In this document: one piece after another, positions 1 to 64,000 of the stretch
Numbering within the stretch: position 1 is the stretch's first letter
Layout: each line of letters starts with the position of its first letter
From: Nocardioides seonyuensis
GTDB lineage: Bacteria > Actinomycetota > Actinomycetes > Propionibacteriales > Nocardioidaceae
Reading direction: 5' to 3'
Length of the DNA: 64,000 bases
NCBI RefSeq assembly: GCF_004683965.1
Contig: NZ_CP038436.1
Span: forward strand, 3,596,001-3,660,000
The notes under the pieces: generated by a model
Told to the model about the DNA's origin: nothing
Database searches by the model: none
Seen by the model: the letters and a program-made list of their open reading frames with translations, nothing else
Program-made: the position numbers and the translations under genes

Positions 1-186
1 CATGCTCCGCACACCGCCCGCGCGATGGTGGGGGAGTGGGACCGCGCCTACAGCCGCGAGCTCGGCGTGTTCCCCCAGGGAGTCGACCCGGACAAGTACT
101 GGCCGCCCGTTGCCCGCATCGACCAGGCGTACGGCGACCGCAACCTGGTGTGCGCGTGCCCGCCGCCGGAGGCATTCGCCGAGTGA
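1..186 (+). CDS. gcvP: Glycine dehydrogenase (decarboxylating), P-protein, C-terminal fragment
   Basis: Only the last 61 codons are inside the window, read in frame 1 and ending at a TGA at 184-186. The translated tail carries the conserved C-terminal signature of PLP-dependent glycine decarboxylase: APHTA near the window edge, then [26 protein letters not shown]. The family catalyses glycine decarboxylation in the glycine cleavage system and passes the aminomethyl group to the H protein in the cytoplasm. The gene starts upstream of the window, so its start, full length and PLP lysine cannot be judged. The next gene converges on it with a 9-base gap. Identification rests on this tail but the motif is distinctive. 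Confidence 0.9.
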
Positions 187-195
187 TGGGTCGTG

Positions 196-1584
196 TCAGA
201 CGCCCTGGGACACGCTGGACATGTTGAAGTCAGGCACTCGGAGCGCTGGCGTCGCGGTGCGCGAGAAGTAGTCGTCGCCCCACTCGCGAGAGAAGCTCGG
301 CACGGTCCGTCCAGCTGCTGTGAAGCGGTTGAGGAGGTCGATCGGGCTCTCGTTCCAGCGGAAGTTGTTGACGGCGCCGGTGATCTCACCGTCCTCGACG
401 AGGTAGACGCCGTCACGCGTCAGCCCCGTCAGCAGCATGGACTGCGGGTCGACCTCCCGGATGTACCACAGGCACGTGAGCAGGAGGCCGCGCTCGGTGC
501 TCGCCACCATCTCTTCCAGGGTCGCGTCGGCGCCGTCGACCTCGAGCACGAGGTTGTCGACATAGGGAGCGACCTGCTGACCGGTCATCTGTGCGGAGTG
601 GCGGGTGGAGACGAGTGCCTCGAGGCGCCCGTCCCTGATCCAGTCGGTGCGCCCGAGTGGCAGGCCGTTGTCGAAGACGGACTCGGTGTTGTCCGAGGCC
701 GTGGCAACGGCGAAGGGAGCGCTCGCGATGGGGGCGTGTCCCGGGTCCGAGAACAGGTTGACGCCGGATCGCGCGATCTGCTCCCCGATGCGTGTCCCAC
801 CGCCCCTCTTGCTGTAGACGGACTCACCCTCGTGGGCCACCCGTGCGCCGGCGCCCCAGTAGGCGTCGATCATCAGGTCGGCCACGGAGGAAGGCGGGAG
901 GATGGTGTCGTAGCGCCCCGCCGGAAGGTCGATCTTGCGCTCGGCCCAGGCGAGCCTGCGGGCGACCTCGTCGGTGACCGCGTGCGCGTCCACGTCGAGG
1001 AAGTCGCGGGTGGCGCCCCCCGCCCAGGCGCTGCGGGTGAGCGAGAGGTCCTTGCCCGTGCAGCCGTAGTGGCCGGTCGGCTGGACGTGCCGCAGCCGCA
1101 GCCCCCGGGTGGACCCGAGGTAGGTGGTCGCCACCTCGTGGTTGACGAAGCCGTAGAGCAGGCGTCGCTCGGCCTGCGCCCGCTCGAAGGCGTCGCCCAG
1201 CGCGGGCGCGAAGGAGTCGTAGACGTGGATGTCAGTGGTCTCGGGGGCGTCCGCCCAGTCGGCGGAGGTCGAGTCGGCCACCAGCTCAGCCGCGTCCTCG
1301 GCGTCGGTGCCGGCCCGGGCGGCGGCATCGGCAGTCTCGACGAGGGCGCTGACGCCCTCACGGGTCGTGGCGGCACCCGAGACGGAGGCTGTGGCGACAC
1401 CGGTCGCACGACCGACGAAGGAGATGACCGTGACGCTCATCTCTGTCATGACACCGTTGGTGGTGAGGGTGTTGTTGGCCCAGCGCAGGTTGGCGCTGGT
1501 GACGTCGCGCACGAGCACGACGCAGTCGTCGGACGTCGATGCAGCGAGCGCGTGCTCGACCAGCTCTTGGGGGGTGACTGTCAT
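196..1584 (-). CDS. tldE: TldE/PmbA-family metalloprotease subunit
   Basis: A 462-residue protein of the TldD/PmbA (peptidase U62) family. In the known system TldD and TldE form a heterodimeric cytoplasmic protease that cleaves unfolded peptides, including microcin precursors and the CcdA antitoxin; TldE lacks the metal site. Consistent with that, no HExxxH motif is visible here, while the neighbouring upstream gene has one. The ATG start overlaps the TGA stop of tldD as TGATG, implying translational coupling. Length agrees with the family (about 450). The product is clear from family resemblance and pairing; the physiological substrate is unknown. Confidence 0.9.
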
Positions 1585-3119
1585 CAGTGGCCTGCCTCAT
1601 CGAGGGTGTTGAGGATGTTGACGTCGCGGAACAACGAGGTGGGACACCCGTGGCTCACCGCGGCGACCTGGCCCGGTTGGGCCTTGCCGCAGTTGAACGC
1701 GCCTCCCAGCACCCAGGTCTGGGGACCGCCCACCGCCTCCATCGACCTCCAGAACTCAGTCGTCGTGGCCTGGTAGGCGACGTCGCGCAGCATTCCGTCG
1801 AGCTTGCCGTCGGTGATCTTGTAGAACCGCTGGCCGGTGAACTGGAAGTTGAACCTCTGCATGTCGATCGACCAGGACTTGTCACCGACGACGTAGATGC
1901 CGCGGTCGACGCGGGAGATCAGGTCCTCGGTCGAGGGGCCGTCGGGGGCGGGCTCCAGGGACACGTTGGCCATCCGCTGGATCGGGATGTGCCCCGGGGA
2001 GTCGGCGTAGGCACAGCCGTTAGATCGCCCCTGGGGATGCTCGGGTCCGGAGAGCTCGGGCTTCATGGCGGCCATCGGTCGGTCGAGCTGGTAGCCGACG
2101 AGGAGCCCGTCCTTGATGATGTCCCAGCGCTGGGTCTGCACGCCTTCGTCGTCCCAGCCGATGGTGGCAAGCCCGTGCTCCTGGGTCCTGTCGCCCGTGA
2201 CGTTCATGACAGGTGAGCCGTAGTGGAGGTTGCCGAGCTTGTCGTAGGTCGCGAACGAGGTGCCGGCGTAGTTGGCCTCGTAGCCCAGCGCCCGGTCGAG
2301 CTCGGTGGCGTGCCCGATGGACTCATGGATCGTGAGCCACAGGTTGGAGGGATCGATGACCAGGTCGTAGCGGCCGGCCCGGACGCTTGGCGCCTTGAGC
2401 TTCTCGGCAAGGAGGTCGGGCACCTCGGTGAGCTCGGCGTCCCAGTCCCACTGTGCTCCGGTGAGGTACTCCCAGCCGCGGCCGACCGGAGGCGCGATCG
2501 AGGCCATCGAGTCGAAGAGGCCGGTCGTCTCGTCGGAGCCGCTGGCCTCGAAGCCCGGTTGCAGCCTGACCCTCTGCTGGGTCGTGCGGGTGCCCGCGAG
2601 GTCGGCGTAGTACTTGTTCTCCTGGACCTGGTGGAGGAAGGACGTCGCGTGGTCGACTGCGGCGCCGGTGCGCAGCCGGGCGGTCCACTCGACCAGGAGG
2701 GCGGCCTTCTCGGCCGTGGCGACCTCGAGTGGGTTGACGTCGTAGGCGGACACCCACGTGACGTCGTCGTAGACCGGCTCGGGTGCCAGGACCACGGGAT
2801 CACGGGTCATGGCGGCGGCGACCCTCGCGACCGCCACTGCGGTCTCGGCGACTCGAGCGGCCTCCTCGTCGGTCAGCACGACGCCAGAGGCGAACCCCCA
2901 GGCACCACCGTGCACGACGCGGACGGAGAAGCCGAGGTCCTCGGAGTCGCTGGCCGTTTGGAGGACCCCGTCGCGTGCGCCGAGGTACTGGAAGCGGTTG
3001 CGCTCGAAGTGGAACTCGGCGTGCGAGGCGCCCAGCGACTCGGCACGGCCGAGGGCGACATCGCCGAGTCGGCGATGAGGCAGGGCGTTGAAGGTCTCGT
3101 CGAGCCTGGCGGAACTCAT
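1584..3119 (-). CDS. tldD: TldD metalloprotease
   Basis: A 511-residue TldD-type peptidase. The zinc motif HESIGH lies at residues 265-270 (HExxxH, the hallmark of TldD), followed by ATELD. It would supply the active site of the TldD/TldE protease encoded with the gene immediately downstream (TGATG overlap). The start ATG at 3117-3119 lies 18 bases from the sbcC stop, so the order sbcD-sbcC-tldD-tldE could be one transcript on the minus strand. No signal peptide is visible; the family is cytoplasmic. Length fits the family (about 480-510). Confidence 0.93.
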   Translation of the reverse strand: MSSARLDETFNALPHRRLGDVALGRAESLGASHAEFHFERNRFQYLGARDGVLQTASDSEDLGFSVRVVHGGAWGFASGVVLTDEEAARVAETAVAVARVAAAMTRDPVVLAPEPVYDDVTWVSAYDVNPLEVATAEKAALLVEWTARLRTGAAVDHATSFLHQVQENKYYADLAGTRTTQQRVRLQPGFEASGSDETTGLFDSMASIAPPVGRGWEYLTGAQWDWDAELTEVPDLLAEKLKAPSVRAGRYDLVIDPSNLWLTIHESIGHATELDRALGYEANYAGTSFATYDKLGNLHYGSPVMNVTGDRTQEHGLATIGWDDEGVQTQRWDIIKDGLLVGYQLDRPMAAMKPELSGPEHPQGRSNGCAYADSPGHIPIQRMANVSLEPAPDGPSTEDLISRVDRGIYVVGDKSWSIDMQRFNFQFTGQRFYKITDGKLDGMLRDVAYQATTTEFWRSMEAVGGPQTWVLGGAFNCGKAQPGQVAAVSHGCPTSLFRDVNILNTLDEAGH

Positions 3120-3137
3120 GCCGAGGAACCTATCGAC

Positions 3138-6113
3138 TCATTGGGAGACCAGGGAGCCGTGACGCGCCTTCGTGACCCGAAGTTGGGTGGGGATCCGCAC
3201 CTGCATCTCCGCGACGTGGCTGACCACTCCGACGACGCGGCCGCCGTCGCGCAGCGAGTCGAGGGTGTCCATCACGTCGTCGAGGGTGTCTGCATCCAGC
3301 GATCCGAATCCCTCGTCGACGAAGAGGGTGTCCAGGTCTGCTCCGCCGGCCTCTGCTGTGATCACGTCGGCCAGGCCCAGAGCGAGGGCGAGCGACACCA
3401 CGAACGTCTCGCCTCCGGACAGGGTGGCAGGGTCCCGGCTCTCGCCCGACCAGTCGTCGCGGACGACCAGGCTCAGGCCACCGCGCTTCTCTCCGGCCCC
3501 CCGCTCTCCGGTGTGGAGGAGCGAGTAGCGCTGGTCACTCATGGAGTGCAGACGGAGATTGGCCGCCTCGACCACCTGGGAGAGCCGATGCGCGAGGACA
3601 TAGGCGGAGAGCCGCATCTGGAGCCGGTTGTCAGGTGACTTCCCCTCGACGAAGGCAGACAGCGCCGCCGTTGTCTCGTGATCGGCACGCACGGGAGACC
3701 AGGCATCGAGCACCTGCTGGAGCTCGGCGACCAGCGCTGCGAGTCGGCGGTCTCGCTCGACCAGGGCCTGGTGTGCGCTGCGAGCCGCCGCGGCCGCTTG
3801 CCGTGCCGAGACGGATGCTTCCTCCAGAGCCACGAGGTCCGGTGGAGTGGCAGACGAGGCGGCTTGCAGGGCGGGATCGGCCAGGATCTCCTGCACGCGG
3901 TGTCGTTGGCGGTCGTGCTCGGCCGCCCAGGTCTCCAACCGCGTGAGCTCCTCGGGCGCCAGCCAGGCTTCGAGGGCGTCCTGGTGAGAGGCGAAGCCGG
4001 CCTCGACCGCTGCCCGCTCGAGGTCGGCGCAAGCCTGGTGGAGCCGGGTCTGCGCGGTGGAGTGGTGAAGGTGGGCCTGCACTGCGGCCGAGAGCACACG
4101 CTCGGTCTCCTGCAGCCTCGCCGTGAGGTCTCCCAGATCGTCACAACCGGTGCCGTTCAGGACGTCGTCGACCTGGTTGGCGCAGGTGTCGCGCTCCTGG
4201 TCGAGCCGCACGATCGCAGCCGTCGTGATCGTGAGGTCGGCCGAGACACTCTCGCGATCGTGGGTGAGCTGCTCTAGTTGCGCCTCGTGGCGGGAGACCT
4301 CGTCGGTCAGGTGGGGGACTTGGGCCGCGTGCGCCTCGGCCTCGTCCAGGGCCAGCTCGGCCCCGGCAAGCAGCGCGGGCAGACCCTCGATGTCGTTGCC
4401 GGCGGCACCGCGCGCGGTGGCGAGCCGGGTCGCGAGGTCTCGCGTGTGCTGGGAGCGAGCCTCGAGCACGACCTCGAGGTCGTCGACGACCCTGCGCGCC
4501 GTGCGTTCGGTCTCGACGTCAGGGGTGCCCGCCTCGACGGCGGCGGGGGAGGGGTGCTCGGCGGACCCGCAGACCGGGCAGCACCCACCCACCACGAGCG
4601 AGGAGGCGATCTCGGCTGCCATGCCTTCCAGCCGGCGTTCACGCACGCCGAGCCAAGCCTCCTTCGCCTCCTGCAGCGCGGTCATCGCGGAGAGGCGCTC
4701 AGTCTCGGCTGCGACGGCCTCTGCCTCGAGCTCGAGGACCTGCTGGGCCGCTCGCTCCCGCTCGCGGAGGGAGGCGACCTGCTCCTGCAGGACCCCGGAG
4801 CGGGCCGCGGAGCTCGTCACGGATCGTGCCTGCTCTCGCAGGTCCTGCAGCCGACCCGGCAGCTCGCGGGCGAGGGCGTCGAGCTCTGCTCCCCGCGCCC
4901 GCAGGGTCTGCAGCTCGTCCTGGACGCGGATGCGCTCGATGTCCAGCTCGACGACCCTGGCTGCCAGGGGTCGCAGTCTGTCCACGTCGGCGAGCCGTGC
5001 GAGCGTCCGGTGTCGGATCGCGTCCAGCGCTGCAGGGTCCTCGAGCTGTGCTTCCTCGAAGCCGTCGAGCGGGCGCAGGGACTCGGAGAGGGCGCTCCAG
5101 GCCACCTCGGCCTGCTCCTGGGCGGTGAGCATGGCCGCGTGGAGGGGACGGAGCGCCGCCGCCTGACGGGCAGTCTCGACCCGGGCCCGGACGCTCGCGC
5201 GCTCCTCTGCGGCGGCGTCGAGGGCGTCGGACCGCTCCTGGGTCTCCCGTAGCAGCGTGAGGGCTTGGGCCAGTCTGGCTCCCGCCTCCTCCTCGGCGCG
5301 CGCGGTCGTCTCGGCGTCTTCTGCGACGCGCAGCGCCTCGGTGGCGCTGGCCAGCCGGTGACCGGTGTCGGCAACCAGATCGGCCGACCATGCGCTCAGG
5401 AGCTGCGGAAACTGCTCCCAGTCGTCGGGGGCGGGGGACGAGGTCACCTCGCTGATCCGGCTGACCTGGTCGGCGACGCGGCCCTGGTGCACCTCGCACA
5501 GTCGCCGGAGCTCGATGCGGCGGTTGCGGAGCCACCCCTCCACCTGGTCGAAACGACCGGTCTGGAAGACCTGCTGGAGCAACGCGTGCCGCTCGTCCGA
5601 GCCGGCGCGCAGGAAGGCCTGGAAGCGGCCCTGGGGAAGCAGCGCGACCTGGCAGAACTGGGGGAGATTCATCCCGACGAGTCGGGTGATGAGGTGACCG
5701 GTCTCGTCCAGGCGCGTCGAGAGCGGCCGCCACTGGGCCTCACTGCCGGGAACGCGCTCGGAGAGGGTGACGCGGGCCTGCTCGGTCGTGATCCCGGTGC
5801 CGCGCTTCTTGGGTCGCTGCCACGCGGGAGAACGGTCCACACGGAAGCGCCGCCCCGACAGGGTCGCCTCCAGGACGACGCGGGGCGCAACACCTTCGTC
5901 GGCCTGGTCGCAACGCAACCGCTTCGCGGTGGCCCGATCTCCGGGGACATCGCCGTAGAGGGCGAAGCACACGGCGTCCAGCACGCTGGACTTGCCCGCA
6001 CCAGTGGGCCCGGACAGGAGGAACAGGCCCGCGTCGGAGAGCGCGTCGAAGTCGACGCGCACCGTCGCGGCAAATGGTCCGAACGCCGTGACCTCCAGGT
6101 GGTGGAGCCTCAT
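3138..6113 (-). CDS. sbcC: Exonuclease subunit SbcC (SMC-like ATPase)
   Basis: A 991-residue Rad50/SbcC homologue that partners the SbcD nuclease in cutting DNA hairpins and processing double-strand ends. Visible parts in order: Walker A GPTGAGKSS at residues 35-43, long Ala/Arg/Glu-rich coiled-coil arms, a zinc hook CPVCG at about residue 513, a second coil, the ABC signature LSGGE near residue 895 and the Walker B/D-loop LFVDEGFGSLD near 930. I place the start at the ATG at 6111-6113 (MRLHHLEVTAFGPF) because it overlaps the sbcD stop as ATGA; an in-frame extension to 6155 exists but encodes a low-complexity Pro/Gly stretch not typical of the family. Confidence 0.94.
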   Translation of the reverse strand: MRLHHLEVTAFGPFAATVRVDFDALSDAGLFLLSGPTGAGKSSVLDAVCFALYGDVPGDRATAKRLRCDQADEGVAPRVVLEATLSGRRFRVDRSPAWQRPKKRGTGITTEQARVTLSERVPGSEAQWRPLSTRLDETGHLITRLVGMNLPQFCQVALLPQGRFQAFLRAGSDERHALLQQVFQTGRFDQVEGWLRNRRIELRRLCEVHQGRVADQVSRISEVTSSPAPDDWEQFPQLLSAWSADLVADTGHRLASATEALRVAEDAETTARAEEEAGARLAQALTLLRETQERSDALDAAAEERASVRARVETARQAAALRPLHAAMLTAQEQAEVAWSALSESLRPLDGFEEAQLEDPAALDAIRHRTLARLADVDRLRPLAARVVELDIERIRVQDELQTLRARGAELDALARELPGRLQDLREQARSVTSSAARSGVLQEQVASLRERERAAQQVLELEAEAVAAETERLSAMTALQEAKEAWLGVRERRLEGMAAEIASSLVVGGCCPVCGSAEHPSPAAVEAGTPDVETERTARRVVDDLEVVLEARSQHTRDLATRLATARGAAGNDIEGLPALLAGAELALDEAEAHAAQVPHLTDEVSRHEAQLEQLTHDRESVSADLTITTAAIVRLDQERDTCANQVDDVLNGTGCDDLGDLTARLQETERVLSAAVQAHLHHSTAQTRLHQACADLERAAVEAGFASHQDALEAWLAPEELTRLETWAAEHDRQRHRVQEILADPALQAASSATPPDLVALEEASVSARQAAAAARSAHQALVERDRRLAALVAELQQVLDAWSPVRADHETTAALSAFVEGKSPDNRLQMRLSAYVLAHRLSQVVEAANLRLHSMSDQRYSLLHTGERGAGEKRGGLSLVVRDDWSGESRDPATLSGGETFVVSLALALGLADVITAEAGGADLDTLFVDEGFGSLDADTLDDVMDTLDSLRDGGRVVGVVSHVAEMQVRIPTQLRVTKARHGSLVSQ

Positions 6114-7267
6114 CCCGCCCCCACCACCGGGTCCAGGTCGGGGTCGTGGCAGCACGCGTCGACCGCAGTGCGCAGGAGCTCGGACTCGGTGTGGGTGGCG
6201 GGCATGCCGCGCAGGTCGGCGACGAAGTCGAGCGCGACGGCATGGTCGGACCGGCCGGCGACCCGGGCGCGCGGGGCGGAGGGGGTGGTGGGAGCGTCGG
6301 CGAACTGCAGCACGAGGGCGTGCGGGAAGCGCCGTCGCAGGCGCTCCATCGCCCGCGCCGGTCGAGGGTGGTCGGAGAGCGTCGCCTGGACCCAGTCGTG
6401 CTCGTGGACGGTGAGCGCGGGGTCACCGAGCAGGGACTCGAGGTCTCCTTCGAGCCGGGTGAGCCGGCGCGGGACGGGTGCCTCGACCCATTCGGCACGG
6501 GCCACGCCGTCGCCACCGAGGTCGACGAGCCATGATCCCTTGATCTGGCCGGCCTCGGAGAAGGAGTAGGCCAGCGGCGATCCGCTGTAGCGCAGCGAGT
6601 CTCCGAGCACGTGCGGGCCGTGCAGGTGGCCGAGTGCGGTGTAGTCGATGCCGTCGAAGAGGTCGGTGGAGACGCGGTCGACGCCGCCTACGCTGATGTC
6701 GCGCTCAGACTCGGTCGGCGCGGCGCCGGCCACGAAGGCATGGGCCAGCACCACCGAGCGCGCACCGGGACGGCGAGCAAGGTCAGCTCGCACCTGCTGC
6801 ATGGCGTGGCCCAGGGTCGCTTGGTGGCTGCGTGCCGGGAGCTGCCAGGGGTCCCGCAGGGCGGAGGGGTCGAGGTAGGGGAGCGCGTGGACGGCGACGG
6901 TGCCGTGCTCGTCGTCGAGGAGGACGGGGGTGCCGACCGACCTGTGGTCGGTCCGGATGAAGACTCCGGCGGAGTCGATCAGGCGAGAACCGAATCCGAG
7001 GCGCTGGGCCGAGTCGTGGTTGCCGCTGGTGACGACGACCTGAGCAGGGGAGGCAGCCAGCCTCGCGAACGTCTCGTCGGCGAGGTGCACCGCGTCCACG
7101 TGGGGGAGGGCCCGGTCGTAGACGTCGCCCGCCACGACGACCAGGTCCACGCGCTCGGACTCCACGACCTCGAGCAGGTGATCGATGAACGCAGCCTGAT
7201 GACCCAGGAGCCCCTCCCGGTGGAAGGACCTCCCCAGGTGCCAGTCTGAGGTGTGGAGGATGCGCAC
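6110..7267 (-). CDS. sbcD: Exonuclease subunit SbcD (Mre11-like nuclease)
   Basis: A 385-residue calcineurin-like phosphoesterase. Metal-binding motifs are visible: TSDWHLG near the N-terminus, GDVYDRA at about residue 47, SGNHDSA at about 80 and the ALGHLHGPH block near 210. With SbcC it forms the Mn-dependent SbcCD nuclease acting on DNA hairpins and stalled ends. The start MRILHTSDWHLG is standard for the family. It is the first gene of the sbcD-sbcC pair with a 4-base ATGA overlap, and the upstream fdhD stop lies 57 bases away on the same strand. Confidence 0.94.
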   Translation of the reverse strand: MRILHTSDWHLGRSFHREGLLGHQAAFIDHLLEVVESERVDLVVVAGDVYDRALPHVDAVHLADETFARLAASPAQVVVTSGNHDSAQRLGFGSRLIDSAGVFIRTDHRSVGTPVLLDDEHGTVAVHALPYLDPSALRDPWQLPARSHQATLGHAMQQVRADLARRPGARSVVLAHAFVAGAAPTESERDISVGGVDRVSTDLFDGIDYTALGHLHGPHVLGDSLRYSGSPLAYSFSEAGQIKGSWLVDLGGDGVARAEWVEAPVPRRLTRLEGDLESLLGDPALTVHEHDWVQATLSDHPRPARAMERLRRRFPHALVLQFADAPTTPSAPRARVAGRSDHAVALDFVADLRGMPATHTESELLRTAVDACCHDPDLDPVVGAG

Positions 7268-7324
7268 AGGACGAACCTAGGCGGGACCACCGACACCGGC
7301 CCGCACCCACGCCGAGCCCGGGAG

Positions 7325-8152
7325 TCAGCTGTAGCGGATCACACGCTCCGAGGACGCGAACCCCCACAGGTCGAGTCCCGACGCAGTCGCCAGGTCCGCG
7401 GCCAGGCTCGTCGGCGCACCCACCGAGACCAGGGCGCCCATTCCGCTGGCCACGGCCTTCTGGACCAGCTCGAAGCCCGCACGTCCGCTCACGACGAGGG
7501 CAGCCGCTGACGGGTCGGCGCCGGCCAGGACCTGCGACCCGACCACCTTGTCCACGGCGTTGTGCCGACCGACGTCCTCGCGCACGGCGAGGATCTCCCC
7601 GGCAGCCGTCGCGAGCCCCGCTGCGTGCACCCCGCCGGTGCGCTCGAAGAGGGCCTGCCCTGTGCGCAGGCGCTCGGGCAGGCGTCGTACGGCGTCGGCG
7701 TCCAGCCGCTCGCCGGTCCAGCCGGGGCCCGGAGAGACCTGCGTGGCGGCGTCGACGCTCTCCTTGCCGCAGACGCCGCAGGCCGAGGACCCGGTGGCTG
7801 CAGTGTCATGGCGGTGCGGCAGCTGCGGTGAATGCGCCAGGGTCACGGTGACGACGTTGAACTCCTGCTCGGGTGCGAGCCGGGAGTCTGTGCAGTAGGC
7901 GACCCGCATGATCCCGGAGGGCTCGGCCAGGCCCTCGTGGAGGACCCAGCCCGCGGCCAGCTCGAAGTCGTGGCCCGGTGTGCGCATCGTCACCCAGGCT
8001 CGCGTTGCCGCACGGCCGGGGGAGGCCAGGCGTATCTCGAGCGGCTCCTCGGTGGCGAGGCGGTCCTCGTGACGCATCTCCAGGTCGCCGCGGTGCTCCA
8101 CGACACGGCGTCGTACCGATGGCCCGGGGCGTCTCGGGGTGTCAGCCGTCAC
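7325..8152 (-). CDS. fdhD: Formate dehydrogenase accessory sulfurtransferase FdhD
   Basis: About 275 residues of the FdhD family, which transfers sulfur from IscS to the molybdenum/tungsten cofactor of formate dehydrogenase. The conserved cysteine pair is seen as CGVCGKES, together with the MRTPGHDFELAAGWVLHEG block and the C-terminal SVGAPTSLA segment. I chose the GTG at 8150-8152 (VTADTPRRPG) since everything upstream in the frame is antisense to the OsmC gene. It is divergent from that gene, with 39 bases between. No formate dehydrogenase gene is in the window, so its client enzyme lies elsewhere. Confidence 0.9.
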   Translation of the reverse strand: MTADTPRRPGPSVRRRVVEHRGDLEMRHEDRLATEEPLEIRLASPGRAATRAWVTMRTPGHDFELAAGWVLHEGLAEPSGIMRVAYCTDSRLAPEQEFNVVTVTLAHSPQLPHRHDTAATGSSACGVCGKESVDAATQVSPGPGWTGERLDADAVRRLPERLRTGQALFERTGGVHAAGLATAAGEILAVREDVGRHNAVDKVVGSQVLAGADPSAAALVVSGRAGFELVQKAVASGMGALVSVGAPTSLAADLATASGLDLWGFASSERVIRYS

Positions 8153-8191
8153 ACGTGCACAGTAGTCCCGGCGCTCTGACAGGGTGGGGCC

Positions 8192-8632
8192 ATGAGTGAC
8201 GACACCCTGCGCAGCATCGAGCTCACCAAGATCGGACCGGCCCGGTTCAAGGCGACGAATGCCAGGGGAGGGGAGACCTTCTTCGGGGTCGGCGGGGACG
8301 ACCCCGACTTCACGCCGGTGGAGCTCCTTCTCGCTGCGATCGCCGGGTGCAGCGCGCTGGACGTCGAGGCGATCACGCACAAGCGCGCGCAGTCCACCAC
8401 GTTCTCCGTCCGGTCCGAGGGCCACAAGGTTCGCAGCGAGTCCGGCAACCACATGACCGGCCTCACGGTGACCTTCGAGGTCGCCTTCCCCGAGGGGGAG
8501 GCGGGCGACCGGGCCCGGGCCGCGCTGCCGCGGGCGATCGAGATGTCGCGCGACCGGCTGTGCACCGTCTCGCGCACGGTCCAGTTGGGAGCAGACGTCA
8601 CCTACGCGCCCGTGGAGCACCCCACGGGCTAG
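8192..8632 (+). CDS. OsmC family peroxide-stress protein
   Basis: A 146-residue OsmC/Ohr-fold protein. The family reduces organic hydroperoxides using two cysteines; here Cys53 sits in AGCSALDV and Cys124 in RLCTV, the expected positions. Typical features such as PVELLLAAIAGC are present. It stands divergent from fdhD and overlaps the 3' end of the convergent cyclophilin gene by 4 bases. The subgroup (OsmC, Ohr or YhfA-like) cannot be fixed by eye. Cytoplasmic; no signal peptide. Confidence 0.88.
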   Translation: MSDDTLRSIELTKIGPARFKATNARGGETFFGVGGDDPDFTPVELLLAAIAGCSALDVEAITHKRAQSTTFSVRSEGHKVRSESGNHMTGLTVTFEVAFPEGEAGDRARAALPRAIEMSRDRLCTVSRTVQLGADVTYAPVEHPTG

Positions 8633-9306
8633 CCGATCGTCACGCTCTCGATCTGCACGCTCTGCTTGGGTGCGCCACCGCCGGCGGGGTTGGAGCCGTC
8701 GTCGCCCTTGTCGGCCACTTCCTGCAGCACCGCGAGGCCACCTTCGTCGATGGTGCCGAACACGGTGTAGCTGGGCGGGAACTGCGAGTCGGCGAAGACG
8801 AGGAAGAACTGAGAGCCGTTGGTGTCCGGGCCCGCGTTGGCCATCGCGATCGTGCCGGCCGGGTAGGTCTCGTCACCAGACAGCTCGTCGTCGAACTGGT
8901 AGCCGGGCCCACCTGCGCTCGTGCCGCTGGGGTCGCCGCACTGGAGGATGCCGAAGCCGGGCTGGTTGCCCAGGCGCGGGCACGGGGTGTCGTCGTAGAA
9001 ACCCTGCTCGGCCAGGGAGACGAACGAGTTGACCGTGCAGGGCGCCTTCTCCCGGTCGAGGGTGAGGACGATGTCTCCGCGGTTGGTCGCGACGGTCGCC
9101 GTCACCGTTCCCTCGGCGGTGGCCTCCTCGGGCGGGGCCTCCACCTCGCGCGCCGCCTCGCCGTCCGCGGGGTACTCGCAGGTCACAGTCGCGACGGAGT
9201 CGGACGCCGCAGGGTCCTTGGCAGTGTCGCCGGACTCACCACCGCAGGCAGCGAGCAGGGACGCGGACAGCAGGACGGCGGACACGGCCGCGAGGCGCTT
9301 CAGCAT
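8629..9306 (-). CDS. Cyclophilin-type peptidyl-prolyl isomerase lipoprotein
   Basis: A 225-residue protein with a lipoprotein signal (LLSASLLAAC lipobox, modified Cys at residue 21), a short Ser/Asp/Glu-rich linker, then a cyclophilin domain from about residue 68. Family segments visible are NRGDIVLTLDREKAP, VNSFVSLAEQGFYDDTPC, LQCGDPSGTSAGGPGY, MANAGPDTNGSQFF and YTVFGTI. It should catalyse proline isomerisation of exported proteins at the outer face of the membrane. Several Cys replace usual residues (PCPRLG instead of HR), as in actinobacterial homologues. Confidence 0.9.
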   Translation of the reverse strand: MLKRLAAVSAVLLSASLLAACGGESGDTAKDPAASDSVATVTCEYPADGEAAREVEAPPEEATAEGTVTATVATNRGDIVLTLDREKAPCTVNSFVSLAEQGFYDDTPCPRLGNQPGFGILQCGDPSGTSAGGPGYQFDDELSGDETYPAGTIAMANAGPDTNGSQFFLVFADSQFPPSYTVFGTIDEGGLAVLQEVADKGDDGSNPAGGGAPKQSVQIESVTIG

Positions 9307-9392
9307 GACGCCGATCGTAGGGGGTACGGACCAGCCGGGCTTCGGTGCACCGCGCTGGGGGCCTGCCCGCCTGACCCCGACGGAGAGACCTC

Positions 9393-10394
9393 ATGACCGA
9401 AGTGCTGCTGACCGTCGCGGGCCTGATCGTCATCGGCGCCGTGTTCGCGGACGCCTGCATGACGACCCTCGGTGTCTCCGGGGGAGCGGGGCCCTTGACG
9501 AGCGTCATCCTGGGTCGCTGCTGGCGGCTCCTGATGCGCTTTCACAAGAAGGACCGCGAGTCGCGGGCCCTGGCCTCAGCAGGGGTCGTGTTCGTCTTCA
9601 TGGCGTTGATGGTGTGGGTCCTGGCGCTGTGGCTCGGCTGGGTGCTGGTGTTCGCAGGCTCGGACGCGATCGTGCACATCTCCACCGGCGAGCCCGCCTC
9701 GTTCGCCGGCGAGATCTACTTCACCGGCTTCGCCATCATCACCCTGGGCACGGGGCAGTACGACGTCACATCCGACGCGTGGGGCATCATCACGGCGCTG
9801 GCGAGCTTCACCGGCTTCTTCCTCGTCACGCTCTCGATCGCCTACCTCGTCTCCGTGGTGACGGCGGTGGTCGCGCGTCGAGCGCTCGCCATCCAGGTCA
9901 ACGGGCTGGGGGAGTCGCCCACCTCGATACTCGAGCTGGGGTGGGACGGGACGTGCTTCACCGACCACTTCCACCAGCAGCTCACGAGCCTGACGTCGAT
10001 CGTCGCGGTCTCTGCCGAGCAGCACCTGGCCTATCCCGTCCTGAACTACTTCCACTCCGCGAGCGGTGATCTCGCCGGTCCACTGGCCATGGCCAACCTC
10101 GAGGAGGCCCTGATGCTTCTGGAGGAGGTCGTGAGCCCCGAGAGCCGACCGGACCGGAGCGTGACCCGACCGCTGCGCTTCGCCATCGAGCGCTACCTGC
10201 GCACCGCTGCCCACACGTCGTGGACGCCCGACGTGGAGCCACCGCCGCCACCGCCCGTGGAACGCCTGCGTGAGATCGGGATCCCGCTGCTCGGCCAGGA
10301 CGCCCTGGACGCGGCGCTGGAGTCGAACGAGGAGCGCCGGGTCATGCTGCACCAGCTCGTCACCAGCGACGGCTGGTCCTGGCCCGACCGTTGA
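9393..10394 (+). CDS. Two-pore-helix-type ion channel family protein
   Basis: A 333-residue membrane protein: a hydrophobic segment at about residues 3-25, a second at 65-90, a pore-like loop at about 108-128 and a third helix at about 132-158, followed by a soluble domain of about 170 residues. The pore loop reads TGFAIITLGTGQYD, which resembles the potassium-channel filter context but has TLGTG where TVGYG is usual. I infer an ion-channel (Ion_trans_2-like) fold; ion selectivity is uncertain. The C-terminal region has a Pro-rich stretch (PPPPPP) and no recognised domain. It starts 86 bases downstream of the divergent cyclophilin gene. Confidence 0.7.
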   Translation: MTEVLLTVAGLIVIGAVFADACMTTLGVSGGAGPLTSVILGRCWRLLMRFHKKDRESRALASAGVVFVFMALMVWVLALWLGWVLVFAGSDAIVHISTGEPASFAGEIYFTGFAIITLGTGQYDVTSDAWGIITALASFTGFFLVTLSIAYLVSVVTAVVARRALAIQVNGLGESPTSILELGWDGTCFTDHFHQQLTSLTSIVAVSAEQHLAYPVLNYFHSASGDLAGPLAMANLEEALMLLEEVVSPESRPDRSVTRPLRFAIERYLRTAAHTSWTPDVEPPPPPPVERLREIGIPLLGQDALDAALESNEERRVMLHQLVTSDGWSWPDR

Positions 10395-10404
10395 CGCGTC
10401 TCGC

Positions 10405-11658
10405 CTAGCGGTAGGTGAGCCCGTCCGAGCCGCTGCGCACGCGGGGTGCGTGGGGCGCATCTTCCACGACGTACGTCGCCTGCAGGCGTTGCTGGACGGC
10501 CAGGCCACGTCTCTCGTTCGTGGCACGTCCGCGCGCCGAGCGACCGATGACGCGGTGCCGCCACGTGTTCGCGCCGAAAGCCCCTGCGAACGCCCAGGGC
10601 GGCCGGATCGGCAGGCCGAGCTCGCGCATGCTGGCGGGGCCGAGGAACATCGTAAGCATGCTGAGCAGCCGCTCCTGCTCATATCGACCGCGCAGACGTC
10701 GCGCGACGGCACCGTCGCCCGCGAACCGTCGCTCCGGCTGGGCTGCCACGATCGCCTGCGCGAGCTCGCGACCTGCCTGTGTCTGGCCGGCCGCCGCGTA
10801 GAGGATGTGGAGGTTGAGCCAAGTGCGCTCGTCCTCGTCGTCGGTGAGGAAGTCAGGATGGACCCCCATCAACCACCCGACGTACTTCCACAGGTGGAGC
10901 AGGTCCTCGGCGTCGTCGCGGGGGACCGGGATGCCGAGCGCCCGGCACCCGACGACCAGCGTCGCGTCGAACAGGCCGAGGGTGCCCGCCTGGTCGGCCT
11001 GGTTTATGGGCAGGCCCCACCGCTGCACGTCCCAGCGTTCTGGGTCGCCGGCGTAGGCGGAGTTCACCAGGGCGTGCATGACGCGGACGTGCAGCGTCGT
11101 GCGCCAGCCCTCGCCACCGGGTCGGAGGGCGCCGGGTCGCATCAGGCTCAGGGTCCACTGCTGCGTCTCGGCGATCCGCCGCAAGGTGTGCGGGCCCTTG
11201 AGGCCGCCGGTCGCGACCAAGAGCTCGGTGGGGCCCCCGAATCGGTAGCCCCCGATCAGGGAGAGCTGCAGGAGGACGTCGCCGGCGCTGCGGCCCAGGC
11301 GGTCGAAGACGCGTGCGCCACGAGCGACGCGATCCCAGTCGACCCAGTCGGGGGGCGTGCTGACCTCGTCGAGGAACCTCCTCAGCGCGGGGGGAGTGCT
11401 CTCGCCTGATCCCGATGACAGAGCGGCGCGAAGATGCGCATGGGTGACCCGCTCGGGATCTCCCGGGGCCCGACGCATGGCAGCAGCGACCGCCGCACCT
11501 GCCTCGTCCTGCTCGAGGAGCGCCCTGCCCAGCCTGTCGAGAAGTGCCTCGTCAACCGGACCACGCAGGCCCGAGACGAGCCTGAGCGGACGGCCGAGCC
11601 GGGTACCCCGGGGCTCGGCCTCGCGGTGCCGGGTGGGGAACTGCTGGTGCGGGGCCAT
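10405..11658 (-). CDS. MpaB-family (DUF2236) oxygenase-like protein
   Basis: A 417-residue protein of the DUF2236/MpaB/rubber-oxygenase (Lcp) family. Characteristic stretches are PDWVDWDRVARGARVFDRL, the MRPGALRPGGEGWRTTLHVR helix, RVMHALV, LPINQADQAGTLGLFD and the LLHLWKYVGWLMGVHPDFL block. Lcp members bind a b-type heme and cleave polyisoprene, but most members have no known substrate. I start at the ATG at 11656-11658 (MAPHQQFP) rather than 11694, because the longer version would run through the operator and promoter of the divergent tetR gene. Control by that TetR repressor is the obvious inference. Confidence 0.78.
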   Translation of the reverse strand: MAPHQQFPTRHREAEPRGTRLGRPLRLVSGLRGPVDEALLDRLGRALLEQDEAGAAVAAAMRRAPGDPERVTHAHLRAALSSGSGESTPPALRRFLDEVSTPPDWVDWDRVARGARVFDRLGRSAGDVLLQLSLIGGYRFGGPTELLVATGGLKGPHTLRRIAETQQWTLSLMRPGALRPGGEGWRTTLHVRVMHALVNSAYAGDPERWDVQRWGLPINQADQAGTLGLFDATLVVGCRALGIPVPRDDAEDLLHLWKYVGWLMGVHPDFLTDDEDERTWLNLHILYAAAGQTQAGRELAQAIVAAQPERRFAGDGAVARRLRGRYEQERLLSMLTMFLGPASMRELGLPIRPPWAFAGAFGANTWRHRVIGRSARGRATNERRGLAVQQRLQATYVVEDAPHAPRVRSGSDGLTYR

Positions 11659-11670
11659 CGCAACAGTCTG

Positions 11671-11690
11671 ATGCGAGCACCAACTCGCAT
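11671..11690. promoter_or_regulatory. Inverted repeat, probable TetR operator
   Basis: A perfect 7-6-7 inverted repeat, ATGCGAG-N6-CTCGCAT, lies in the 44-base gap between the divergent MpaB-like gene and tetR. A -10-like TACAAT follows at 11690-11695, so the tetR transcript would start at or very near its ATG (11703) and be nearly leaderless. The palindrome would block that promoter and overlap the leader of the opposite gene. Binding by the adjacent TetR is inference. Confidence 0.65.
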
Positions 11691-11702
11691 ACAATTCGCG
11701 TC

Positions 11703-12293
11703 ATGAGAAAGACTCCACGGCAGGAGAGGTCCCGCCGGACAGTGGAAGGAATCGTGCAGGCAGGCCGCGTGGTCCTGTCACGTGACGGCTACGCGGCCTT
11801 CTCGACCAACGCCGTCGCCAAGGAGGCGCGCGTGAGTCCGGGCTCGCTTTACCAGTACTTTCCCGACAAGGCCGCGATCATCGACGTCATCCTCGAGCAG
11901 TACTGGGCGCAGGTCGAGGAACGGGTGACGGCATCGCTCAGCGACCACGTCACGACAACCGGCCCTGACACGATCGAGTCCGTCGTCGTCGCGCTGGTCG
12001 CGGCGATCGAGCAGGACGCCGAGCTGATGCGGGTGATCGCCGAGGAGCTTCCGCTGGCGCGCTTCAAGGAGCGTCGTACGGCACTCGAGCGCCGTCTGCG
12101 TGACCTGCTGACCGCCTATCTCGTGCTCGCGTCGGGAATGGGTGCATCAGAGGCCTCACATCGTTCCTGGGTGCTCGTGGTGACCGCGCAGGCCGTCGTC
12201 ACGCGCTGGGTCTTGGACGATCCCGGCCTGGACCGCGACACGGTCATGCATGAGCTCACGAGGTTGTCGGGCGCCTATCTCGAGGTGCGGTGA
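11703..12293 (+). CDS. TetR family transcriptional regulator
   Basis: A 196-residue regulator with an N-terminal TetR helix-turn-helix at about residues 8-55 (TNAVAKEARVSPGSLYQYFPDK) and an all-helical ligand domain with no recognised specificity. Its start is 44 bases from the divergent MpaB-like gene, with an inverted repeat between them, the usual arrangement for an autorepressor that also controls its neighbour. No Shine-Dalgarno sequence is apparent, consistent with a leaderless transcript from the TACAAT box 8 bases upstream. Confidence 0.92.
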   Translation: MRKTPRQERSRRTVEGIVQAGRVVLSRDGYAAFSTNAVAKEARVSPGSLYQYFPDKAAIIDVILEQYWAQVEERVTASLSDHVTTTGPDTIESVVVALVAAIEQDAELMRVIAEELPLARFKERRTALERRLRDLLTAYLVLASGMGASEASHRSWVLVVTAQAVVTRWVLDDPGLDRDTVMHELTRLSGAYLEVR

Positions 12294-12398
12294 CCGGGCA
12301 GCTGACGATCGTGCGCATGGCGTCCCTGGTTGTCACCGACCCTCAGACCCCCAGTGATCTCGGGTTTCAGTTGTAGGGGGAGCGACGAGGCCTTGGTG

Positions 12399-13058
12399 CT
12401 AGGCAGGATTCGCACATATGGCGTACACCTGCAGCTCGGGCGTCCATACCTCCGGCGGGGAAGGATCCTGGAGGATGAACGCTACGAACCAGCCGCGCTG
12501 GCCCGGGATGGAGGTCGGCTGATTCATCTGCATGTCCGCTGAGCCTTGGCCTTGGCTGATCCCACCTCCGCCCCCAAGCAGGACTTTGCCCACTGGGCAC
12601 ATCACCCACAGGTGTGCGCGATACATATCCGCATAGCCGACCGACACATGCTGCCGCTTCTCAACCATCTCCCAGCCTGAGACACCGCCTGGTGCACCCG
12701 GTGCTCCCGCTGGGCCTGGGGAACCTTGGACTCCCTGCGGTCCAGGCGTTCCGGCGGGACCTTCCTGCCCCCTGGCACCAGCGGGCCCCTCGGGTCCGCG
12801 GCCACCGACCGGGCCCTCGATGCCGCGGGGGCCCGCAGCCCCCTCGGGCCCACGGGGGCCTTCGGGACCAGACACGAGGGCATTCGCAGCCAAGTCCCTT
12901 GCGCGGATCGTCCTGTCGGCGATGTCGGCGCCTGTCAGGCTGCCGTTTCGCACGTCCGCACCGGAAATGAGTCGTCTCGCCTCGGCAGCGACCGTCGGCG
13001 TCGAGAGCCCTACGGCACAAGCGAGGCTGGCGATGACGGCCACAGTGCGACGACGCAT
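12399..13058 (-). CDS. Secreted collagen-like repeat protein
   Basis: A 219-residue protein with an N-terminal signal peptide ([19 protein letters not shown], likely cut near AAEA), then a short repeat region with units like [14 protein letters not shown], about twenty Gly-X-Y triplets (roughly residues 64-128, e.g. [21 protein letters not shown]) and a globular C-terminal domain with two cysteines. Such proteins form collagen-like triple helices on or outside the cell. A second gene with the same plan is at 52983-53621. No anchoring motif is visible. Function unknown. Confidence 0.8.
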
Positions 13059-13226
13059 TCTGATCTCCGGGGCATGTGAGTGGGCGGTTCGACAACGGTA
13101 GGTCGACGTTGTCTCTCGCGCTGGTTAACGCACATGTCGAGCCGTCCGGTGCTTCGGTCGATGTCGGCGGGGTAGTGGACAGGAGTCGGTGGACGACTCA
13201 CGTCGAGCCGAACGCGCACTCCGTGA

Positions 13227-13239
13227 TGACATAATGTCA
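13227..13239. promoter_or_regulatory. Perfect 13-bp palindrome in an intergenic region
   Basis: TGACATAATGTCA (6-1-6) lies in the 257-base gap between the collagen-like gene and the DinB-like gene. It is A+T-rich in a very G+C-rich setting, as operators often are, but no adjacent regulator gene or promoter makes its role clear. The collagen-like gene starts 169 bases to its left on the minus strand. The rest of this gap shows no gene. Confidence 0.35.
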
Positions 13240-13315
13240 ATTATCGGCGAACGTGTCAGGAAGTCTGAAGGGGCAGCCGGATCCCGGCCGGGTGTTCTGC
13301 ATGCCCCCCCCTCCC

Positions 13316-13978
13316 TCAGCCCAGTGCCGGGAACCTGGAGGCATCCAGTCCGGATCCCGGTGGCACGGGCAGCCTGCCGGTGCCGATGAGCGTGGCGTCC
13401 GAGTCAGACCAGCCGGCAGGAAGCTGTTCACCCACGAGGGACTCCGTCGTCCGCCGGGCCAGGCTCAACGCGCTGGCCGCCGCTGGCTCGTCGCACATCA
13501 GGTCGAGCTGGTGGACCACGTCCTCGACGGCCCAGACGGCGAGGAAGTCGCCCGGGGTGAAGACGTGACCGTCCCAGTGGAGGTTGATCTCGCCGCAGTC
13601 GCGGACCCCGCGCAGCAGGGACTTCGCGACGTCGTTGAGCTGGGCCACCGCCGAGGCAGGTCGTGCGAACGCCGAGGCTCGGCGTCGTTGTGACATAACT
13701 ACGAGCACGGGGTCCTCGTCGCCGTAGTCCTCGGCGAACGCCGGCCAGTATGACGCCGCGTCCACTGTGGGCTCGACTTCCACGCGTGACACCAGGCCGC
13801 CGAGCATCTCCTGCCACCCGGCGATGACGTGGGCCACCACCTCGAGACGACTCCAGCCGTGGCACCGGGACGGACCGAGGAGGTCGTACTCGCTGAAGGA
13901 CTCCACAGCCCGCACGAACGACTCGATCGACTCGACGCAAGCCGTTCGTCCTGCCTCCAGGGCCACCGAGAATGTCAT
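13316..13978 (-). CDS. DinB-like / maleylpyruvate isomerase N-terminal-domain protein
   Basis: A 220-residue protein resembling the mycothiol-dependent maleylpyruvate isomerase N-terminal (DinB-type four-helix) family: LGPSRCHGWSRLEVVAHVIAGW near the N-terminus, a HWDGHVFTPGDFLAVWAVEDVVHQLDL segment split over residues about 145-175, and a short C-terminal part. The histidines in these segments are the usual metal ligands. The ATG at 13976-13978 is preferred; an open frame extends to 14212 but reads as Arg-rich antisense sequence. Members use mycothiol or bind metal; the reaction here is unknown. Confidence 0.7.
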   Translation of the reverse strand: MTFSVALEAGRTACVESIESFVRAVESFSEYDLLGPSRCHGWSRLEVVAHVIAGWQEMLGGLVSRVEVEPTVDAASYWPAFAEDYGDEDPVLVVMSQRRRASAFARPASAVAQLNDVAKSLLRGVRDCGEINLHWDGHVFTPGDFLAVWAVEDVVHQLDLMCDEPAAASALSLARRTTESLVGEQLPAGWSDSDATLIGTGRLPVPPGSGLDASRFPALG

Positions 13979-14118
13979 GGGTGGGACTCTAGAGATCGCC
14001 AGTGCCCGTGGCCACGGGCCAACCACGCCAAAGTGCTCACACGGTCGCCGCCTCCGTGAAACAGTCTTCGCGAGACGTGCCGGGCGGGTCCCGCGCGCAC
14101 CTATCGTGAAGGCGTTCC

Positions 14119-15279
14119 ATGCTGTCCCTCCCCCGTGTCCTCGCATGTCTTGCCGTGCTTGCCTCCGGCCTGGCCACCACTGCTGCGCCGGCCGCCGTAC
14201 CGGCTGAGGCACCCGTCAAGAGCGCTCGCGCGACGACGGTGCCGGTATGGCAAGCCGCCCAAGCGCCGCACGAGGAGAACCCGAGCAACCCGCTGGCCAA
14301 CCGCCTCTGGGGCGTCTACCACGGTCCGCAGGACCAGCTCTACTACCCCTACGAGGCGGCAGACCCGGCGACGCAGGCGGCCCTCAACACGATCCGGCTC
14401 CGGCCTCGCACCAAATGGTTCGCCAACCACGTGCCCGACAGCCAGATCCAGTCGAAGACGATCAGCTACATCGCCAACTCCCAGGCCGGCAACCCCGAGG
14501 CTCTCTCGCAGATCGCGGTCTTCCGGATGAAGCCGTGGGAGAACGAGGCGTGCGAGCGTCCCCCCACGCGGGCGGAGCAGGCGAGCTACAAGACCTGGAT
14601 CCGCAACCTCGCCTCCGGCATCGGATCAGCGCCGACGCTCATCGTGATGCAGCCCGATGGTCCCTTCCTGTGGTGCACCCCCAAGCCCAAGGTCAGCGCC
14701 AAGCTGATCCGCTTCGCCACGCGGACCCTGTCGAACCTGCCCGCCACGTCGGTCTACATCGACGCCGGCGCGGCCGACTGGTGCAAGCCCCACACGAAGC
14801 CGACGGCGGCCCGCTGCATCCGCAACCTCAAGCGGACGGGTGTGGCCTACGCCCGCGGCTTCGCCATGGACTCCACGCACTACACCGGCCCGGAGGAGAA
14901 CATCCTGCTCGGCTCACAGATGGTGGACCTCCTGCGCAAGCAGGGCTACGGCTCCAAGCACTTCATCATCGACACCGCCAAGTCGGGGCAGCCGACCGAG
15001 TGGACGGACATGATCCCCGCGGCCAAGGGCGAGGAGCGTGACAACGCCCGGACCTGTACGACACCCACGATGACGCGCTGCGTCACCCTCGGCATCCCGC
15101 CCACGGCCCGTCCCGGCGACCCCGAGTGGGGCCTCTCCGAGGAGGCGCGCAGGCTCGCGGCCGAGAACGTCGACGGCTTCGTGTGGTTCGGACGCCCGTG
15201 GCTCTACTACCAGGCCGATCCCTTCGTGATGCAGCGCGCGTTGGACATGGTGTCCACGACGCCCTGGCCCGAGCCCTGA
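14119..15279 (+). CDS. Secreted glycoside hydrolase family 6 protein
   Basis: A 386-residue protein with a Sec signal peptide (cleavage near TAAPA) and a glycoside hydrolase family 6 domain. Signature segments are RTKWFANHVPD, APTLIVMQPDG, VYIDAGAADW, ARGFAMDSTHYTGP, KHFIIDTAKSG and NVDGFVWFGRPW. GH6 enzymes are endoglucanases or cellobiohydrolases acting on beta-1,4-glucans with inversion. The usual catalytic-acid segment reads MQPDG. No carbohydrate-binding module is attached. It stands alone with the secreted nucleotidase 131 bases downstream. Confidence 0.85.
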   Translation: MLSLPRVLACLAVLASGLATTAAPAAVPAEAPVKSARATTVPVWQAAQAPHEENPSNPLANRLWGVYHGPQDQLYYPYEAADPATQAALNTIRLRPRTKWFANHVPDSQIQSKTISYIANSQAGNPEALSQIAVFRMKPWENEACERPPTRAEQASYKTWIRNLASGIGSAPTLIVMQPDGPFLWCTPKPKVSAKLIRFATRTLSNLPATSVYIDAGAADWCKPHTKPTAARCIRNLKRTGVAYARGFAMDSTHYTGPEENILLGSQMVDLLRKQGYGSKHFIIDTAKSGQPTEWTDMIPAAKGEERDNARTCTTPTMTRCVTLGIPPTARPGDPEWGLSEEARRLAAENVDGFVWFGRPWLYYQADPFVMQRALDMVSTTPWPEP

Positions 15280-15410
15280 GGCACCCGCCGCTCCTCGGCC
15301 TGCTTCCGTCGGTAGAAGTTCAACCAGAAGCAGCGCGTTCACCCCTCGCGCAATGGGCTCCCTCGGGTTAGCGTGCGGAGGTCAGTCCCACCCACCCGAG
15401 GGGAATGCCC

Positions 15411-17099
15411 GTGAACGACCGCTTTCGCTGGGCTGCGCTGGGCGCAGCAGCAGCACTCCTGACTGCTGCCGCAGCGCCATCAGCACTCGCAGCACCCGAG
15501 AAGAAGGGCCCCACGAAGGCCGCCACCACCGAGGTCCAGCTCCTGGGCCTCAACGACTTCCACGGGGCCCTCGAGCCCCCTTCGGGATCGAGCGGCCGGA
15601 TCGGCTCGACCAATGCCGGGGGTGCCGCCTACCTCGCCACCCACGTCAGGGAGCTGCGGGCCACCAACCCCAACACCCTCTTCGTGTCGGCGGGTGACCT
15701 GATCGGCGCGACGCCGCTGGTCTCGGCGCTCTTCCACGACGAGCCGACCATCGAGGCCGCCAACCTGATGGATCTCGACTTCAACGCCGTCGGGAACCAC
15801 GAGTTCGACGAGGGCGTGGACGAGCTCCTGCGCATGCAGGAAGGCGGCTGCCACCCGGTCGACGGTTGCCAGGACGGCGACGGCTTCGGCGGCGCGGAGT
15901 TCGACTTCCTCGCCGCGAACGTGAAGTACAAGTCCACCGGCGACACCATCTTCCCGCCCTACGCGATCGAGAAGTTCAAGGGTGTGAAGGTCGGCCTCAT
16001 CGGCATGACCACCAAGGTGACCCCCGCGATCGTCTCCCCTGCCGGCATCTCGAGCGTCGACTTCCTCGACGAGGTCGAGACCGTGAACGCGCTCGTCCCC
16101 CACCTCAAGAAGAAGGGCGTCCGCACGATCGTCGTGCTGCTGCACGAGGGTGGGTCGACCTCCAACCCGCTCAACGAGACGACCATCAACTCGTGCGGCA
16201 CGACCACCGGCCGGGTGCCGCAGATCGCATCCGCGCTCGACGACGAGGTCGACGTGATGATCACCGGCCACACCAACTGGGCGGTGAACTGCGAGATCGA
16301 CGGCAAGGTCGTCACCGGTGCTGCCAGCAACGGGCGACTCATCACCGACATCGACATGACTCTCAGCCGCGCCACCAAGCAGCCGACCGAGATCCTCGTC
16401 AACAACAGGATCGTCACCCGGACGGTCGACCCCGCGGCCGACCTCACCACCTTGATCAGCAAGTACCAGACGGCGTCCGCGCCGTTCGCCAACCGGGTGA
16501 TCGGACGCATCACCGCTGACATCCTCCGCGCGGCGAACGCTGCCGGAGAGTCCTCTCTCGGTGACCGCATCGCTGACGCGCAGAACTTCGACGCCCAGCA
16601 GGCCGGCACCGGATCGCAGATCGCCTTCATGAACGCCGGGGGCATCCGGGCGGACCTGCTCTACGCTCCCAGCGGCGGCGAGCAGCCGGGCGAGGTGACC
16701 TATGGCGAGGCCTTCGCGGTGCAGCCGTTCGGCAACTCGCTCGTCACCATGTCGCTCACCGGCCAGCAGATCGACGCCCTGCTGGAGCAGCAGTTCACCG
16801 GTGGCAACGGAATCCTCCAGGTCTCCGAGGGCTTCTCCTACCGGCGCTCGGACTCTGCGCCGGCCGGTTCCAAGGTGGACAACATCACGCTCAACGGGGC
16901 GCCACTGGACGCTGCGGCGACCTACCGCGTCACCGTCAACAGCTTCCTGGCTGACGGCGGCGACAACTACTCGGTGCTCCTCGAGGGCACCGACCGGGTC
17001 CCCGGCAACGTGGACACCGACGCCTTCGAGAACTACCTGCTCGCCAACCCCGCCGGGATCGCACCCGGCCCGCAGGACCGGATCATCCGAGTTCCCTGA
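15411..17099 (+). CDS. Secreted bifunctional metallophosphatase/5'-nucleotidase
   Basis: About 562 residues of the UshA/5'-nucleotidase family: signal peptide (Ala-rich, ends near ALAAP), an N-terminal calcineurin-like domain with [20 protein letters not shown] and TGHTN metal motifs, and a C-terminal nucleotidase domain with the [11 protein letters not shown] block and [16 protein letters not shown]. It would hydrolyse extracellular nucleotides and scavenge phosphate or nucleosides. The GTG at 15411 has the GAGGGG ribosome-binding sequence at a proper 7-base distance; the in-frame ATG at 15405 is too close to it. A strong hairpin follows the stop codon. Confidence 0.9.
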
Positions 17100-17105
17100 C
17101 CGCAA

Positions 17106-17145
17106 CGTCGATGGGCGCCGTCCTCGTGGCCGGCGCCCATCGACG
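17106..17145 (+). terminator. Strong hairpin downstream of the nucleotidase gene
   Basis: A perfect 15-bp stem (CGTCGATGGGCGCCG at 17106-17120 pairing with 17131-17145) around a 10-base loop starts 6 bases after the nucleotidase stop. There is no clear T-run, as is common for actinobacterial terminators. Confidence 0.75.
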
Positions 17146-17268
17146 CGTCTGCGTGCCGAGCGGTGGAGGTCACGTGGCGGACCCCTCAGGTCCCCGCGTC
17201 GGCACCCGATGGGTGCGGCGACCCCGCCGGGCCCGGTCGGGGTGCCGTACGACACCAGGAGACTCGCC

Positions 17269-18894
17269 ATGCCCGCGCCGCTGCGCCTCGACAACCTGCG
17301 GATCGGCGCTCGACTCAGCGCCGTCTTCGCCCTGTGCGGGCTGTTGATCGCCGCCGCCTTCATCTACGACCTCGTCAGCGAGGACCGCCTGGAGCAGCAG
17401 CGAGACCAGGTCAGCGCCGTGCTCGAGGCGCAGCAGATCGGCGACGACCTGTTGGTGGCCATCAACGACCTCACCGGCTGGCAGGGCCTCTACGTGGCGG
17501 ACGCCGCCGCCTACGGAGTCGAGAAGGGCCTGGCCGAGGACGCCTACAACGTCCAGGGCTTCGACACCGCGTGGGAAGGCGTCCAGCAGCTCTTCTCCGA
17601 GGCCGACACCTCGGCCCTGACTGAGGAGGAGGCCGCCATCGTCCAGGACGTCGAGGCCTACTTCACCACCTTCCACGCCGAGGACGCCGCGCTGCGCGAG
17701 ATGCTGCGCAGCGACGGGTTGGAGGCGCTTCCCGACGTGATGGCAAGCATCAACGACGGCCCTGCGGGGGCAGCCTGGACGGACACCTACGAAGCCAACG
17801 CCGAGTTCCAGGAGCTCATCGACGCACGGGTGGAGAAGCTCGAGGCGAAGGTCGACGACACCAGCGCCGGACAGCGAGTCCGGGTCGCCGGAGGGCTCGC
17901 CCTCGCGGCGCTGGTCACCGTCCTCCTCCTCGTGCACGTGACACGCTCCATCACCGCTCCCCTGCGCCAGATCGCCGACCAGCTGCGCCAGGTCGCCGCG
18001 GGGCGCCTCGACGTGCGCTCGGGGCTCGAGCGCACGGACGAGGTGGGCGAAATGTCGCGCGCGCTCGACGAGGCGCTCGAGTCGTTGTCGACGTCGATGC
18101 GCGGCATGGACGACAACGCCCAGTCACTCGCAGCCGCCTCTGAGGAGCTGTTGGCGGTGTCGGCCCAGCTGTCCAGCAGCGCCGCCGAGTCCACGCGTGA
18201 GGCCAAGCAGCTCGCGGGCACGGCCGACAGCGTCTCGGGCAACGTGTCCACGCTGGCTGCGGGCACCGAGCAGATGTCGGCCTCCATCCGCGAGATCGCC
18301 CGAAACGCGGCGGCAGCCGCAGACGTCGCCGGCGGGGCGGTGCTCACAGCCGAGTCGACGAGCACGACCGTGGCCAAGCTGGGCGACTCCTCCTCCGAGA
18401 TCGGCAACGTGGTCAAGGTCATCAGCTCCATCGCGGAGCAGACCAATCTCCTCGCCCTCAACGCGACGATCGAGGCGGCCAGGGCCGGTGAGGCCGGCAA
18501 GGGCTTCGCCGTGGTCGCCGGAGAGGTCAAGGAGCTCGCTCAGGAGACCAGCCGTGCGACCGGCGAGATCAGCAGCCGCATCGCTGCGATCCAGGCCGAC
18601 ACCAGCGCCGCCGTGCAGGCGATCGCCGAGATCAGCGCCGTCATCGCCCAGATCAGCGACAGCCAGACGACCATCGCTGCCGCGGTCGAGGAGCAGACCG
18701 CGACCACGAACGAGATGAGCCGCCACGTCACACAGGCTGCGAGCGGCTCCCTGGAGATCGCCGGCAGCACCAGCGGGCTGGCTCGACTGGTCGCGGACGG
18801 CGACGGCGCGGCCTCGAGCACCAGTGCGGCGGCCGAGGAGCTGGCGCGCATGGCTGCCCAGATGCGGGAGCAGGTCGGTCGCTTCACCTACTGA
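17269..18894 (+). CDS. Methyl-accepting chemotaxis protein
   Basis: A 541-residue chemoreceptor. A first membrane segment lies at about residues 14-33, a periplasm-facing four-helix-like sensor domain of about 165 residues follows, then a second membrane segment (about 205-222), a HAMP linker starting [15 protein letters not shown], and a cytoplasmic signalling domain whose tip reads [19 protein letters not shown]. The ATG at 17269 is selected; the frame stays open upstream only inside the nucleotidase gene. No cheA, cheW or flagellar genes are in the window, so its signalling partners lie elsewhere. Ligand unknown. Confidence 0.92.
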
Positions 18895-18927
18895 GCCGAG
18901 GCCGGGACTCTTGGTGACCTGACAGGC

Positions 18928-21291
<2,364 letters not shown>

Positions 21292-21324
21292 GATCCAACA
21301 CGAGCCCTGCCTACGCTGTCAGCC

Positions 21325-22341
21325 ATGGCCCCGATGATCCGAGCTGCGAGCCTGCGTGGCTTCGCACCGCTGGTCGTCGATCTGGGCGGTGACCCCGAGG
21401 AGTTCCTGAGGCGCTTCGGCATACCGCCGGGGGTCCTCGAGTCCGACGACGGGCTGATCCCCATCACCGAGCACGACCGCATGCTCGACGCCGTCGCAGC
21501 CGAGCTCAGGTGTCCGGACCTCGGCCTGCGGCTGGCTGCCTCGCAGGACCTCACCATCCTCGGCCCGCTCGCGCTCGCCATCGAGGCCTCCTCGACCGTG
21601 GCCGAGGCGGTCGAGTGCGCCTCCCGCTACCTGTTCGTGCACAGCCCGGCGCTGAGCGTCGGGGTGGACGTCGACCCCCGAGGTGCCCGGGGGGTCGTCG
21701 CGCTCACCTATCGCAAGGACCTCCACGAGTCGCCGTACTCCCCCCAGGCGACTGAGCTCGGGCTGGGCCTCTTCCACCATGCCGCCGAGAGGATGCTGGG
21801 CGGCCTGACCGGCCTGAGGTCGGTGGAGATCCCGCACGAGCCCCTCTCCCCCGTCGACCGCTACACGCAGTTCTTCGGGGCGGACGTGAGGTTCGGTGCG
21901 CCCGTGGGCGCCCTGCGGGTCGAGCGAGCGGTCCTCGACGCCCAGTTCGACGGCGCCGACGAGGTCATCCGGGCGCTGGCGCTGGACCACCTCGCCCGCC
22001 ACTACCCGGAGCCCACCACGCGCATGGCGGTGCAGGTGCGGCGCGCCCTCGTCCAGGGACTGGGGGTGGTCTCGCCGTCGCTGGAGCACGTCGCCCGCCT
22101 CCACTCGATCCACCCGCGCACCCTGCAGCGCCGACTGGCGGCCGAGAGCACCACGTTCGAGCAGGTCCTCGACGACGTGCGCCGGGACGCCGCCCGTCGC
22201 TACCTGACGACGACCGCGCTCCCGCTCACCCAGGTCGCTGCCCTGGTCGGTTTCGGCGAGCAGTCCACGCTCAGCCATGCAGTGCGGCGCTGGTTCGGGA
22301 TGAACCCACGCGAGCTGCGCGCCCAGTCGTCCCAGAGGTGA
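21325..22341 (+). CDS. AraC family transcriptional regulator
   Basis: A 338-residue regulator: an N-terminal arabinose-binding-like (OruR/ArgR-type) domain to about residue 200 and a C-terminal double helix-turn-helix (SPSLEHVARLHSIHPRTLQR ... LTQVAALVGFGEQSTLSHA). I use the ATG at 21325 (MAPMIRAASLRG). It sits divergent from the UvrA-like gene and 62 bases upstream of the metallo-beta-lactamase-fold/SDR pair on the same strand, which it may control. Regulators of this subgroup often govern catabolic genes; the effector is unknown. Confidence 0.9.
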   Translation: MAPMIRAASLRGFAPLVVDLGGDPEEFLRRFGIPPGVLESDDGLIPITEHDRMLDAVAAELRCPDLGLRLAASQDLTILGPLALAIEASSTVAEAVECASRYLFVHSPALSVGVDVDPRGARGVVALTYRKDLHESPYSPQATELGLGLFHHAAERMLGGLTGLRSVEIPHEPLSPVDRYTQFFGADVRFGAPVGALRVERAVLDAQFDGADEVIRALALDHLARHYPEPTTRMAVQVRRALVQGLGVVSPSLEHVARLHSIHPRTLQRRLAAESTTFEQVLDDVRRDAARRYLTTTALPLTQVAALVGFGEQSTLSHAVRRWFGMNPRELRAQSSQR

Positions 22342-22403
22342 GCAGGGCCGAATCTGTCGTCTCGGAACAAGTTTCGTGGTTCGTGACGCTCCACGCTGGT
22401 CGG

Positions 22404-23534
22404 ATGGCGATCCAGACCCCCACTTCCGTGCTGTCCGACATCGGCGCGCGGTCCATCCCTGAGTTCGATGGCGTCCACGACGTCTGGCCACGAGGCGAGC
22501 GCCTGCAGGCGGTCCGTGAGGCAGCGGCCGCCTACAAGATCCGCTTCAAGTCACAAGGGCAGGTCCGCGCGGTCAAGTCCGTCGACATCGCGGCGGCCCC
22601 CTACCCGGTGAACTACGCCTTCCACGACGCCGTGAGCGTTCCCACCCTTCCGCTGATCTCGATGATCAACCGGATGATCGTGGTGCAGTACGACGACTGG
22701 AACGGCGTGCCCCGCACGCTGGTCTTCGAGCCGACCGTTCCGGACGGCTCGGCGGAGGCGCCGTTCTACCGCAACCTCCAGTCGCTCATGGAGAAGATCC
22801 CCGGCAGCAAGATCCTCGAGAAGGCGATCCTGCGCTACTACAACGAGCCGGGCGACGTGCTCGAGAAGCTCGGACTGGCGCCGGACGACATCGACTTCTG
22901 CACCTTCGACCACCTCCACGTGCAGGACCCGCGGATGATCCTGGGGTCGACCGAGGTGGTGCCCGGCGAGAGCACGGCACGTCAACCGCTCTTCGGGGAC
23001 GCGAAGATGCTGGTGCACTCGCGCGAGCTGGCCACGCTGCAGTCGCTGCACCCGATGCAGTGGGCGTGGTACGTCGACGGGGGCCTGGGCGGCGTCGACC
23101 CCGACAAGCTCGTCACCTTCGACGGCGACATCGAGCTGGGTCCGGGCATCGCGCTGCTGTGGACCCCCGGACACACCGACGGCAACCACTCGCTGGTGAT
23201 GAACACCCCGGACGGCGTCTGGGTGTCCTCGGAGAACGGCATCTCGCTGGACAACTGGCAGCCGGAGCTGTCGAAGATCCCCGGCGTGCGCAAGTACCAC
23301 GAGCAGCTCGGGCGAGAGATCTGCCCCAACGCCAACACCCTCGAGGACTCCCTCGACCAGTACGACTCCATGATCAAGGAGAAGGTCCTGGCAGACCCCT
23401 GCAAGGACGACCCGCGCTGGCTCCAGATCCTCCCCTCCACCGAGCTCGCGCCGTGGAAGCGCTTCTGGCCCGTCGTGCCGACCTACCTCCACGGGGGCAT
23501 CGAGTACGGCGTCATCCGGGCAGGCCTGCGATGA
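22404..23534 (+). CDS. Metallo-beta-lactamase-fold protein
   Basis: A 376-residue protein with metallo-beta-lactamase-fold landmarks: a TFDHLHVQDPR block where HxHxDH is expected (here HLH with the Asp shifted by one), and WTPGHTDGNHSL as the third metal motif. It may be a hydrolase with an altered metal site. I start at the ATG at 22404 (MAIQTPTS); a GTG at 22338 overlapping the araC stop is an alternative adding 22 residues. The stop overlaps the next start as ATGA, so the two genes are co-translated. Substrate unknown. Confidence 0.65.
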   Translation: MAIQTPTSVLSDIGARSIPEFDGVHDVWPRGERLQAVREAAAAYKIRFKSQGQVRAVKSVDIAAAPYPVNYAFHDAVSVPTLPLISMINRMIVVQYDDWNGVPRTLVFEPTVPDGSAEAPFYRNLQSLMEKIPGSKILEKAILRYYNEPGDVLEKLGLAPDDIDFCTFDHLHVQDPRMILGSTEVVPGESTARQPLFGDAKMLVHSRELATLQSLHPMQWAWYVDGGLGGVDPDKLVTFDGDIELGPGIALLWTPGHTDGNHSLVMNTPDGVWVSSENGISLDNWQPELSKIPGVRKYHEQLGREICPNANTLEDSLDQYDSMIKEKVLADPCKDDPRWLQILPSTELAPWKRFWPVVPTYLHGGIEYGVIRAGLR

Positions 23535-24358
23535 CGGCCCCGGGAGGTGCCGTCGTCACCGGAGCGGGACGCGGCCTCGGCAAGGAGATCGCCCGGCTCC
23601 TGGTGCAGCGCGGACACATGGTCCTCGTCACCGACGTCGACGAGGCCGGCGCGCGAGCAGCCGCCGAGGAGCTCGGCGAGCGCGCCGTGCCGCGGGTCGT
23701 GGACGTGCGCGACCTCTACCAGGTCGAGGACGCCCGGGACGAGATCGTCGAACTGGCCGGGCGCCTCGACGTCTGGGTCAACAACGCCGGGGTGCTGGTC
23801 ACCGGGCCGGCCTGGGAGCAGGACGAGAGCACGTGGCGGCTGATGCTCGAGGTGAACGCCCTCGGCACCATCCACGGCACGGTCGCGGCTCTCGAGGCGA
23901 TGCGCCGGCAGCGGGGTGGGCACGTCGTCAACGTGGTGTCGCTGGCCGGGCTCAGCGCGGTCGCCGGCGAAGCGGTCTACGCCGCCTCCAAGCACGCCGC
24001 CATCGGGTTCAGCCTCAGCACCGCGGCTGACCTGCGAGCGGCCGGGGAGAAGGGCATCGACATCTCCTGCATCTGTCCCGACGGGATCTGGACCCCGATG
24101 CTCCACGACAAGCTCGACGACCCGGCGTCGGCCCTGTCCTTCTCCGGCAAGCTCCTCCAACCACGAGAGGTCGTCGAGGCGGTGGCCAAGGTCCTGGACA
24201 AGCCGCGGCTCGTGACGGCCGTTCCGGGGTGGCGGGGAGCCCTCGCACGACTCGGCGACGTCGTGCCCTCCTTCGGGCTCGCGGCCATTCCCCTGGTGAT
24301 CGCCCAGGGACGTCGCACCCAGAAGCGGCTCCTCGCCCGAGGGGGCCCGCAGGCCTAG
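23531..24358 (+). CDS. Short-chain dehydrogenase/reductase
   Basis: A 275-residue SDR enzyme with the NAD(P)-binding TGAGRGLG at residues 10-17, NNAGVL at about 83, the catalytic Ser in VVSLAGLSA and YAASKHA supplying Tyr and Lys. An Asp in LVTDVDEAG after the second strand suggests NAD preference. It is translationally coupled (ATGA) to the metallo-beta-lactamase-fold gene, so both probably act on one substrate under the AraC-type regulator. The substrate is not deducible. Confidence 0.9.
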   Translation: MTAPGGAVVTGAGRGLGKEIARLLVQRGHMVLVTDVDEAGARAAAEELGERAVPRVVDVRDLYQVEDARDEIVELAGRLDVWVNNAGVLVTGPAWEQDESTWRLMLEVNALGTIHGTVAALEAMRRQRGGHVVNVVSLAGLSAVAGEAVYAASKHAAIGFSLSTAADLRAAGEKGIDISCICPDGIWTPMLHDKLDDPASALSFSGKLLQPREVVEAVAKVLDKPRLVTAVPGWRGALARLGDVVPSFGLAAIPLVIAQGRRTQKRLLARGGPQA

Positions 24359-24472
24359 TCCGAGCGGGCCATCTTTTACCCCCGACGGGTTACTTCACAA
24401 GTGATCGCGTCACAGCGCCGCGTGTTGCGTGTCACCTTGGTGATCTGACATTCAAGCACCTGGAGAAGCACC

Positions 24473-24604
24473 ATGTGGGACACCGTCGAAGCCAAGGGCA
24501 CGCACCTCTCGCACGACATGCCTTGCCCCGAGTGTTCGCACTCGGCGCACAGCTACCTGCCGTGCTCGGACACCTGCACCTGCGCTCGCAGCCTCGTCAG
24601 CTGA
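24473..24604 (+). CDS. Small Cys/His-rich protein (43 residues)
   Basis: A 43-codon frame with a good ribosome-binding site (GGAGAAG, 5 bases before the ATG). The product starts MWDTVEAKGTHLSHDMPCPE and has five cysteines (CPEC, then CSDTCTC) plus four histidines, suggesting a tiny metal-binding (zinc-ribbon-like) protein. Upstream is a TTGCGT / GACATT promoter-like pair and a TCACCTTGGTGA palindrome (about 24434-24445). Its last codons overlap the stop of the convergent glycosylase gene by 8 bases. I know no function. Confidence 0.6.
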   Translation: MWDTVEAKGTHLSHDMPCPECSHSAHSYLPCSDTCTCARSLVS

Positions 24605-25691
24605 CGACCTCGAGGCCCAGCCACCCGCCGAGGCGGGAGATCGCGACAGCAACCTCTTCCCTGGTCTCCGTGCTCCACTCGCCGTCCTCGTGCACCGCGT
24701 CGACGAGCAGGACACCCGACTCGCGCACTGCCGTGGCGTCGACCTTGCCCACCAGCCTGTCGCCGCTCAGGATCGGCATCGCCCAGTAGCCCCATCGCCT
24801 CTTGGCCGCCGGCTTGTACATCTCCAGCTGGTAGTCGAACTCGAAGAGCTCCTGCATCCGCTTGCGGTCGAAGACCAGCCGGTCCAGCGGGGAGAGCAGG
24901 GTCGTGCGCCCGTCGAAGTCACGCTCCAGCAGGGTCGGGTCCACCCGCCACCTCCCCCTGACGCCCTCCACGACCGCTTCCTCCCCGACGTCGCGAACGT
25001 CGTAGGGCTCGTGCCAGTTCTCCAGGGCGCGGGGCCGGGCGATCCCCAGCGCCCTCAGGCGGCGCTCGGCCATGGTGCGGTGCGCTTCCGGCCCCGCTAC
25101 CGCAGCATCACCGGGATGGATGCGGGAGGAGAGATCCCAGGTGCGCTCCTTGCCCTTCCGTCCGGCGACTGCGACCTCGCCCCGGGCCTCCATGCACTCC
25201 AGGAGCTTCATGACGCTCTTGTGGTGCGTCCACCCCGACGAGCGCCAGGGCACCTCACAGGTGTCGGGAAGGGCCCGGGCAGGGAGCGGCGCCTCTGCGC
25301 GCAGGGTTGCGAGGATCTCCTGCCGGCAGCCGTCGTTCGCAGCGACCCACTCGGCGATCTCCACCTGCCACTGGCGGAGGGGAGGCACACCCGGCCAGGC
25401 GTCCATGTCCGCCTGCAGGAGCGCGATGTCCTCTGCCGGTCGCAGCATCGACTGGTGCTCCAGGACGGCACCGTCGCCGATGAGCGCGTCCACGCCTCCC
25501 TCCTCGTAGGCCGCGCCCATGCGCGACCACAGCACCAGGTCCGCGTGCGGGGCGACGACTGTCGTCAGGTCGACCTGGAGGAACCCGAGGTGTCGTACGA
25601 CGTCCAGGGCACTGGCCGGGCACGGGACAGCCAGCAGCTGCGCCTGCACCGCCATCCGTCGGGCCTCGGTGCGCGAGAGCCGATGGACCAC
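24597..25691 (-). CDS. AlkX/YcaQ-type winged-helix DNA glycosylase
   Basis: A 364-residue protein of the HTH_42 (AlkZ/AlkX) superfamily: tandem winged helices and a C-terminal beta-barrel-like region. GFLQVDLTTV at residues 35-44 carries the Q-x-D motif of the AlkX/YcaQ subgroup, which in E. coli unhooks DNA interstrand crosslinks, rather than the Q-x-Q motif of AlkZ. Other family blocks are RMGAAYEEGG, EHQSMLRPAED, LLSPLDRLVFDRKR and RRWGYWAMPIL. The GTG at 25689-25691 lies 4 bases after the PhoD stop with GGAGG at 9 bases. Activity on DNA is inferred from the family. Confidence 0.82.
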   Translation of the reverse strand: MVHRLSRTEARRMAVQAQLLAVPCPASALDVVRHLGFLQVDLTTVVAPHADLVLWSRMGAAYEEGGVDALIGDGAVLEHQSMLRPAEDIALLQADMDAWPGVPPLRQWQVEIAEWVAANDGCRQEILATLRAEAPLPARALPDTCEVPWRSSGWTHHKSVMKLLECMEARGEVAVAGRKGKERTWDLSSRIHPGDAAVAGPEAHRTMAERRLRALGIARPRALENWHEPYDVRDVGEEAVVEGVRGRWRVDPTLLERDFDGRTTLLSPLDRLVFDRKRMQELFEFDYQLEMYKPAAKRRWGYWAMPILSGDRLVGKVDATAVRESGVLLVDAVHEDGEWSTETREEVAVAISRLGGWLGLEVVS

Positions 25692-25695
25692 CCGA

Positions 25696-27426
25696 TCACG
25701 CCTCCAGCTCGTAGTCGGCCACCTTGCGGAGCCGGGGACGCTCGTGGTCGCCATCGACCACCACGCCACTGAGCCACCACATGCGCAGGCCCCGCCCGCG
25801 CAGCTCGAGGGTGGCGACGTTGTTGTCGAACCACGGACCACGCCGGTAGCGCCACGTCAACGGTGAGTCGGGCACCTTGGTGGAGAGCGACGCGAGTCGG
25901 CCGACAGGTCCCGCGACGCCGTACGACAGCACCGCCGTCGCGAAGCGCATCCTGGGCGACAGCGGGTTGCGGATGGGCGAGCAGACGGCCTGGACCAACC
26001 TCGACCTCAGTGGCGGCAACGCCGAGCCCCGGCTCGGCCGGGCCTCGCTGACGTAGCTGTGGTGGACGTCGCCGGACAGGAACGTCACGCTTGAGGGTGC
26101 GGGACCGCGAGCGCCGGAGGCCACCTCGGTGACCATCTTGCCGACCGCGTGGAAGGTGTCCTGGAACGCGGCCCAGTGCTCGAGGTCCACGGCCTGACGG
26201 AGCTTCTCCCCCGCTGCCGCCGCGTGTCCCCCCCACGCGCCTCCTGCCACGGCCTCGCCGAAGGCCTCCAGGTGGTGGAGCCCCCGTGCCAGCATGAACG
26301 GCAGCGACGTGCCGATCAGCAGGTGCTCGAACCCGCCCTCCAGCTGGCTGTTGACCCAGTCGAGCTCGGTCTGGTCGAGCAGTGCACGCCGGTCGGGACC
26401 CAGGTCCCGGGCAGCACGCGAGTCGATCACCACGAGGCGCGCCTGGGTGTCGAAGTCACGGCAGTAGCTCCACCGATAGGTCTCCGGGTGCTGGTCGACA
26501 CGGTCGGCGAACCGGTCGAGGACCTCGCTGAGGTCGAGCTCCTCCGGTCCCTCGTGGGCCACCACCCGCTGCCAGATCTCGTCCTCGGCCCGCTCTGCAG
26601 CCGAGAGGTTGCCCAGGTGCTGGTAGACCCAGTAGGACGCCAGGCCGGCGACGATCCGGCCGTGCCACCACGGGGTCTGCTCCATCTGCTGGCGCCACGT
26701 CCACGAGGTGTTCCAGTCGTCGCGGACGTCGTGGTCGTCGAAGATCATCGCGGTCGGGACGGTGGAGAGCAGCCAGCGGTTGATGGGGTCGGTCCAGGCC
26801 AGGCGGTAGAGGTGGGCGTACTCCTCGTAGTCCTTCAGCTCAGGCCCGGGGGGCTGCTCGATGTCGCGGCGAGAGGCGATGAACTCGCGCATCTCGTCGG
26901 TGGTCTCGTCGGCGTAGACCTGGTCGCCCAGGAAGACGACCAGGTCGGGCCACCGGGGCTCTTCGACGTCGTCGTCCCCCACCGAGTCCGGATGTGGAGC
27001 CGCCTTCCCGGCCATGCGCAACGCATAGGAGCGCAAGGCGTCGACCCCGTGCGAGGCGTGGCCGTCGGCGTCGTGCGCCACCGACGTGCGGCAGGAGCCG
27101 AAGGCCAGCCGCAGGGGCTTGCCCGGACGCAGCGTGGGGATGCGCGACTGCGGCAGCTCGGAGCCGGCGGGCGGCCAGGCCACCACCCCGTCGACGACCA
27201 CCTCGTAGCGGTGATGCGTGCCGGGAGCGAGGTTGCCGACCTCGATGAGGGCGTAGTGGTGTCCGTGCACGGCGAACGTGCGCGCGCGCTCGGAGATGCC
27301 GAACGCCCGGATCTCCACCTCCGCAGCGTCCTTCGTCTCGACCCAGATGGTGGCCGAGGTCGAGTCGACGTGCCGGAGCAGCGGACCCACCAGCAGCGGC
27401 CCCTCGTCGCCTGCCAGCGTGGTCAT
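25696..27426 (-). CDS. PhoD-like phosphodiesterase/alkaline phosphatase
   Basis: A 576-residue PhoD-family metallophosphatase. Visible elements: an N-terminal Ig-like domain (PLLVGPLLRHVDSTSATIWV), then LAFGSCRTS, VVFLGDQVYADE, FDDHDVRDDWN, LVVIDSRAARDLG and SGDVHHSY, which carry the metal ligands. No signal peptide or Tat motif is seen, so unlike secreted PhoD it is probably cytoplasmic. The ATG overlaps the alcohol dehydrogenase stop (ATGA) and the stop is 4 bases from the glycosylase start, giving a three-gene operon of unrelated enzymes. Confidence 0.88.
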   Translation of the reverse strand: MTTLAGDEGPLLVGPLLRHVDSTSATIWVETKDAAEVEIRAFGISERARTFAVHGHHYALIEVGNLAPGTHHRYEVVVDGVVAWPPAGSELPQSRIPTLRPGKPLRLAFGSCRTSVAHDADGHASHGVDALRSYALRMAGKAAPHPDSVGDDDVEEPRWPDLVVFLGDQVYADETTDEMREFIASRRDIEQPPGPELKDYEEYAHLYRLAWTDPINRWLLSTVPTAMIFDDHDVRDDWNTSWTWRQQMEQTPWWHGRIVAGLASYWVYQHLGNLSAAERAEDEIWQRVVAHEGPEELDLSEVLDRFADRVDQHPETYRWSYCRDFDTQARLVVIDSRAARDLGPDRRALLDQTELDWVNSQLEGGFEHLLIGTSLPFMLARGLHHLEAFGEAVAGGAWGGHAAAAGEKLRQAVDLEHWAAFQDTFHAVGKMVTEVASGARGPAPSSVTFLSGDVHHSYVSEARPSRGSALPPLRSRLVQAVCSPIRNPLSPRMRFATAVLSYGVAGPVGRLASLSTKVPDSPLTWRYRRGPWFDNNVATLELRGRGLRMWWLSGVVVDGDHERPRLRKVADYELEA

Positions 27427-28439
27427 GGTTGCAGCAGCACCTTCACGGCACGGCGCTCGTCCATCGCGCGGTAGCCCTCGGCGGCCTGCTCCATCGGCAG
27501 GGTCAGGTCGAAGACCGGGCCCGGGTCGAGGGACCCGGAGAGCACGCGCTCGAGGAGGTCGGGCAGGTACTTCCGCACCGGAGCCACGCCGCCGCGGAGC
27601 CCGACGTTCTTTGCGAACATCCGGCCCACCGGCAGCTCCACGCCGTGCGGCACGCCGACGAAGCCGACGGTCGCGCCGGGGCGAGCGACCGAGAACGCCA
27701 GACGCATCGAGTCGTCGGTGCCTACGCACTCGAGCACGGCATCGGCCCCCACTCCCCCGGTCAGCTCCTTCACCAGCGCAGCACCCTCCTTGCCGCGCTC
27801 GGCGATCACGTCGGTGGCACCGAACTGGCGGGCGATGGCCTGGCGCGACTCGTGGCGCGACATGGCCACCACGCGCTCGGCCCCCAGCTGTACGGCGGCG
27901 AGCACGCCGCAGAGCCCGACCGCACCGTCGCCGACCACGACCACGGTGCTCCCCGACCGGACACCTGCGCTGATCGCGGCGTGCCAACCTGTCGGCATCA
28001 CGTCGGAGAGCGCGAGCAGCGACGGGATCAAGGGCGGGTCGGGGGTCGCCCCGGTGCCGACGAGGGTCCCGTCAGCCTGGACGACCCGGGCAAGCTCGCC
28101 CTGCCCGCTGGCGGTGAAGCCGCCGTTGACGCAGGCCGACTGCACACCCGCTCGGCAGTGCACGCACGTGTTGTCGCTGTGGCAGAACGGCACGATCACG
28201 AAGTCGCCGGGGGCCACGGACGTCACCTCCGAGCCGACCTCCTCCACGACCCCGACGCACTCGTGGCCGATGGTGTCGCCCGCGGTGACGTCGTTGAAGC
28301 CCCGGTAGGGCCACAGGTCGGATCCGCAGATGCAGCCCGCCGAGACGCGCACGACGGCATCGGTCGGCTCCTCGATGCGGGGATCGGCCACTTCCTCGAA
28401 GCGGATGTCACCAGGGGCGTGAATGGTCGTGGCTCGCAT
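27423..28439 (-). CDS. Zinc-dependent alcohol dehydrogenase family protein
   Basis: A 338-residue medium-chain dehydrogenase. Catalytic zinc ligands are in CICGSD and GHECVGVVEEVG; a structural-zinc-like cysteine set lies in CHSDNTCVHCRAGVQSAC; the cofactor site is VVVVGDGAVGLCGV. I chose the ATG at 28437-28439 (MRATTIHAPG), ignoring a 9-residue upstream extension. It is the promoter-proximal gene of the ADH-phoD-glycosylase operon and divergent from the HTH-MurA gene. The 18-bp palindrome between them (28493-28510) could affect both. Substrate unknown. Confidence 0.9.
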   Translation of the reverse strand: MRATTIHAPGDIRFEEVADPRIEEPTDAVVRVSAGCICGSDLWPYRGFNDVTAGDTIGHECVGVVEEVGSEVTSVAPGDFVIVPFCHSDNTCVHCRAGVQSACVNGGFTASGQGELARVVQADGTLVGTGATPDPPLIPSLLALSDVMPTGWHAAISAGVRSGSTVVVVGDGAVGLCGVLAAVQLGAERVVAMSRHESRQAIARQFGATDVIAERGKEGAALVKELTGGVGADAVLECVGTDDSMRLAFSVARPGATVGFVGVPHGVELPVGRMFAKNVGLRGGVAPVRKYLPDLLERVLSGSLDPGPVFDLTLPMEQAAEGYRAMDERRAVKVLLQP

Positions 28440-28492
28440 GGCGCGATCCTGCCACGCGGCCGCCACGCGCGCCCGAGCGGTCGATGTTGTCC

Positions 28493-28510
28493 TATCTCAT
28501 ATCTGAGATA
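28493..28510. promoter_or_regulatory. 18-bp palindromic operator upstream of the HTH-MurA fusion gene
   Basis: TATCTCATATCTGAGATA is a perfect 7-4-7 inverted repeat ending 10 bases before the ATG at 28521 and 53 bases from the divergent dehydrogenase start. It is A+T-rich in a G+C-rich region and overlaps the likely -10 region, so a bound protein would block transcription. The gene's own N-terminal XRE domain is the natural candidate binder (inference). Confidence 0.65.
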
Positions 28511-28520
28511 CCGTCGTCGC

Positions 28521-30044
28521 ATGAGTGACTACAAGGGCCGGATCGGCAACCTGATCCGCGACGCGCGCAAGCACCGCGGCCTGACCCAGAGTCAGCTGGC
28601 CGAGCTCCTCGGCACCAGCCAGAGTGCGATCAACCGGATCGAGAAGGGGCACCAGAACCTCTCCCTCGAGATGCTCGCCCGGATCGGCTCTGCGCTCGAC
28701 TCCGAGATCGTGGCGCTGGGCGCCGGACCCACGCACCTGAGGGTCAACGGCCCCACCACGCTCTCGGGCTCCATCGAGGTCAAGACCTCCAAGAACGCCG
28801 GTGTCGCCCTGCTGTGCGCCTCGCTGCTCAACCGCGGACGGACCACCCTGCGCAAGGTCGCCCGCATCGAGGAGGTCAACCGCCTGCTTGAGGTCCTGAC
28901 GTCACTCGGTGTCCAGACCCGCTGGCTCAACGACCAGAACGACCTCGAGATCATCCCGCCGGCCGACCTGGACCTCGCCCACATCAACGAGGAGGCCGCG
29001 CGCCGTACCCGCTCGGTGATCATGTTCCTGGGGCCGCTGCTGCACCGCAGCGACAGCTTCGAGCTTCCCTACGCGGGTGGCTGCAACCTGGGCACGCGCA
29101 CCATCGAGCCACACATGTCCGCGCTGCGTCCGTTCGGGCTCGAGGTGAAGGCCACCGACGGCGCCTACCACGCCAGCGTCAACAGGGCCGTCGAGCCGGG
29201 GCGTCCGATCGTGCTCACCGAGCGCGGCGACTCCGTGACCGAGAACGCCCTGATGGCCGCCGCCCTGCACACGGGCACCACCGTCATCCGCAACGCATCG
29301 TCGAACTACATGGTCCAGGACCTGTGCTTCTACCTGCAGAAGCTGGGCGTCCGCGTGGACGGCATCGGCACGACGACGCTCTCCGTCACCGGGGTGGCTT
29401 CGATCGACGTCGATGTCGACTACGCGCCGTCGGAGGACCCGATCGAGGCGATGTCGCTGCTGGCGGCCGCCATCGTCACCAAGTCCTCCATCACCATCAC
29501 GCGCGTGCCGATCGAGTTCCTCGAGCTGGAGCTGGCGATCCTCGAGGAGATGGGCTTCCGCTACGAGCGCTCCGAGGAGTACCGAGCACTCAACGGCGAG
29601 ACCCGGCTGGTGGACCTCACGACCCACCCGTCCGAGCTGCACGCCCCGCTCGACAAGATCCATCCGATGCCGTTCCCCGGGCTCAACATCGACAACCTCC
29701 CCTTCTTCGCCGTGATCGCCGCCGTGGCGGAGGGGCAGACGCTGCTGCACGACTGGGTCTACGAGAACCGTGCCATCTACCTCACCGAGCTCAACAAGCT
29801 CGGAGCCCAGGTCAAGCTGCTCGACCCGCACCGCGTGATGATCGAGGGGCCGACCCGCTTCTCCGGTGCCGAGGTCGTCTGTCCCCCTGCGCTGCGTCCG
29901 GCCGTGGTGATCCTGCTGGCGATGCTGGCGTCGAAGGGCACCTCGGTGCTGCGCTCGACCTACGTCATCCACCGCGGCTACGAGGACCTCGCGGAGCGGC
30001 TGAACCAGCTGGGTGCGAGCATCGAGACCTTCCGCGACATCTAG
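28521..30044 (+). CDS. XRE helix-turn-helix fused to a MurA-like enolpyruvyl transferase
   Basis: A 507-residue fusion. Residues 6-60 form an XRE/Cro-type helix-turn-helix (RGLTQSQLAELLGTSQSAIN). Residues about 72-507 match UDP-N-acetylglucosamine 1-carboxyvinyltransferase: KTSKNAGVALL at 88-98 (substrate Lys-Asn), and AGGCNLGTRTIEPH with Cys188 at the place of catalytic Cys115 of E. coli MurA. MurA makes the first committed peptidoglycan precursor from PEP and UDP-GlcNAc. Whether this copy is an active second MurA or a UDP-sugar-sensing regulator is open. A palindrome just upstream suggests autoregulation. The longer open frame upstream is antisense to the dehydrogenase gene. Confidence 0.87.
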   Translation: MSDYKGRIGNLIRDARKHRGLTQSQLAELLGTSQSAINRIEKGHQNLSLEMLARIGSALDSEIVALGAGPTHLRVNGPTTLSGSIEVKTSKNAGVALLCASLLNRGRTTLRKVARIEEVNRLLEVLTSLGVQTRWLNDQNDLEIIPPADLDLAHINEEAARRTRSVIMFLGPLLHRSDSFELPYAGGCNLGTRTIEPHMSALRPFGLEVKATDGAYHASVNRAVEPGRPIVLTERGDSVTENALMAAALHTGTTVIRNASSNYMVQDLCFYLQKLGVRVDGIGTTTLSVTGVASIDVDVDYAPSEDPIEAMSLLAAAIVTKSSITITRVPIEFLELELAILEEMGFRYERSEEYRALNGETRLVDLTTHPSELHAPLDKIHPMPFPGLNIDNLPFFAVIAAVAEGQTLLHDWVYENRAIYLTELNKLGAQVKLLDPHRVMIEGPTRFSGAEVVCPPALRPAVVILLAMLASKGTSVLRSTYVIHRGYEDLAERLNQLGASIETFRDI

Positions 30045-30055
30045 GGAAGACCGCT

Positions 30056-30316
30056 CTAGCTGAAGAGCGTCTCCACCCAGGCACGGGACTGACGAGCCGG
30101 AGCAGGCGGCGCCGTCATGTCAGGGGTTATGCGCGGGATCGGCGTGGTGTGGTGCCCGGCACCCGCGTGCCAGTCGGTCTCGGCCTCGATCAGCACGCCC
30201 AGCTCGACCCGATCGAGGAAGACGCCGTGCCCCTCGGGACACTGCATGATGGTCGCCGGGCCGACCATGCGTTCCTGCATCTCGGCGTCGCAACGCGGAC
30301 AGTTCATGCTCTCCAT
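30056..30316 (-). CDS. Small zinc-ribbon protein (zf-TFIIB type)
   Basis: An 86-residue protein whose N-terminal part has the TFIIB-type zinc-ribbon pattern CPRC (residues 6-9) and CPEGHG, followed by VFLDRVEL. The C-terminal half is Pro-rich and probably disordered. Members are small cytoplasmic proteins of unknown role. It converges on the HTH-MurA gene with an 11-base gap in which CGCTCT/AGAGCG could form a weak shared hairpin. An internal ATG three codons in is an alternative start. Confidence 0.75.
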   Translation of the reverse strand: MESMNCPRCDAEMQERMVGPATIMQCPEGHGVFLDRVELGVLIEAETDWHAGAGHHTTPIPRITPDMTAPPAPARQSRAWVETLFS

Positions 30317-30367
30317 GCCCCGACGTTACTCCCCCGGATGTGAGGTCCCAGGGCACATACTGCTGCC

Positions 30368-31165
30368 GTGACCCGACCAGCGTTCCTCGACGCCGCCCCG
30401 CCACTCGCCTTCGCCCACCGCGGCGGCGCCTTCCACCCGGAGATCGAGGGGCTCGAGAACACCATGGCGGCGTTCCGTCACGCGGTGGACCTCGGTTACC
30501 GCTACCTCGAGACCGATGTCCACGTGACCAGTGACGACGTGCTCCTGGCGTTCCACGACGAGGTGCTCGACCGGGTGACCGATCGCACCGGTCCGCTGTC
30601 GGAGACGTCGTACGCCGAGGTGCAGGCAGCGCTGATCGGTGGCCGGGAGCGGGTGCCGTCGTTGGCCGAGCTCTTCGACGCGTTCCCCGACGCACGGTTC
30701 AACATCGACGTGAAGTCGGACGGGGCGGTGGACCGGCTCGCGGAGTTCATCGCCGAGCGCGACGCCTGGGACCGCATCCTGGTCGGCTCCTTCTCCCGCA
30801 GGCGACTGGAGCGCTTCCGTCGTCTCACGCGCGGGCGCGTCGCCACGTCCGCGCACCCCTTTGAGGTCGCTGCCTACGTGCTGGTGCCGTCCGGCCGGCT
30901 GGCAAGGTGGCTGACCCGAGGTCGGCCGGTCGCACTCCAGGTCCCCCACCGGCAGGGACGTCTGCTGGTGGTCTCCCGGGGGCTCGTACGACGAGCGCAC
31001 GTGGCGGGGCTGCAGGTCCACGTGTGGACGATCGACGACCCCGACGAGATGCAGCTGCTGCTCGACCGGGGCGTTGACGGCCTGATCACCGACCGCACCG
31101 ACATACTCAAGGCCGTGCTCCGCGACCGCGGGCAGTGGAACGTCCCCCGGGAGGGCGAGGCATGA
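30368..31165 (+). CDS. Glycerophosphodiester phosphodiesterase
   Basis: A 265-residue GDPD TIM-barrel enzyme that hydrolyses glycerophosphodiesters to glycerol 3-phosphate and an alcohol. The catalytic signature is visible as AHRGG, then ENTMAAF, YLETDVHVTSDDVLLAFHD, FNIDVKSD and the terminal DGLITDRTDIL. Start is the GTG at 30368. It has no signal peptide, so it is cytoplasmic. The stop overlaps the transporter start as ATGA, so the pair is co-expressed and the transporter may import the substrate or export the product (inference). Confidence 0.92.
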   Translation: MTRPAFLDAAPPLAFAHRGGAFHPEIEGLENTMAAFRHAVDLGYRYLETDVHVTSDDVLLAFHDEVLDRVTDRTGPLSETSYAEVQAALIGGRERVPSLAELFDAFPDARFNIDVKSDGAVDRLAEFIAERDAWDRILVGSFSRRRLERFRRLTRGRVATSAHPFEVAAYVLVPSGRLARWLTRGRPVALQVPHRQGRLLVVSRGLVRRAHVAGLQVHVWTIDDPDEMQLLLDRGVDGLITDRTDILKAVLRDRGQWNVPREGEA

Positions 31166-32517
31166 GCGAGGTCCAGGGCGGGATCGCCAACCTGAAGCCG
31201 CTGGCGCAGGCCAGGGAGCAGAAGGCCTGGTACTGGTACGACTGGGCCAACAGTGCCTTCGCGACCACGGTGGCGGGTGTCCTGTTCGGTCCCTACCTCA
31301 TCGCCATCGCCGAGGAGGCCGCCGTCGACGACCGGGTCTCCGTCCTGGGTCTGTCGCTGGCACCGGGGGCCCTGCCGGCCTACGTCGTGACCTTCTCGAC
31401 GATCCTCTCCGCCCTCATCCTGCCCCTCCTGGGAGCAGTGGCCGACCGCACCGCCCGCAAGAAGGACCTCCTCGCCGGGTTCGCGTGGGCCGGCGCGTTC
31501 TTCGCCGCGCTGCTGTTCTTCCTGACGGGAGACAACTGGCAGTTCGGGGCTCTGATGTTCATCGCCGCCAATCTGTGCTTCGGCGCGTCGGCGGTGGTCA
31601 ACGACTCCATCCTCCCCCTCATCTCGACCGAGGCCGACCGCGACCGGGTCTCCTCCCGGGGCTGGGCCTACGGCTACGCCGGCGGCGGCCTGCTGCTGGC
31701 CGTGAACTTCGTGCTCGTCAGCTTCCACGACAGCTTCGGGATGTCCCAGGGAATGGCGGTGCGGATCTCGCTCCTCTCGGCGGCGCTCTGGTGGGCAGCG
31801 TTCGCGTTCATCCCGTGGCGAGGTCTCACCAACCATCCCCCCGCCGACGTCGAGCACGTCGAGGGAGGCGTGCTGCAGCGCAGCTTCGGCCAGCTCTGGA
31901 TCACCCTCAAGGAGATGCGCCAGTATCCCGTCACCCTGACGTTCCTGCTGGCCTACCTGTTCTTCAACGACGGGATCCAGACAGTCATCAGCCAGGCTTC
32001 GGTCTACGGCGTGGAAGAGCTCGGCTTCGAGCAGGGGACCATGCTGGGTGTCTACCTGCTGGTGCAGTTCGTCGCCGTAGGGGGCGCGTTGCTCTTCGGC
32101 CGGATCGCCGCGGCCAGGGGAGCCAAGAGGACGATCCTCGGGGGCCTGGTCATCTGGATGCTGATCGTGACCGCGGGGCTCTTCATCCCTGAGAAGTCAC
32201 TCGTGCCGCTCCTGCTCCTGGGGGCCTCGATCGGCCTCGTCCTCGGGGGCACCCAGGCCCTGGCCCGCTCCTACTACTCGCTGCTGATCCCCCGTGGCAA
32301 GGAGGCGGAGTACTTCAGCTTCTACCACTCGATGGAGCGAGGCACCTCCTGGTTCGGGACGCTGGTCTTCGGCGTCGTCTACCAGATGACCGACTCCTAC
32401 CGCCCGGCGATCTTCGCGCTCATCGTGTTCTTCATCCTCGGCGGACTGCTGCTCATGCGGGTGGACACCGCCCGGGGCATCCGCGACGCCGGGAACGCGA
32501 CCCCGCGCGTCATCTGA
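31162..32517 (+). CDS. MFS transporter, Atg22/UMF1 family
   Basis: A 451-residue membrane protein with about 12 hydrophobic segments. The N-terminal WYWYDWANSAFATTV block is diagnostic of Atg22-like (UMF1) major-facilitator proteins, and GGTQALARSYYSLLIPRGKE supports it. Eukaryotic Atg22 exports amino acids from the vacuole; bacterial members are uncharacterised. Translationally coupled to the glycerophosphodiesterase gene. No substrate can be named from sequence. Confidence 0.88.
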   Translation: MSEVQGGIANLKPLAQAREQKAWYWYDWANSAFATTVAGVLFGPYLIAIAEEAAVDDRVSVLGLSLAPGALPAYVVTFSTILSALILPLLGAVADRTARKKDLLAGFAWAGAFFAALLFFLTGDNWQFGALMFIAANLCFGASAVVNDSILPLISTEADRDRVSSRGWAYGYAGGGLLLAVNFVLVSFHDSFGMSQGMAVRISLLSAALWWAAFAFIPWRGLTNHPPADVEHVEGGVLQRSFGQLWITLKEMRQYPVTLTFLLAYLFFNDGIQTVISQASVYGVEELGFEQGTMLGVYLLVQFVAVGGALLFGRIAAARGAKRTILGGLVIWMLIVTAGLFIPEKSLVPLLLLGASIGLVLGGTQALARSYYSLLIPRGKEAEYFSFYHSMERGTSWFGTLVFGVVYQMTDSYRPAIFALIVFFILGGLLLMRVDTARGIRDAGNATPRVI

Positions 32518-32589
32518 TCGCCCGGGTTCGAAGCAGTTCTTGACCGCCGCCGTCAGGGTGGCGGCACCTGTCATCCTCGCGCCCGATCT

Positions 32590-32651
32590 CGATGTCGTGC
32601 GCCGCCAGGGTCGGCAGTGGCGATGTCGTACGCCGCCAGGGTCGGCAGCGG
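32590..32651 (+). repeat. Tandem duplication of a 31-bp unit
   Basis: Two adjacent 31-bp copies (32590-32620 and 32621-32651) differ at only two positions; each contains CGCCAGGGTCGGCAG. They lie in the 323-base gap between the Atg22-like gene and rbpA. Apart from this repeat, the rbpA promoter and its leader, I see nothing coding in the gap. Confidence 0.8.
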
Positions 32652-32711
32652 CGAGGCAGGTACGACACCGGACGGCGACCGAGGCGTGTGACGCGAACGG
32701 CTCCCGATGCG

Positions 32712-32739
32712 GGAATCTTGGACACCCCCTCTACCGTTG
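32712..32739 (+). promoter_or_regulatory. Sigma-R/SigH-type promoter of rbpA
   Basis: GGAAT at 32712-32716 and GTTG at 32736-32739 are separated by 19 bases, matching the GGAAT-N18/19-GTT consensus of the thiol-stress sigma factor SigR/SigH. In Streptomyces rbpA is a known SigR target. Transcription would start near 32745, leaving a leader of about 95 bases that contains an ATGAAAC/GTTTCAT inverted repeat (32770-32776, 32789-32795). Confidence 0.65.
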
Positions 32740-32840
32740 AAAACTCACGTAACCCGGCAAAGCTGCGTCATGAAACCCCGTGTACGACGTTTCATTTCGG
32801 GTACGTCGCAAAGAGCAAACTCAACTTGGAGGTGGGCACT

Positions 32841-33224
32841 GTGGCGGAGCGCACACTGCGTGGCGCGAGGCTGGGCGGCCAGAGTTTCGAGGACGAGCGC
32901 GGCATCGAGTTCGCGGCTCGTCAGCAGGCCGGATATCGGTGCAAGCACGGTCACGAGTTCGAGATCACGATGTCGGTCGAGGCAGAGGTGCCCGCGGCGT
33001 GGGAGTGTCCACGTTGCGGTGCCGAGAGCCTCAGCACCGACGGGATCGTTGCCGAGGAGAAGGCTGAGAAGCCTGCTCGCACGCACTGGGACATGCTGCT
33101 GGAGCGTCGCTCGGAGAAGGAGCTCGAGGACATCCTCAAGGAGCGCCTGGAGCTGTTGCGTGGCGGGGCGATCGGCCCCGCTCACCTGCACCGGGCAAAC
33201 GCCAAGAAGCGCAAGGTGTCCTGA
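32841..33224 (+). CDS. rbpA: RNA polymerase-binding protein RbpA
   Basis: A 127-residue actinobacterial RbpA. Its zinc-binding core shows Cys34, His38, Cys56 and Cys59 (CKHGHEF ... CPRCG), and the C-terminal THWDMLLERRSEKELEDIL helix is the sigma-interaction domain. RbpA binds RNA polymerase and group 1 or 2 sigma factors and stabilises open complexes. The GTG at 32841 follows GGAGGTG at a normal distance. A SigR-like promoter lies upstream, suggesting induction by disulfide stress. It converges on fxsA with a 6-base gap. Confidence 0.95.
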   Translation: MAERTLRGARLGGQSFEDERGIEFAARQQAGYRCKHGHEFEITMSVEAEVPAAWECPRCGAESLSTDGIVAEEKAEKPARTHWDMLLERRSEKELEDILKERLELLRGGAIGPAHLHRANAKKRKVS

Positions 33225-33230
33225 CTCACG

Positions 33231-33686
33231 TCAGTCCACCACGTCGCCCCGGATCACCGGCCCCGAGCCGGACGGTCCGGGGCGATCGTCATTTCGCGGT
33301 CCGAGGAGTCGACGCTCCACCAGCCGCGCCAGGAACCGGCGGGCGATCGGACGCGTGAAGGGCAGGATCACCAGCACGCCGAAGGCGTCGGTGACGAAGC
33401 CGGGTGAAACCATGAGCGTGCCGCCCACGAGGATCAATGCGCCGTCCGCCAGCTCGCGCGCAGGCATGCGTCCGCTCTCGAGCGCTCGGCGGAGAGCCTG
33501 CCAGGCTCGACCGCCCTCCCGCTTGATCAGCCAGCTCCCCAGGATGCTGTCGAGGACCAGCAGACCGACGGTCCACCAGGCCCCGATCACCTGCCCGACC
33601 TGGATGATCGTCCAGATCTCGATGAGGGGCATCGCCACGAAGACGACGACCAGGACCCACCAGAAGCCGGCGCGACGCGACTTCAC
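33231..33686 (-). CDS. fxsA: FxsA family membrane protein
   Basis: A 151-residue FxsA homologue. Hydrophobic helices appear at about residues 8-30 (VLVVVFVAMPLIEIWTIIQV) and 35-52, followed by GALILVGGTLMVSPGFVTDA and a charged C-terminus. FxsA in E. coli suppresses F-exclusion of phage T7 when overproduced; the normal role is unknown. The GTG start overlaps the mannosyltransferase stop as GTGA, so it belongs to the lnt-ppm-fxsA minus-strand run. Confidence 0.85.
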   Translation of the reverse strand: MKSRRAGFWWVLVVVFVAMPLIEIWTIIQVGQVIGAWWTVGLLVLDSILGSWLIKREGGRAWQALRRALESGRMPARELADGALILVGGTLMVSPGFVTDAFGVLVILPFTRPIARRFLARLVERRLLGPRNDDRPGPSGSGPVIRGDVVD

Positions 33687-34444
33687 ACCGAGGACCGCCG
33701 CCCGAACGCATCGCGCATCTGGGCCCGGCGCTGTTGCAGCCCCCAGACCGTGATCAGGCGCAGCGACTCCTTGGCCACGTCGGGGCTCATCTTCGAGTCG
33801 CCCCGCACGCGCTCGATGAACTCGATCGGGACCTCCGCGACCCGCAAGCCGTGGGACACCGCGCGGTAGGCGAGGTCGGTCTGGAAGACGTATCCCGTCG
33901 ACCGGACCTGGTCGAGGTCGATGGTCTCCAGCGCCGTGCGACGGAACACCCGGAAACCGGCCGTGGCGTCCCTGACGTGGATGCCCAGCAGCAGCCGCAC
34001 GTAGAGGTTGCCGCCTCGCGAGAGCACCAGCCTGCGCCGGGGCCAGTTGACGACCGAGCCTCCGGGCACGTAGCGCGAGCCGATCACGAGGTCGGCCGAC
34101 CCGAGCGCGTCGAGGAGCCGCCCGAGCTGCTCGGGTTGGTGGGAGCCGTCGGCGTCCATCTCGCCGATCACGTCGTAGCCGGCGTCGAGCGCGAGCCGGA
34201 AGCCAGCGAGGTAGGCCGCGCCCAACCCCGCCTTCTCGGTCCGGTGGAGCACCTTGACGCCGGGGTCCTCCGCGGCGAGGCGGTCGGCGATCTCGCCGGT
34301 GCCGTCGGGGCTGCCGTCGTCGACGACGAGCACGTCGACCTGCGGTTGTGCACTGCGAAGCCGACCCACGATCCACTCGAGGTTGTCGGCCTCGTTGTAG
34401 GTCGGGATCACCATCACGGTGCGCCAGGACGGGTCGATACTCAC
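33683..34444 (-). CDS. Polyprenol monophosphomannose synthase (GT2)
   Basis: A 253-residue family 2 glycosyltransferase. Visible motifs: VMVIPTYNEADNL, VVDDGSPDGT, EMDADGSHQPEQL (metal-binding Asp) and DATAGFRVFRR. It should transfer mannose from GDP-mannose to polyprenyl phosphate for lipoglycan and protein mannosylation on the cytoplasmic face. The GTG at 34442-34444 has GAAGG at 7 bases; upstream open frame is antisense to lnt. In Mycobacterium tuberculosis this domain is fused to Lnt in Ppm1; here they are separate neighbours. Confidence 0.92.
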   Translation of the reverse strand: MSIDPSWRTVMVIPTYNEADNLEWIVGRLRSAQPQVDVLVVDDGSPDGTGEIADRLAAEDPGVKVLHRTEKAGLGAAYLAGFRLALDAGYDVIGEMDADGSHQPEQLGRLLDALGSADLVIGSRYVPGGSVVNWPRRRLVLSRGGNLYVRLLLGIHVRDATAGFRVFRRTALETIDLDQVRSTGYVFQTDLAYRAVSHGLRVAEVPIEFIERVRGDSKMSPDVAKESLRLITVWGLQQRRAQMRDAFGRRSSV

Positions 34445-34470
34445 GCAGGCACCTTCTTGTTCCTTCGGGG

Positions 34471-36015
34471 TCACTGGACTGCCGCGGTCCGCTCGACACG
34501 CGCCGAACCGGGCGGAGACAGCGTGCCATGCCGACGCTCTCGTCGGCTGGCGGCCACGCACGACACGGCGTGGGCGAGGACCAGCAGCACGATGAGTCGC
34601 CCGGTCCAGACGCCCGCCCGCGAGGCGGGAGTCACCTGGGAGCTGAGGCCAACTGTCTCGACGAGCACCTCCTGGGTGCGGGGCGCGGCGCTGGCAACGA
34701 CCTCGCCGTCGGGGGCGATGATCCCGGACACGCCGTTGATCGCCGCCACCACGACCCACCGGCCACCCTCGATCGCACGCAGTCGGCTGATCTCGAACTG
34801 CTGGTCGATCTGGCCGGTGTTGATGAACATCGCGTTGCTCGTCTGCACCGTGATGAGCTCTCCGCCTCGCTGCAGCTGGTCGGCGATGCCGTCGTCGTAG
34901 GCGACGTCGAAGCAGATCGCGTCCGCCACGCGGGTCCCCGCAGCGCGCAGCGGCTCCAGGCGCGTGCCACGGACCATGTCGCGAGGGATCATGCGCAGCT
35001 TGCCGTAGTCGGAGGGGAACAACGAACCACGGAAGGGGATGTACTCGCCGTAGGGCACCGGATGACGCTTGGTGTAGCGGTCGCCTCCCCCGGCCCCGGG
35101 CCGCCACACGATCCCCTGGTTGAGGACCTGGGTCTCCCGCGGTGCGTCCACCATGGCACCCACGAGGATCGGGACACCCACCGCGTCGACCGCCCGCTGG
35201 ACCGCGGCGTTGATCTCGCTGTCCCTGAAGGGGTCGACAGCCGTGGAGTTCTCGGGCCACACGACGAGGTCCGGGGCCGGTCGCTCGCCAGCTCGCACCG
35301 CACGGGCGAGCTCCTCGGTGGCGGCGACGTGGTTGGCGGTGACGCCGCGGTGGACGGCCGCCACGTCCGTGCCGCTGCCGGGGACGTCCCCCTGGACGGC
35401 CGCGACCGTCAGCTCACCGTCGGTGTCAGTGGAGTAGCGCCACACCCAGGGTCCGGCGATCACGACGGCCAGGGCCGCCAGCCCGGCGACGGCCGCGACA
35501 GGCCGCCGGCGTCCGGCGACGACGAGCCACGCCAGCGTCGTACCGCTGAGGGCGACCAGCAGGCTGACGCCGGTCATCCCCACCCACGGCAACGCCGGAG
35601 CCCAGACCGTGTCGGCGGTGGCGTAGGCGAGACGCCCGAAGGGCATGCCTGAGAAGGGCCAGTCACCGCGCCACGTCTCGATCGCCACCCACCACAACGC
35701 TGTCCACAGGGGCCACCAGCGGTGTCGCACCGCGAGGGCGAGCCCAAGCCCGAGAGGGACGAAGAAGGCTGCCTCGACGCTGCACATCGCGATCCACGCA
35801 TCGGTCCCGACGGCTCGCATCCAGACCATCACCGCGAAGCAGAAAGCCACCCCGAAGAGCAGCGAGACGACCCAGGCGCGTCGCAGGGGGAGGTCCCGCA
35901 CCGCCAGCACGAGGACGGCCACGGCCGGCGGCATCAGCCAGGCCAGGCCCACGGGCTCGAACGCTGCTGCGAGTGCCAGGCCCCCACCGACGGCAGTGAA
36001 GCAGCGGAGCAGCAC
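34471..36015 (-). CDS. lnt: Apolipoprotein N-acyltransferase
   Basis: About 514 residues: an N-terminal membrane domain with several hydrophobic helices, then a nitrilase-like domain. The catalytic triad is visible: Glu in VVWPENS, Lys in YTKRHPVPYGEYIPFR and Cys in ADAICFDVAYDD. It N-acylates the terminal Cys of lipoproteins in the membrane. A final hydrophobic helix precedes an Arg-rich tail. The start is uncertain; I prefer the GTG at 36013-36015 (VLLRCFTAVGGG), while the frame is open back to an ATG at 36156. The 27-base gap to the mannosyltransferase suggests an operon. Confidence 0.9.
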   Translation of the reverse strand: MLLRCFTAVGGGLALAAAFEPVGLAWLMPPAVAVLVLAVRDLPLRRAWVVSLLFGVAFCFAVMVWMRAVGTDAWIAMCSVEAAFFVPLGLGLALAVRHRWWPLWTALWWVAIETWRGDWPFSGMPFGRLAYATADTVWAPALPWVGMTGVSLLVALSGTTLAWLVVAGRRRPVAAVAGLAALAVVIAGPWVWRYSTDTDGELTVAAVQGDVPGSGTDVAAVHRGVTANHVAATEELARAVRAGERPAPDLVVWPENSTAVDPFRDSEINAAVQRAVDAVGVPILVGAMVDAPRETQVLNQGIVWRPGAGGGDRYTKRHPVPYGEYIPFRGSLFPSDYGKLRMIPRDMVRGTRLEPLRAAGTRVADAICFDVAYDDGIADQLQRGGELITVQTSNAMFINTGQIDQQFEISRLRAIEGGRWVVVAAINGVSGIIAPDGEVVASAAPRTQEVLVETVGLSSQVTPASRAGVWTGRLIVLLVLAHAVSCVAASRRERRHGTLSPPGSARVERTAAVQ

Positions 36016-36318
36016 GGGGAGACGGTAGCCGACGACCTGGAATGCCCGGGAACCCCAGCAGCGGTGCGGAGGGAGCGGCGGCGCTTCGGACCAACGCAGG
36101 ACCGGCTGGCGGCCGGCCGTGCGAAGTTGTCTACGGCGTCGCGGCTCCCCCCGCATCCTGCCCCCGTGAGGCGCGACCGACAGGAACGACGAGACGGAAG
36201 GGCGCTGGCTTCACGCTCTCCATCCCCGACCTCCCCACCGACGGTCTCGCCACCCACGGGCTGCACGGGCGGACAGGGCACCATCCGTCCATCGGCAGCA
36301 CCCTGTCAACTCGGCCCT

Positions 36319-36348
36319 GACCTGCGAAGACGCGCGTTCTCGCAGGTC
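36319..36348. other. Intergenic hairpin
   Basis: GACCTGCGA (36319-36327) pairs perfectly with TCGCAGGTC (36340-36348) around a 12-base loop. It lies in the roughly 420-base stretch between kal and lnt, which otherwise holds only the kal terminator and uncertain lnt leader. Possibly a second terminator; no T-run follows. Confidence 0.4.
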
Positions 36349-36395
36349 AGAGGCCTATGGGTCGCCCGAAGAAGAGCGAAAAACCTTTGACGAGA

Positions 36396-36422
36396 CCGGC
36401 GTGTCGCAGCTCGACACGCCGG
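36396..36422 (-). terminator. Rho-independent-type terminator of the lysine operon
   Basis: A perfect 11-bp stem (CCGGCGTGTCG and its complement) with a 5-base loop begins 17 bases after the kal stop on the minus strand, followed about 14 bases on by GGTTTTTCGC. It closes the kdd-kamD-kamE-kal transcript. Confidence 0.75.
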
Positions 36423-36438
36423 AGACGGCGCGGCCGGC

Positions 36439-36831
36439 TCAGCTGCGTGGAGGTACGACGACAGTCCCCGTCGCTGTCGTGGCGAGGACGGGCTCCACGA
36501 GCACCGCCGCCGCGCCCGGCGACTCGGGCGTGGCCTCGCCACGCGCGACCACGTGGACGGCGAACTCCATGACACGACTGCGGGTGCCTGCCTTGACGAC
36601 CTCGCAGGTGATCTCCAGGACGTCCCCGGCGCGCACGGGGGCCCGGAACTGCACGTCCGAGTAGGAGGCGAACAACCCTTCGTCGCCATCGGTGCGGATG
36701 CACATCTCGGTGGCGACGTCTCCGAAGAGCCCCAGGCTGTAGGCACCGTCCACGAGGTTGCCGGCGTAGTGGGCGTGCGAGTAGGGCACGTAGCGCCGGT
36801 GGACGACACGGGTCCCGACGATCTCGGTCAT
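36439..36831 (-). CDS. kal: 3-aminobutyryl-CoA ammonia lyase (hot-dog fold)
   Basis: A 130-residue hot-dog-fold protein with YVPYSHAHYAGNLVDGAY near the N-terminus, as in Kal, which removes ammonia from L-3-aminobutyryl-CoA to give crotonyl-CoA in lysine fermentation. A plain thioesterase would be the alternative, but the context is decisive: its ATG overlaps the kamE stop (ATGA) in a run of lysine-fermentation genes, and it is the last gene before a terminator. The assignment is therefore family plus context. Confidence 0.85.
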   Translation of the reverse strand: MTEIVGTRVVHRRYVPYSHAHYAGNLVDGAYSLGLFGDVATEMCIRTDGDEGLFASYSDVQFRAPVRAGDVLEITCEVVKAGTRSRVMEFAVHVVARGEATPESPGAAAVLVEPVLATTATGTVVVPPRS

Positions 36832-37571
36832 GACGCCTCCTGGCGCGGGGTGGTGATGCGGTGGACGAGGAAGGACGCGACCTCGCCGGGTGTCGTACCC
36901 CGGCTGAAGACGCGGTCGACACCGAGCTCGGAGGCCATGCTCTCGTCGAAACGGGGACCACCGACGACGAGCAGCGGTCTCGCGTCCGCGGGGTAGGCCT
37001 CCCGGAAGGCAGCCGACATCTCTCGTGTGTTGAGGAGGTGGGCGTCGCGCTGGGTGACGACCTGGGACACGAGCACGGCGTCGGCCTTCTCGGCGCGCGC
37101 AGCCTCCACTAGCTGGGGCACCGAGACCTGTGCGCCGAGGTTCACGACCTTGAGCTCGCGGTAGTACTCCAGCCCCTTCTCCCCCGCGAATCCCTTGATG
37201 TTGAGGATCGCGTCGATCCCCACGGTGTGCGCGTCGGTGCCGATGCACCCGCCGACCACCACCAGTCGCCGGCGCAGCGAGGCCTTGATCGAGGCGTTCG
37301 CCTCCTTGGGTGTCAGCAGCGGGTAGTCGCGCTCGACGACCTCGACAAGGCTGGTGTCGACCAGGTGGTTGACCCGGCCGTAGACCACGAAGAAGGTGAA
37401 CCCCTCCCCCATGGGCTTGGAGTGGACGACCAGGGCCGGGTCCATCCCCATCTTGTTGGCCAGCTGGACCGCGGCGCCGTCGGCGACCTTCGAGTGCTCC
37501 ATCGGGAGGGTGAAGGAGAGCTGCACCATGCCGTCTCCGGTGGTGTCGCCGTAGGGGCGGATGATGGTCAT
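36828..37571 (-). CDS. kamE: Lysine 5,6-aminomutase beta subunit
   Basis: A 247-residue cobalamin-binding subunit. The base-off B12 motif DxHxxG is present as DAHTVG at residues 113-118, followed by GIDAILNIKGFAGEKG, and later VGGPRFDESMASELGVDRV completes the B12 Rossmann domain. With KamD it uses adenosylcobalamin and PLP to move the terminal amino group of D-lysine or L-beta-lysine from C6 to C5. It overlaps kamD and kal by 4 bases each, consistent with stoichiometric expression. Confidence 0.93.
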   Translation of the reverse strand: MTIIRPYGDTTGDGMVQLSFTLPMEHSKVADGAAVQLANKMGMDPALVVHSKPMGEGFTFFVVYGRVNHLVDTSLVEVVERDYPLLTPKEANASIKASLRRRLVVVGGCIGTDAHTVGIDAILNIKGFAGEKGLEYYRELKVVNLGAQVSVPQLVEAARAEKADAVLVSQVVTQRDAHLLNTREMSAAFREAYPADARPLLVVGGPRFDESMASELGVDRVFSRGTTPGEVASFLVHRITTPRQEAS

Positions 37572-39160
37572 CGCTCCTCCTCCAGGATCTCCGTGGCCGG
37601 GTTGTAGTAGCCGGCCGCCTTCCTCGCCACGCCGTCCAGGCCCTTGCCCTTGTCGGCGGGGCGCTTCATGAGCCCGAACGTGCCGTCGGCGATCGCCCTG
37701 AGAAGCGGCGGGTTCGCCCGGTCGCCCGGCTCGTCCTTGATCTCGCCGAGGAGGTCGATGGCCTCCCCGAGCACCTGCCTGGCCCGACCGGCGATGAAGC
37801 CGTCCGGCGACGGCCGGAAGTCCTCGTGCAGGTTGCCGGCGGCGTTCATGACGTAGCGGACGTTCTGCAGGGCCAGGTCACGGTCGGAGATCCAGGGGGT
37901 CACCACCGCCTCGGTCATCATCCCGACCAGGAGGATGCCCTGCCCGGTCAGGGCCCCCACCAGGTTGAAGAAACCGTCGAGCAGGTAGCCGCGGAAGATG
38001 TCGCCGGTCATGTGCCGCGTCGGCGGCATCCACTTCAGGGGGGCGTCCGGGAAGAGCTCGCGTGCGAGCATCGCGTGAGCCAGCTCGAGGCGGAACGAGT
38101 CCGGGACCTCGGGGTCGATCTCGAACGCATGGCCCAGCCCCAGCTGCCAGTCCTCGAGGCCGGCTTCCTTGGCGAAGTACTCGTTGAGGAGCTGGCTGGT
38201 CGTCACCGTGTGGGCCGCCTCGACCGCGTCGGCGGTCGTCAGGTAGTTGTCCTCGCCGGTGTTGATGATGATCCCGGCCCGTGCATGGACCTGTCGGCTG
38301 AAGCGCTGGTCGACGAAGGTACGGATCGGGTTGATGTCGCGGAACAAGATGCCGTACATCGAGTCGTTGAGCATCATGTCGAGGCGCTCGAGCCCCGCCA
38401 GCGTCGCGATCTCGGGCATGCACAGCCCGGACGCGTAGTTGGTGAGCCGGACGTAGCGACCCAGCTCGCGCGACGTCTCGTCGAGTGCTGCCCGCATCAG
38501 GCGGAAGTTCTCCTGCGTGGCATAGGTCCCCGCGAAGCCCTCGCGGGTCGCGCCCTCCGGCACGAAGTCGAGCAGCGACTGACCTGTGGAGCGGATGACG
38601 GCGATGACGTCGGCACCCTCGCGCGCTGCCGCCTGGGCCTGGGGGATGTCCTCGTGGATGTCGCCGGTGGCCACGATGAGGTAGATCCACGGCTTTCGCG
38701 GGGCGTCTCCGACCTTGCGGATCATCCGTTCACGAGCGACGCGCTGCCGGTCGATCGACCTGATCCCGGCCCCCACTGCCTTGCGGGAGGCGCTGCGCGC
38801 GCGGGTGAGGTCCCTGCCCTCCGGCAGCCGGAAGGTCACCGAGCCCGCGGCCGCCTTCTGGGCCAGCACCAGCAGGTCGTCGGCCTCCCCGCGGAGGAGG
38901 GCGTCCCACACGGGCAGTGCGACGCCGTGCTCGAGCCCCACGTCGGCGCGCACCACGTCGGCCAGCCTGTTGACCCACGGGGTTCCGTCGGGGTCGGCTC
39001 CCCCGAGCCCGGCGAGCCTGAGAGCCGCCCGCTCCACGGACACGGTGGTGTGCCGCTTGGCCAGGTCGACGATCGGCTTGCCGACCTGTCGCGCCAGCGT
39101 GCGTGCCTGTCGTACGTCGGCCGGGTCGAGGCCCAGCGCACTGGGAGGACGAGTCGCCAT
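37568..39160 (-). CDS. kamD: Lysine 5,6-aminomutase alpha subunit
   Basis: A 530-residue KamD homologue forming the TIM-barrel part of lysine 5,6-aminomutase. Characteristic stretches include GDIHEDIPQAQAAAREGADV, STGQSLLDFVPEGATREG, NDSMYGILFRDINPIRTF and PLKWMPPTRHMTGDIFRG. With KamE it converts L-beta-lysine to 3,5-diaminohexanoate in the second aminomutase step. The ATG at 39158-39160 overlaps the kdd stop as TGATG. Length matches the family (about 515). Confidence 0.93.
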   Translation of the reverse strand: MATRPPSALGLDPADVRQARTLARQVGKPIVDLAKRHTTVSVERAALRLAGLGGADPDGTPWVNRLADVVRADVGLEHGVALPVWDALLRGEADDLLVLAQKAAAGSVTFRLPEGRDLTRARSASRKAVGAGIRSIDRQRVARERMIRKVGDAPRKPWIYLIVATGDIHEDIPQAQAAAREGADVIAVIRSTGQSLLDFVPEGATREGFAGTYATQENFRLMRAALDETSRELGRYVRLTNYASGLCMPEIATLAGLERLDMMLNDSMYGILFRDINPIRTFVDQRFSRQVHARAGIIINTGEDNYLTTADAVEAAHTVTTSQLLNEYFAKEAGLEDWQLGLGHAFEIDPEVPDSFRLELAHAMLARELFPDAPLKWMPPTRHMTGDIFRGYLLDGFFNLVGALTGQGILLVGMMTEAVVTPWISDRDLALQNVRYVMNAAGNLHEDFRPSPDGFIAGRARQVLGEAIDLLGEIKDEPGDRANPPLLRAIADGTFGLMKRPADKGKGLDGVARKAAGYYNPATEILEEER

Positions 39161-40224
39161 CACAGCCGCCTCTCGAAGAGCGACCGGACGCCGGGCTCGG
39201 CGCGCAGGAGGTCGAGCGCTGCCTGGGCGTGGCCCGGCACGTAGCCGTTCCCGACCAGCATCGTGACGTCGGCGGCGAGCCCCTCTGCCCCCAACGCCGC
39301 TGCCGAGAACGACGTCGCCATCGAGAAGAAGATCACCGTGCCGCCGTCGGCGGTCGCCAGGATGGCACCGCCCTCGCACCCCGGCACGTCCACGCAGACC
39401 ACCGTGATGTCCGCCGGGCCACCGGCTGTGGTGACCGCGTCGCGGAGCGCGACCGGGTCGGTGGCGTCGGCGATCACCACCTCGTCGGCGATGTCTGCCC
39501 CGCGAAGCAGGGCTGCCTCCGCGTCGTGCGGCACCACACCGATCGTGCGGCGGGCACCGGCCCGCCTCGCGGCGGCCAGGCACAGGGAGCCGGACTTGCC
39601 GGCCGCCCCGATGACCGCGACGACCGGGGCGTCGTACGCCGCCACGTGTCGAGCGGTCAGTGCGGGGGCTCCGCAGACGTCCATCACGCTGAGCGAGAGT
39701 GCGGGGTCCAGGTCGTCGGGGACCACCGCGGCGATCGACCGCCCGAAGAGCACCGCGTAGCCCTCGCACGGCACCTGCTCGCCGCGTCCGTCCCAGCCGG
39801 CGAGGTCGTCGGTGATGACGAGCGGCGTCAGGGTGAGGCTGACCAGGGTCGCGATCCGGTCACCGACCGCGAGGCCCAGCGGCGACTCGGGCCCGACCTC
39901 CTCGACGACGCCCACCAGCATGCCGCCCGAACCGGTCTCGGGGTTCTGCATCTTGCCGCGGGCGGAGACGATGTCGAGCACCTCGGACCGCACGGCGGCC
40001 CCATCGCCGTGGTGCTTGCGCTCCAGCTGGCGGAACGACGCCGCGTCGAGGTTGAGGCGCTCGACGCGCACGCGCACCTCGTCGGGCCACAGCTCGTGCC
40101 GGGTGTCGAGGCGCTCGGCGGTCTGGGGCAGCACCCCGTGCGGAGCCAGCACCCGGTGCAACCCGGTCGGGTCTCCTGCTTGCAGAGTCGTTGACACGTC
40201 CACTGGTCGAGCCTTCCTGCCCAT
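39160..40224 (-). CDS. kdd: L-erythro-3,5-diaminohexanoate dehydrogenase
   Basis: A 354-residue NAD(P)-dependent dehydrogenase with a Rossmann nucleotide loop IGAAGKSGSLCLAAARRAG and the family blocks GKMQNPETGSGGMLVG and FFSMATSFSAAALGAEG. It oxidatively deaminates L-erythro-3,5-diaminohexanoate to 3-keto-5-aminohexanoate, the step after the 5,6-aminomutase. The ATG is at 40222-40224; a perfect palindrome starts 4 bases upstream, so expression is probably repressed or activated there. First gene of the kdd-kamD-kamE-kal operon. Confidence 0.92.
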   Translation of the reverse strand: MGRKARPVDVSTTLQAGDPTGLHRVLAPHGVLPQTAERLDTRHELWPDEVRVRVERLNLDAASFRQLERKHHGDGAAVRSEVLDIVSARGKMQNPETGSGGMLVGVVEEVGPESPLGLAVGDRIATLVSLTLTPLVITDDLAGWDGRGEQVPCEGYAVLFGRSIAAVVPDDLDPALSLSVMDVCGAPALTARHVAAYDAPVVAVIGAAGKSGSLCLAAARRAGARRTIGVVPHDAEAALLRGADIADEVVIADATDPVALRDAVTTAGGPADITVVCVDVPGCEGGAILATADGGTVIFFSMATSFSAAALGAEGLAADVTMLVGNGYVPGHAQAALDLLRAEPGVRSLFERRL

Positions 40225-40227
40225 TGC

Positions 40228-40243
40228 ATCTTTCACGAAAGAT
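40228..40243. promoter_or_regulatory. 16-bp palindrome between kdd and kamA
   Basis: ATCTTTCACGAAAGAT (7-2-7, perfect) lies 3 bases upstream of the kdd start codon and 110 bases before kamA. A related half-site TCTTTCA recurs near 40287. The spacing suggests a shared operator; the Lrp/AsnC protein encoded beyond kamA is the candidate binder (inference). Confidence 0.55.
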
Positions 40244-40353
40244 CTTGCGGCGTGGCATTGGACGCACCGCATTATCTCCACGTAGTCTTTCAGATGTGGC
40301 GCGACACACACAACCGACGCGCCCGCACCCCGGTCCCCCACAGGAGACGTCCC

Positions 40354-41823
40354 TTGAGCCTCGACACCTCTGCCGCGCAAGCCCTCCAGCAGGGCTCCGC
40401 CGGCCAGCCCTATCCCTACCGCCTCACCGAGCTCGTCGAGCCCGACTGGACCCGGTTCCCGGGATGGTCCGACGTCACAGCGGCCGATTGGGAGTCGGTG
40501 CAGTGGCAGCGTGCCCACTGCATCAAGAACGTCAAGCAGCTCCGTGAGCTGATGGGCGACCTCCTCGACGACCGGTTCTACGCCGACCTCGAGCGCGACC
40601 AGGCCGAGCGCGCCACCATGTCCATGCTCGTCCCGCCGCAGATGATGAACACGATGGTGCCGCACGTGCCCGTCGGCGGCCCCGGGTCTCTCACGGACGC
40701 GTTCTACGCCGACCCGATCCGGCACTACATGATCCCGGTCTTCAGCGACCGACGCACCGACTGGCCATCCCACCCCCACGCCACGCGCGACTCCCTCCAC
40801 GAGCACGACATGTGGGCGACCGAGGGCCTCACCCACCGCTACCCCACCAAGGTCCTGGCCGAGCTCCTTCCCACCTGCCCGCAGTACTGCGGCCACTGCA
40901 CCCGCATGGACCTGGTCGGCAACTCGACGCCGGTCATCGACAAGCTCAAGTTCGCCGGCAAGCCCGCCGACAGGCTGGGCGACATGATCGACTACCTGCG
41001 CCGCTCCCCCGGTGTGCGCGACGTCGTGGTGTCGGGCGGCGACGTGGCCAACATGCCGTGGCCCCGTCTCGAGGACTTCCTCATGAAGGTCCTGGAGGTC
41101 GAGAACATCCGCGACATCCGCCTCGCGACCAAGGCCCTGATGGGGCTGCCCCAGCACTGGCTGCAGGACGACGTGGTGGCCGGCATGACCCGCGTCGCCG
41201 AGACGGCTCGCGCGCGTGGGGTTTCCGTGGCCATCCACACCCATGTCAACCACGCCAACTCGGTCACCCCGCTGGTCGCGAAGGCGGCCCAGACCATGCT
41301 GGCGACCGGCATCCGCGACGTGCGCAACCAGGGCGTCCTGATGAACGGCGTCAACGCCGAGCCCGACGACCTGCTCGACCTCTGCTTCCGCCTGCTCGAC
41401 GGCGCGCAGATCATGCCCTACTACTTCTACATGTGCGACATGATCCCGTTCTCGGAGCACTGGCGGGTCTCGGTCGCCGAGGCACAGCGGCTCCAGCACC
41501 ACATGATGGGCTACCTCCCCGGGTTCGCCACGCCTCGCATCGTCTGTGACGTGCCCTTCGTCGGCAAGCGCTGGGTGCACCAGCTGGCCGACTACGACAC
41601 CGAGCGCGGCATCTCCTACTGGACGAAGAACTACCGCACCTCCATCGAGGCCGACGACTCCGAGGCGCTCTCGCGCCACTACGAGTACTACGACCCGATC
41701 CACACGCTGCCCGAGTCGGGCCAGCAGTGGTGGGAGCAGCACGGCCGCCTCGACGAGGCATCGCTCAAGGCCGCCGAGATGGCCGAGGCCTCCCGTCGTA
41801 CGGCGGCGCTCCAGGCCTGGTGA
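40354..41823 (+). CDS. kamA: Lysine 2,3-aminomutase
   Basis: A 489-residue radical SAM enzyme. The iron-sulfur motif CxxxCxxC is CPQYCGHC at residues 175-182, followed by VVVSGGDVANMPWPRLEDF and the PLP-region PYYFYMCDMIPFSEHWR. It converts L-lysine to L-beta-lysine, the first step of the pathway encoded here. I choose the TTG at 40354 because GGAG lies 7 bases upstream; the open frame back to 40252 crosses the regulatory region. Divergent from kdd with a shared palindrome. At about 490 residues it is somewhat longer than clostridial KamA (about 415). Confidence 0.93.
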   Translation: MSLDTSAAQALQQGSAGQPYPYRLTELVEPDWTRFPGWSDVTAADWESVQWQRAHCIKNVKQLRELMGDLLDDRFYADLERDQAERATMSMLVPPQMMNTMVPHVPVGGPGSLTDAFYADPIRHYMIPVFSDRRTDWPSHPHATRDSLHEHDMWATEGLTHRYPTKVLAELLPTCPQYCGHCTRMDLVGNSTPVIDKLKFAGKPADRLGDMIDYLRRSPGVRDVVVSGGDVANMPWPRLEDFLMKVLEVENIRDIRLATKALMGLPQHWLQDDVVAGMTRVAETARARGVSVAIHTHVNHANSVTPLVAKAAQTMLATGIRDVRNQGVLMNGVNAEPDDLLDLCFRLLDGAQIMPYYFYMCDMIPFSEHWRVSVAEAQRLQHHMMGYLPGFATPRIVCDVPFVGKRWVHQLADYDTERGISYWTKNYRTSIEADDSEALSRHYEYYDPIHTLPESGQQWWEQHGRLDEASLKAAEMAEASRRTAALQAW

Positions 41824-41836
41824 CGTCCGGGGCGGG

Positions 41837-42289
41837 TCAGTCGATCGGGCGGTTCTCGTACGGCGTGGACAGCACGATCGTCGTCCTGGTCGAGACGTTG
41901 GCGACCGACCGGATGCGACCGAGGAGCTCCTCGAGGTCGCCGGGGGTGCCTACCCGGATCTTGAGGATGTAGGACTCGTCACCAGCCACCGACCAGCAGG
42001 ACTCGATCTCGGCGATGTCCTGCAACCGCTCGGGATAGTCGTCGGGCTGGGAGGCGTCGATGGGCGTCACGGAGATGAATGCCGTCAGCGGACGCCCGAG
42101 CTGCTCGTGGTCGACGGTGGCGCCGTAGCCCTTGATCAGGCCCCGCTGCTCGAGGCGCTTGACGCGCTGGTGCACCGCCGAGGTCGACAGCTCGGTCGCC
42201 TTGCCGAGGTCGGTGTAGGACATGCGGCCGTCGACGGCGAGGAGTGAAAGGATCTTGCGGTCCTTGGCCTCCACCTCTGGTGCGCTCAT
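41837..42289 (-). CDS. Lrp/AsnC family transcriptional regulator
   Basis: A 150-residue regulator: an N-terminal winged helix (DRKILSLLAVDGRMSYTDLG, then STSAVHQRVKRLEQRGLIKG) and a C-terminal RAM ligand domain (VTPIDASQPDDYPERLQDI ... LEELLGRIRSV). Start is the ATG at 42287-42289, overlapping the exonuclease stop as ATGA. It converges on kamA with a 13-base gap, so it is a natural candidate to sense lysine or a pathway intermediate and act at the kdd-kamA palindrome. Direct evidence is lacking. Confidence 0.9.
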   Translation of the reverse strand: MSAPEVEAKDRKILSLLAVDGRMSYTDLGKATELSTSAVHQRVKRLEQRGLIKGYGATVDHEQLGRPLTAFISVTPIDASQPDDYPERLQDIAEIESCWSVAGDESYILKIRVGTPGDLEELLGRIRSVANVSTRTTIVLSTPYENRPID

Positions 42290-43233
42290 CGCGCGAGAGT
42301 AGCGCTCCCGGCGAGTGCCTCCACGAGGCGTACGGCAGATGAACCAAGACCCCACCGCTGGTCGAGCGCGATGACGGCGTCGTGGTCCTGCGGCGTCCGG
42401 GGGCGGGTGAGGTCCGGCGAACCGAGGTCGAGGTCGCGGCGTACGGCGACGACGCGAGGTGCGACGGCCAGGTAGTCGGCCGCCGCCTTGATCTTCGACC
42501 GCGGACCCGGCGCGAGGTCGGCATCAGGGTCCTGGGCCGCCGCCAGGATGCCGGCCATGTCGCCGAAGCGGTTGAGGAGCGTGGCTGCGGTCTTGTCCCC
42601 CACTCCTGACACTCCCGGGAGCCCGTCGGAGCTGTCTCCTCGCAGCGTGGCGAAGTCGGCGTACTGCCGGGCGTCGATGTCGTACTTGGCGCGCACCCAC
42701 GCGTTGTCGACGCGCTCGTGCTTCCCGACGCCACGGGCGGTGTAGAGCACTCGGACCGCCTGCCCGTCGTCGACGAGCTGGAAGAGGTCACGGTCACCGG
42801 TGACGATGTCGACCGGCATCCCGGCATCGGTCGCCAGCGTCCCGATCACGTCGTCCGCCTCCATCTCGGGGTGCCCGACGATCGGGATGCCGAAGGCCGT
42901 CAGCACGTCGATGATGATCGGGATCTGGGTCTCGAGCGGGTCGGGGACCTCCTCGACGTCAGGGGCCGGGCCGGGCACGACCGCCTCGACCCGGTGGGCC
43001 TTGTAGGAGGGAATGAGGTCGACACGCCACTGGGGCCGCCAGTCCTCGTCCCAGCAGCAGGCCAGGTGGGACGGGTCGTACTCCCCCACGAGCCGGCTGA
43101 TGAAGTCCATCAATCCCCGTACGGCGTTGACGGGGGTGCCGTCCGGAGCCTTGACGGAGTCGGGGACACCGAAGAACGCACGGAAGTAGAGCGATGCGGT
43201 GTCGAGCAGCAGCAGGCGGTGGCCGGAGGACAT
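42286..43233 (-). CDS. 5'-3' exonuclease (FEN-like, stand-alone)
   Basis: A 315-residue protein equal to the N-terminal 5'-nuclease domain of DNA polymerase I. Motifs: LLLLDTASLYFRAFFG, CCWDEDWRPQWR, EADDVIGTLA, TGDRDLFQL, LRGDSSDGLPGVSGVGDKTA (helix-hairpin-helix). It would remove RNA primers or flaps. It is followed by the Lrp/AsnC gene (ATGA overlap) and preceded on the same strand by HelY 35 bases away. Confidence 0.92.
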   Translation of the reverse strand: MSSGHRLLLLDTASLYFRAFFGVPDSVKAPDGTPVNAVRGLMDFISRLVGEYDPSHLACCWDEDWRPQWRVDLIPSYKAHRVEAVVPGPAPDVEEVPDPLETQIPIIIDVLTAFGIPIVGHPEMEADDVIGTLATDAGMPVDIVTGDRDLFQLVDDGQAVRVLYTARGVGKHERVDNAWVRAKYDIDARQYADFATLRGDSSDGLPGVSGVGDKTAATLLNRFGDMAGILAAAQDPDADLAPGPRSKIKAAADYLAVAPRVVAVRRDLDLGSPDLTRPRTPQDHDAVIALDQRWGLGSSAVRLVEALAGSATLAR

Positions 43234-43268
43234 GGTGGAAGCCTTCCACAGCCGCTGGGCCGGGGCAC

Positions 43269-46019
43269 CTACTCCGCGAGCACCGAGTAGGCCACGACGC
43301 CCCGCTTGAGCAGCTTGACCGTCTCACGCGCGTTCTTGCGCAGCGGAGCATCGGCGGCGGCGTCGGCCACCTGACCGGCGAGGTCGAGCAGCTGCTTCAT
43401 CCAGCGGACGAAGTCGCCGGCGGCGAGGCCGGTCACCATGAGCACGTCGTCGAGCTCGTCGCCCTCGGCCCATCGCCAGGCGGCCCACACGAAGCCCACG
43501 TCGGGCTCGCGCAGGAAGTCGAGCTTGTGCTGTCGCTCCAGAGCATCGAGGTGTCCCCAGAGCCGCACCAGCTCACCGAGCACGTCGCGCACCCGCTGCC
43601 CCGGGAGCTTCGGAGACGAGGCGTCGTCGGCCCTCCTTGCCTCGAACACGAGGGCCGAGAGGACGGCGGCCAGCTCGGACGGCGTGAGGTCGTCGAAGAG
43701 CCCTTCGCGCATCGCCTCGGCAGCGACCAGGTCCATGTCGGTGTAGATGCGGCGGAGATGGCGCCCCCGATCGGTCACGTGCTCGCCCTCGAGGTAGCCC
43801 AGCGAGCTGAGCACGTCGCACACCCGGTCGAAGGTGCGGGCGACGGTGTTGGTGCGGTTCTCGACGCGGCGCTTGAGCGTCTCGGCGTCGCGCGTGAGCT
43901 TGAACCAGCGTTCGGCCCAGCGTGCGTGGTCCTCGCGCTCCGGGCACTGGTGGCAGGGATGGGACTTGAGCTGGGCCCGGAGGTCGGCCACCTGTCGGTC
44001 GACCGAGGAGTCGCCGAACGAGTCGCGTGCGGGGGTACGACGCGTGGTCGCCGGGTCCAGCGCATGGGTCTTGTTCCGCAGTGCGGCAGCCAGGTCGCGG
44101 CGCTGGGCGGGATTGCGCGGGTTGAAGGTCTTCGGGAGCCGCATGCGGGCCAAGGACTCCACGGGCTCCGGGAAGTCCATCGGCGCCAGCCGCCGCGCCT
44201 GGCGGTCGAGGGTGACGACCTGCGGGCGTGGCTCCTCACCCGAGAGCCCGGGGTCGATGACGACGGCGAAGCCGCGGAACTTGCCCGTCGGCACGTTGAT
44301 GATGTCGCCCGGCCGCAGCTTCGCCAGCGAGTCCATCGCCTCGCTCCGTCGGTCTGCGCGTCGCTCGCGGACGGCACCCTTCTCAACCTCGGAGATGCGC
44401 CGGCGGAGGTCGGCGTACTCCATGAAGTCGCCGAGGTGGCACGTGGCGGCCTCGCGGTAGCCGGTCAGGGCCTCCTCGGCCTTGTGCAGCTGTCGCGCGA
44501 GGCCCACGACGGCCTTGTCGGCCTGGAACTGGGCGAAGGACTGCTCGAGGAGCTCGCGCGAGCGCTCGCGGCCGAACTGGTGCACGAGGTTGACGGCCAT
44601 GTTGTAGGAGGGCCGGAACGACGAGCGCAACGGGTAGGTGCGGGTGGAGGCGAGCCCCGCGACCTCGCGGGGGTTCATCCCGGGCTGCCAGAGCACGACG
44701 GCGTGTCCCTCCACGTCCAGGCCGCGGCGACCGGCGCGCCCGGTCAGCTGGGTGTACTCCCCCGGCGTGAGGTCGGCGTGGGTCTCGCCGTTCCACTTCG
44801 AGAGCTTCTCGATGACCACCGTGCGCGCCGGCATGTTGATGCCGAGGGCCAGCGTCTCGGTGGCGAAGACGACCTTGACCAGCCCGCGCTGGAACAGCTC
44901 CTCCACGACCAGCTTGAACGCAGGCAGGAGCCCCGCGTGGTGGGCGGCGATGCCGCGGGTCATCCCGTCGAGGAACTCGTGGTAGCCGAGCACCTGGAGG
45001 TCTTCCTCGGGCAGGCTGCGTGATGCCTCCTGGACGCGGGCGTAGATCTCGTCGCGTTCCTCGGGGGTGGTCAGCCGGGTGTTGGCGCTGACGAGCTGCG
45101 TGACCGCGGCGTCACAGCCGGCCCGGCTGAAGATGAACACGATGGCGGGCAGGAGACCTTCACGCTCGAGCCGGTCCACCACGTCGACACGGCTCGGGAT
45201 CCACACGCGCCGACCGTTGCCGACGCTGCGCGGGTTCTTCGACGATCCGGGCTTGCCCTTGCGAGGCGACCGCCGGTCGCGCATGAGCCGCTGTGAGGCC
45301 CAGTCGTCCCGGGCCACGCGCATCAGCTCGGCGTTGACGGGGGCGCCCTCCTTGACGAAGCCCGCGCTCGCGTCGACGTCCGAGGACGCGAACAGGTCGA
45401 GCAGGCGACGACCGAGCATCACGTGCTGGAAGAGCGGCACAGGGCGACGCTCCTCCACGATCGTGGTCGTCTCACCGCGCACGGTCTCCAGCCACTCACC
45501 GAACTCCTCTGCGTTGGAGACGGTCGCGGACAACGACACCAAGGTCACCGACTCGGGCAGGTGGATGATCACCTCCTCCCACACGGCACCTCGCATGCGG
45601 TCGGCCAGGTAGTGCACCTCGTCCATCACCACGAAGCCCAGCCCGAGCAGCGTGCTGGAGCCGGCGTAGAGCATGTTCCGCAGCACCTCGGTGGTCATCA
45701 CCACGATCGGCGCCTCACCGTTGACGACGTGGTCGCCGGTGAGCAGGCCGACCCGCTCCGCGCCGTAGCGCCGCACCAGGTCGTGGAACTTCTGGTTGGA
45801 CAGCGCCTTGATCGGGGTGGTGTAGAACGCCTTGCGGCCGGTCTCGAGCGCGAGGTGGATCGCGAACTCACCGACGACCGTCTTCCCGGAGCCGGTCGGA
45901 GCGGCGACGAGGACGCCGCGGCCGTCCTCGATCTCTCGGCACGCCCTCAGCTGGAAGTCGTCGAGGGGAAACTCGTAGAGGGCCTCGAACGTCCGGGTGT
46001 GGGGATGGGCGTCGCTCAT
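43269..46019 (-). CDS. helY: Ski2/Mtr4-like RNA helicase HelY
   Basis: A 916-residue superfamily 2 helicase. Walker A is APTGSGKT at residues 40-47, Walker B DEVHY at 133-137, motif III SATVSNAEEFGEW near 160 and motif VI TGRAGRRGLD near 425; the C-terminal half has the Ski2-like arch and DSHCT-type helical region. Actinobacterial HelY homologues are thought to act in RNA processing. I take the ATG at 46017-46019 (MSDAHPHTRT), which overlaps the kinase stop as ATGA; a 10-residue extension is possible. Confidence 0.92.
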   Translation of the reverse strand: MSDAHPHTRTFEALYEFPLDDFQLRACREIEDGRGVLVAAPTGSGKTVVGEFAIHLALETGRKAFYTTPIKALSNQKFHDLVRRYGAERVGLLTGDHVVNGEAPIVVMTTEVLRNMLYAGSSTLLGLGFVVMDEVHYLADRMRGAVWEEVIIHLPESVTLVSLSATVSNAEEFGEWLETVRGETTTIVEERRPVPLFQHVMLGRRLLDLFASSDVDASAGFVKEGAPVNAELMRVARDDWASQRLMRDRRSPRKGKPGSSKNPRSVGNGRRVWIPSRVDVVDRLEREGLLPAIVFIFSRAGCDAAVTQLVSANTRLTTPEERDEIYARVQEASRSLPEEDLQVLGYHEFLDGMTRGIAAHHAGLLPAFKLVVEELFQRGLVKVVFATETLALGINMPARTVVIEKLSKWNGETHADLTPGEYTQLTGRAGRRGLDVEGHAVVLWQPGMNPREVAGLASTRTYPLRSSFRPSYNMAVNLVHQFGRERSRELLEQSFAQFQADKAVVGLARQLHKAEEALTGYREAATCHLGDFMEYADLRRRISEVEKGAVRERRADRRSEAMDSLAKLRPGDIINVPTGKFRGFAVVIDPGLSGEEPRPQVVTLDRQARRLAPMDFPEPVESLARMRLPKTFNPRNPAQRRDLAAALRNKTHALDPATTRRTPARDSFGDSSVDRQVADLRAQLKSHPCHQCPEREDHARWAERWFKLTRDAETLKRRVENRTNTVARTFDRVCDVLSSLGYLEGEHVTDRGRHLRRIYTDMDLVAAEAMREGLFDDLTPSELAAVLSALVFEARRADDASSPKLPGQRVRDVLGELVRLWGHLDALERQHKLDFLREPDVGFVWAAWRWAEGDELDDVLMVTGLAAGDFVRWMKQLLDLAGQVADAAADAPLRKNARETVKLLKRGVVAYSVLAE

Positions 46020-46912
46020 GTGATGACCTCCAGCGCCCGAGGCGCACACTCGATCGTCAGGGGCAGCGGACCGAAGCGCTCCCCGTCGGCGTACGTCACC
46101 ACACCGGGCGCCGCCACGGTCACCGAACGGACCCGGTGGTGGACGTACTGCTCGACCTCGTCGACGGTGCCGGCGAAGAGACGAGGGTAGGAACGCACCA
46201 GACCTCGCCTGGTCATCGCCTGGATGACGACGACGTCAAGGAGCCCGTCGTCGAGCGCGGCGCCCTCGGTGATGCGCAGTCCACCGCCGTAGGAGGGGCC
46301 GTTCCCGACCGCGACGACTACCGCGTCATAGCGCGCGGACACCCCGTCGAGGTCGAGGGAGTAGGACACGGGCGCGAAGGTGCGCAAGGCGCCGAGGGTG
46401 GCAAGGTTGTAGCGCATCTGTCCGCGCGGCCACCTCATCGCGTTCGCGCGCTCGTTGACGAACGCGTCGAACCCGGCAGCCAGCACGGTGGCGTAGTAGC
46501 GGCCGCCGCTCACGGCGAGGTCGATCCGGCGGGTGCGTGACGCGATCACGCGGTCGGCCGCCGCAAGGGGGTCGCGGCGGGGAAGACCGAGGTAGCGGGC
46601 CACGTCGTTCCCGCTGCCGCTGGGGATGATCCCGAGGCTCACCTCGGTGTGTGCCACCGCCTGCAGCCCCAGATGGACCATTCCGTCACCTCCGCAGACG
46701 ACGAGCGACTCCACGCCGTCGGCCACGCAGGCACGTGCGAGGTCGAGCGCCTCGTCGGTGTCGCGGCCCTGCAGGTTGCGCACGACGAAGCCACTGTCGC
46801 GCAGCCGGCCCAGGGCCGCGTCGCGGTGGCGCACGCCACGCCCCCGGCCGGCCGTGGGGTTGGTGAGCAGGGCGATCTCACGCCCTCGCCCGGAAGGGAC
46901 CTGCATGGTCAC
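46016..46912 (-). CDS. Diacylglycerol kinase-like lipid kinase
   Basis: A 298-residue DagK-type enzyme. Nucleotide-binding loop VVCGGDGMVHLGLQA and IIPSGSGNDVARYLGLP are diagnostic, with NPTAGRGRG near the N-terminus and DDGLLDVVVI in the C-terminal beta domain. The family phosphorylates diacylglycerol or related lipids at the membrane. The second position could also serve (ATG at residue 3). Overlaps helY by ATGA. Confidence 0.9.
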   Translation of the reverse strand: MTMQVPSGRGREIALLTNPTAGRGRGVRHRDAALGRLRDSGFVVRNLQGRDTDEALDLARACVADGVESLVVCGGDGMVHLGLQAVAHTEVSLGIIPSGSGNDVARYLGLPRRDPLAAADRVIASRTRRIDLAVSGGRYYATVLAAGFDAFVNERANAMRWPRGQMRYNLATLGALRTFAPVSYSLDLDGVSARYDAVVVAVGNGPSYGGGLRITEGAALDDGLLDVVVIQAMTRRGLVRSYPRLFAGTVDEVEQYVHHRVRSVTVAAPGVVTYADGERFGPLPLTIECAPRALEVIT

Positions 46913-46945
46913 CGACCCTATCCGGCGCCTGCGCGGCGCGAGGGC

Positions 46946-47335
46946 CTAGTCGCCGGCCCTGAGGAGCACGGAATAGCGCTCGGGCCTGGATCCGACCGCC
47001 CGGGACAGGCGGCCGAGCGCGTCCATGGCGACGACCGGGTCGATCCGCGAGCCTGGCACCGCGAGGGTGAGGCGCTCGGATCGCTCGCCGATGAAGACCT
47101 GGCCGTGGCGCCAGGCGTGGTGCACCCGCACGCGGGTCGCGTCGTCGGCGACGGCCTCGGGGTAGGCCTCGTCGACGCTCATCAGGTCGCAGTCGAGCTC
47201 TTCCTCGCCAGCCCTGAGACGACCGGCCAGGAGGTGCGCGGCGTGCTGATCGCCCTCCGAGCTCCAGACGACGTCGGAGGTGCCGAGCCACTCGGGCAGG
47301 TCGAACGGGTCGACGTCGACGATCGGCGGCTGCAT
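46946..47335 (-). CDS. Conserved-looking hypothetical protein
   Basis: A 129-residue soluble protein starting MQPPIVDVDPFDLPEWLG. It has no membrane segment or signal peptide and no domain I recognise. It lies between the lipid kinase (33 bases) and tatC (31 bases) on the same strand, so is probably in the same transcript. Codon use and the absence of competing frames support it as real. Confidence 0.7.
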   Translation of the reverse strand: MQPPIVDVDPFDLPEWLGTSDVVWSSEGDQHAAHLLAGRLRAGEEELDCDLMSVDEAYPEAVADDATRVRVHHAWRHGQVFIGERSERLTLAVPGSRIDPVVAMDALGRLSRAVGSRPERYSVLLRAGD

Positions 47336-47366
47336 GACCCCAGCCTTGCAGACCCTCGACCACCGG

Positions 47367-48203
47367 TCAGAGCGGGGAGAGCTCCTCGGGCGAGAGCCCG
47401 GCGTTGGGGCTGCGGGATGCCCGCCGGCGGTCGTTCACCCGGGCGATCACCTCGGACAGGAGGAAGAGGACGAGCATCGGGACGGCCATCAGCGTCATCG
47501 TGAAGGGGTCCGCCGACGGGGTCGCGACTGCGGAGAACACGAACGTCCCGATCACGATCCACGGGCGGTAGGCGGCGAGCGCCTTGCCCTTGACGATCCC
47601 CGCGGCGTTGAGCAGCACCACGAAGACCGGGATGTTGAAGGCCAGCCCGAAGACGAACAGCGTGCGGGTGAAGAACTGCAGGTAGTCGTTGAAGTCGATG
47701 AGGTTGGTGATGCCGTCGGGGTTGAACCCGATCAGCACCTCAAGGCCCAGCGGCAGGGTGACGTAGCCCAGGCCCACCCCGAGGATGAAGAGCGGTCCGG
47801 CGATGGTCGCGAAGACCCGGCTCATCTTGCGCTCTCGCGCGTAGAGGCCGGGGACGATGAAGGCCCAGATCTGGTAGAGCCAGTAGGGCGCGGTGGCCAC
47901 GAGCGCCGCGAAGCCGCCCAGGGTGAGCCACATGGTGAGGCCAGCGCCAGCGCCGGAGGTGGTGGCCTCCGTCGAGCCCTTGGGGAGCTTGGACTGCGCC
48001 TGCATGTAGGGGTCGTAGACCGCGTCGTAGAGTGCGTGCCGGAAGACGATCGCCACGACGAATGCGAGCGCAAGCGCGAGCACGCACCGCATCAGGCGCG
48101 CGCGGAACTCCCGGAAGTGGTCGGACAGGGCCATGCGACCGTCCGGTCCGACAGGATGGTGCGGCCGGCCCCGGAAGAGGCCGACGATGCTCCGGAGCTT
48201 CAC
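47367..48203 (-). CDS. tatC: Sec-independent protein translocase TatC
   Basis: A 278-residue TatC with six hydrophobic segments. MALSDHFREFRARLMRCVLA near residue 24 is the conserved LxELRxRL-type N-terminal motif; APYWLYQIWAFIVPGLYARE and FSAVATPSADPFTMTLMAVP are diagnostic. TatC recognises twin-arginine signal peptides and with TatA exports folded proteins. It follows tatA by 5 bases. Confidence 0.95.
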   Translation of the reverse strand: MKLRSIVGLFRGRPHHPVGPDGRMALSDHFREFRARLMRCVLALALAFVVAIVFRHALYDAVYDPYMQAQSKLPKGSTEATTSGAGAGLTMWLTLGGFAALVATAPYWLYQIWAFIVPGLYARERKMSRVFATIAGPLFILGVGLGYVTLPLGLEVLIGFNPDGITNLIDFNDYLQFFTRTLFVFGLAFNIPVFVVLLNAAGIVKGKALAAYRPWIVIGTFVFSAVATPSADPFTMTLMAVPMLVLFLLSEVIARVNDRRRASRSPNAGLSPEELSPL

Positions 48204-48208
48204 CTAGG

Positions 48209-48478
48209 TCAGGCGGTGGTGTCGTCGCGCTGCTCGCGGACGATGTCGTCGGAGGAGATCGCCTCGCGGGCCTCGAGCTCGCGCTGCTCGGGGGTCTTGT
48301 CCTTCGAGTCCTCGTCCTCGTCACGCAGGCCCTTGGTCTCGGTCTTGAAGATCCGCAGCGCCTGGCCCGAGCTGCGGGCGAGGTCAGGCAGCTTGGCGGC
48401 GCCGAAGACGAGCACCACGATCAGGAGGATGACGAGCCATTCCATCCCCTGAGGCATGCCGAGCAGAGCGGAAGTCAT
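48209..48478 (-). CDS. tatA: Sec-independent protein translocase TatA
   Basis: An 89-residue TatA/E protein: short N-terminus, one membrane helix (WLVILLIVVLVFGAAKLPDL), the amphipathic helix ARSSGQALRIFKTETKGLRD and an acidic tail. It forms the pore part of the Tat system with the adjacent tatC. The start ATG is followed by MPQGMEWL, so an internal ATG is possible. Confidence 0.94.
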   Translation of the reverse strand: MTSALLGMPQGMEWLVILLIVVLVFGAAKLPDLARSSGQALRIFKTETKGLRDEDEDSKDKTPEQRELEAREAISSDDIVREQRDDTTA

Positions 48479-48516
48479 CGGGTCTCCCTGTCAATCATGA
48501 AGTGGACATCCGCATC

Positions 48517-49515
48517 CTACGCCGACGTTCCCGACCAGCGCTCGTACGTGTCCACGGTGGCGCGTGCCGAGCGGAGCACCGCCTCGGCAAGCTCCGGTGG
48601 GTCCACGACCCGAGCATGGGGGGCGAGCCGCAGCACCAGGTGCTGCAGCCATGCCTCGCTGCTCACCTGGAGGTCGACGTCGAGGGTCCCGCCCGGTCCT
48701 GGGCGGACCCCCTCGACGGGGTAGTACTCCGTCATCCACCGGGCCGCAGGCTCGAGCCTGAGCGTCACCCGAGTCGTGTCGGCGTCGGTGAACCATCCCT
48801 GCGTGAGGTCCCGCGCACGCGCTCCGGGGTCGGCCACCGGCGTGTCCAGCTCGGTGACCGCCACGACGCGGTCGAGCCTGAAGACGCGCTCATCGCCGGC
48901 GCGGTGGCACCAGGCGTCGAGGTAGAGGGCGTCCTCCACGCTGGCGATGGCGCGCGGATCGACCACACGCGTGCTCTCCTCGTCCCGGGAGGCGACGTGG
49001 TAGGTCAGCTCGAGCTGGTGGCCTCGCGCGATCGCACTCTCGATGACCGGGACGATCTCCGCCCCGCGACTGGGCTGTGACTGGACGTGGAGCTGGCGGG
49101 GTGACTCGTCGCTCCCGATGGCCCCCTCGAGCTTGGCCAGCGTGCGCTCGACCACCTCTGCCGCCTCGGGGGCGGCCACGTCGAGCATCGTGTGCAGGGC
49201 AACGACCAGGGCAGTGGCCTCCGACGGTGCGAAGCGCACCGGGCGCGCGAGGTAGTCGGCGTTGTCCACCCTGATGACGCGCTCGCCCTCGAGTGCCTCG
49301 ATGTCGACCTCGATGAGGTCCCCCGGCAGACCGGGCGAGAGCCCGGTCATGAAGAGGACGCGGAGGTCGCGCTCGATCTGGGCTGCGTCGGTGCCGAAAT
49401 GGGCTGCGGCCTCGTCGAGACGCACCTCCCCCCGGGCCAGGAGGTAGGGCACCAGCGCCAACAGGCGGGCCACCTGGTCCGGCGCGGAGTCGGCCGGCGT
49501 CGTACGCGCATTCAT
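48517..49515 (-). CDS. pafC: WYL-domain regulator PafC
   Basis: A 332-residue regulator: N-terminal winged helix (LLALVPYLLARGEVRLDEAA), a WYL domain in the middle (ALYLDAWCHRAGDERVFRLDRV) and a C-terminal WCX extension. PafB and PafC form a heterodimer that drives RecA-independent DNA-damage responses in mycobacteria. Overlaps pafB by ATGA. Confidence 0.92.
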   Translation of the reverse strand: MNARTTPADSAPDQVARLLALVPYLLARGEVRLDEAAAHFGTDAAQIERDLRVLFMTGLSPGLPGDLIEVDIEALEGERVIRVDNADYLARPVRFAPSEATALVVALHTMLDVAAPEAAEVVERTLAKLEGAIGSDESPRQLHVQSQPSRGAEIVPVIESAIARGHQLELTYHVASRDEESTRVVDPRAIASVEDALYLDAWCHRAGDERVFRLDRVVAVTELDTPVADPGARARDLTQGWFTDADTTRVTLRLEPAARWMTEYYPVEGVRPGPGGTLDVDLQVSSEAWLQHLVLRLAPHARVVDPPELAEAVLRSARATVDTYERWSGTSA

Positions 49516-50480
49516 GCGGTCTCCCCGAGCAGTGCACGCAGCCGGGACAGCACGCGCTCCCGCAGAGACTCAGGAGAGAGTACGACGACGTTGTCGCCGT
49601 GCCCGAGCACCTCGTCGGCGAGCGAGTGCTCGGACGCCTCGACCACGAGGCGGTCCCACTCGTCGTCGTGTGAACCGACCGTCTCAGCTCGCCGGCGCAG
49701 CTCGACGGCCGTCCCACGTCGGACCAGCAGCTCGGCGCGCAGCGATGGTGAGGCCGGTGCCAGACGCGCCGCCACCGCACGCACGTCGGTGCCGGGCGGG
49801 ACGACGTAGGCACCCGGACGTCCCGAGGCTCTGACCGCGCCCTGGATGCGGGTGAGGCGGAAGACCCGCTCCTCTCCCCTGTCGAGGTCGTGGCCCACGA
49901 CGTACCAGCGGCCGGACGAACGGACCATGCCCCAGGGTTGGAGACGACGCCGCGTGGGCGCGGCCTCCGTCGTGCGCTGGTAGTCGAAGGTGACCAGGCG
50001 GCGCTTCTCGATGGCGTCCCACAGCGGCTCGAAGGCCGGCTCGTCCGCGCGGATGGCAGGGGCGAGCACGTCGAGACGCGACGGGTCGATGTCGACGCCG
50101 TCGGCCTTGAGCTTGGCCAGGGCGCGCGTGGTGGCGCGGGCCAGGGTCGCCTGCTCCCACACCTGCGCTGCGATCCCGAGCGCGGCGGCCTCGTCGGCCT
50201 CGAACCGCAGCTCGGGCAGTGACGTCTGCTCGGTGGGGATGCGGTAGCCGACCTCGTCGTCGAACAGCGGGTCGGAGCTGCCGACCTCGATGTAGGCGCC
50301 GAGGGCACGGAGGGAGTCCTTGTCACGCTCGAAGGCGCGCTCGAAGGCCTCGTTGCCTGCCTCGGTGTAGGGGTGGTCGGGATAGCAGGCGCGACGGATC
50401 GCGTCCTTCGTCGCGAAGCGTCGCGCGCCGAGCAGCATGATGTGGAGGTTCATCAGGCGCTCGGCCCGTGGCTGTGCCAT
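49512..50480 (-). CDS. pafB: WYL-domain regulator PafB
   Basis: A 322-residue partner of PafC. It begins with a helix-turn-helix region (RLMNLHIMLLGARRFATKDA ... YTEAGNEAFERAFERDKDSL), then a WYL domain (GRWYVVGHDLDRGEERVFRL) and a C-terminal WCX domain. In many actinobacteria it follows pafA directly; here a tandem FKBP lipoprotein gene intervenes (39-base gap). The pair likely controls DNA-repair genes rather than pupylation itself. Confidence 0.92.
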   Translation of the reverse strand: MAQPRAERLMNLHIMLLGARRFATKDAIRRACYPDHPYTEAGNEAFERAFERDKDSLRALGAYIEVGSSDPLFDDEVGYRIPTEQTSLPELRFEADEAAALGIAAQVWEQATLARATTRALAKLKADGVDIDPSRLDVLAPAIRADEPAFEPLWDAIEKRRLVTFDYQRTTEAAPTRRRLQPWGMVRSSGRWYVVGHDLDRGEERVFRLTRIQGAVRASGRPGAYVVPPGTDVRAVAARLAPASPSLRAELLVRRGTAVELRRRAETVGSHDDEWDRLVVEASEHSLADEVLGHGDNVVVLSPESLRERVLSRLRALLGETA

Positions 50481-50519
50481 CAGCTGATCACCTCCTGTCA
50501 GCGCTCGCTGCGCCTGACC

Positions 50520-51473
50520 TCAGACCGCGCCGAGGATGTCGACCACGAAGTAGAGGGTGTCCGTGCCCTTGATGCCGGCCGACGGCTGGCCCTCCTTGCC
50601 GTATCCCTTGCTCGGGGGGATCTGGAGGATGAGCCTCGACCCGACGTTGCGCCCGACGAGGGTCTCGTCCCACCCGTCGACCACGGCACCGACGCCGATC
50701 TCGAACGATGCCGGGTCCTTGGAGTAGGACTCGTCGAAGGGCTTCTTGCCCTCGTAGACCTGTCCCAGGTAGTTGGCGTAGATGGTCTGGCCCTTCTCGA
50801 CCACGGGGCCATCGCCACGGACCAGGGTCGTGGAGAGCAGCCCGCCGCTGGGGGCCTTGGTCCCGGTGAAGTCGAGGCCGGTGACGTCGCCGTCCTTCTC
50901 GACGAGCTCCGGCGCCCAACCAGCCGGCTCGCGGTCCTCGCCGGTGGGGCCGCCGAGCAGCTGGCCGACGACGTCGATGACGAAGAGGACCGTGTCCTGG
51001 TTGCCGATGCCGATCTGGGCGTTGCCCCTCTCACCGAACGCGTCCTCCGCCGAGGCGAGGACCGCGACCCGAGACCCGACCGGGTGGCCGAAGATCCCCT
51101 CGCGGAGCGGCTTGAGGATGTCCTCGGAGTCGGGGACGGACTGCGGGGCGCCGCTGTAGGTGCTCTGGGCCTCCTGCTCGGTGTAGCCGTTGCCGATCCA
51201 CCAGTGCACCAGCGCGTTGGTGCCCTCGACGACCGGTCCGTCGCCCTCCTCGAGCACCTCGACCTCGAGGTCCTCGGGCGCGCCCAGCCGACCGTCGAAG
51301 GTCACCTTGGGCTTCTTGCCCTGGGGCCCCTCGATCTTGACCGAGTCGAGGTCCGCGCTGGGCTGGGACCCCGGCGCCTCGTCAGTGCCGCAGGCCGCCA
51401 GGCCGAGCAGGCTGAGGACGAGGAGGCCACTCGTAGCAGCGGAGCGGGCGCGAGGACGGAGCACGTGGGTCAC
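50520..51473 (-). CDS. Tandem FKBP-type peptidyl-prolyl isomerase lipoprotein
   Basis: A 317-residue lipoprotein (lipobox LLGLAAC, Cys near residue 28) with two FKBP-like domains: a divergent one at about residues 72-170 (ALVHWWIGNGYTEQ, LREGIFGHPVGSRVAVL) and a canonical one at about 210-317 (VYANYLGQVYEGKKPFDESY is approximated by the sequence there, with LVGRNVGSRLILQIPPSKGYG). It should fold exported proteins outside the membrane. The GTG at 51471-51473 is preferred over the TTG just before it. It sits inside the paf cluster. Confidence 0.88.
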   Translation of the reverse strand: MTHVLRPRARSAATSGLLVLSLLGLAACGTDEAPGSQPSADLDSVKIEGPQGKKPKVTFDGRLGAPEDLEVEVLEEGDGPVVEGTNALVHWWIGNGYTEQEAQSTYSGAPQSVPDSEDILKPLREGIFGHPVGSRVAVLASAEDAFGERGNAQIGIGNQDTVLFVIDVVGQLLGGPTGEDREPAGWAPELVEKDGDVTGLDFTGTKAPSGGLLSTTLVRGDGPVVEKGQTIYANYLGQVYEGKKPFDESYSKDPASFEIGVGAVVDGWDETLVGRNVGSRLILQIPPSKGYGKEGQPSAGIKGTDTLYFVVDILGAV

Positions 51474-51561
51474 CAATCAGTTCGGAGGCCGCCGTTCCGG
51501 CGGTCGGTCGACTTGCGCGCACACCCTACCCACCGGCTCCACGCCGTCGGCCCGTGCGCGG

Positions 51562-52923
51562 TCACATCCCGTCGATGAGTCGCTGGACCCGCTCGTCGTA
51601 GGCCTTGAAGGGATCCTTGCAGAGGACCGTCCGTTGAGCCTGGTCGTTGAGCTTGAGGTGCACCCAGTCGACGGTGAAGTCGCGCCGGCGCTCCTGTGCC
51701 TTGCGGATGAACTCTCCGCGCAACCGAGCACGGGTGTTCTGCGGCGGGACGCTCTTGGCCTCGAAGACCTTGAGGTCGGTGGTGACCCGCTCGACCGCTC
51801 CACGCTTCTCCAGAAGGTAGTAGAGGCCGCGGTCGCGGTGGATGTCGTGGTAGGCGAGGTCGAGCTGCGCCAGGCGGGCGTGTCCCAGCGGGAGGCCGTG
51901 CTTGGCGCGGTAGGCCTCGATCAGCTTGAGCTTGATCACCCAGTCGATCTCGCGGTCCACCAGGCCCAGGTCGTCGGACTCGACTGCCTTGAGGCCGCGC
52001 TCCCACAGGTCGAGCGCGCGCTCGATCGTCGGGGTGGAGATCTGGCGCCTGTCGACGAAGTCGCGCGCCTTGGCGAGGTACTCGCCCTGGATCTCCAGCG
52101 CGCTGGCCTCCCTGCCGTTGGCCAGGCGGACCTTGCGCTGACCGCTGGGGTCGTTGCTGATCTCGCGGATGGCGCGGATGGGGTTCTCCATGGTGAGGTC
52201 GCGCATCACCACGCCCTCCTCGATCATCCGCAGCACCAGGTCGCAGGACGCGAGCTTGAGCAGCGTGGTGGTCTCGCTCATGTTCGAGTCGCCGACGATC
52301 ACGTGGAGCCTGCGGAAGCGCTCGGCGTCGGCGTGCGGCTCGTCCCGGGTGTTGATGATCGGACGGCTGCGGGTGGTCGCGCTGCTGACGCCCTCCCAGA
52401 TGTGCTCAGCGCGCTGGCTCACGCTGTAGGAGGCACCCCGGGGGGTGTTCACGATCTTGCCTGCGCCCACCACGATCTGCCTGGTGACCAGGAACGGGAT
52501 GAGGATGTCAGCAAGGCGACTGAACTCCCCGGCGCGACCGACGAGGTAGTTCTCGTGGCAGCCGTAGGAGTTGCCGGCCGAGTCGGTGTTGTTCTTGAAC
52601 AGGTAGATGTCGCCGGCGATGCCCTCGTCGTGGAGCCGTTGCTCGGCGTCCAGGAGCAGGCCCTCGAGGATCCTCTCCCCTGCCTTGTCGTGGGTGACCA
52701 GCTCGACGAGGTCGTCGCACTCGGGCGTGGCGTACTCAGGGTGGCTGCCGACGTCGAGGTAGAGGCGCGCGCCGTTGCGCAGGAACACGTTGCTCGAGCG
52801 ACCCCAGCTCACCACCTTGCGGAAGAGGTAGCGGGCGACCTCGTCGGGGCTCAGCCGTCGTTGCCCCTTGAACGTGCAGGTGACGCCGTACTCGTTCTCG
52901 ATCCCGAAGATTCGGCGGTCCAT
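51562..52923 (-). CDS. pafA: Pup-protein ligase PafA
   Basis: A 453-residue carboxylate-amine ligase of the PafA/Dop family. The N-terminal [11 protein letters not shown] has the nucleotide/metal glutamates, [14 protein letters not shown] carries Asp57, equivalent to the catalytic Asp, and [20 protein letters not shown] and DSNMSETTT are family blocks. It phosphorylates the terminal Glu of Pup and links it to substrate lysines. Normally adjacent to prcA; here a collagen-like gene lies between. Confidence 0.96.
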
Positions 52924-52982
52924 GCGCCCACACTAGGCCCGTGGGCCCAGCCCTGCCGGGAGGCGCATGGACTCGCCGACCA

Positions 52983-53621
52983 TCAGCCGGCGCAGACCAC
53001 GGCGACCTTGAAGGTGTAGTTGGTCCCGGCCGAGTCGTTGCGCGCGGATGCTCGCCAGCCGGTGGCGGCCGGGTGCTGACCGTTCGACGTGAGCAGGGTG
53101 CGGTTGCCCTCGATGATCGGGGCGGACCCCGTCACCGCCATGGTCAGGACGTTGGCGAGGTCCACCCCGCCGGCGATGGCCTCCATGCCCGCAGGGCAGT
53201 CGACAGAGGCGGATCCGAAGCTTCCGGGGGTGATGAGTCCTGAGCTGTCGACGATCGTGATCGTGTCGACCGGGCCCGGGATTCCCTGGGGCCCGGCGGG
53301 CCCGGTCGCGCCCGTCTCCCCCTTGGCGCCCGTGTCACCCTTCGGACCAGCCGGACCAGCCGGACCGGTCGCGCCAGCCGGTAGCGCCGACCCGAAGTCC
53401 GCAGCCGAGAGCGACCCGTCCTTCACCTTGGCGCCAGAGACCGCGTTGTTCTTGAGATCGGCGCCCTTCACCTGGCCGTTCTTGATGTGCTTGGACATCA
53501 CGCTGTTCTTCGACAGCGAGACGGCCGCGTAGGACGTGCCACCCATCGCCACCACCAGGGCGAGGAGCGCCACCATCAGGGCCGGGCTGGGGCGTAGACG
53601 TGAATTGCTGGGATCGCGCAT
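52983..53621 (-). CDS. Secreted collagen-like repeat protein
   Basis: A 212-residue protein: a signal/anchor segment (SPALMVALLALVVAMGGTSYA), then a repeat region of ten-residue-like units (KNGQVKGADLKNNAVSGAKV), about twelve Gly-X-Y triplets (GPAGPAGPKGDTGAKG...) and a C-terminal domain with two cysteines (VDCPAG, VVCAG). I start at the ATG giving MRDPSNSRLR (53621); the frame is open to 53699. Same layout as the protein at 12399-13058. It interrupts the pafA-prcA neighbourhood. Function unknown. Confidence 0.8.
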   Translation of the reverse strand: MRDPSNSRLRPSPALMVALLALVVAMGGTSYAAVSLSKNSVMSKHIKNGQVKGADLKNNAVSGAKVKDGSLSAADFGSALPAGATGPAGPAGPKGDTGAKGETGATGPAGPQGIPGPVDTITIVDSSGLITPGSFGSASVDCPAGMEAIAGGVDLANVLTMAVTGSAPIIEGNRTLLTSNGQHPAATGWRASARNDSAGTNYTFKVAVVCAG

Positions 53622-53753
53622 GGCGTTGACCACCTTTTCGAAAGCCCCATGGCTTTCACAGGGCCGTCCCACCCTGCTCGCACCCCGGCGCTCGCGCATC
53701 CGCAGAATTGCGGTGGTCTGGACCTGTGAGCCCGTCGAGCCCTTGCCGCCTGG

Positions 53754-54716
53754 TCAGATCTGACCGGGCTCCCCGGGGTGCGGAGTGCCGGGCTGGGGGT
53801 CCGGCGGTCCGGGCGGGGTCGGCTGCTCAGGCTCCGGCTGGGGCTCCGGCGCGGGCGGCGGCGCCACGGGCGGCTCGCCGGTCACCGGGTCCTCGAGGGG
53901 GGGTACGGCGCCGCTCACCGTGTCGGTCGGGTCGGCCGGGTCGTCCGTTCCGCTGGCCGCGGTCGTGCCCTTGCCAGGTCGGGTGTCCTCCGGCGAGGGC
54001 GGCGCGGGCTCGGCAGGGCCACGGTCGGAGAGGATCTCGGTGAGCCGCGCCGCGCGCAGTCTCACGAACTTGCGCGGCTGGGACCGGGTGCGGTCGAGAG
54101 CAGCGACCTCCAGATCGGCGACCGGGATCACGCGGTCGTCCTGCTCGCTGTGGCCCAGGGCAGCCACTGCCACGTGGAGTGCGTCCTCGAGAGAGGCGTC
54201 GGGCGAGTAGTGCTCCTTGAGGTGGGCCGAGACCACGTCGGCGGCACCGCCCATCACGGCGAAGCCGTGCTCGTCGGCGACCTGGCCGTCATAGGTGAGG
54301 CGGTAGATCTGGTCGTCCTCGGCCGAGTCACCGACCTCGGCGACGAAGATCTCGACCTCGTAGGGCTTCTCGCCGCCCGAGGAGAAGATCGTCCCGAGCG
54401 TCTGGGCGTAGGCATTGGCCAGGCCACGGCCGGTGACGTCTCGTCGGTCGTAGGCGTAGCCGCGCATGTCGGCCAGCCGGACCCCGGCGATGCGGAGGTT
54501 CTCGAACTCGTTGTAGCGACCCACCGCCGCGAAGGCGATCCGGTCGTAGATCTCGGAGACCTTGTGCAGCGCCTGCGAGGGGTTCTCGGAGACGAAGAGC
54601 ACGCCATCGGCGTACTGCAGCGCCACCACGGACCGGCCGCGGGCGATGCCCTTGCGGGCGAAGTCGGCCCGGTCCTTCATCAGCTGCTCGGGCGAGACGT
54701 AGAACGGCATGCTCAT
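53754..54716 (-). CDS. prcA: 20S proteasome alpha subunit PrcA
   Basis: A 320-residue alpha subunit. [59 protein letters not shown] and [11 protein letters not shown] match the family. It forms the outer rings gating the proteasome and binds ARC. The start ATG is at 54714-54716, 20 bases after prcB. Known PrcA proteins are about 250 residues; this one has about 85 extra C-terminal residues very rich in Pro, Glu and Gly. Confidence 0.95.
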
Positions 54717-54735
54717 GTGGGAACTCTCTTCGAGA

Positions 54736-55566
54736 TCAGGTGAGGGCGGCGGCAGGGCCGTCGGGCCGCTGCATGCGGCCGGCGATGACGTCGTCGGCGA
54801 TGGCCGCGACCTCCTGCTCGGGCATGCGGGTGCCACCGTCGGCGGTGATCACGTGCACCACCGGGAAGATGCGCCTGGTCAGGTCGGGGCCACCGGTCGC
54901 GGAGTCGTCGTCGGCAGCGTCGTAGAGCGCCTGGATCACGGCGGTCACGCACTCGCGCGAGGAGAGGTCGTCGCGGTAGAGCTTCTTCAGCGAGCCTCGT
55001 GCGAACAGCGAGCCGGAGCCCACGGAGTGGAACGCAGTCTCCTCGTAGCGGCCGCCGGTCACGTCGTAGCTGAAGATCCGCCCCAGGCCGGCGTTGTGGT
55101 CGAAGCCCGCGAACAGGGGCACCACCGAGAGGCCCTGCATGGCCAGGCCGAGGTTGGCACGGATCAGGGCAGCGAGACGGTTGGACTTGCCGTCCATCGA
55201 GAGCGTCGTGCCCTCGATCTTCTCGTAGTGCTCGAGCTCGGTCTGGAACAGCCGCACCATCTCGACGGCCAGGCCCGCGGTGCCGGCGATGCCGACGACG
55301 GAGAACTCGTCGGCCGGGAAGACCTTCTCGATGTCGCGTTGGGCGATGATGTTGCCCATCGTGGCGCGGCGGTCACCCGCCATCACCACTCCCCCGTCGA
55401 ACGTCGCCGCGACGATGGTCGTGGCATGCGGGGCCAGGTCGCCGGCATGTCCGGGGGGCAGCGCACGCCGCGACGGCAGGAGCTCGGGCGCCTGGGCGCC
55501 GAGGAACTCGCTGAACGACGTCGAGCCGGGCATCAGGTAGGCAGCAGGGAGTCTGGGTTCGACCAT
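54736..55566 (-). CDS. prcB: 20S proteasome beta subunit PrcB
   Basis: A 276-residue beta subunit with a propeptide of 48 residues; autocleavage before Thr49 ([13 protein letters not shown]) frees the catalytic threonine. [24 protein letters not shown] and [17 protein letters not shown] are conserved. It forms the inner rings carrying peptidase activity. It begins 4 bases after the pup stop and ends 19 bases before prcA, an operon. Confidence 0.96.
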
Positions 55567-55570
55567 GCGA

Positions 55571-55768
55571 CTACTGGCCGCCCTTCTGGATGAAGGACTT
55601 CACGAAGTCCTCCGCATTGGTCTCGAGCACGTCGTCGATCTCGTCGAGGATCGCGTCGACGTCGTCGTCGAGGAGTTCCTTGCGCTCGGCCACGTCGCTC
55701 TCGGTGACCTCCTCGGTCACCTCCTCGGACTGCGACGACTTCCGCGGCTGCTTCTGTTCCTGGGCCAT
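55571..55768 (-). CDS. pup: Prokaryotic ubiquitin-like protein Pup
   Basis: A 65-residue Pup: a Gln/Lys/Glu-rich, disordered N-terminus, an acidic helical stretch ([17 protein letters not shown]) that binds ARC, and the C-terminal IQKGGQ. The terminal Gln must be deamidated to Glu by Dop before PafA can use it. It is followed by prcB at 4 bases. Upstream, instead of dop, lies an array of repeats 32 bases away. Confidence 0.97.
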
Positions 55769-55800
55769 GCCACGACCCTATAGCCCCAGCCCCCACCCGA

Positions 55801-56028
55801 TGGTCGAGGAAGGACGAAGTCCTGTCACGAGACCACGCGAAGCCCGCTGGTCGAGGAAGGACGAAGTCCTGTCACGAGACCACGCGAAGCCCCGCTGGTC
55901 GAGGAAGGACGAAGTCCTGTCACGAGACCACGCGTAGCCCCGCTGGTCGAGGAAGGACGAAGTCCTGTCACGAGACCACGCGTAGCCCCGCTGGTCGAGG
56001 AAGGACGAAGTCCTGTCACGAGACCACG
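55801..56028 (+). repeat. Tandem array of five hairpin repeats (left array)
   Basis: Five near-identical 37-bp copies start at 55801, 55848, 55896, 55944 and 55992, with 10-11-bp spacers (period 47-48). Each begins TGGTCGAGGA and ends TGTCACGAGACCACG, with an internal hairpin AGGAC-GAA-GTCCT (55811-55823 in copy 1). Spacers are near-identical too, so this is not CRISPR. The last copy ends at the 3' end of the GIY-YIG gene. Confidence 0.93.
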
Positions 56029-56030
56029 GG

Positions 56031-56336
56031 TCACGTCACTCGCCGCGCCCGTCGGTCGTGCCAGCTTCGGCTGGCGAGGGAGCTCAACAAGTCTGTGTCA
56101 CCTGAGATCAGTGCCTCGCGCTTGGCACGCGACCATCCCTGGATCCGCTTCTCCATCGCATAGGCCTCGTCCACCCGGTCGTAGTCGGCATGCCAGACCA
56201 GTTCGACCGGACGGCGATGCCGGGTGTAGGCCGCCCCGACGCCTTGGTTGTGCTCGCTCATCCGTCGCTCGAGGTCCCAGGTGCTGCCGACGTAGTAGCT
56301 GGAGTCCGAGCACCTGACGATGTAGACGTGCGGCAT
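56031..56336 (-). CDS. GIY-YIG nuclease family protein
   Basis: A 101-residue single-domain protein of the UPF0213/GIY-YIG type. VYIVRCSDSSYYVGSTWDLE at residues 4-23 holds both halves of the GIY-YIG motif, with Arg in ERRMSEHNQG and the Asn-Gln downstream, then AYTRHRRPVELVWHADYDR and a Lys/Arg-rich end (HDRRARRVT). Such proteins cut DNA; some small members act on single-stranded DNA. Its stop lies 3 bases from the left repeat array and its start 66 bases from the right one. It separates dop from pup. Role in repeat spread is inference. Confidence 0.88.
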   Translation of the reverse strand: MPHVYIVRCSDSSYYVGSTWDLERRMSEHNQGVGAAYTRHRRPVELVWHADYDRVDEAYAMEKRIQGWSRAKREALISGDTDLLSSLASRSWHDRRARRVT

Positions 56337-56401
56337 GCAGTGAGCATGACTCGCGTCGACCGCCGCCGACAGGCCGCGGAAAAGATCTGTGGATGAAGGA
56401 T

Positions 56402-56561
56402 GGTCTCGTGACGGGACTCCGTCCCTCCTCGACCAGCGAGGTCGGTCTCGTGACGGGACTTCGTCCCTCCTCGACCAGCGAGGTAGGTCTCGTGACGGGA
56501 CTTCGTCCCTCCTCGACCAGCGAGGTCGGTCGCGTGACGCGACTGCGTCCCTCCTCGACCG
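56402..56561 (-). repeat. Tandem array of four hairpin repeats (right array, inverted)
   Basis: Four 34-bp copies at 56402, 56444, 56486 and 56528 (period 42), reading GGTCTCGTGAC ... CTCGACCA on the plus strand, i.e. the left repeat in reverse. The hairpin core here is GGGAC-GAA-GTCCC (minus strand), with both outer bases changed relative to the left array. The last copy is degenerate. It ends 19 bases before the dop stop. Confidence 0.92.
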
Positions 56562-56579
56562 GCGGCTGCTGCGCGCGTG

Positions 56580-58085
56580 TCAGCGGGTCAGCGCGGCGAC
56601 GAGCTGCTCGGCCGTGTCGCAGCGATCCATGAGCTCACCCACGTGGGCCCTGCTGCCGCGCAGCGGATCCACGGTGGGCACTCGCTGCAGGGAGGTCTGG
56701 CCGGGCAGGTCGAAGATCACTGAGTCCCACGAGGCCGCGGCGACGGAGTCGGCGTACTTCTCGAGGCAACGGCCGCGGAAGTAGGCACGCGTGTCTGTCG
56801 GGGGCTCGTGCATCGCTGCCTCGACCGTGGCGTCGTCGAGCAGGCGATCCACGCGGCCCGAGGCGACCAGCCGCTGGTAGAGCCCCTTGTCGGGGCGCAG
56901 GTCGGCGTACTGCAGGTCGATGAGGTGCAGCTTGGCGTCGTCCCAGTCCAGGCCGTCACGGTCGCGGTACTGCGTCAGCAGTTTGAGCTTGGCCACCCAG
57001 TCGAGCTCGCGGGCACACTCCATCGGGTCCCGCTCCAGGCGGGTCAGCACGGACTCCCACCGCTCGAGCACGTCGACGGTCTGGTCGTCGGCATCGGACC
57101 CGAGCCGGTCCTCGACGTGCTTGCGGGCGAGGTCGAGGTACTCGAGCTGGAGCTGGACGGCGGTCATCCGGCGCCCGTCACGCAGGGTGAGAAGGTGCTT
57201 GAGGGTCGGGTCGTGCGACACCGCGCGCAACGCGCTGACGGGCCCGTCGACGGCAAGGTCGCTGCCGAGGAACCCGTCCTCGATCATGGCGAGGACGAGC
57301 GCGGTCGTCCCGACCTTGAGGTAGGTCGAGATCTCGGAGAGGTTGGCGTCCCCGATGATCACGTGCAGCCGCCGGTAGACCTCCGGGTCGGCGTGCGGCT
57401 CGTCGCGGGTGTTGATGATGGGTCGCTTGAGCGTCGTCTCCAACCCCACCTCCACCTCGAAGTAGTCGGCGCGCTGGCTGACCTGGAAGCCGTGCTCGCG
57501 GCCGTCCTGCCCGATGCCGACGCGACCCGCCCCGCACACGACCTGCCGGGAGACGAAGAACGGCGTCAGGTGGCGCACGATCTCCGCGAATGGGGTCGAC
57601 CGACGCATCAGGTAGTTCTCGTGGGCGCCGTAGGAGGCGCCCTTGTTGTCGGTGTTGTTCTTGTAGAGCAGGATCGGCGCCGCCTGGGCCTGCGAGGCCA
57701 TCCGCGAGGCGTCGAGCATGACCTGCTCGCCCGCCTTCTCCCAGCGCACGACGTCCAGCGGGGTGGTGACCTCCGGCGAGGAGTACTCCGGGTGGGCGTG
57801 GTCGACGTAGAGCCGGGCACCGTTGGTCAGGATGACGTTGGCCAGCCCGAGGTCCTCGTCGGTGAGCTGACTGGCGTCGGCGACCTGCCTGGACATGTCG
57901 AAGCCGCGCGCGTCACGCAGCGGCGACTCCTCCTCGAAGTCCCAGCGTGCGCGTCGCGCGGTCGTGGTGGCCGAGGCGTAGGCGTTGACGACCTGGGAGG
58001 ACGCGACCATCGGGTTGGCCCCCGGCTGGCCCTGTACCGAGATGCCGTACTCGATCTCGGTGCCCATCACTCGACGTACGCTCAT
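56580..58085 (-). CDS. dop: Pup deamidase/depupylase Dop
   Basis: A 501-residue PafA paralogue. [33 protein letters not shown] with Asp95 (the catalytic Asp position of mycobacterial Dop), [20 protein letters not shown] and [20 protein letters not shown] are visible. It converts the Pup C-terminal Gln to Glu and removes Pup from substrates. The ATG at 58085 or MGTEIEYG six codons later may be the start. Unusually separated from pup by the repeat module. Confidence 0.96.
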
Positions 58086-58088
58086 GCC

Positions 58089-58253
58089 ATGAGCCTACGG
58101 CTGTGGGACGAACAGGTGGTCCCGCGACTGACCGACGTGTCGCAGCGCGGTCACGAGATCGGAGAACTGCGCGAGAAGACGTGCGGCTACCTGCCTGGGC
58201 CGTCGGTCAGCCGGCCGTTCACCTACCTCGCGCGGGGCGTCGCCGCCAGCTGA
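58089..58253 (+). pseudogene. Truncated methyltransferase N-terminus (remnant)
   Basis: A 54-codon frame whose first 37 residues (LWDEQVVPRLTDVSQRGHEI then GELREKTCGYLPG) look like the N-terminus of class I SAM-dependent methyltransferases of the type where this is followed by RVLEIGFGTGLN. The SAM-binding region is absent: after GYLPG the frame reads PSVSRPFTYLARG and stops. I interpret a decayed gene fragment facing away from dop; a short functional peptide cannot be excluded. Confidence 0.45.
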
Positions 58254-58436
58254 TCAGATCTTGCCCGAGCCGTCGCCCCTGTGAGAGCTCCACGACTGCA
58301 GATGGGCACGACTGACAGCGGCGTGGTGATCGGCGCCGGCTCGACCGAAGGATGCTCCGCGTCGTTTCCGGTCGAACCACTTGGCAGCGCCGAACAGTGC
58401 CAGGAAGATGCCACCCACCGTGCCCCAGAAGATCAT
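58254..58436 (-). CDS. Small single-helix membrane protein
   Basis: A 60-residue frame beginning with a hydrophobic helix (IFWGTVGGIFLALFGAAKWF) followed by a basic DRKRR stop-transfer and a polar tail. The shape is typical of small actinobacterial membrane proteins. It lies between arc-linked genes and dop on the same strand. No family known to me. Confidence 0.55.
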   Translation of the reverse strand: MIFWGTVGGIFLALFGAAKWFDRKRRGASFGRAGADHHAAVSRAHLQSWSSHRGDGSGKI

Positions 58437-58467
58437 GCGCGGAACCTATCGCCCGAGGCGTGCTCTG

Positions 58468-58545
58468 TCAGCGGCGACCGCGCAGGAAGTTCAGCAGGAA
58501 CAGCACGACGACGACGATGACAACGATGATGATGATGGTCCTCAT
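58468..58545 (-). CDS. 25-residue hydrophobic micropeptide
   Basis: An ATG at 58543-58545 opens a 25-codon frame ending TGA: MRT, an uninterrupted Ile/Val/Leu helix (IIIIVVIVVVVLFLLNFL), then RGRR. This is an ideal single membrane span with a positive-inside tail. AGG and GGA triplets precede the ATG by 4-11 bases. It is part of the minus-strand run between the ARC-linked membrane gene and dop. Function unknown. Confidence 0.55.
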   Translation of the reverse strand: MRTIIIIVVIVVVVLFLLNFLRGRR

Positions 58546-58583
58546 CGGTCCAACCTAGCCGCTCACGTCGCGAATGGCACGGG

Positions 58584-58931
58584 TCAGCCGGGCCGGCGCG
58601 ACTGCCAGGCGTGGGCGACGTTGATGGCGACGATGCCGGCGAGGGTCACCAGCAGCGCAAGGAACTGGCCGTTGACCCCGAGCGCGATGCTGATCGGGAT
58701 GAACGCCACGAGCGAGACGATGCCCAACGCGAGCTGGCGTGGCCCCGCCCCGGCGACGGTCGCCGCGCGGTACTGCTCGAGGCCCACCCGCTCGGCCACG
58801 CGTCGGTCGACGGCACGCTCGATGCGCTCGGCGAACCCTTCGACCAGCTCGGCGTCGTACCTGGCCCCGAGCTCGCGCCTGGTCTCGAGCGCCGCCTCGA
58901 TGTCGCGGTGCTCGAGGTCGTCGTCGGTCAC
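58584..58931 (-). CDS. Small two-helix membrane protein coupled to arc
   Basis: A 115-residue protein: a charged helical N-terminal half ([20 protein letters not shown] ... [16 protein letters not shown]) and two hydrophobic helices ([36 protein letters not shown]). The GTG start overlaps the arc stop as GTGA, so it is translated with the proteasome ATPase. Possibly tethers or regulates something at the membrane; no family function is known to me. Confidence 0.78.
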
Positions 58932-60661
58932 AGGTACTGGCCGGTGTTGGACACGGTGTCGATGGAGCGGCCGGGCTCGGTGCCCTGCTTGCCGGTGATG
59001 AGCGTGCGGATGAAGACGATCCGCTCCCCCTTCTTGCCGGAGATCCGCGCCCAGTCGTCGGGGTTGGTGGTGTTGGGGAGGTCCTCGTTCTCCTTGAACT
59101 CGTCGACGCACGCCTGCAGCAGGTGCTGGACCCGGATGCCCCGCTGGTCGTGGTCGAGGAAGTCCTTGATCGCCATCTTCTTGGCGCGGTCGACGATGTT
59201 CTGGATCATGGCGCCGGAGTTGAAGTCCTTGAAGTAGAGGACCTCCTTGTCGCCGTTGGCGTAGGTGACCTCGAGGAAGCGGTTCTCCTCGGACTCGGTG
59301 TACATCCGCTCGACGGTCGCCCGGATCATCGCGGCCACGGTCGCGTCGCGGTCGTCACCGAACTCTGCGAGGTCGTGGGCGTGCAGCGGCAGGTCGGCGG
59401 TGAGGTACTTGGTGAAGATGTCGCGGGCCGACTCGGCGTCGGGTCGCTCGATCTTGATCTTCACGTCGAGGCGCCCCGGCCGCAGGATCGCGGGGTCGAT
59501 CATGTCCTCGCGGTTGGAGGCACCGATGACCAGGACGTTCTCGAGGGCCTCGACACCGTCGATCTCGCTCAGCAGCTGGGGGACGATGGTGTTCTCGACG
59601 TCGGAGGAGACTCCCGAGCCGCGCGTGCGGAACAGCGAGTCCATCTCGTCGAAGAAGACGATGACCGGAGTGCCCATCGAGGCCTTCTCGCGGGCCCGCT
59701 GGAACACCAGCCGGATGTGGCGCTCGGTCTCGCCGACGTACTTGTTGAGGAGCTCGGGGCCCTTGATGTTGAGGAAGTAGGACTTGCCCGACGCCCCAGT
59801 CTTCTCGGCGACCTTCTTGGCCAGGGAGTTGGCGACCGCCTTGGCGATCAGCGTCTTGCCGCACCCGGGCGGGCCGTAGAGCAGCACTCCCTTGGGCGGC
59901 TTGAGCTGGTGGTCCTTGAAGAGGTCGGGGTGGAGGTATGGCAGCTCGACGGCGTCGCGGATGGCGTCGATCTGGGCCACCAGTCCACCGATCCGGTCGT
60001 AGTCGATGTCGGGGACCTCTTCGAGCACCAGCTCCTCGACCTCGGACTTGGGCACCCGCTCGTATGCGTAGCCCGCGCGCGTGTCGAGCAGGAGGGAGTC
60101 CCCCGCCCGCAACGTCACGTCCTCGGCGCGCAGCGGCTCGGCCAGGCGCACGACGCGCTCCTCGTCGGCGTTCGCGATCACCAGGGCGCGCTCGCCGTCG
60201 GCGAGCAGCTCCTTGAGCATCACGACTTCGCCGACCTGCTCGAACGACAGCGCCTCCACGACGTTGAGTGCCTCGTTGAGCATGACCTCCTGACCCTTGA
60301 CCAGGGCGTCGAGGTCGACAGCGGGGCTCACCCGGACGCGCAGCTTGCGACCACCGGTGAACACGTCGACGGTGTCGTCGTCGTTGCGCGAGATCAGGGT
60401 CCCGAAGCCGGCAGGAGGCTGCGCGAGGCGGTCGACCTCCTCCTTCAGCGAGGTGATCTGGTCGCGGGCGTCACGCAGTGTCTGCGCCAGGCGCTCGTTC
60501 TGGCTGGACACGGCGGCGAGGGAGCGCTGCGTGTCTGCCAGACGCGTCTCGAGGCCACGCGCGTGGCCGGGGGTCTCGTCGAGTCGGCGGCGCAGGTCGG
60601 CAACCTCGGCCTCGAGGAAGCGCACCTGTGTGGCCAGCTGCTCTCGTGTCGGTTCGGACAT
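58928..60661 (-). CDS. arc: Proteasome-associated AAA ATPase ARC/Mpa
   Basis: A 577-residue unfoldase: an N-terminal coiled coil (to about residue 85) that captures Pup, tandem OB folds, and a AAA domain with Walker A GPPGCGKT near residue 266, Walker [13 protein letters not shown] near 335. The C-terminal SNTGQYL supplies the penultimate-Tyr motif that docks into PrcA. AGGAGGTG precedes the ATG. It delivers pupylated proteins to PrcAB. Confidence 0.96.
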
Positions 60662-60720
60662 CGGGCACCTCCTCGGTCGGTTCTGGGGACATTACCCACC
60701 AAACCAAGGTCTTGCGGGGT

Positions 60721-61722
60721 TTACCCCTCCGTGTTCGTCCCGTTTTCGGTGCCGTCGCCGGCCTCGACCGGGAGCGGCGGGATGTCGGCGGGACGGGGTC
60801 CGGTGTAGTCGGGACCGTAGGCCCCGGGGGCGGGGCGTCGGGTCTTGCGCGGTGGCGTCTCCCCCGGTGCCATGCGTCGCGCGGTCACGAGGAAGGCGGT
60901 GTGGCCGATCATCTTGTGCCCGGGGCGCACCGCCAGGCCCTCGACGTGCCAGTCGCGCACCATCGACTCCCACGGTTGCGGCTCGGTGAAGCCGCCGTGC
61001 GCACGCAGGGTCTCCACGACGCGGGAGAGCTGGGTGGTGGTGGCCACGTAGGCGCAGACGATCCCGCCGGGGACGAGCTTCTCGGCGACGGCGTCGACGC
61101 AGTTCCACGGGTCGAGCATGTCGAGGATCACCCGGTCGACCTGCCCGTCCATCGCGGGCAGCTCGACCTTCAGGTCACCCAGGCGCAGGTCCCACGCAGG
61201 GTGGGTCGCACCCTCGGGCGCGTTGAAGAACTGGTCGACGTTGCGCTTGGCGACCTCGGCGAACTCCTCACGGAGCTCGTAGGACGTGAGGCGCCCCCAG
61301 GGGCCCACCGCGCGGAGCAGCGAGCAGGTGAGTGCACCCGAGCCTGCGCCGGCCTCGACGACGCGGGCGCCGGGGAAGATGTCGGCAAGCGCCACGATCT
61401 GGGCCGCGTCCTTGGGATAGACCACGGCAGCACCGCGGGGCATCGACACGACGAACTCGCTCAGCAGGGGACGGAAGACGAGGTACTGGCCGCCCGCAGA
61501 GGAGGTGACGGTGAACCCCTCCTCCCGCCCGATCAGCTCGTCGTGCTCGAGGTGGCCCTTGTTCGAGAAGAAGCGCTTGCCCGCCGTCAGCTCGAAGTTG
61601 TGGCGGCGGCCCTTCTGGTCCGTGAGGCGAACCCACTCACCGACGCGCAACGGGCCTCGGTGGACGCCGGACCAGGCTTCGGCGGGGACGTCGGGCACGT
61701 TCGTCGTACTGCTGTCGGGCAT
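60721..61722 (-). CDS. trmI: tRNA (adenine(58)-N1)-methyltransferase TrmI
   Basis: A 333-residue SAM-dependent enzyme: N-terminal beta domain (VGEWVRLTDQKGRRHNFELT), then the methyltransferase with VVYPKDAAQIVALADIFPGA, VVEAGAGSGALTCSLLRAVG and VILDMLDPWNCVDAVAEKL. It makes m1A58 in the T-loop of tRNA. In actinobacteria trmI habitually lies beside arc (as Rv2118c near Mpa), which the context repeats. The C-terminal tail is Pro-rich. Confidence 0.94.
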   Translation of the reverse strand: MPDSSTTNVPDVPAEAWSGVHRGPLRVGEWVRLTDQKGRRHNFELTAGKRFFSNKGHLEHDELIGREEGFTVTSSAGGQYLVFRPLLSEFVVSMPRGAAVVYPKDAAQIVALADIFPGARVVEAGAGSGALTCSLLRAVGPWGRLTSYELREEFAEVAKRNVDQFFNAPEGATHPAWDLRLGDLKVELPAMDGQVDRVILDMLDPWNCVDAVAEKLVPGGIVCAYVATTTQLSRVVETLRAHGGFTEPQPWESMVRDWHVEGLAVRPGHKMIGHTAFLVTARRMAPGETPPRKTRRPAPGAYGPDYTGPRPADIPPLPVEAGDGTENGTNTEG

Positions 61723-61753
61723 GGGAGAACCCTAGGGGTGAGGGCGCCGCCGG

Positions 61754-62911
61754 CTAGTGGGCGGCCTCGCGGAAGGCACGGTCCACGTCGGCGGTGGAGA
61801 GCACGCCGTAGATGCTCCCGTCGTCCTCGACCAGGAGGTACTCCTCCGAAGGCCGCCGGCTGATCGCGAGGACCAGCTCCTCCCCGGACAGCGCGGCCGG
61901 GAGGGTGAGCCCCTCCTCGAGAGTGCGGGTGACGGCCGAGACGGCGACCCAGGGGCGGCGCTCGACTGGCATGGCGTTCACCGACGACTCGTTGACGATG
62001 CCGAGCGGTGCGCCTGACCCGGTGACGGTCACGATGCTCCCGGCGTGTGCGTCCTGCGCCCGACGCACCGCCTCGGCGAGCGGCAGGTCCTCGGGGACGG
62101 TGAGGGTACGGCGTGCGAGTGGCCGCGCCTCGAGTGCGGGCAGCCTGCGCCGCAGTCGGGCGTGGGCCATGGCCGCGGTGGCCCCGGTCCACAGAAACAG
62201 TGCGAGGACCATGACCAGGACGAGGTCGAAGAGGGTGGTCTCGACGCCGGTGGCCTGCTCCTGGACGAGGGGCCAGGAGAGCAGCGCGAGCGCCGCGAGG
62301 CGGCCGCCCCACCCGGCGACGAGGGTGGCGCGGTGCTGGTCGCCGGAGGCGCCCCACACCAGTGCCTTGAGCACACGACCACCATCGAGGGGCAGCCCCG
62401 GAACGAGATTGAGCACCCCGATCACCAGGTTGGCGCCGGCAAGGCCCTCCACGGCAACGCGGACGAGGCCGTCAGGCGTCACGAACCACAGTCCGATCGC
62501 AGCGACGCCGAAGGCGATCGAGGTCAGCGGCCCGACCACGGCGATCCAGAACTCGTGTCGGGGCCGGCGCGACCCGCGGTCGATCTCGGTCATGCCGCCG
62601 AGGAAGTGGAGCGTGATGGAGGTGACCCCGTAGCCGAAGCGCTGGGCCACCACGGCGTGCGACGCCTCGTGAAGCAGCACGGACAGGTAGAGAAGGACCG
62701 CGAACACGAGGCCGGCGACGTACTTCCACACGCCCATTCCGGGCTGGACCTGCTCGATGCGGGGACCGATCGCCACGGCGATGAGCACGGCGACGAGGAA
62801 CCAGGACGAGGTGATCAGGACGTCGATGCCCGCGATGGTGCCGATGCGCAGGGTCCCCCGGGGCCTGGCGGGGCGGGTCACCCCCTGGTCGGACGGATCG
62901 TCGTCGGGCAC
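61754..62911 (-). CDS. Site-2 protease (M50) with CBS domains
   Basis: A 385-residue membrane metalloprotease: six hydrophobic segments with HEASH (in SVLLHEASHAVVAQ) and NLVPGLPLDGGRVLKAL supplying the zinc ligands, and two C-terminal CBS domains (RTLTVPEDLPLAEAV, then RRPSEEYLLVEDDGSIYGVL). Members cut membrane anchors of regulators; CBS domains often sense adenine nucleotides. I prefer the GTG at 62909-62911, as longer starts run into the divergent nuclease gene. Confidence 0.9.
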   Translation of the reverse strand: MPDDDPSDQGVTRPARPRGTLRIGTIAGIDVLITSSWFLVAVLIAVAIGPRIEQVQPGMGVWKYVAGLVFAVLLYLSVLLHEASHAVVAQRFGYGVTSITLHFLGGMTEIDRGSRRPRHEFWIAVVGPLTSIAFGVAAIGLWFVTPDGLVRVAVEGLAGANLVIGVLNLVPGLPLDGGRVLKALVWGASGDQHRATLVAGWGGRLAALALLSWPLVQEQATGVETTLFDLVLVMVLALFLWTGATAAMAHARLRRRLPALEARPLARRTLTVPEDLPLAEAVRRAQDAHAGSIVTVTGSGAPLGIVNESSVNAMPVERRPWVAVSAVTRTLEEGLTLPAALSGEELVLAISRRPSEEYLLVEDDGSIYGVLSTADVDRAFREAAH

Positions 62912-62972
62912 TCTCGAAGCGTAGCCAACTCCGCCACGTCTGTCGGTGGGCTCGCCTAGGGTTTCTCGCGAC

Positions 62973-64000
62973 ATGACGACCACACCTCCGCGCACCTCCG
63001 CAGCCGGCTCGCCCGCCGACGTGGTGTCGACCCCCGTGGACGGGATCGAGGTGCTGGGCGCGCTCTCGCCCAGTCGCGCAGGCGACTTCCTGACGTGTCC
63101 GCTGCTCTACCGGTTCCGCAGCATCGACAGGCTGCCCGAGGCGCCGTCGGCGGACGCCGTCCGCGGCACCTTGGTGCACAAAGTGCTTGAGGACCTCTTC
63201 GACCTGCCGGCCGCCGAGCGCACGCCGGGACGCGCCGCCGACATGCTCGTGCCTTCGTGGGAGTCACTCCTGCAGGTCTCTCCCGAGGTCGCCGAGATGT
63301 TCGGCGGTGAAGGGCCTGAGGTGGCGTCGTGGCTCACGTCGTGCCGCCAGGTCCTCGACCGTTACTTCGACCTCGAGGACCCACGTCGTCTCGAACCGGC
63401 CGAGCGCGAGCTCTACGTCGAGGCGCTCCTCGACTCCAAGCTGCTGCTCCGCGGGTTCGTCGACCGGCTCGACATCGCCCCCGACGGGCGCATCCGCGTG
63501 GTGGACTACAAGGGGCTCGCCGTCGACACTCCGCTGCCTACGCCTTCCGGCTGGACAACGATGGGGGCCGTGCAGGTCGGCGACGAGCTGGTGGGCAGCG
63601 ACGGACGACCCGTGGTCGTGACATTGAAGTCCGCGACCCACGAGCGACCGTGCTATCGGGTGACCTTCAGGGACGGCAGCTCCGTTGTGGCCGACAACGT
63701 CCACCTGTGGAAGGTGGTGACGTCCTATCGCCAGCGCCACACGGAACAAGTCCTGGACACGGAGTCACTTCGACATCAGCTCGCCGAGCTGAGGCGCCAG
63801 GGCCGCCCCAACTCGATGTGGATCGAGGCCGCGGCGCCCTTGGACGGTGCGCATGTGCTGGACCTACCGATCTCACCATGGCTGCTGGGCGCCTGGCTTG
63901 GAGACGGTGACTCTCGCGGTGGAAGGCTCACGGTGGGTCGCGATGACGTCGACGACATGCGCGCACTCGTCAAGGAGCACTGGGGCGGTGTCGTGCTCGT
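62973..64000 (+). CDS. RecB-family PD-(D/E)XK exonuclease interrupted by an intein (partial)
   Basis: The frame begins at the ATG at 62973 and runs off the window. Residues 1-180 match the N-terminal part of a RecB/Cas4-like nuclease: LSPSRAGDFLTCPLLYRFR (a candidate Fe-S Cys), RGTLVHKVLEDLFDLP, and the catalytic core GFVDRLDIAPDGR and VVDYK (Asp164, Asp178, Lys180). The usual next residues T-G are missing; an intein starts at residue 181 (63513). This orthologue position beside trmI and the proteasome genes is also seen in mycobacteria (Rv2119). Divergent from the M50 gene. Confidence 0.9.
   Translation, partial: MTTTPPRTSAAGSPADVVSTPVDGIEVLGALSPSRAGDFLTCPLLYRFRSIDRLPEAPSADAVRGTLVHKVLEDLFDLPAAERTPGRAADMLVPSWESLLQVSPEVAEMFGGEGPEVASWLTSCRQVLDRYFDLEDPRRLEPAERELYVEALLDSKLLLRGFVDRLDIAPDGRIRVVDYKGLAVDTPLPTPSGWTTMGAVQVGDELVGSDGRPVVVTLKSATHERPCYRVTFRDGSSVVADNVHLWKVVTSYRQRHTEQVLDTESLRHQLAELRRQGRPNSMWIEAAAPLDGAHVLDLPISPWLLGAWLGDGDSRGGRLTVGRDDVDDMRALVKEHWGGVVL
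63513..64000 (+). other. Intein with homing-endonuclease domain (N-terminal part)
   Basis: From the codon after Lys180 the frame reads GLAVDTPLPTPSGWTTMG and GDELVGSDGRP, block A of inteins, but with Gly where Cys1 normally is. Block B follows as GSSVVADNVHLWKVV: the His is host residue 244 and the Trp two places on is 246. That Trp and a non-nucleophilic first residue are marks of class 3 inteins. PISPWLLGAWLGDGDSRGG (about residues 298-316) is block C, the first LAGLIDADG helix. The C-terminal blocks lie beyond the window. Confidence 0.85.

Follow-up and report, generated by a model that had tools for sequence, protein, structure and literature searches.

A block of about 770 bases, composed of five repeats, a GIY-YIG gene and four inverted repeats, occupies the dop–pup gap of the Nocardioides seonyuensis genome (3.97 Mb, single contig). 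It lies in the 64,000-nucleotide stretch of DNA analysed here, referred to below as the window. The 101-aa open reading frame matched the Pfam GIY-YIG family PF01541 with 68 bits (cut-off 22.6), Pfam reported GIY-YIG-type domains only, and residues Y5, Y15, G17, R25 and E62 were invariant across 22 aligned sequences. PF01541 had three matches in this genome, the two others scoring 32 and 28 bits and lying in open reading frames that encode 617 and 97 aa. Values of dN/dS between 0.02 and 0.19 across 11 homolog pairs, one including the gene of the window, indicated that selection preserves a functional protein.

The gene ends 2 bases from the 3' array (55796–56028), a direct repeat with a period of 48, 4.9 copies and 98% matches, and starts 65 bases from the 5' array (56402–56564), which has the opposite orientation, a period of 42, 3.9 copies and 94% matches. 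The first-pass annotation had described five repeats 3' and four inverted repeats 5' of a GIY-YIG gene of this length, and this layout was confirmed. Both arrays belong to one family, most arm pairs being 84–95% complementary over 37–41 nt, and the GGTYTCG end of the repeats points toward the gene from both sides. The stems are self-complementary yet differ between the arrays (AGGAC/GTCCT in the 3' array, GGGAC/GTCCC in the 5' array), which suggests that each array was built up by tandem duplication from a separate founder unit.

Table 1 Features of the dop–pup interval (window positions) and the DUF222/HNH genes elsewhere in the genome (positions on contig G000:C1)
Feature	Position	Strand	Basis or remark
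pup gene, one edge of insertion site	55571..55768	-	PF05639, 89 bits
3'-side hairpin repeat copy 1, GGTCTCGTGACAGGACTTCGTCCTTCCTCGACC	55802..55834	-	pattern search
3'-side hairpin repeat copy 2	55849..55881	-	pattern search
3'-side hairpin repeat copy 3	55897..55929	-	pattern search
3'-side hairpin repeat copy 4	55945..55977	-	pattern search
3'-side hairpin repeat copy 5	55993..56025	-	pattern search
GIY-YIG nuclease gene, 101 aa	56031..56336	-	PF01541; stop 56031-56033, ATG 56334-56336
5'-side hairpin repeat copy 1	56402..56434	+	GGGAC/GTCCC-kind stem, one C in loop
5'-side hairpin repeat copy 2	56444..56476	+	pattern search
5'-side hairpin repeat copy 3	56486..56518	+	pattern search
5'-side hairpin repeat copy 4, degenerate	56528..56560	+	3 mismatches to searched repeat; outside strict count
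Pup_ligase/Dop-family gene, other edge of insertion site	56580..58085	-	PF03136, 642 bits
Six DUF222/HNH genes	287054-288709, 765876-767466, 1022113-1023815, 1053170-1054774, 3702327-3703895, 3018349-3019803		loci L014, L024, L029, L031, L032

A genome-wide search with the strict pattern GGTYTCGWGAC-N4-30-CCTCRACC found the repeat at 79 places (36 forward and 43 reverse), and the reversed control of the pattern found none. The foot of the repeat is GGTYTCG...CTCRACC, with neither a GTAG nor a CGTC tag. Comparison of loci revealed a constant frame, GGTY-TCG ... CTC-RACC, enclosing class signatures, of which WGAC..(C/T)TC (class A), ACAC..CTG (B), ATAC..CTA (T) and WGGC..CAC (C) are the main ones and ACTC..CGG, ACGA..CTG, ACGC, ACAA/ACAG and TCTC..TCG are rarer; these classes, as well as the wider core, were defined after some of the loci had been viewed. 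Watson-Crick pairing linked the second base of the signature to the base just ahead of CTC; among the distinct repeats of lengths 33, 35 and 36 it held in 88, 95 and 94%, respectively, with G:C, C:G and T:A all occurring, and for the outer Y:R pair it held in 94, 98 and 97%. Over all 42 repeats of length 35, 95.0% of the cells of the proposed stem were paired, and the covariation score of the stem was 0.371, against 0.131 in shuffled sets (reached in 0/500) and 0.019–0.070 in slid controls; an analysis of 34 of these repeats gave a result concordant with the full set. Single-strand DNA folding of five repeats was not clearly better than that of shuffled sequences (z −0.01 to −1.84). The predicted hairpin is carried by covariation, not by folding energies.

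Bracketing of nuclease homologs in Nocardioides and beyond

A GIY-YIG homolog (E 0.001 or better) was found in 111 of the 196 Nocardioides genomes and none was detected in the other 85; the matches listed from this search included none weaker than about 1.4e-27, and further copies per genome are under-sampled. Outward repeats with the general core lay within 350 bp on both sides of 76 of the 90 nuclease loci from Nocardioides, on one side of 11 and on neither side of 3. The opposite outcome, a nuclease standing mostly without flanking repeats, had been named in the first-pass annotation as what would count against a partnership. The signature was identical on the two sides at 57 of these 90 loci, and the median distance between the matched stretch and the start of the first repeat was 70 bases. 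The repeats are oriented outward on either flank, irrespective of the strand of the gene.

The same arrangement was recovered by a pattern-free test, in which one 300-bp flank was aligned locally with the reverse-complemented opposite flank and a score of 36 was taken as the threshold. Scores of at least 36 were obtained at 24 of 30 loci, at 58 of the 79 usable among 80 named relatives (the best 80 of 568), and at 48 of the 59 usable among 60 loci fetched for listed matches that had no locus yet, a set that excludes two matches close to the end of a contig as well as the weakest ones. The three sets overlap, and their 170 loci reduce to 147 proteins, among which one or more duplicates remain (L144 and L202, identity 1.00). 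In windows 600–900 bp away the corresponding counts were 0/29, 0/71 and 0/57, and the best score of 20 shuffles per locus never reached 36. Chance bracketing was rejected by these distant-window and shuffle controls.

Among the named relatives, 58 of the 69 usable actinobacterial loci (of the 80 named) passed the inverted-flank test, and none of 10 loci from Spirochaetota, Fibrobacterota, Pseudomonadota, Bacteroidota and Chloroflexota did so. All ten of these loci nevertheless had one or more outward TTCG-N...N'-CTC cores no farther than 150 bp away, compared with 0.019 per far 150-bp window, although this core was chosen after the ten loci had been viewed and four of them are from Fibrobacter. 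They exhibited no outward preference of the core (14 outward and 15 inward), and both sides carried it in only 3 of the 10. With the loose core, 70 named actinobacterial loci had 140 outward and 42 inward occurrences, and at least one outward in 57 of the 70, against a high background of 0.19 per far window.

Nine of the 30 plasmid records with homologs were read. Three homologs of 47–55% identity, two from Methylobacterium and one from Sphingomonas, gave inverted-flank scores of 103, 70 and 33, the last being below the threshold, and six of 32–40% identity gave no inverted flank match (score at most 20). Two of the three homologs in the latter group with a gene table adjoin genes of the yabA-rsmI and rnc-era type. 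This difference suggests that bracketing is a trait of one branch of small GIY-YIG proteins, with distant UPF0213-like relatives falling outside it. On the Methylobacterium (L310, L311) and Sphingomonas (L312) plasmids, the GIY-YIG genes lie near CCTTCGAGG...CACCTCAGG or CTTCGACTTCGCTCAG repeats, in which the same TTCGA...CTCA core was recognised by eye, here in Alphaproteobacteria.

Repeat abundance, repeat class and occupancy of insertion sites

The comparison proposed at first pass, of repeat number with presence of the nuclease, had a mixed outcome. The medians were 54 repeats per genome where the nuclease was found (n=111) and 3 where it was not (n=85; Mann-Whitney p=1.3e-13, uncorrected for phylogeny), but at least 10 repeats were present in 90 of the 111 nuclease-bearing genomes and also in 32 of the 85 nuclease-free ones. 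Fewer than 10 were counted in 21 of the 111, by a pattern that does not cover class C; this would account for six of these 21, which carry a known class C nuclease, but not for the rest. The 32 nuclease-free Nocardioides genomes rich in repeats include G006, G041, G109, G178 and G181, and their partner may have been lost or missed, or another enzyme may act there.

Class-specific searches in 64 chosen genomes of the 196 revealed enrichment of each main class where the nuclease has that class, both relative to genomes with a nuclease of another class (p=4e-8 for C, 1e-4 for A, 1.7e-3 for T and 1.3e-4 for B) and relative to nuclease-free genomes (p between 5e-6 and 8e-3 for all four classes). 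The commonest repeat class was that of the nuclease in 34 of 42 genomes (mean of 11.8 and maximum of 26 in 100,000 shuffles); among the eight misses, five genomes (G189, G119, G166, G022 and G164) have further nuclease matches beyond those read. Different repeat classes were associated with each nuclease in 13 of the 15 genomes in which at least two nucleases were read, for example C, A and B in G099 and A and C in G120; of these 13, G053, G094 and G098 each include a gene with repeats on one side only, and G177 includes one with differing signatures on its two sides. Both genes of G172 had class C with a different W base, and G091, likewise with at least two nucleases read, had no repeats.

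When mapped on the nuclease tree, the repeat class required 31 changes, compared with 60–76 in 200 shuffles (118 labelled proteins of 147, the other 29 being without a clear class). Between neighbours less than 60% identical, protein similarity predicted class no better than chance (22/88, chance 0.23), which suggests that specificity switches often. The partnership between nuclease and repeats put forward at first pass is well supported by the bracketing, by repeat abundance, by class matching and by the separate classes of individual nucleases within genomes; the further idea of that annotation, that the nuclease may spread or maintain the repeats, is a prediction.

The block was also said to separate two genes, dop and pup, that are normally adjacent, and the relatives bear this out. 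pup was present in 29 of the 30 genomes examined, with a Pup_ligase/Dop-family gene beside it in all 29, and in 27 of these the gap contained neither gene nor repeat (21–477 bp; no core repeat in any of the 27). The spacing is 815 bp in N. seonyuensis, 618 bp in G005, 21–165 bp in the remaining 17 of the 19 Nocardioides genomes examined, and 92–477 bp in 10 genomes outside the genus. The gap of G005 (L212) holds a frame-broken GIY-YIG copy and one repeat, oriented opposite to the gene of the window, and G129 has a complete GIY-YIG gene, 64% identical, at the same place and also in the opposite orientation. The pup-side repeat is of the TTC type in all three genomes, so the interior may have flipped or been exchanged between standing arms.

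Elsewhere, the insertion sites are scattered. The closest homolog of the window's gene among the matches listed (78%, in G074) does not share its flanks, and both flanks were common to only 43 of 10,731 homolog pairs among the 147 proteins; the gene was flipped in 15 of these 43. Replacement of one class by another at a single site was found in L048 (T) and L066 (C), L103 (T) and L166 (A), L043 (A) and L152 (B), and L177 (B) and L191 (C). At the level of the sequences, the bracketing, the cognate class, the covarying stem, the link between abundance and presence, the empty sites and the same-site swaps and flips all stand. Because related genes in many soil bacteria are each bracketed by a matching version of the repeat, enzyme and repeat would seem to form a pair that moves and diverges jointly.

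Possible roles of the nuclease, the repeats and the DUF222/HNH genes

The explanation that we regard as probable is a REPtron-like selfish pair, in which the GIY-YIG nuclease would recognise and nick the resident class of hairpin repeat and both repeats and cassette would spread thereby. The cassette would consist of a repeat, the nuclease gene and an inverted repeat, and the nuclease, by analogy with TnpA-REP, would read and cut its own class, recognising it through the constant TTCG/CTC core and the adjoining class-specific bases; the proposed specificity is drawn from the co-variation of nuclease and repeat class. The substrate nicked would most likely be single-stranded or extruded hairpin DNA. 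We know of no strand-transfer step in GIY-YIG enzymes, so spread would run through recombination and repair at the nicked repeats, with recombination or gene conversion producing new copies of them or exchanging them. Solo repeats would thereby multiply and arrays expand, and whole cassettes would land at, swap at or flip at chromosomal sites, giving one gene of each kind alongside many non-autonomous repeats, like RAYT systems. Binding, single-strand cleavage and cleavage-driven spread are steps that we infer.

The nuclease might instead serve the host, as the Neisseria nuclease Ssn reportedly does, by cutting incoming or replicating single-stranded DNA at the repeats and so tuning natural transformation or recombination, with repeat spread as a by-product. 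Such a role would predict the same anatomy and would fit the purifying selection on the gene seen in the 11 pairs, but the scatter of locations, the class swaps and the 85 genomes with no detected homolog look selfish rather than housekeeping, and we consider it unlikely.

A different candidate for the user and spreader of the repeats is the DUF222/HNH gene, of the 13E12 type, with the GIY-YIG gene being one more repeat-flanked passenger. The repeat family does cluster at these genes as well (PF02720, 37.6 bits; HNH PF01844 matched weakly, E 0.055, below its cut-off). In N. seonyuensis, where 18 listed of 26 DUF222 matches were analysed, 27 of the 79 repeats lay inside or at most 300 bp from the 18 genes, where their area would predict 0.7. 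Of the 62 repeat clusters, 21 touched one of these genes (random mean 0.57, maximum 5 in 20,000). A 5' repeat was present at 10 of the 18, with the GGT end toward the gene each time. Likewise, 22 of 40 DUF222 genes fetched from other genomes (L270–L309) had outward 5' repeats, including 4 of 7 in G178, in which no GIY-YIG homolog was found; 11 of the 40 had also or only inward 5' repeats and 6 had outward 3' repeats. In G079 and G034, whose nucleases read are of class C, the repeats at DUF222 genes are of class C. However, G018, G036 and G014 have 66, 58 and 34 DUF222 matches (one gene can yield two) and only 1, 2 and 6 repeats, which indicates that DUF222 genes alone do not bring repeats. Repeat class, moreover, goes with the class of the GIY-YIG nuclease. 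DUF222 genes as the sole driver are disfavoured on these two grounds, and the passenger reading is improbable.

Six DUF222/HNH genes of N. seonyuensis constitute a repeat-bounded multi-copy unit of about 1.6 kb (Table 1). Five are 88–90% identical to the sixth, five of the six are bounded at either end by outward members of the same repeat family, and an exact in-frame repeat is present in five of the six.

The bracket could also be passive, if some other enzyme spreads repeats that tend to flank any dispensable small gene. The flanking of DUF222 genes and the repeat-rich nuclease-free genomes are compatible with this, but it would leave unexplained why 13 of 15 multi-nuclease genomes have a different class at each nuclease and why most homologs read are bracketed, with no such flanks at 600–900 bp. 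As for the other enzyme, the Y1 transposase family was surveyed and is absent from 195 of the 196 genomes. We regard a passive bracket as very improbable. Last, the repeats might act on local genes as regulatory sites, RNA hairpins or transcription terminators, in keeping with their hairpin form and intergenic position, but this reading is hardly credible, since the region 55500–56700 contained no terminator-like site and no Rfam match and the repeats are directed outward on either flank for genes of both strands and are dispersed genome-wide.

Beyond the selfish pair itself, we advance tentatively, and with less than even confidence, a broader proposal: that these repeats form a third great superfamily of REP hairpins, with a TTCG-N...N'-CTC core and a dedicated GIY-YIG nuclease, in which a matched 'code word' has switched repeatedly, several distinct and independently moving pairs may share a genome, and the range covers Actinomycetota and at least some members of five other phyla. 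If true, the GIY-YIG nuclease would suggest a missing partner for repeats said to lack one. Matched nuclease–repeat pairs, often two or three per genome, make specificity, repeat spread and repeat-driven genome change testable, and could yield hairpin- or strand-specific nucleases with various specificities.

Comparison with known repeat and nuclease systems

Bacterial genomes commonly contain short hairpin repeats, and those of the GTAG kind have RAYTs as proposed mobilising enzymes. According to passages of PMC2817692, RAYT genes are always flanked by two inverted REPs, and passages of PMC3116915 describe them as single-copy genes with separate REP flavours. The present system resembles the RAYT/REP pairs of those passages (REPtrons, TnpA-REP; PMC2817692) in placing a single-copy nuclease-type gene between inverted hairpin repeats of a dispersed family, and in having several genes per genome, each with its own repeat flavour (PMC3116915, PMC2817692). 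It differs in its enzyme, a GIY-YIG nuclease in place of an HUH tyrosine transposase, and in its TTCG/CTC core, in place of the GTAG tag. The cassette also varies in place and is swapped, whereas orthologous RAYTs keep their position, as far as passages of PMC2817692 describe. A RAYT as the mover of the present repeats was rejected, because the Y1/HUH domain PF01797 that serves as the RAYT criterion was found in 1 of the 196 genomes, which is not N. seonyuensis. The CGTC-tagged REPs treated in passages of Di Nocera 2013 (PMC3733652) are likewise abundant hairpin repeats outside the RAYT world, with a different tag and stem; the text of that paper does not contain the word Actinobacteria. A literature search found no description of a GIY-YIG/hairpin-repeat pair.

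Among GIY-YIG proteins, the best PDB profile matches were two entries named UPF0213, 1zg2 (E 2e-21) and 1ywl (E 8e-17), and the small UPF0213/YhbQ/YazA proteins are related in sequence. Unlike the UPF0213/YazA type, the genes described here have no stable neighbourhood and are flanked by repeats, which the plasmid homologs of 32–40% identity do not have in inverted form. Free-standing GIY-YIG homing endonucleases share with the present gene an insertion at a position that relatives leave unoccupied, but the latter has its own repeats on both sides, many sites and a short protein with only GIY-YIG-type domains. A parallel in kind may be Neisseria Ssn, which is said to be a small GIY-YIG site-specific single-strand nuclease with an abundant cognate repeat, many homologs and a range of cognate sequences. 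It has in common with the present system a small GIY-YIG protein and a cognate repeat in many genomic copies; the repeat sequence and the host phylum are different, and single-strand cutting is predicted in the present case. If that description of Ssn is right, the system would represent a large actinobacterial branch of the Ssn kind, to which class switching, genomes with several pairs and movement of the cassette would be added.
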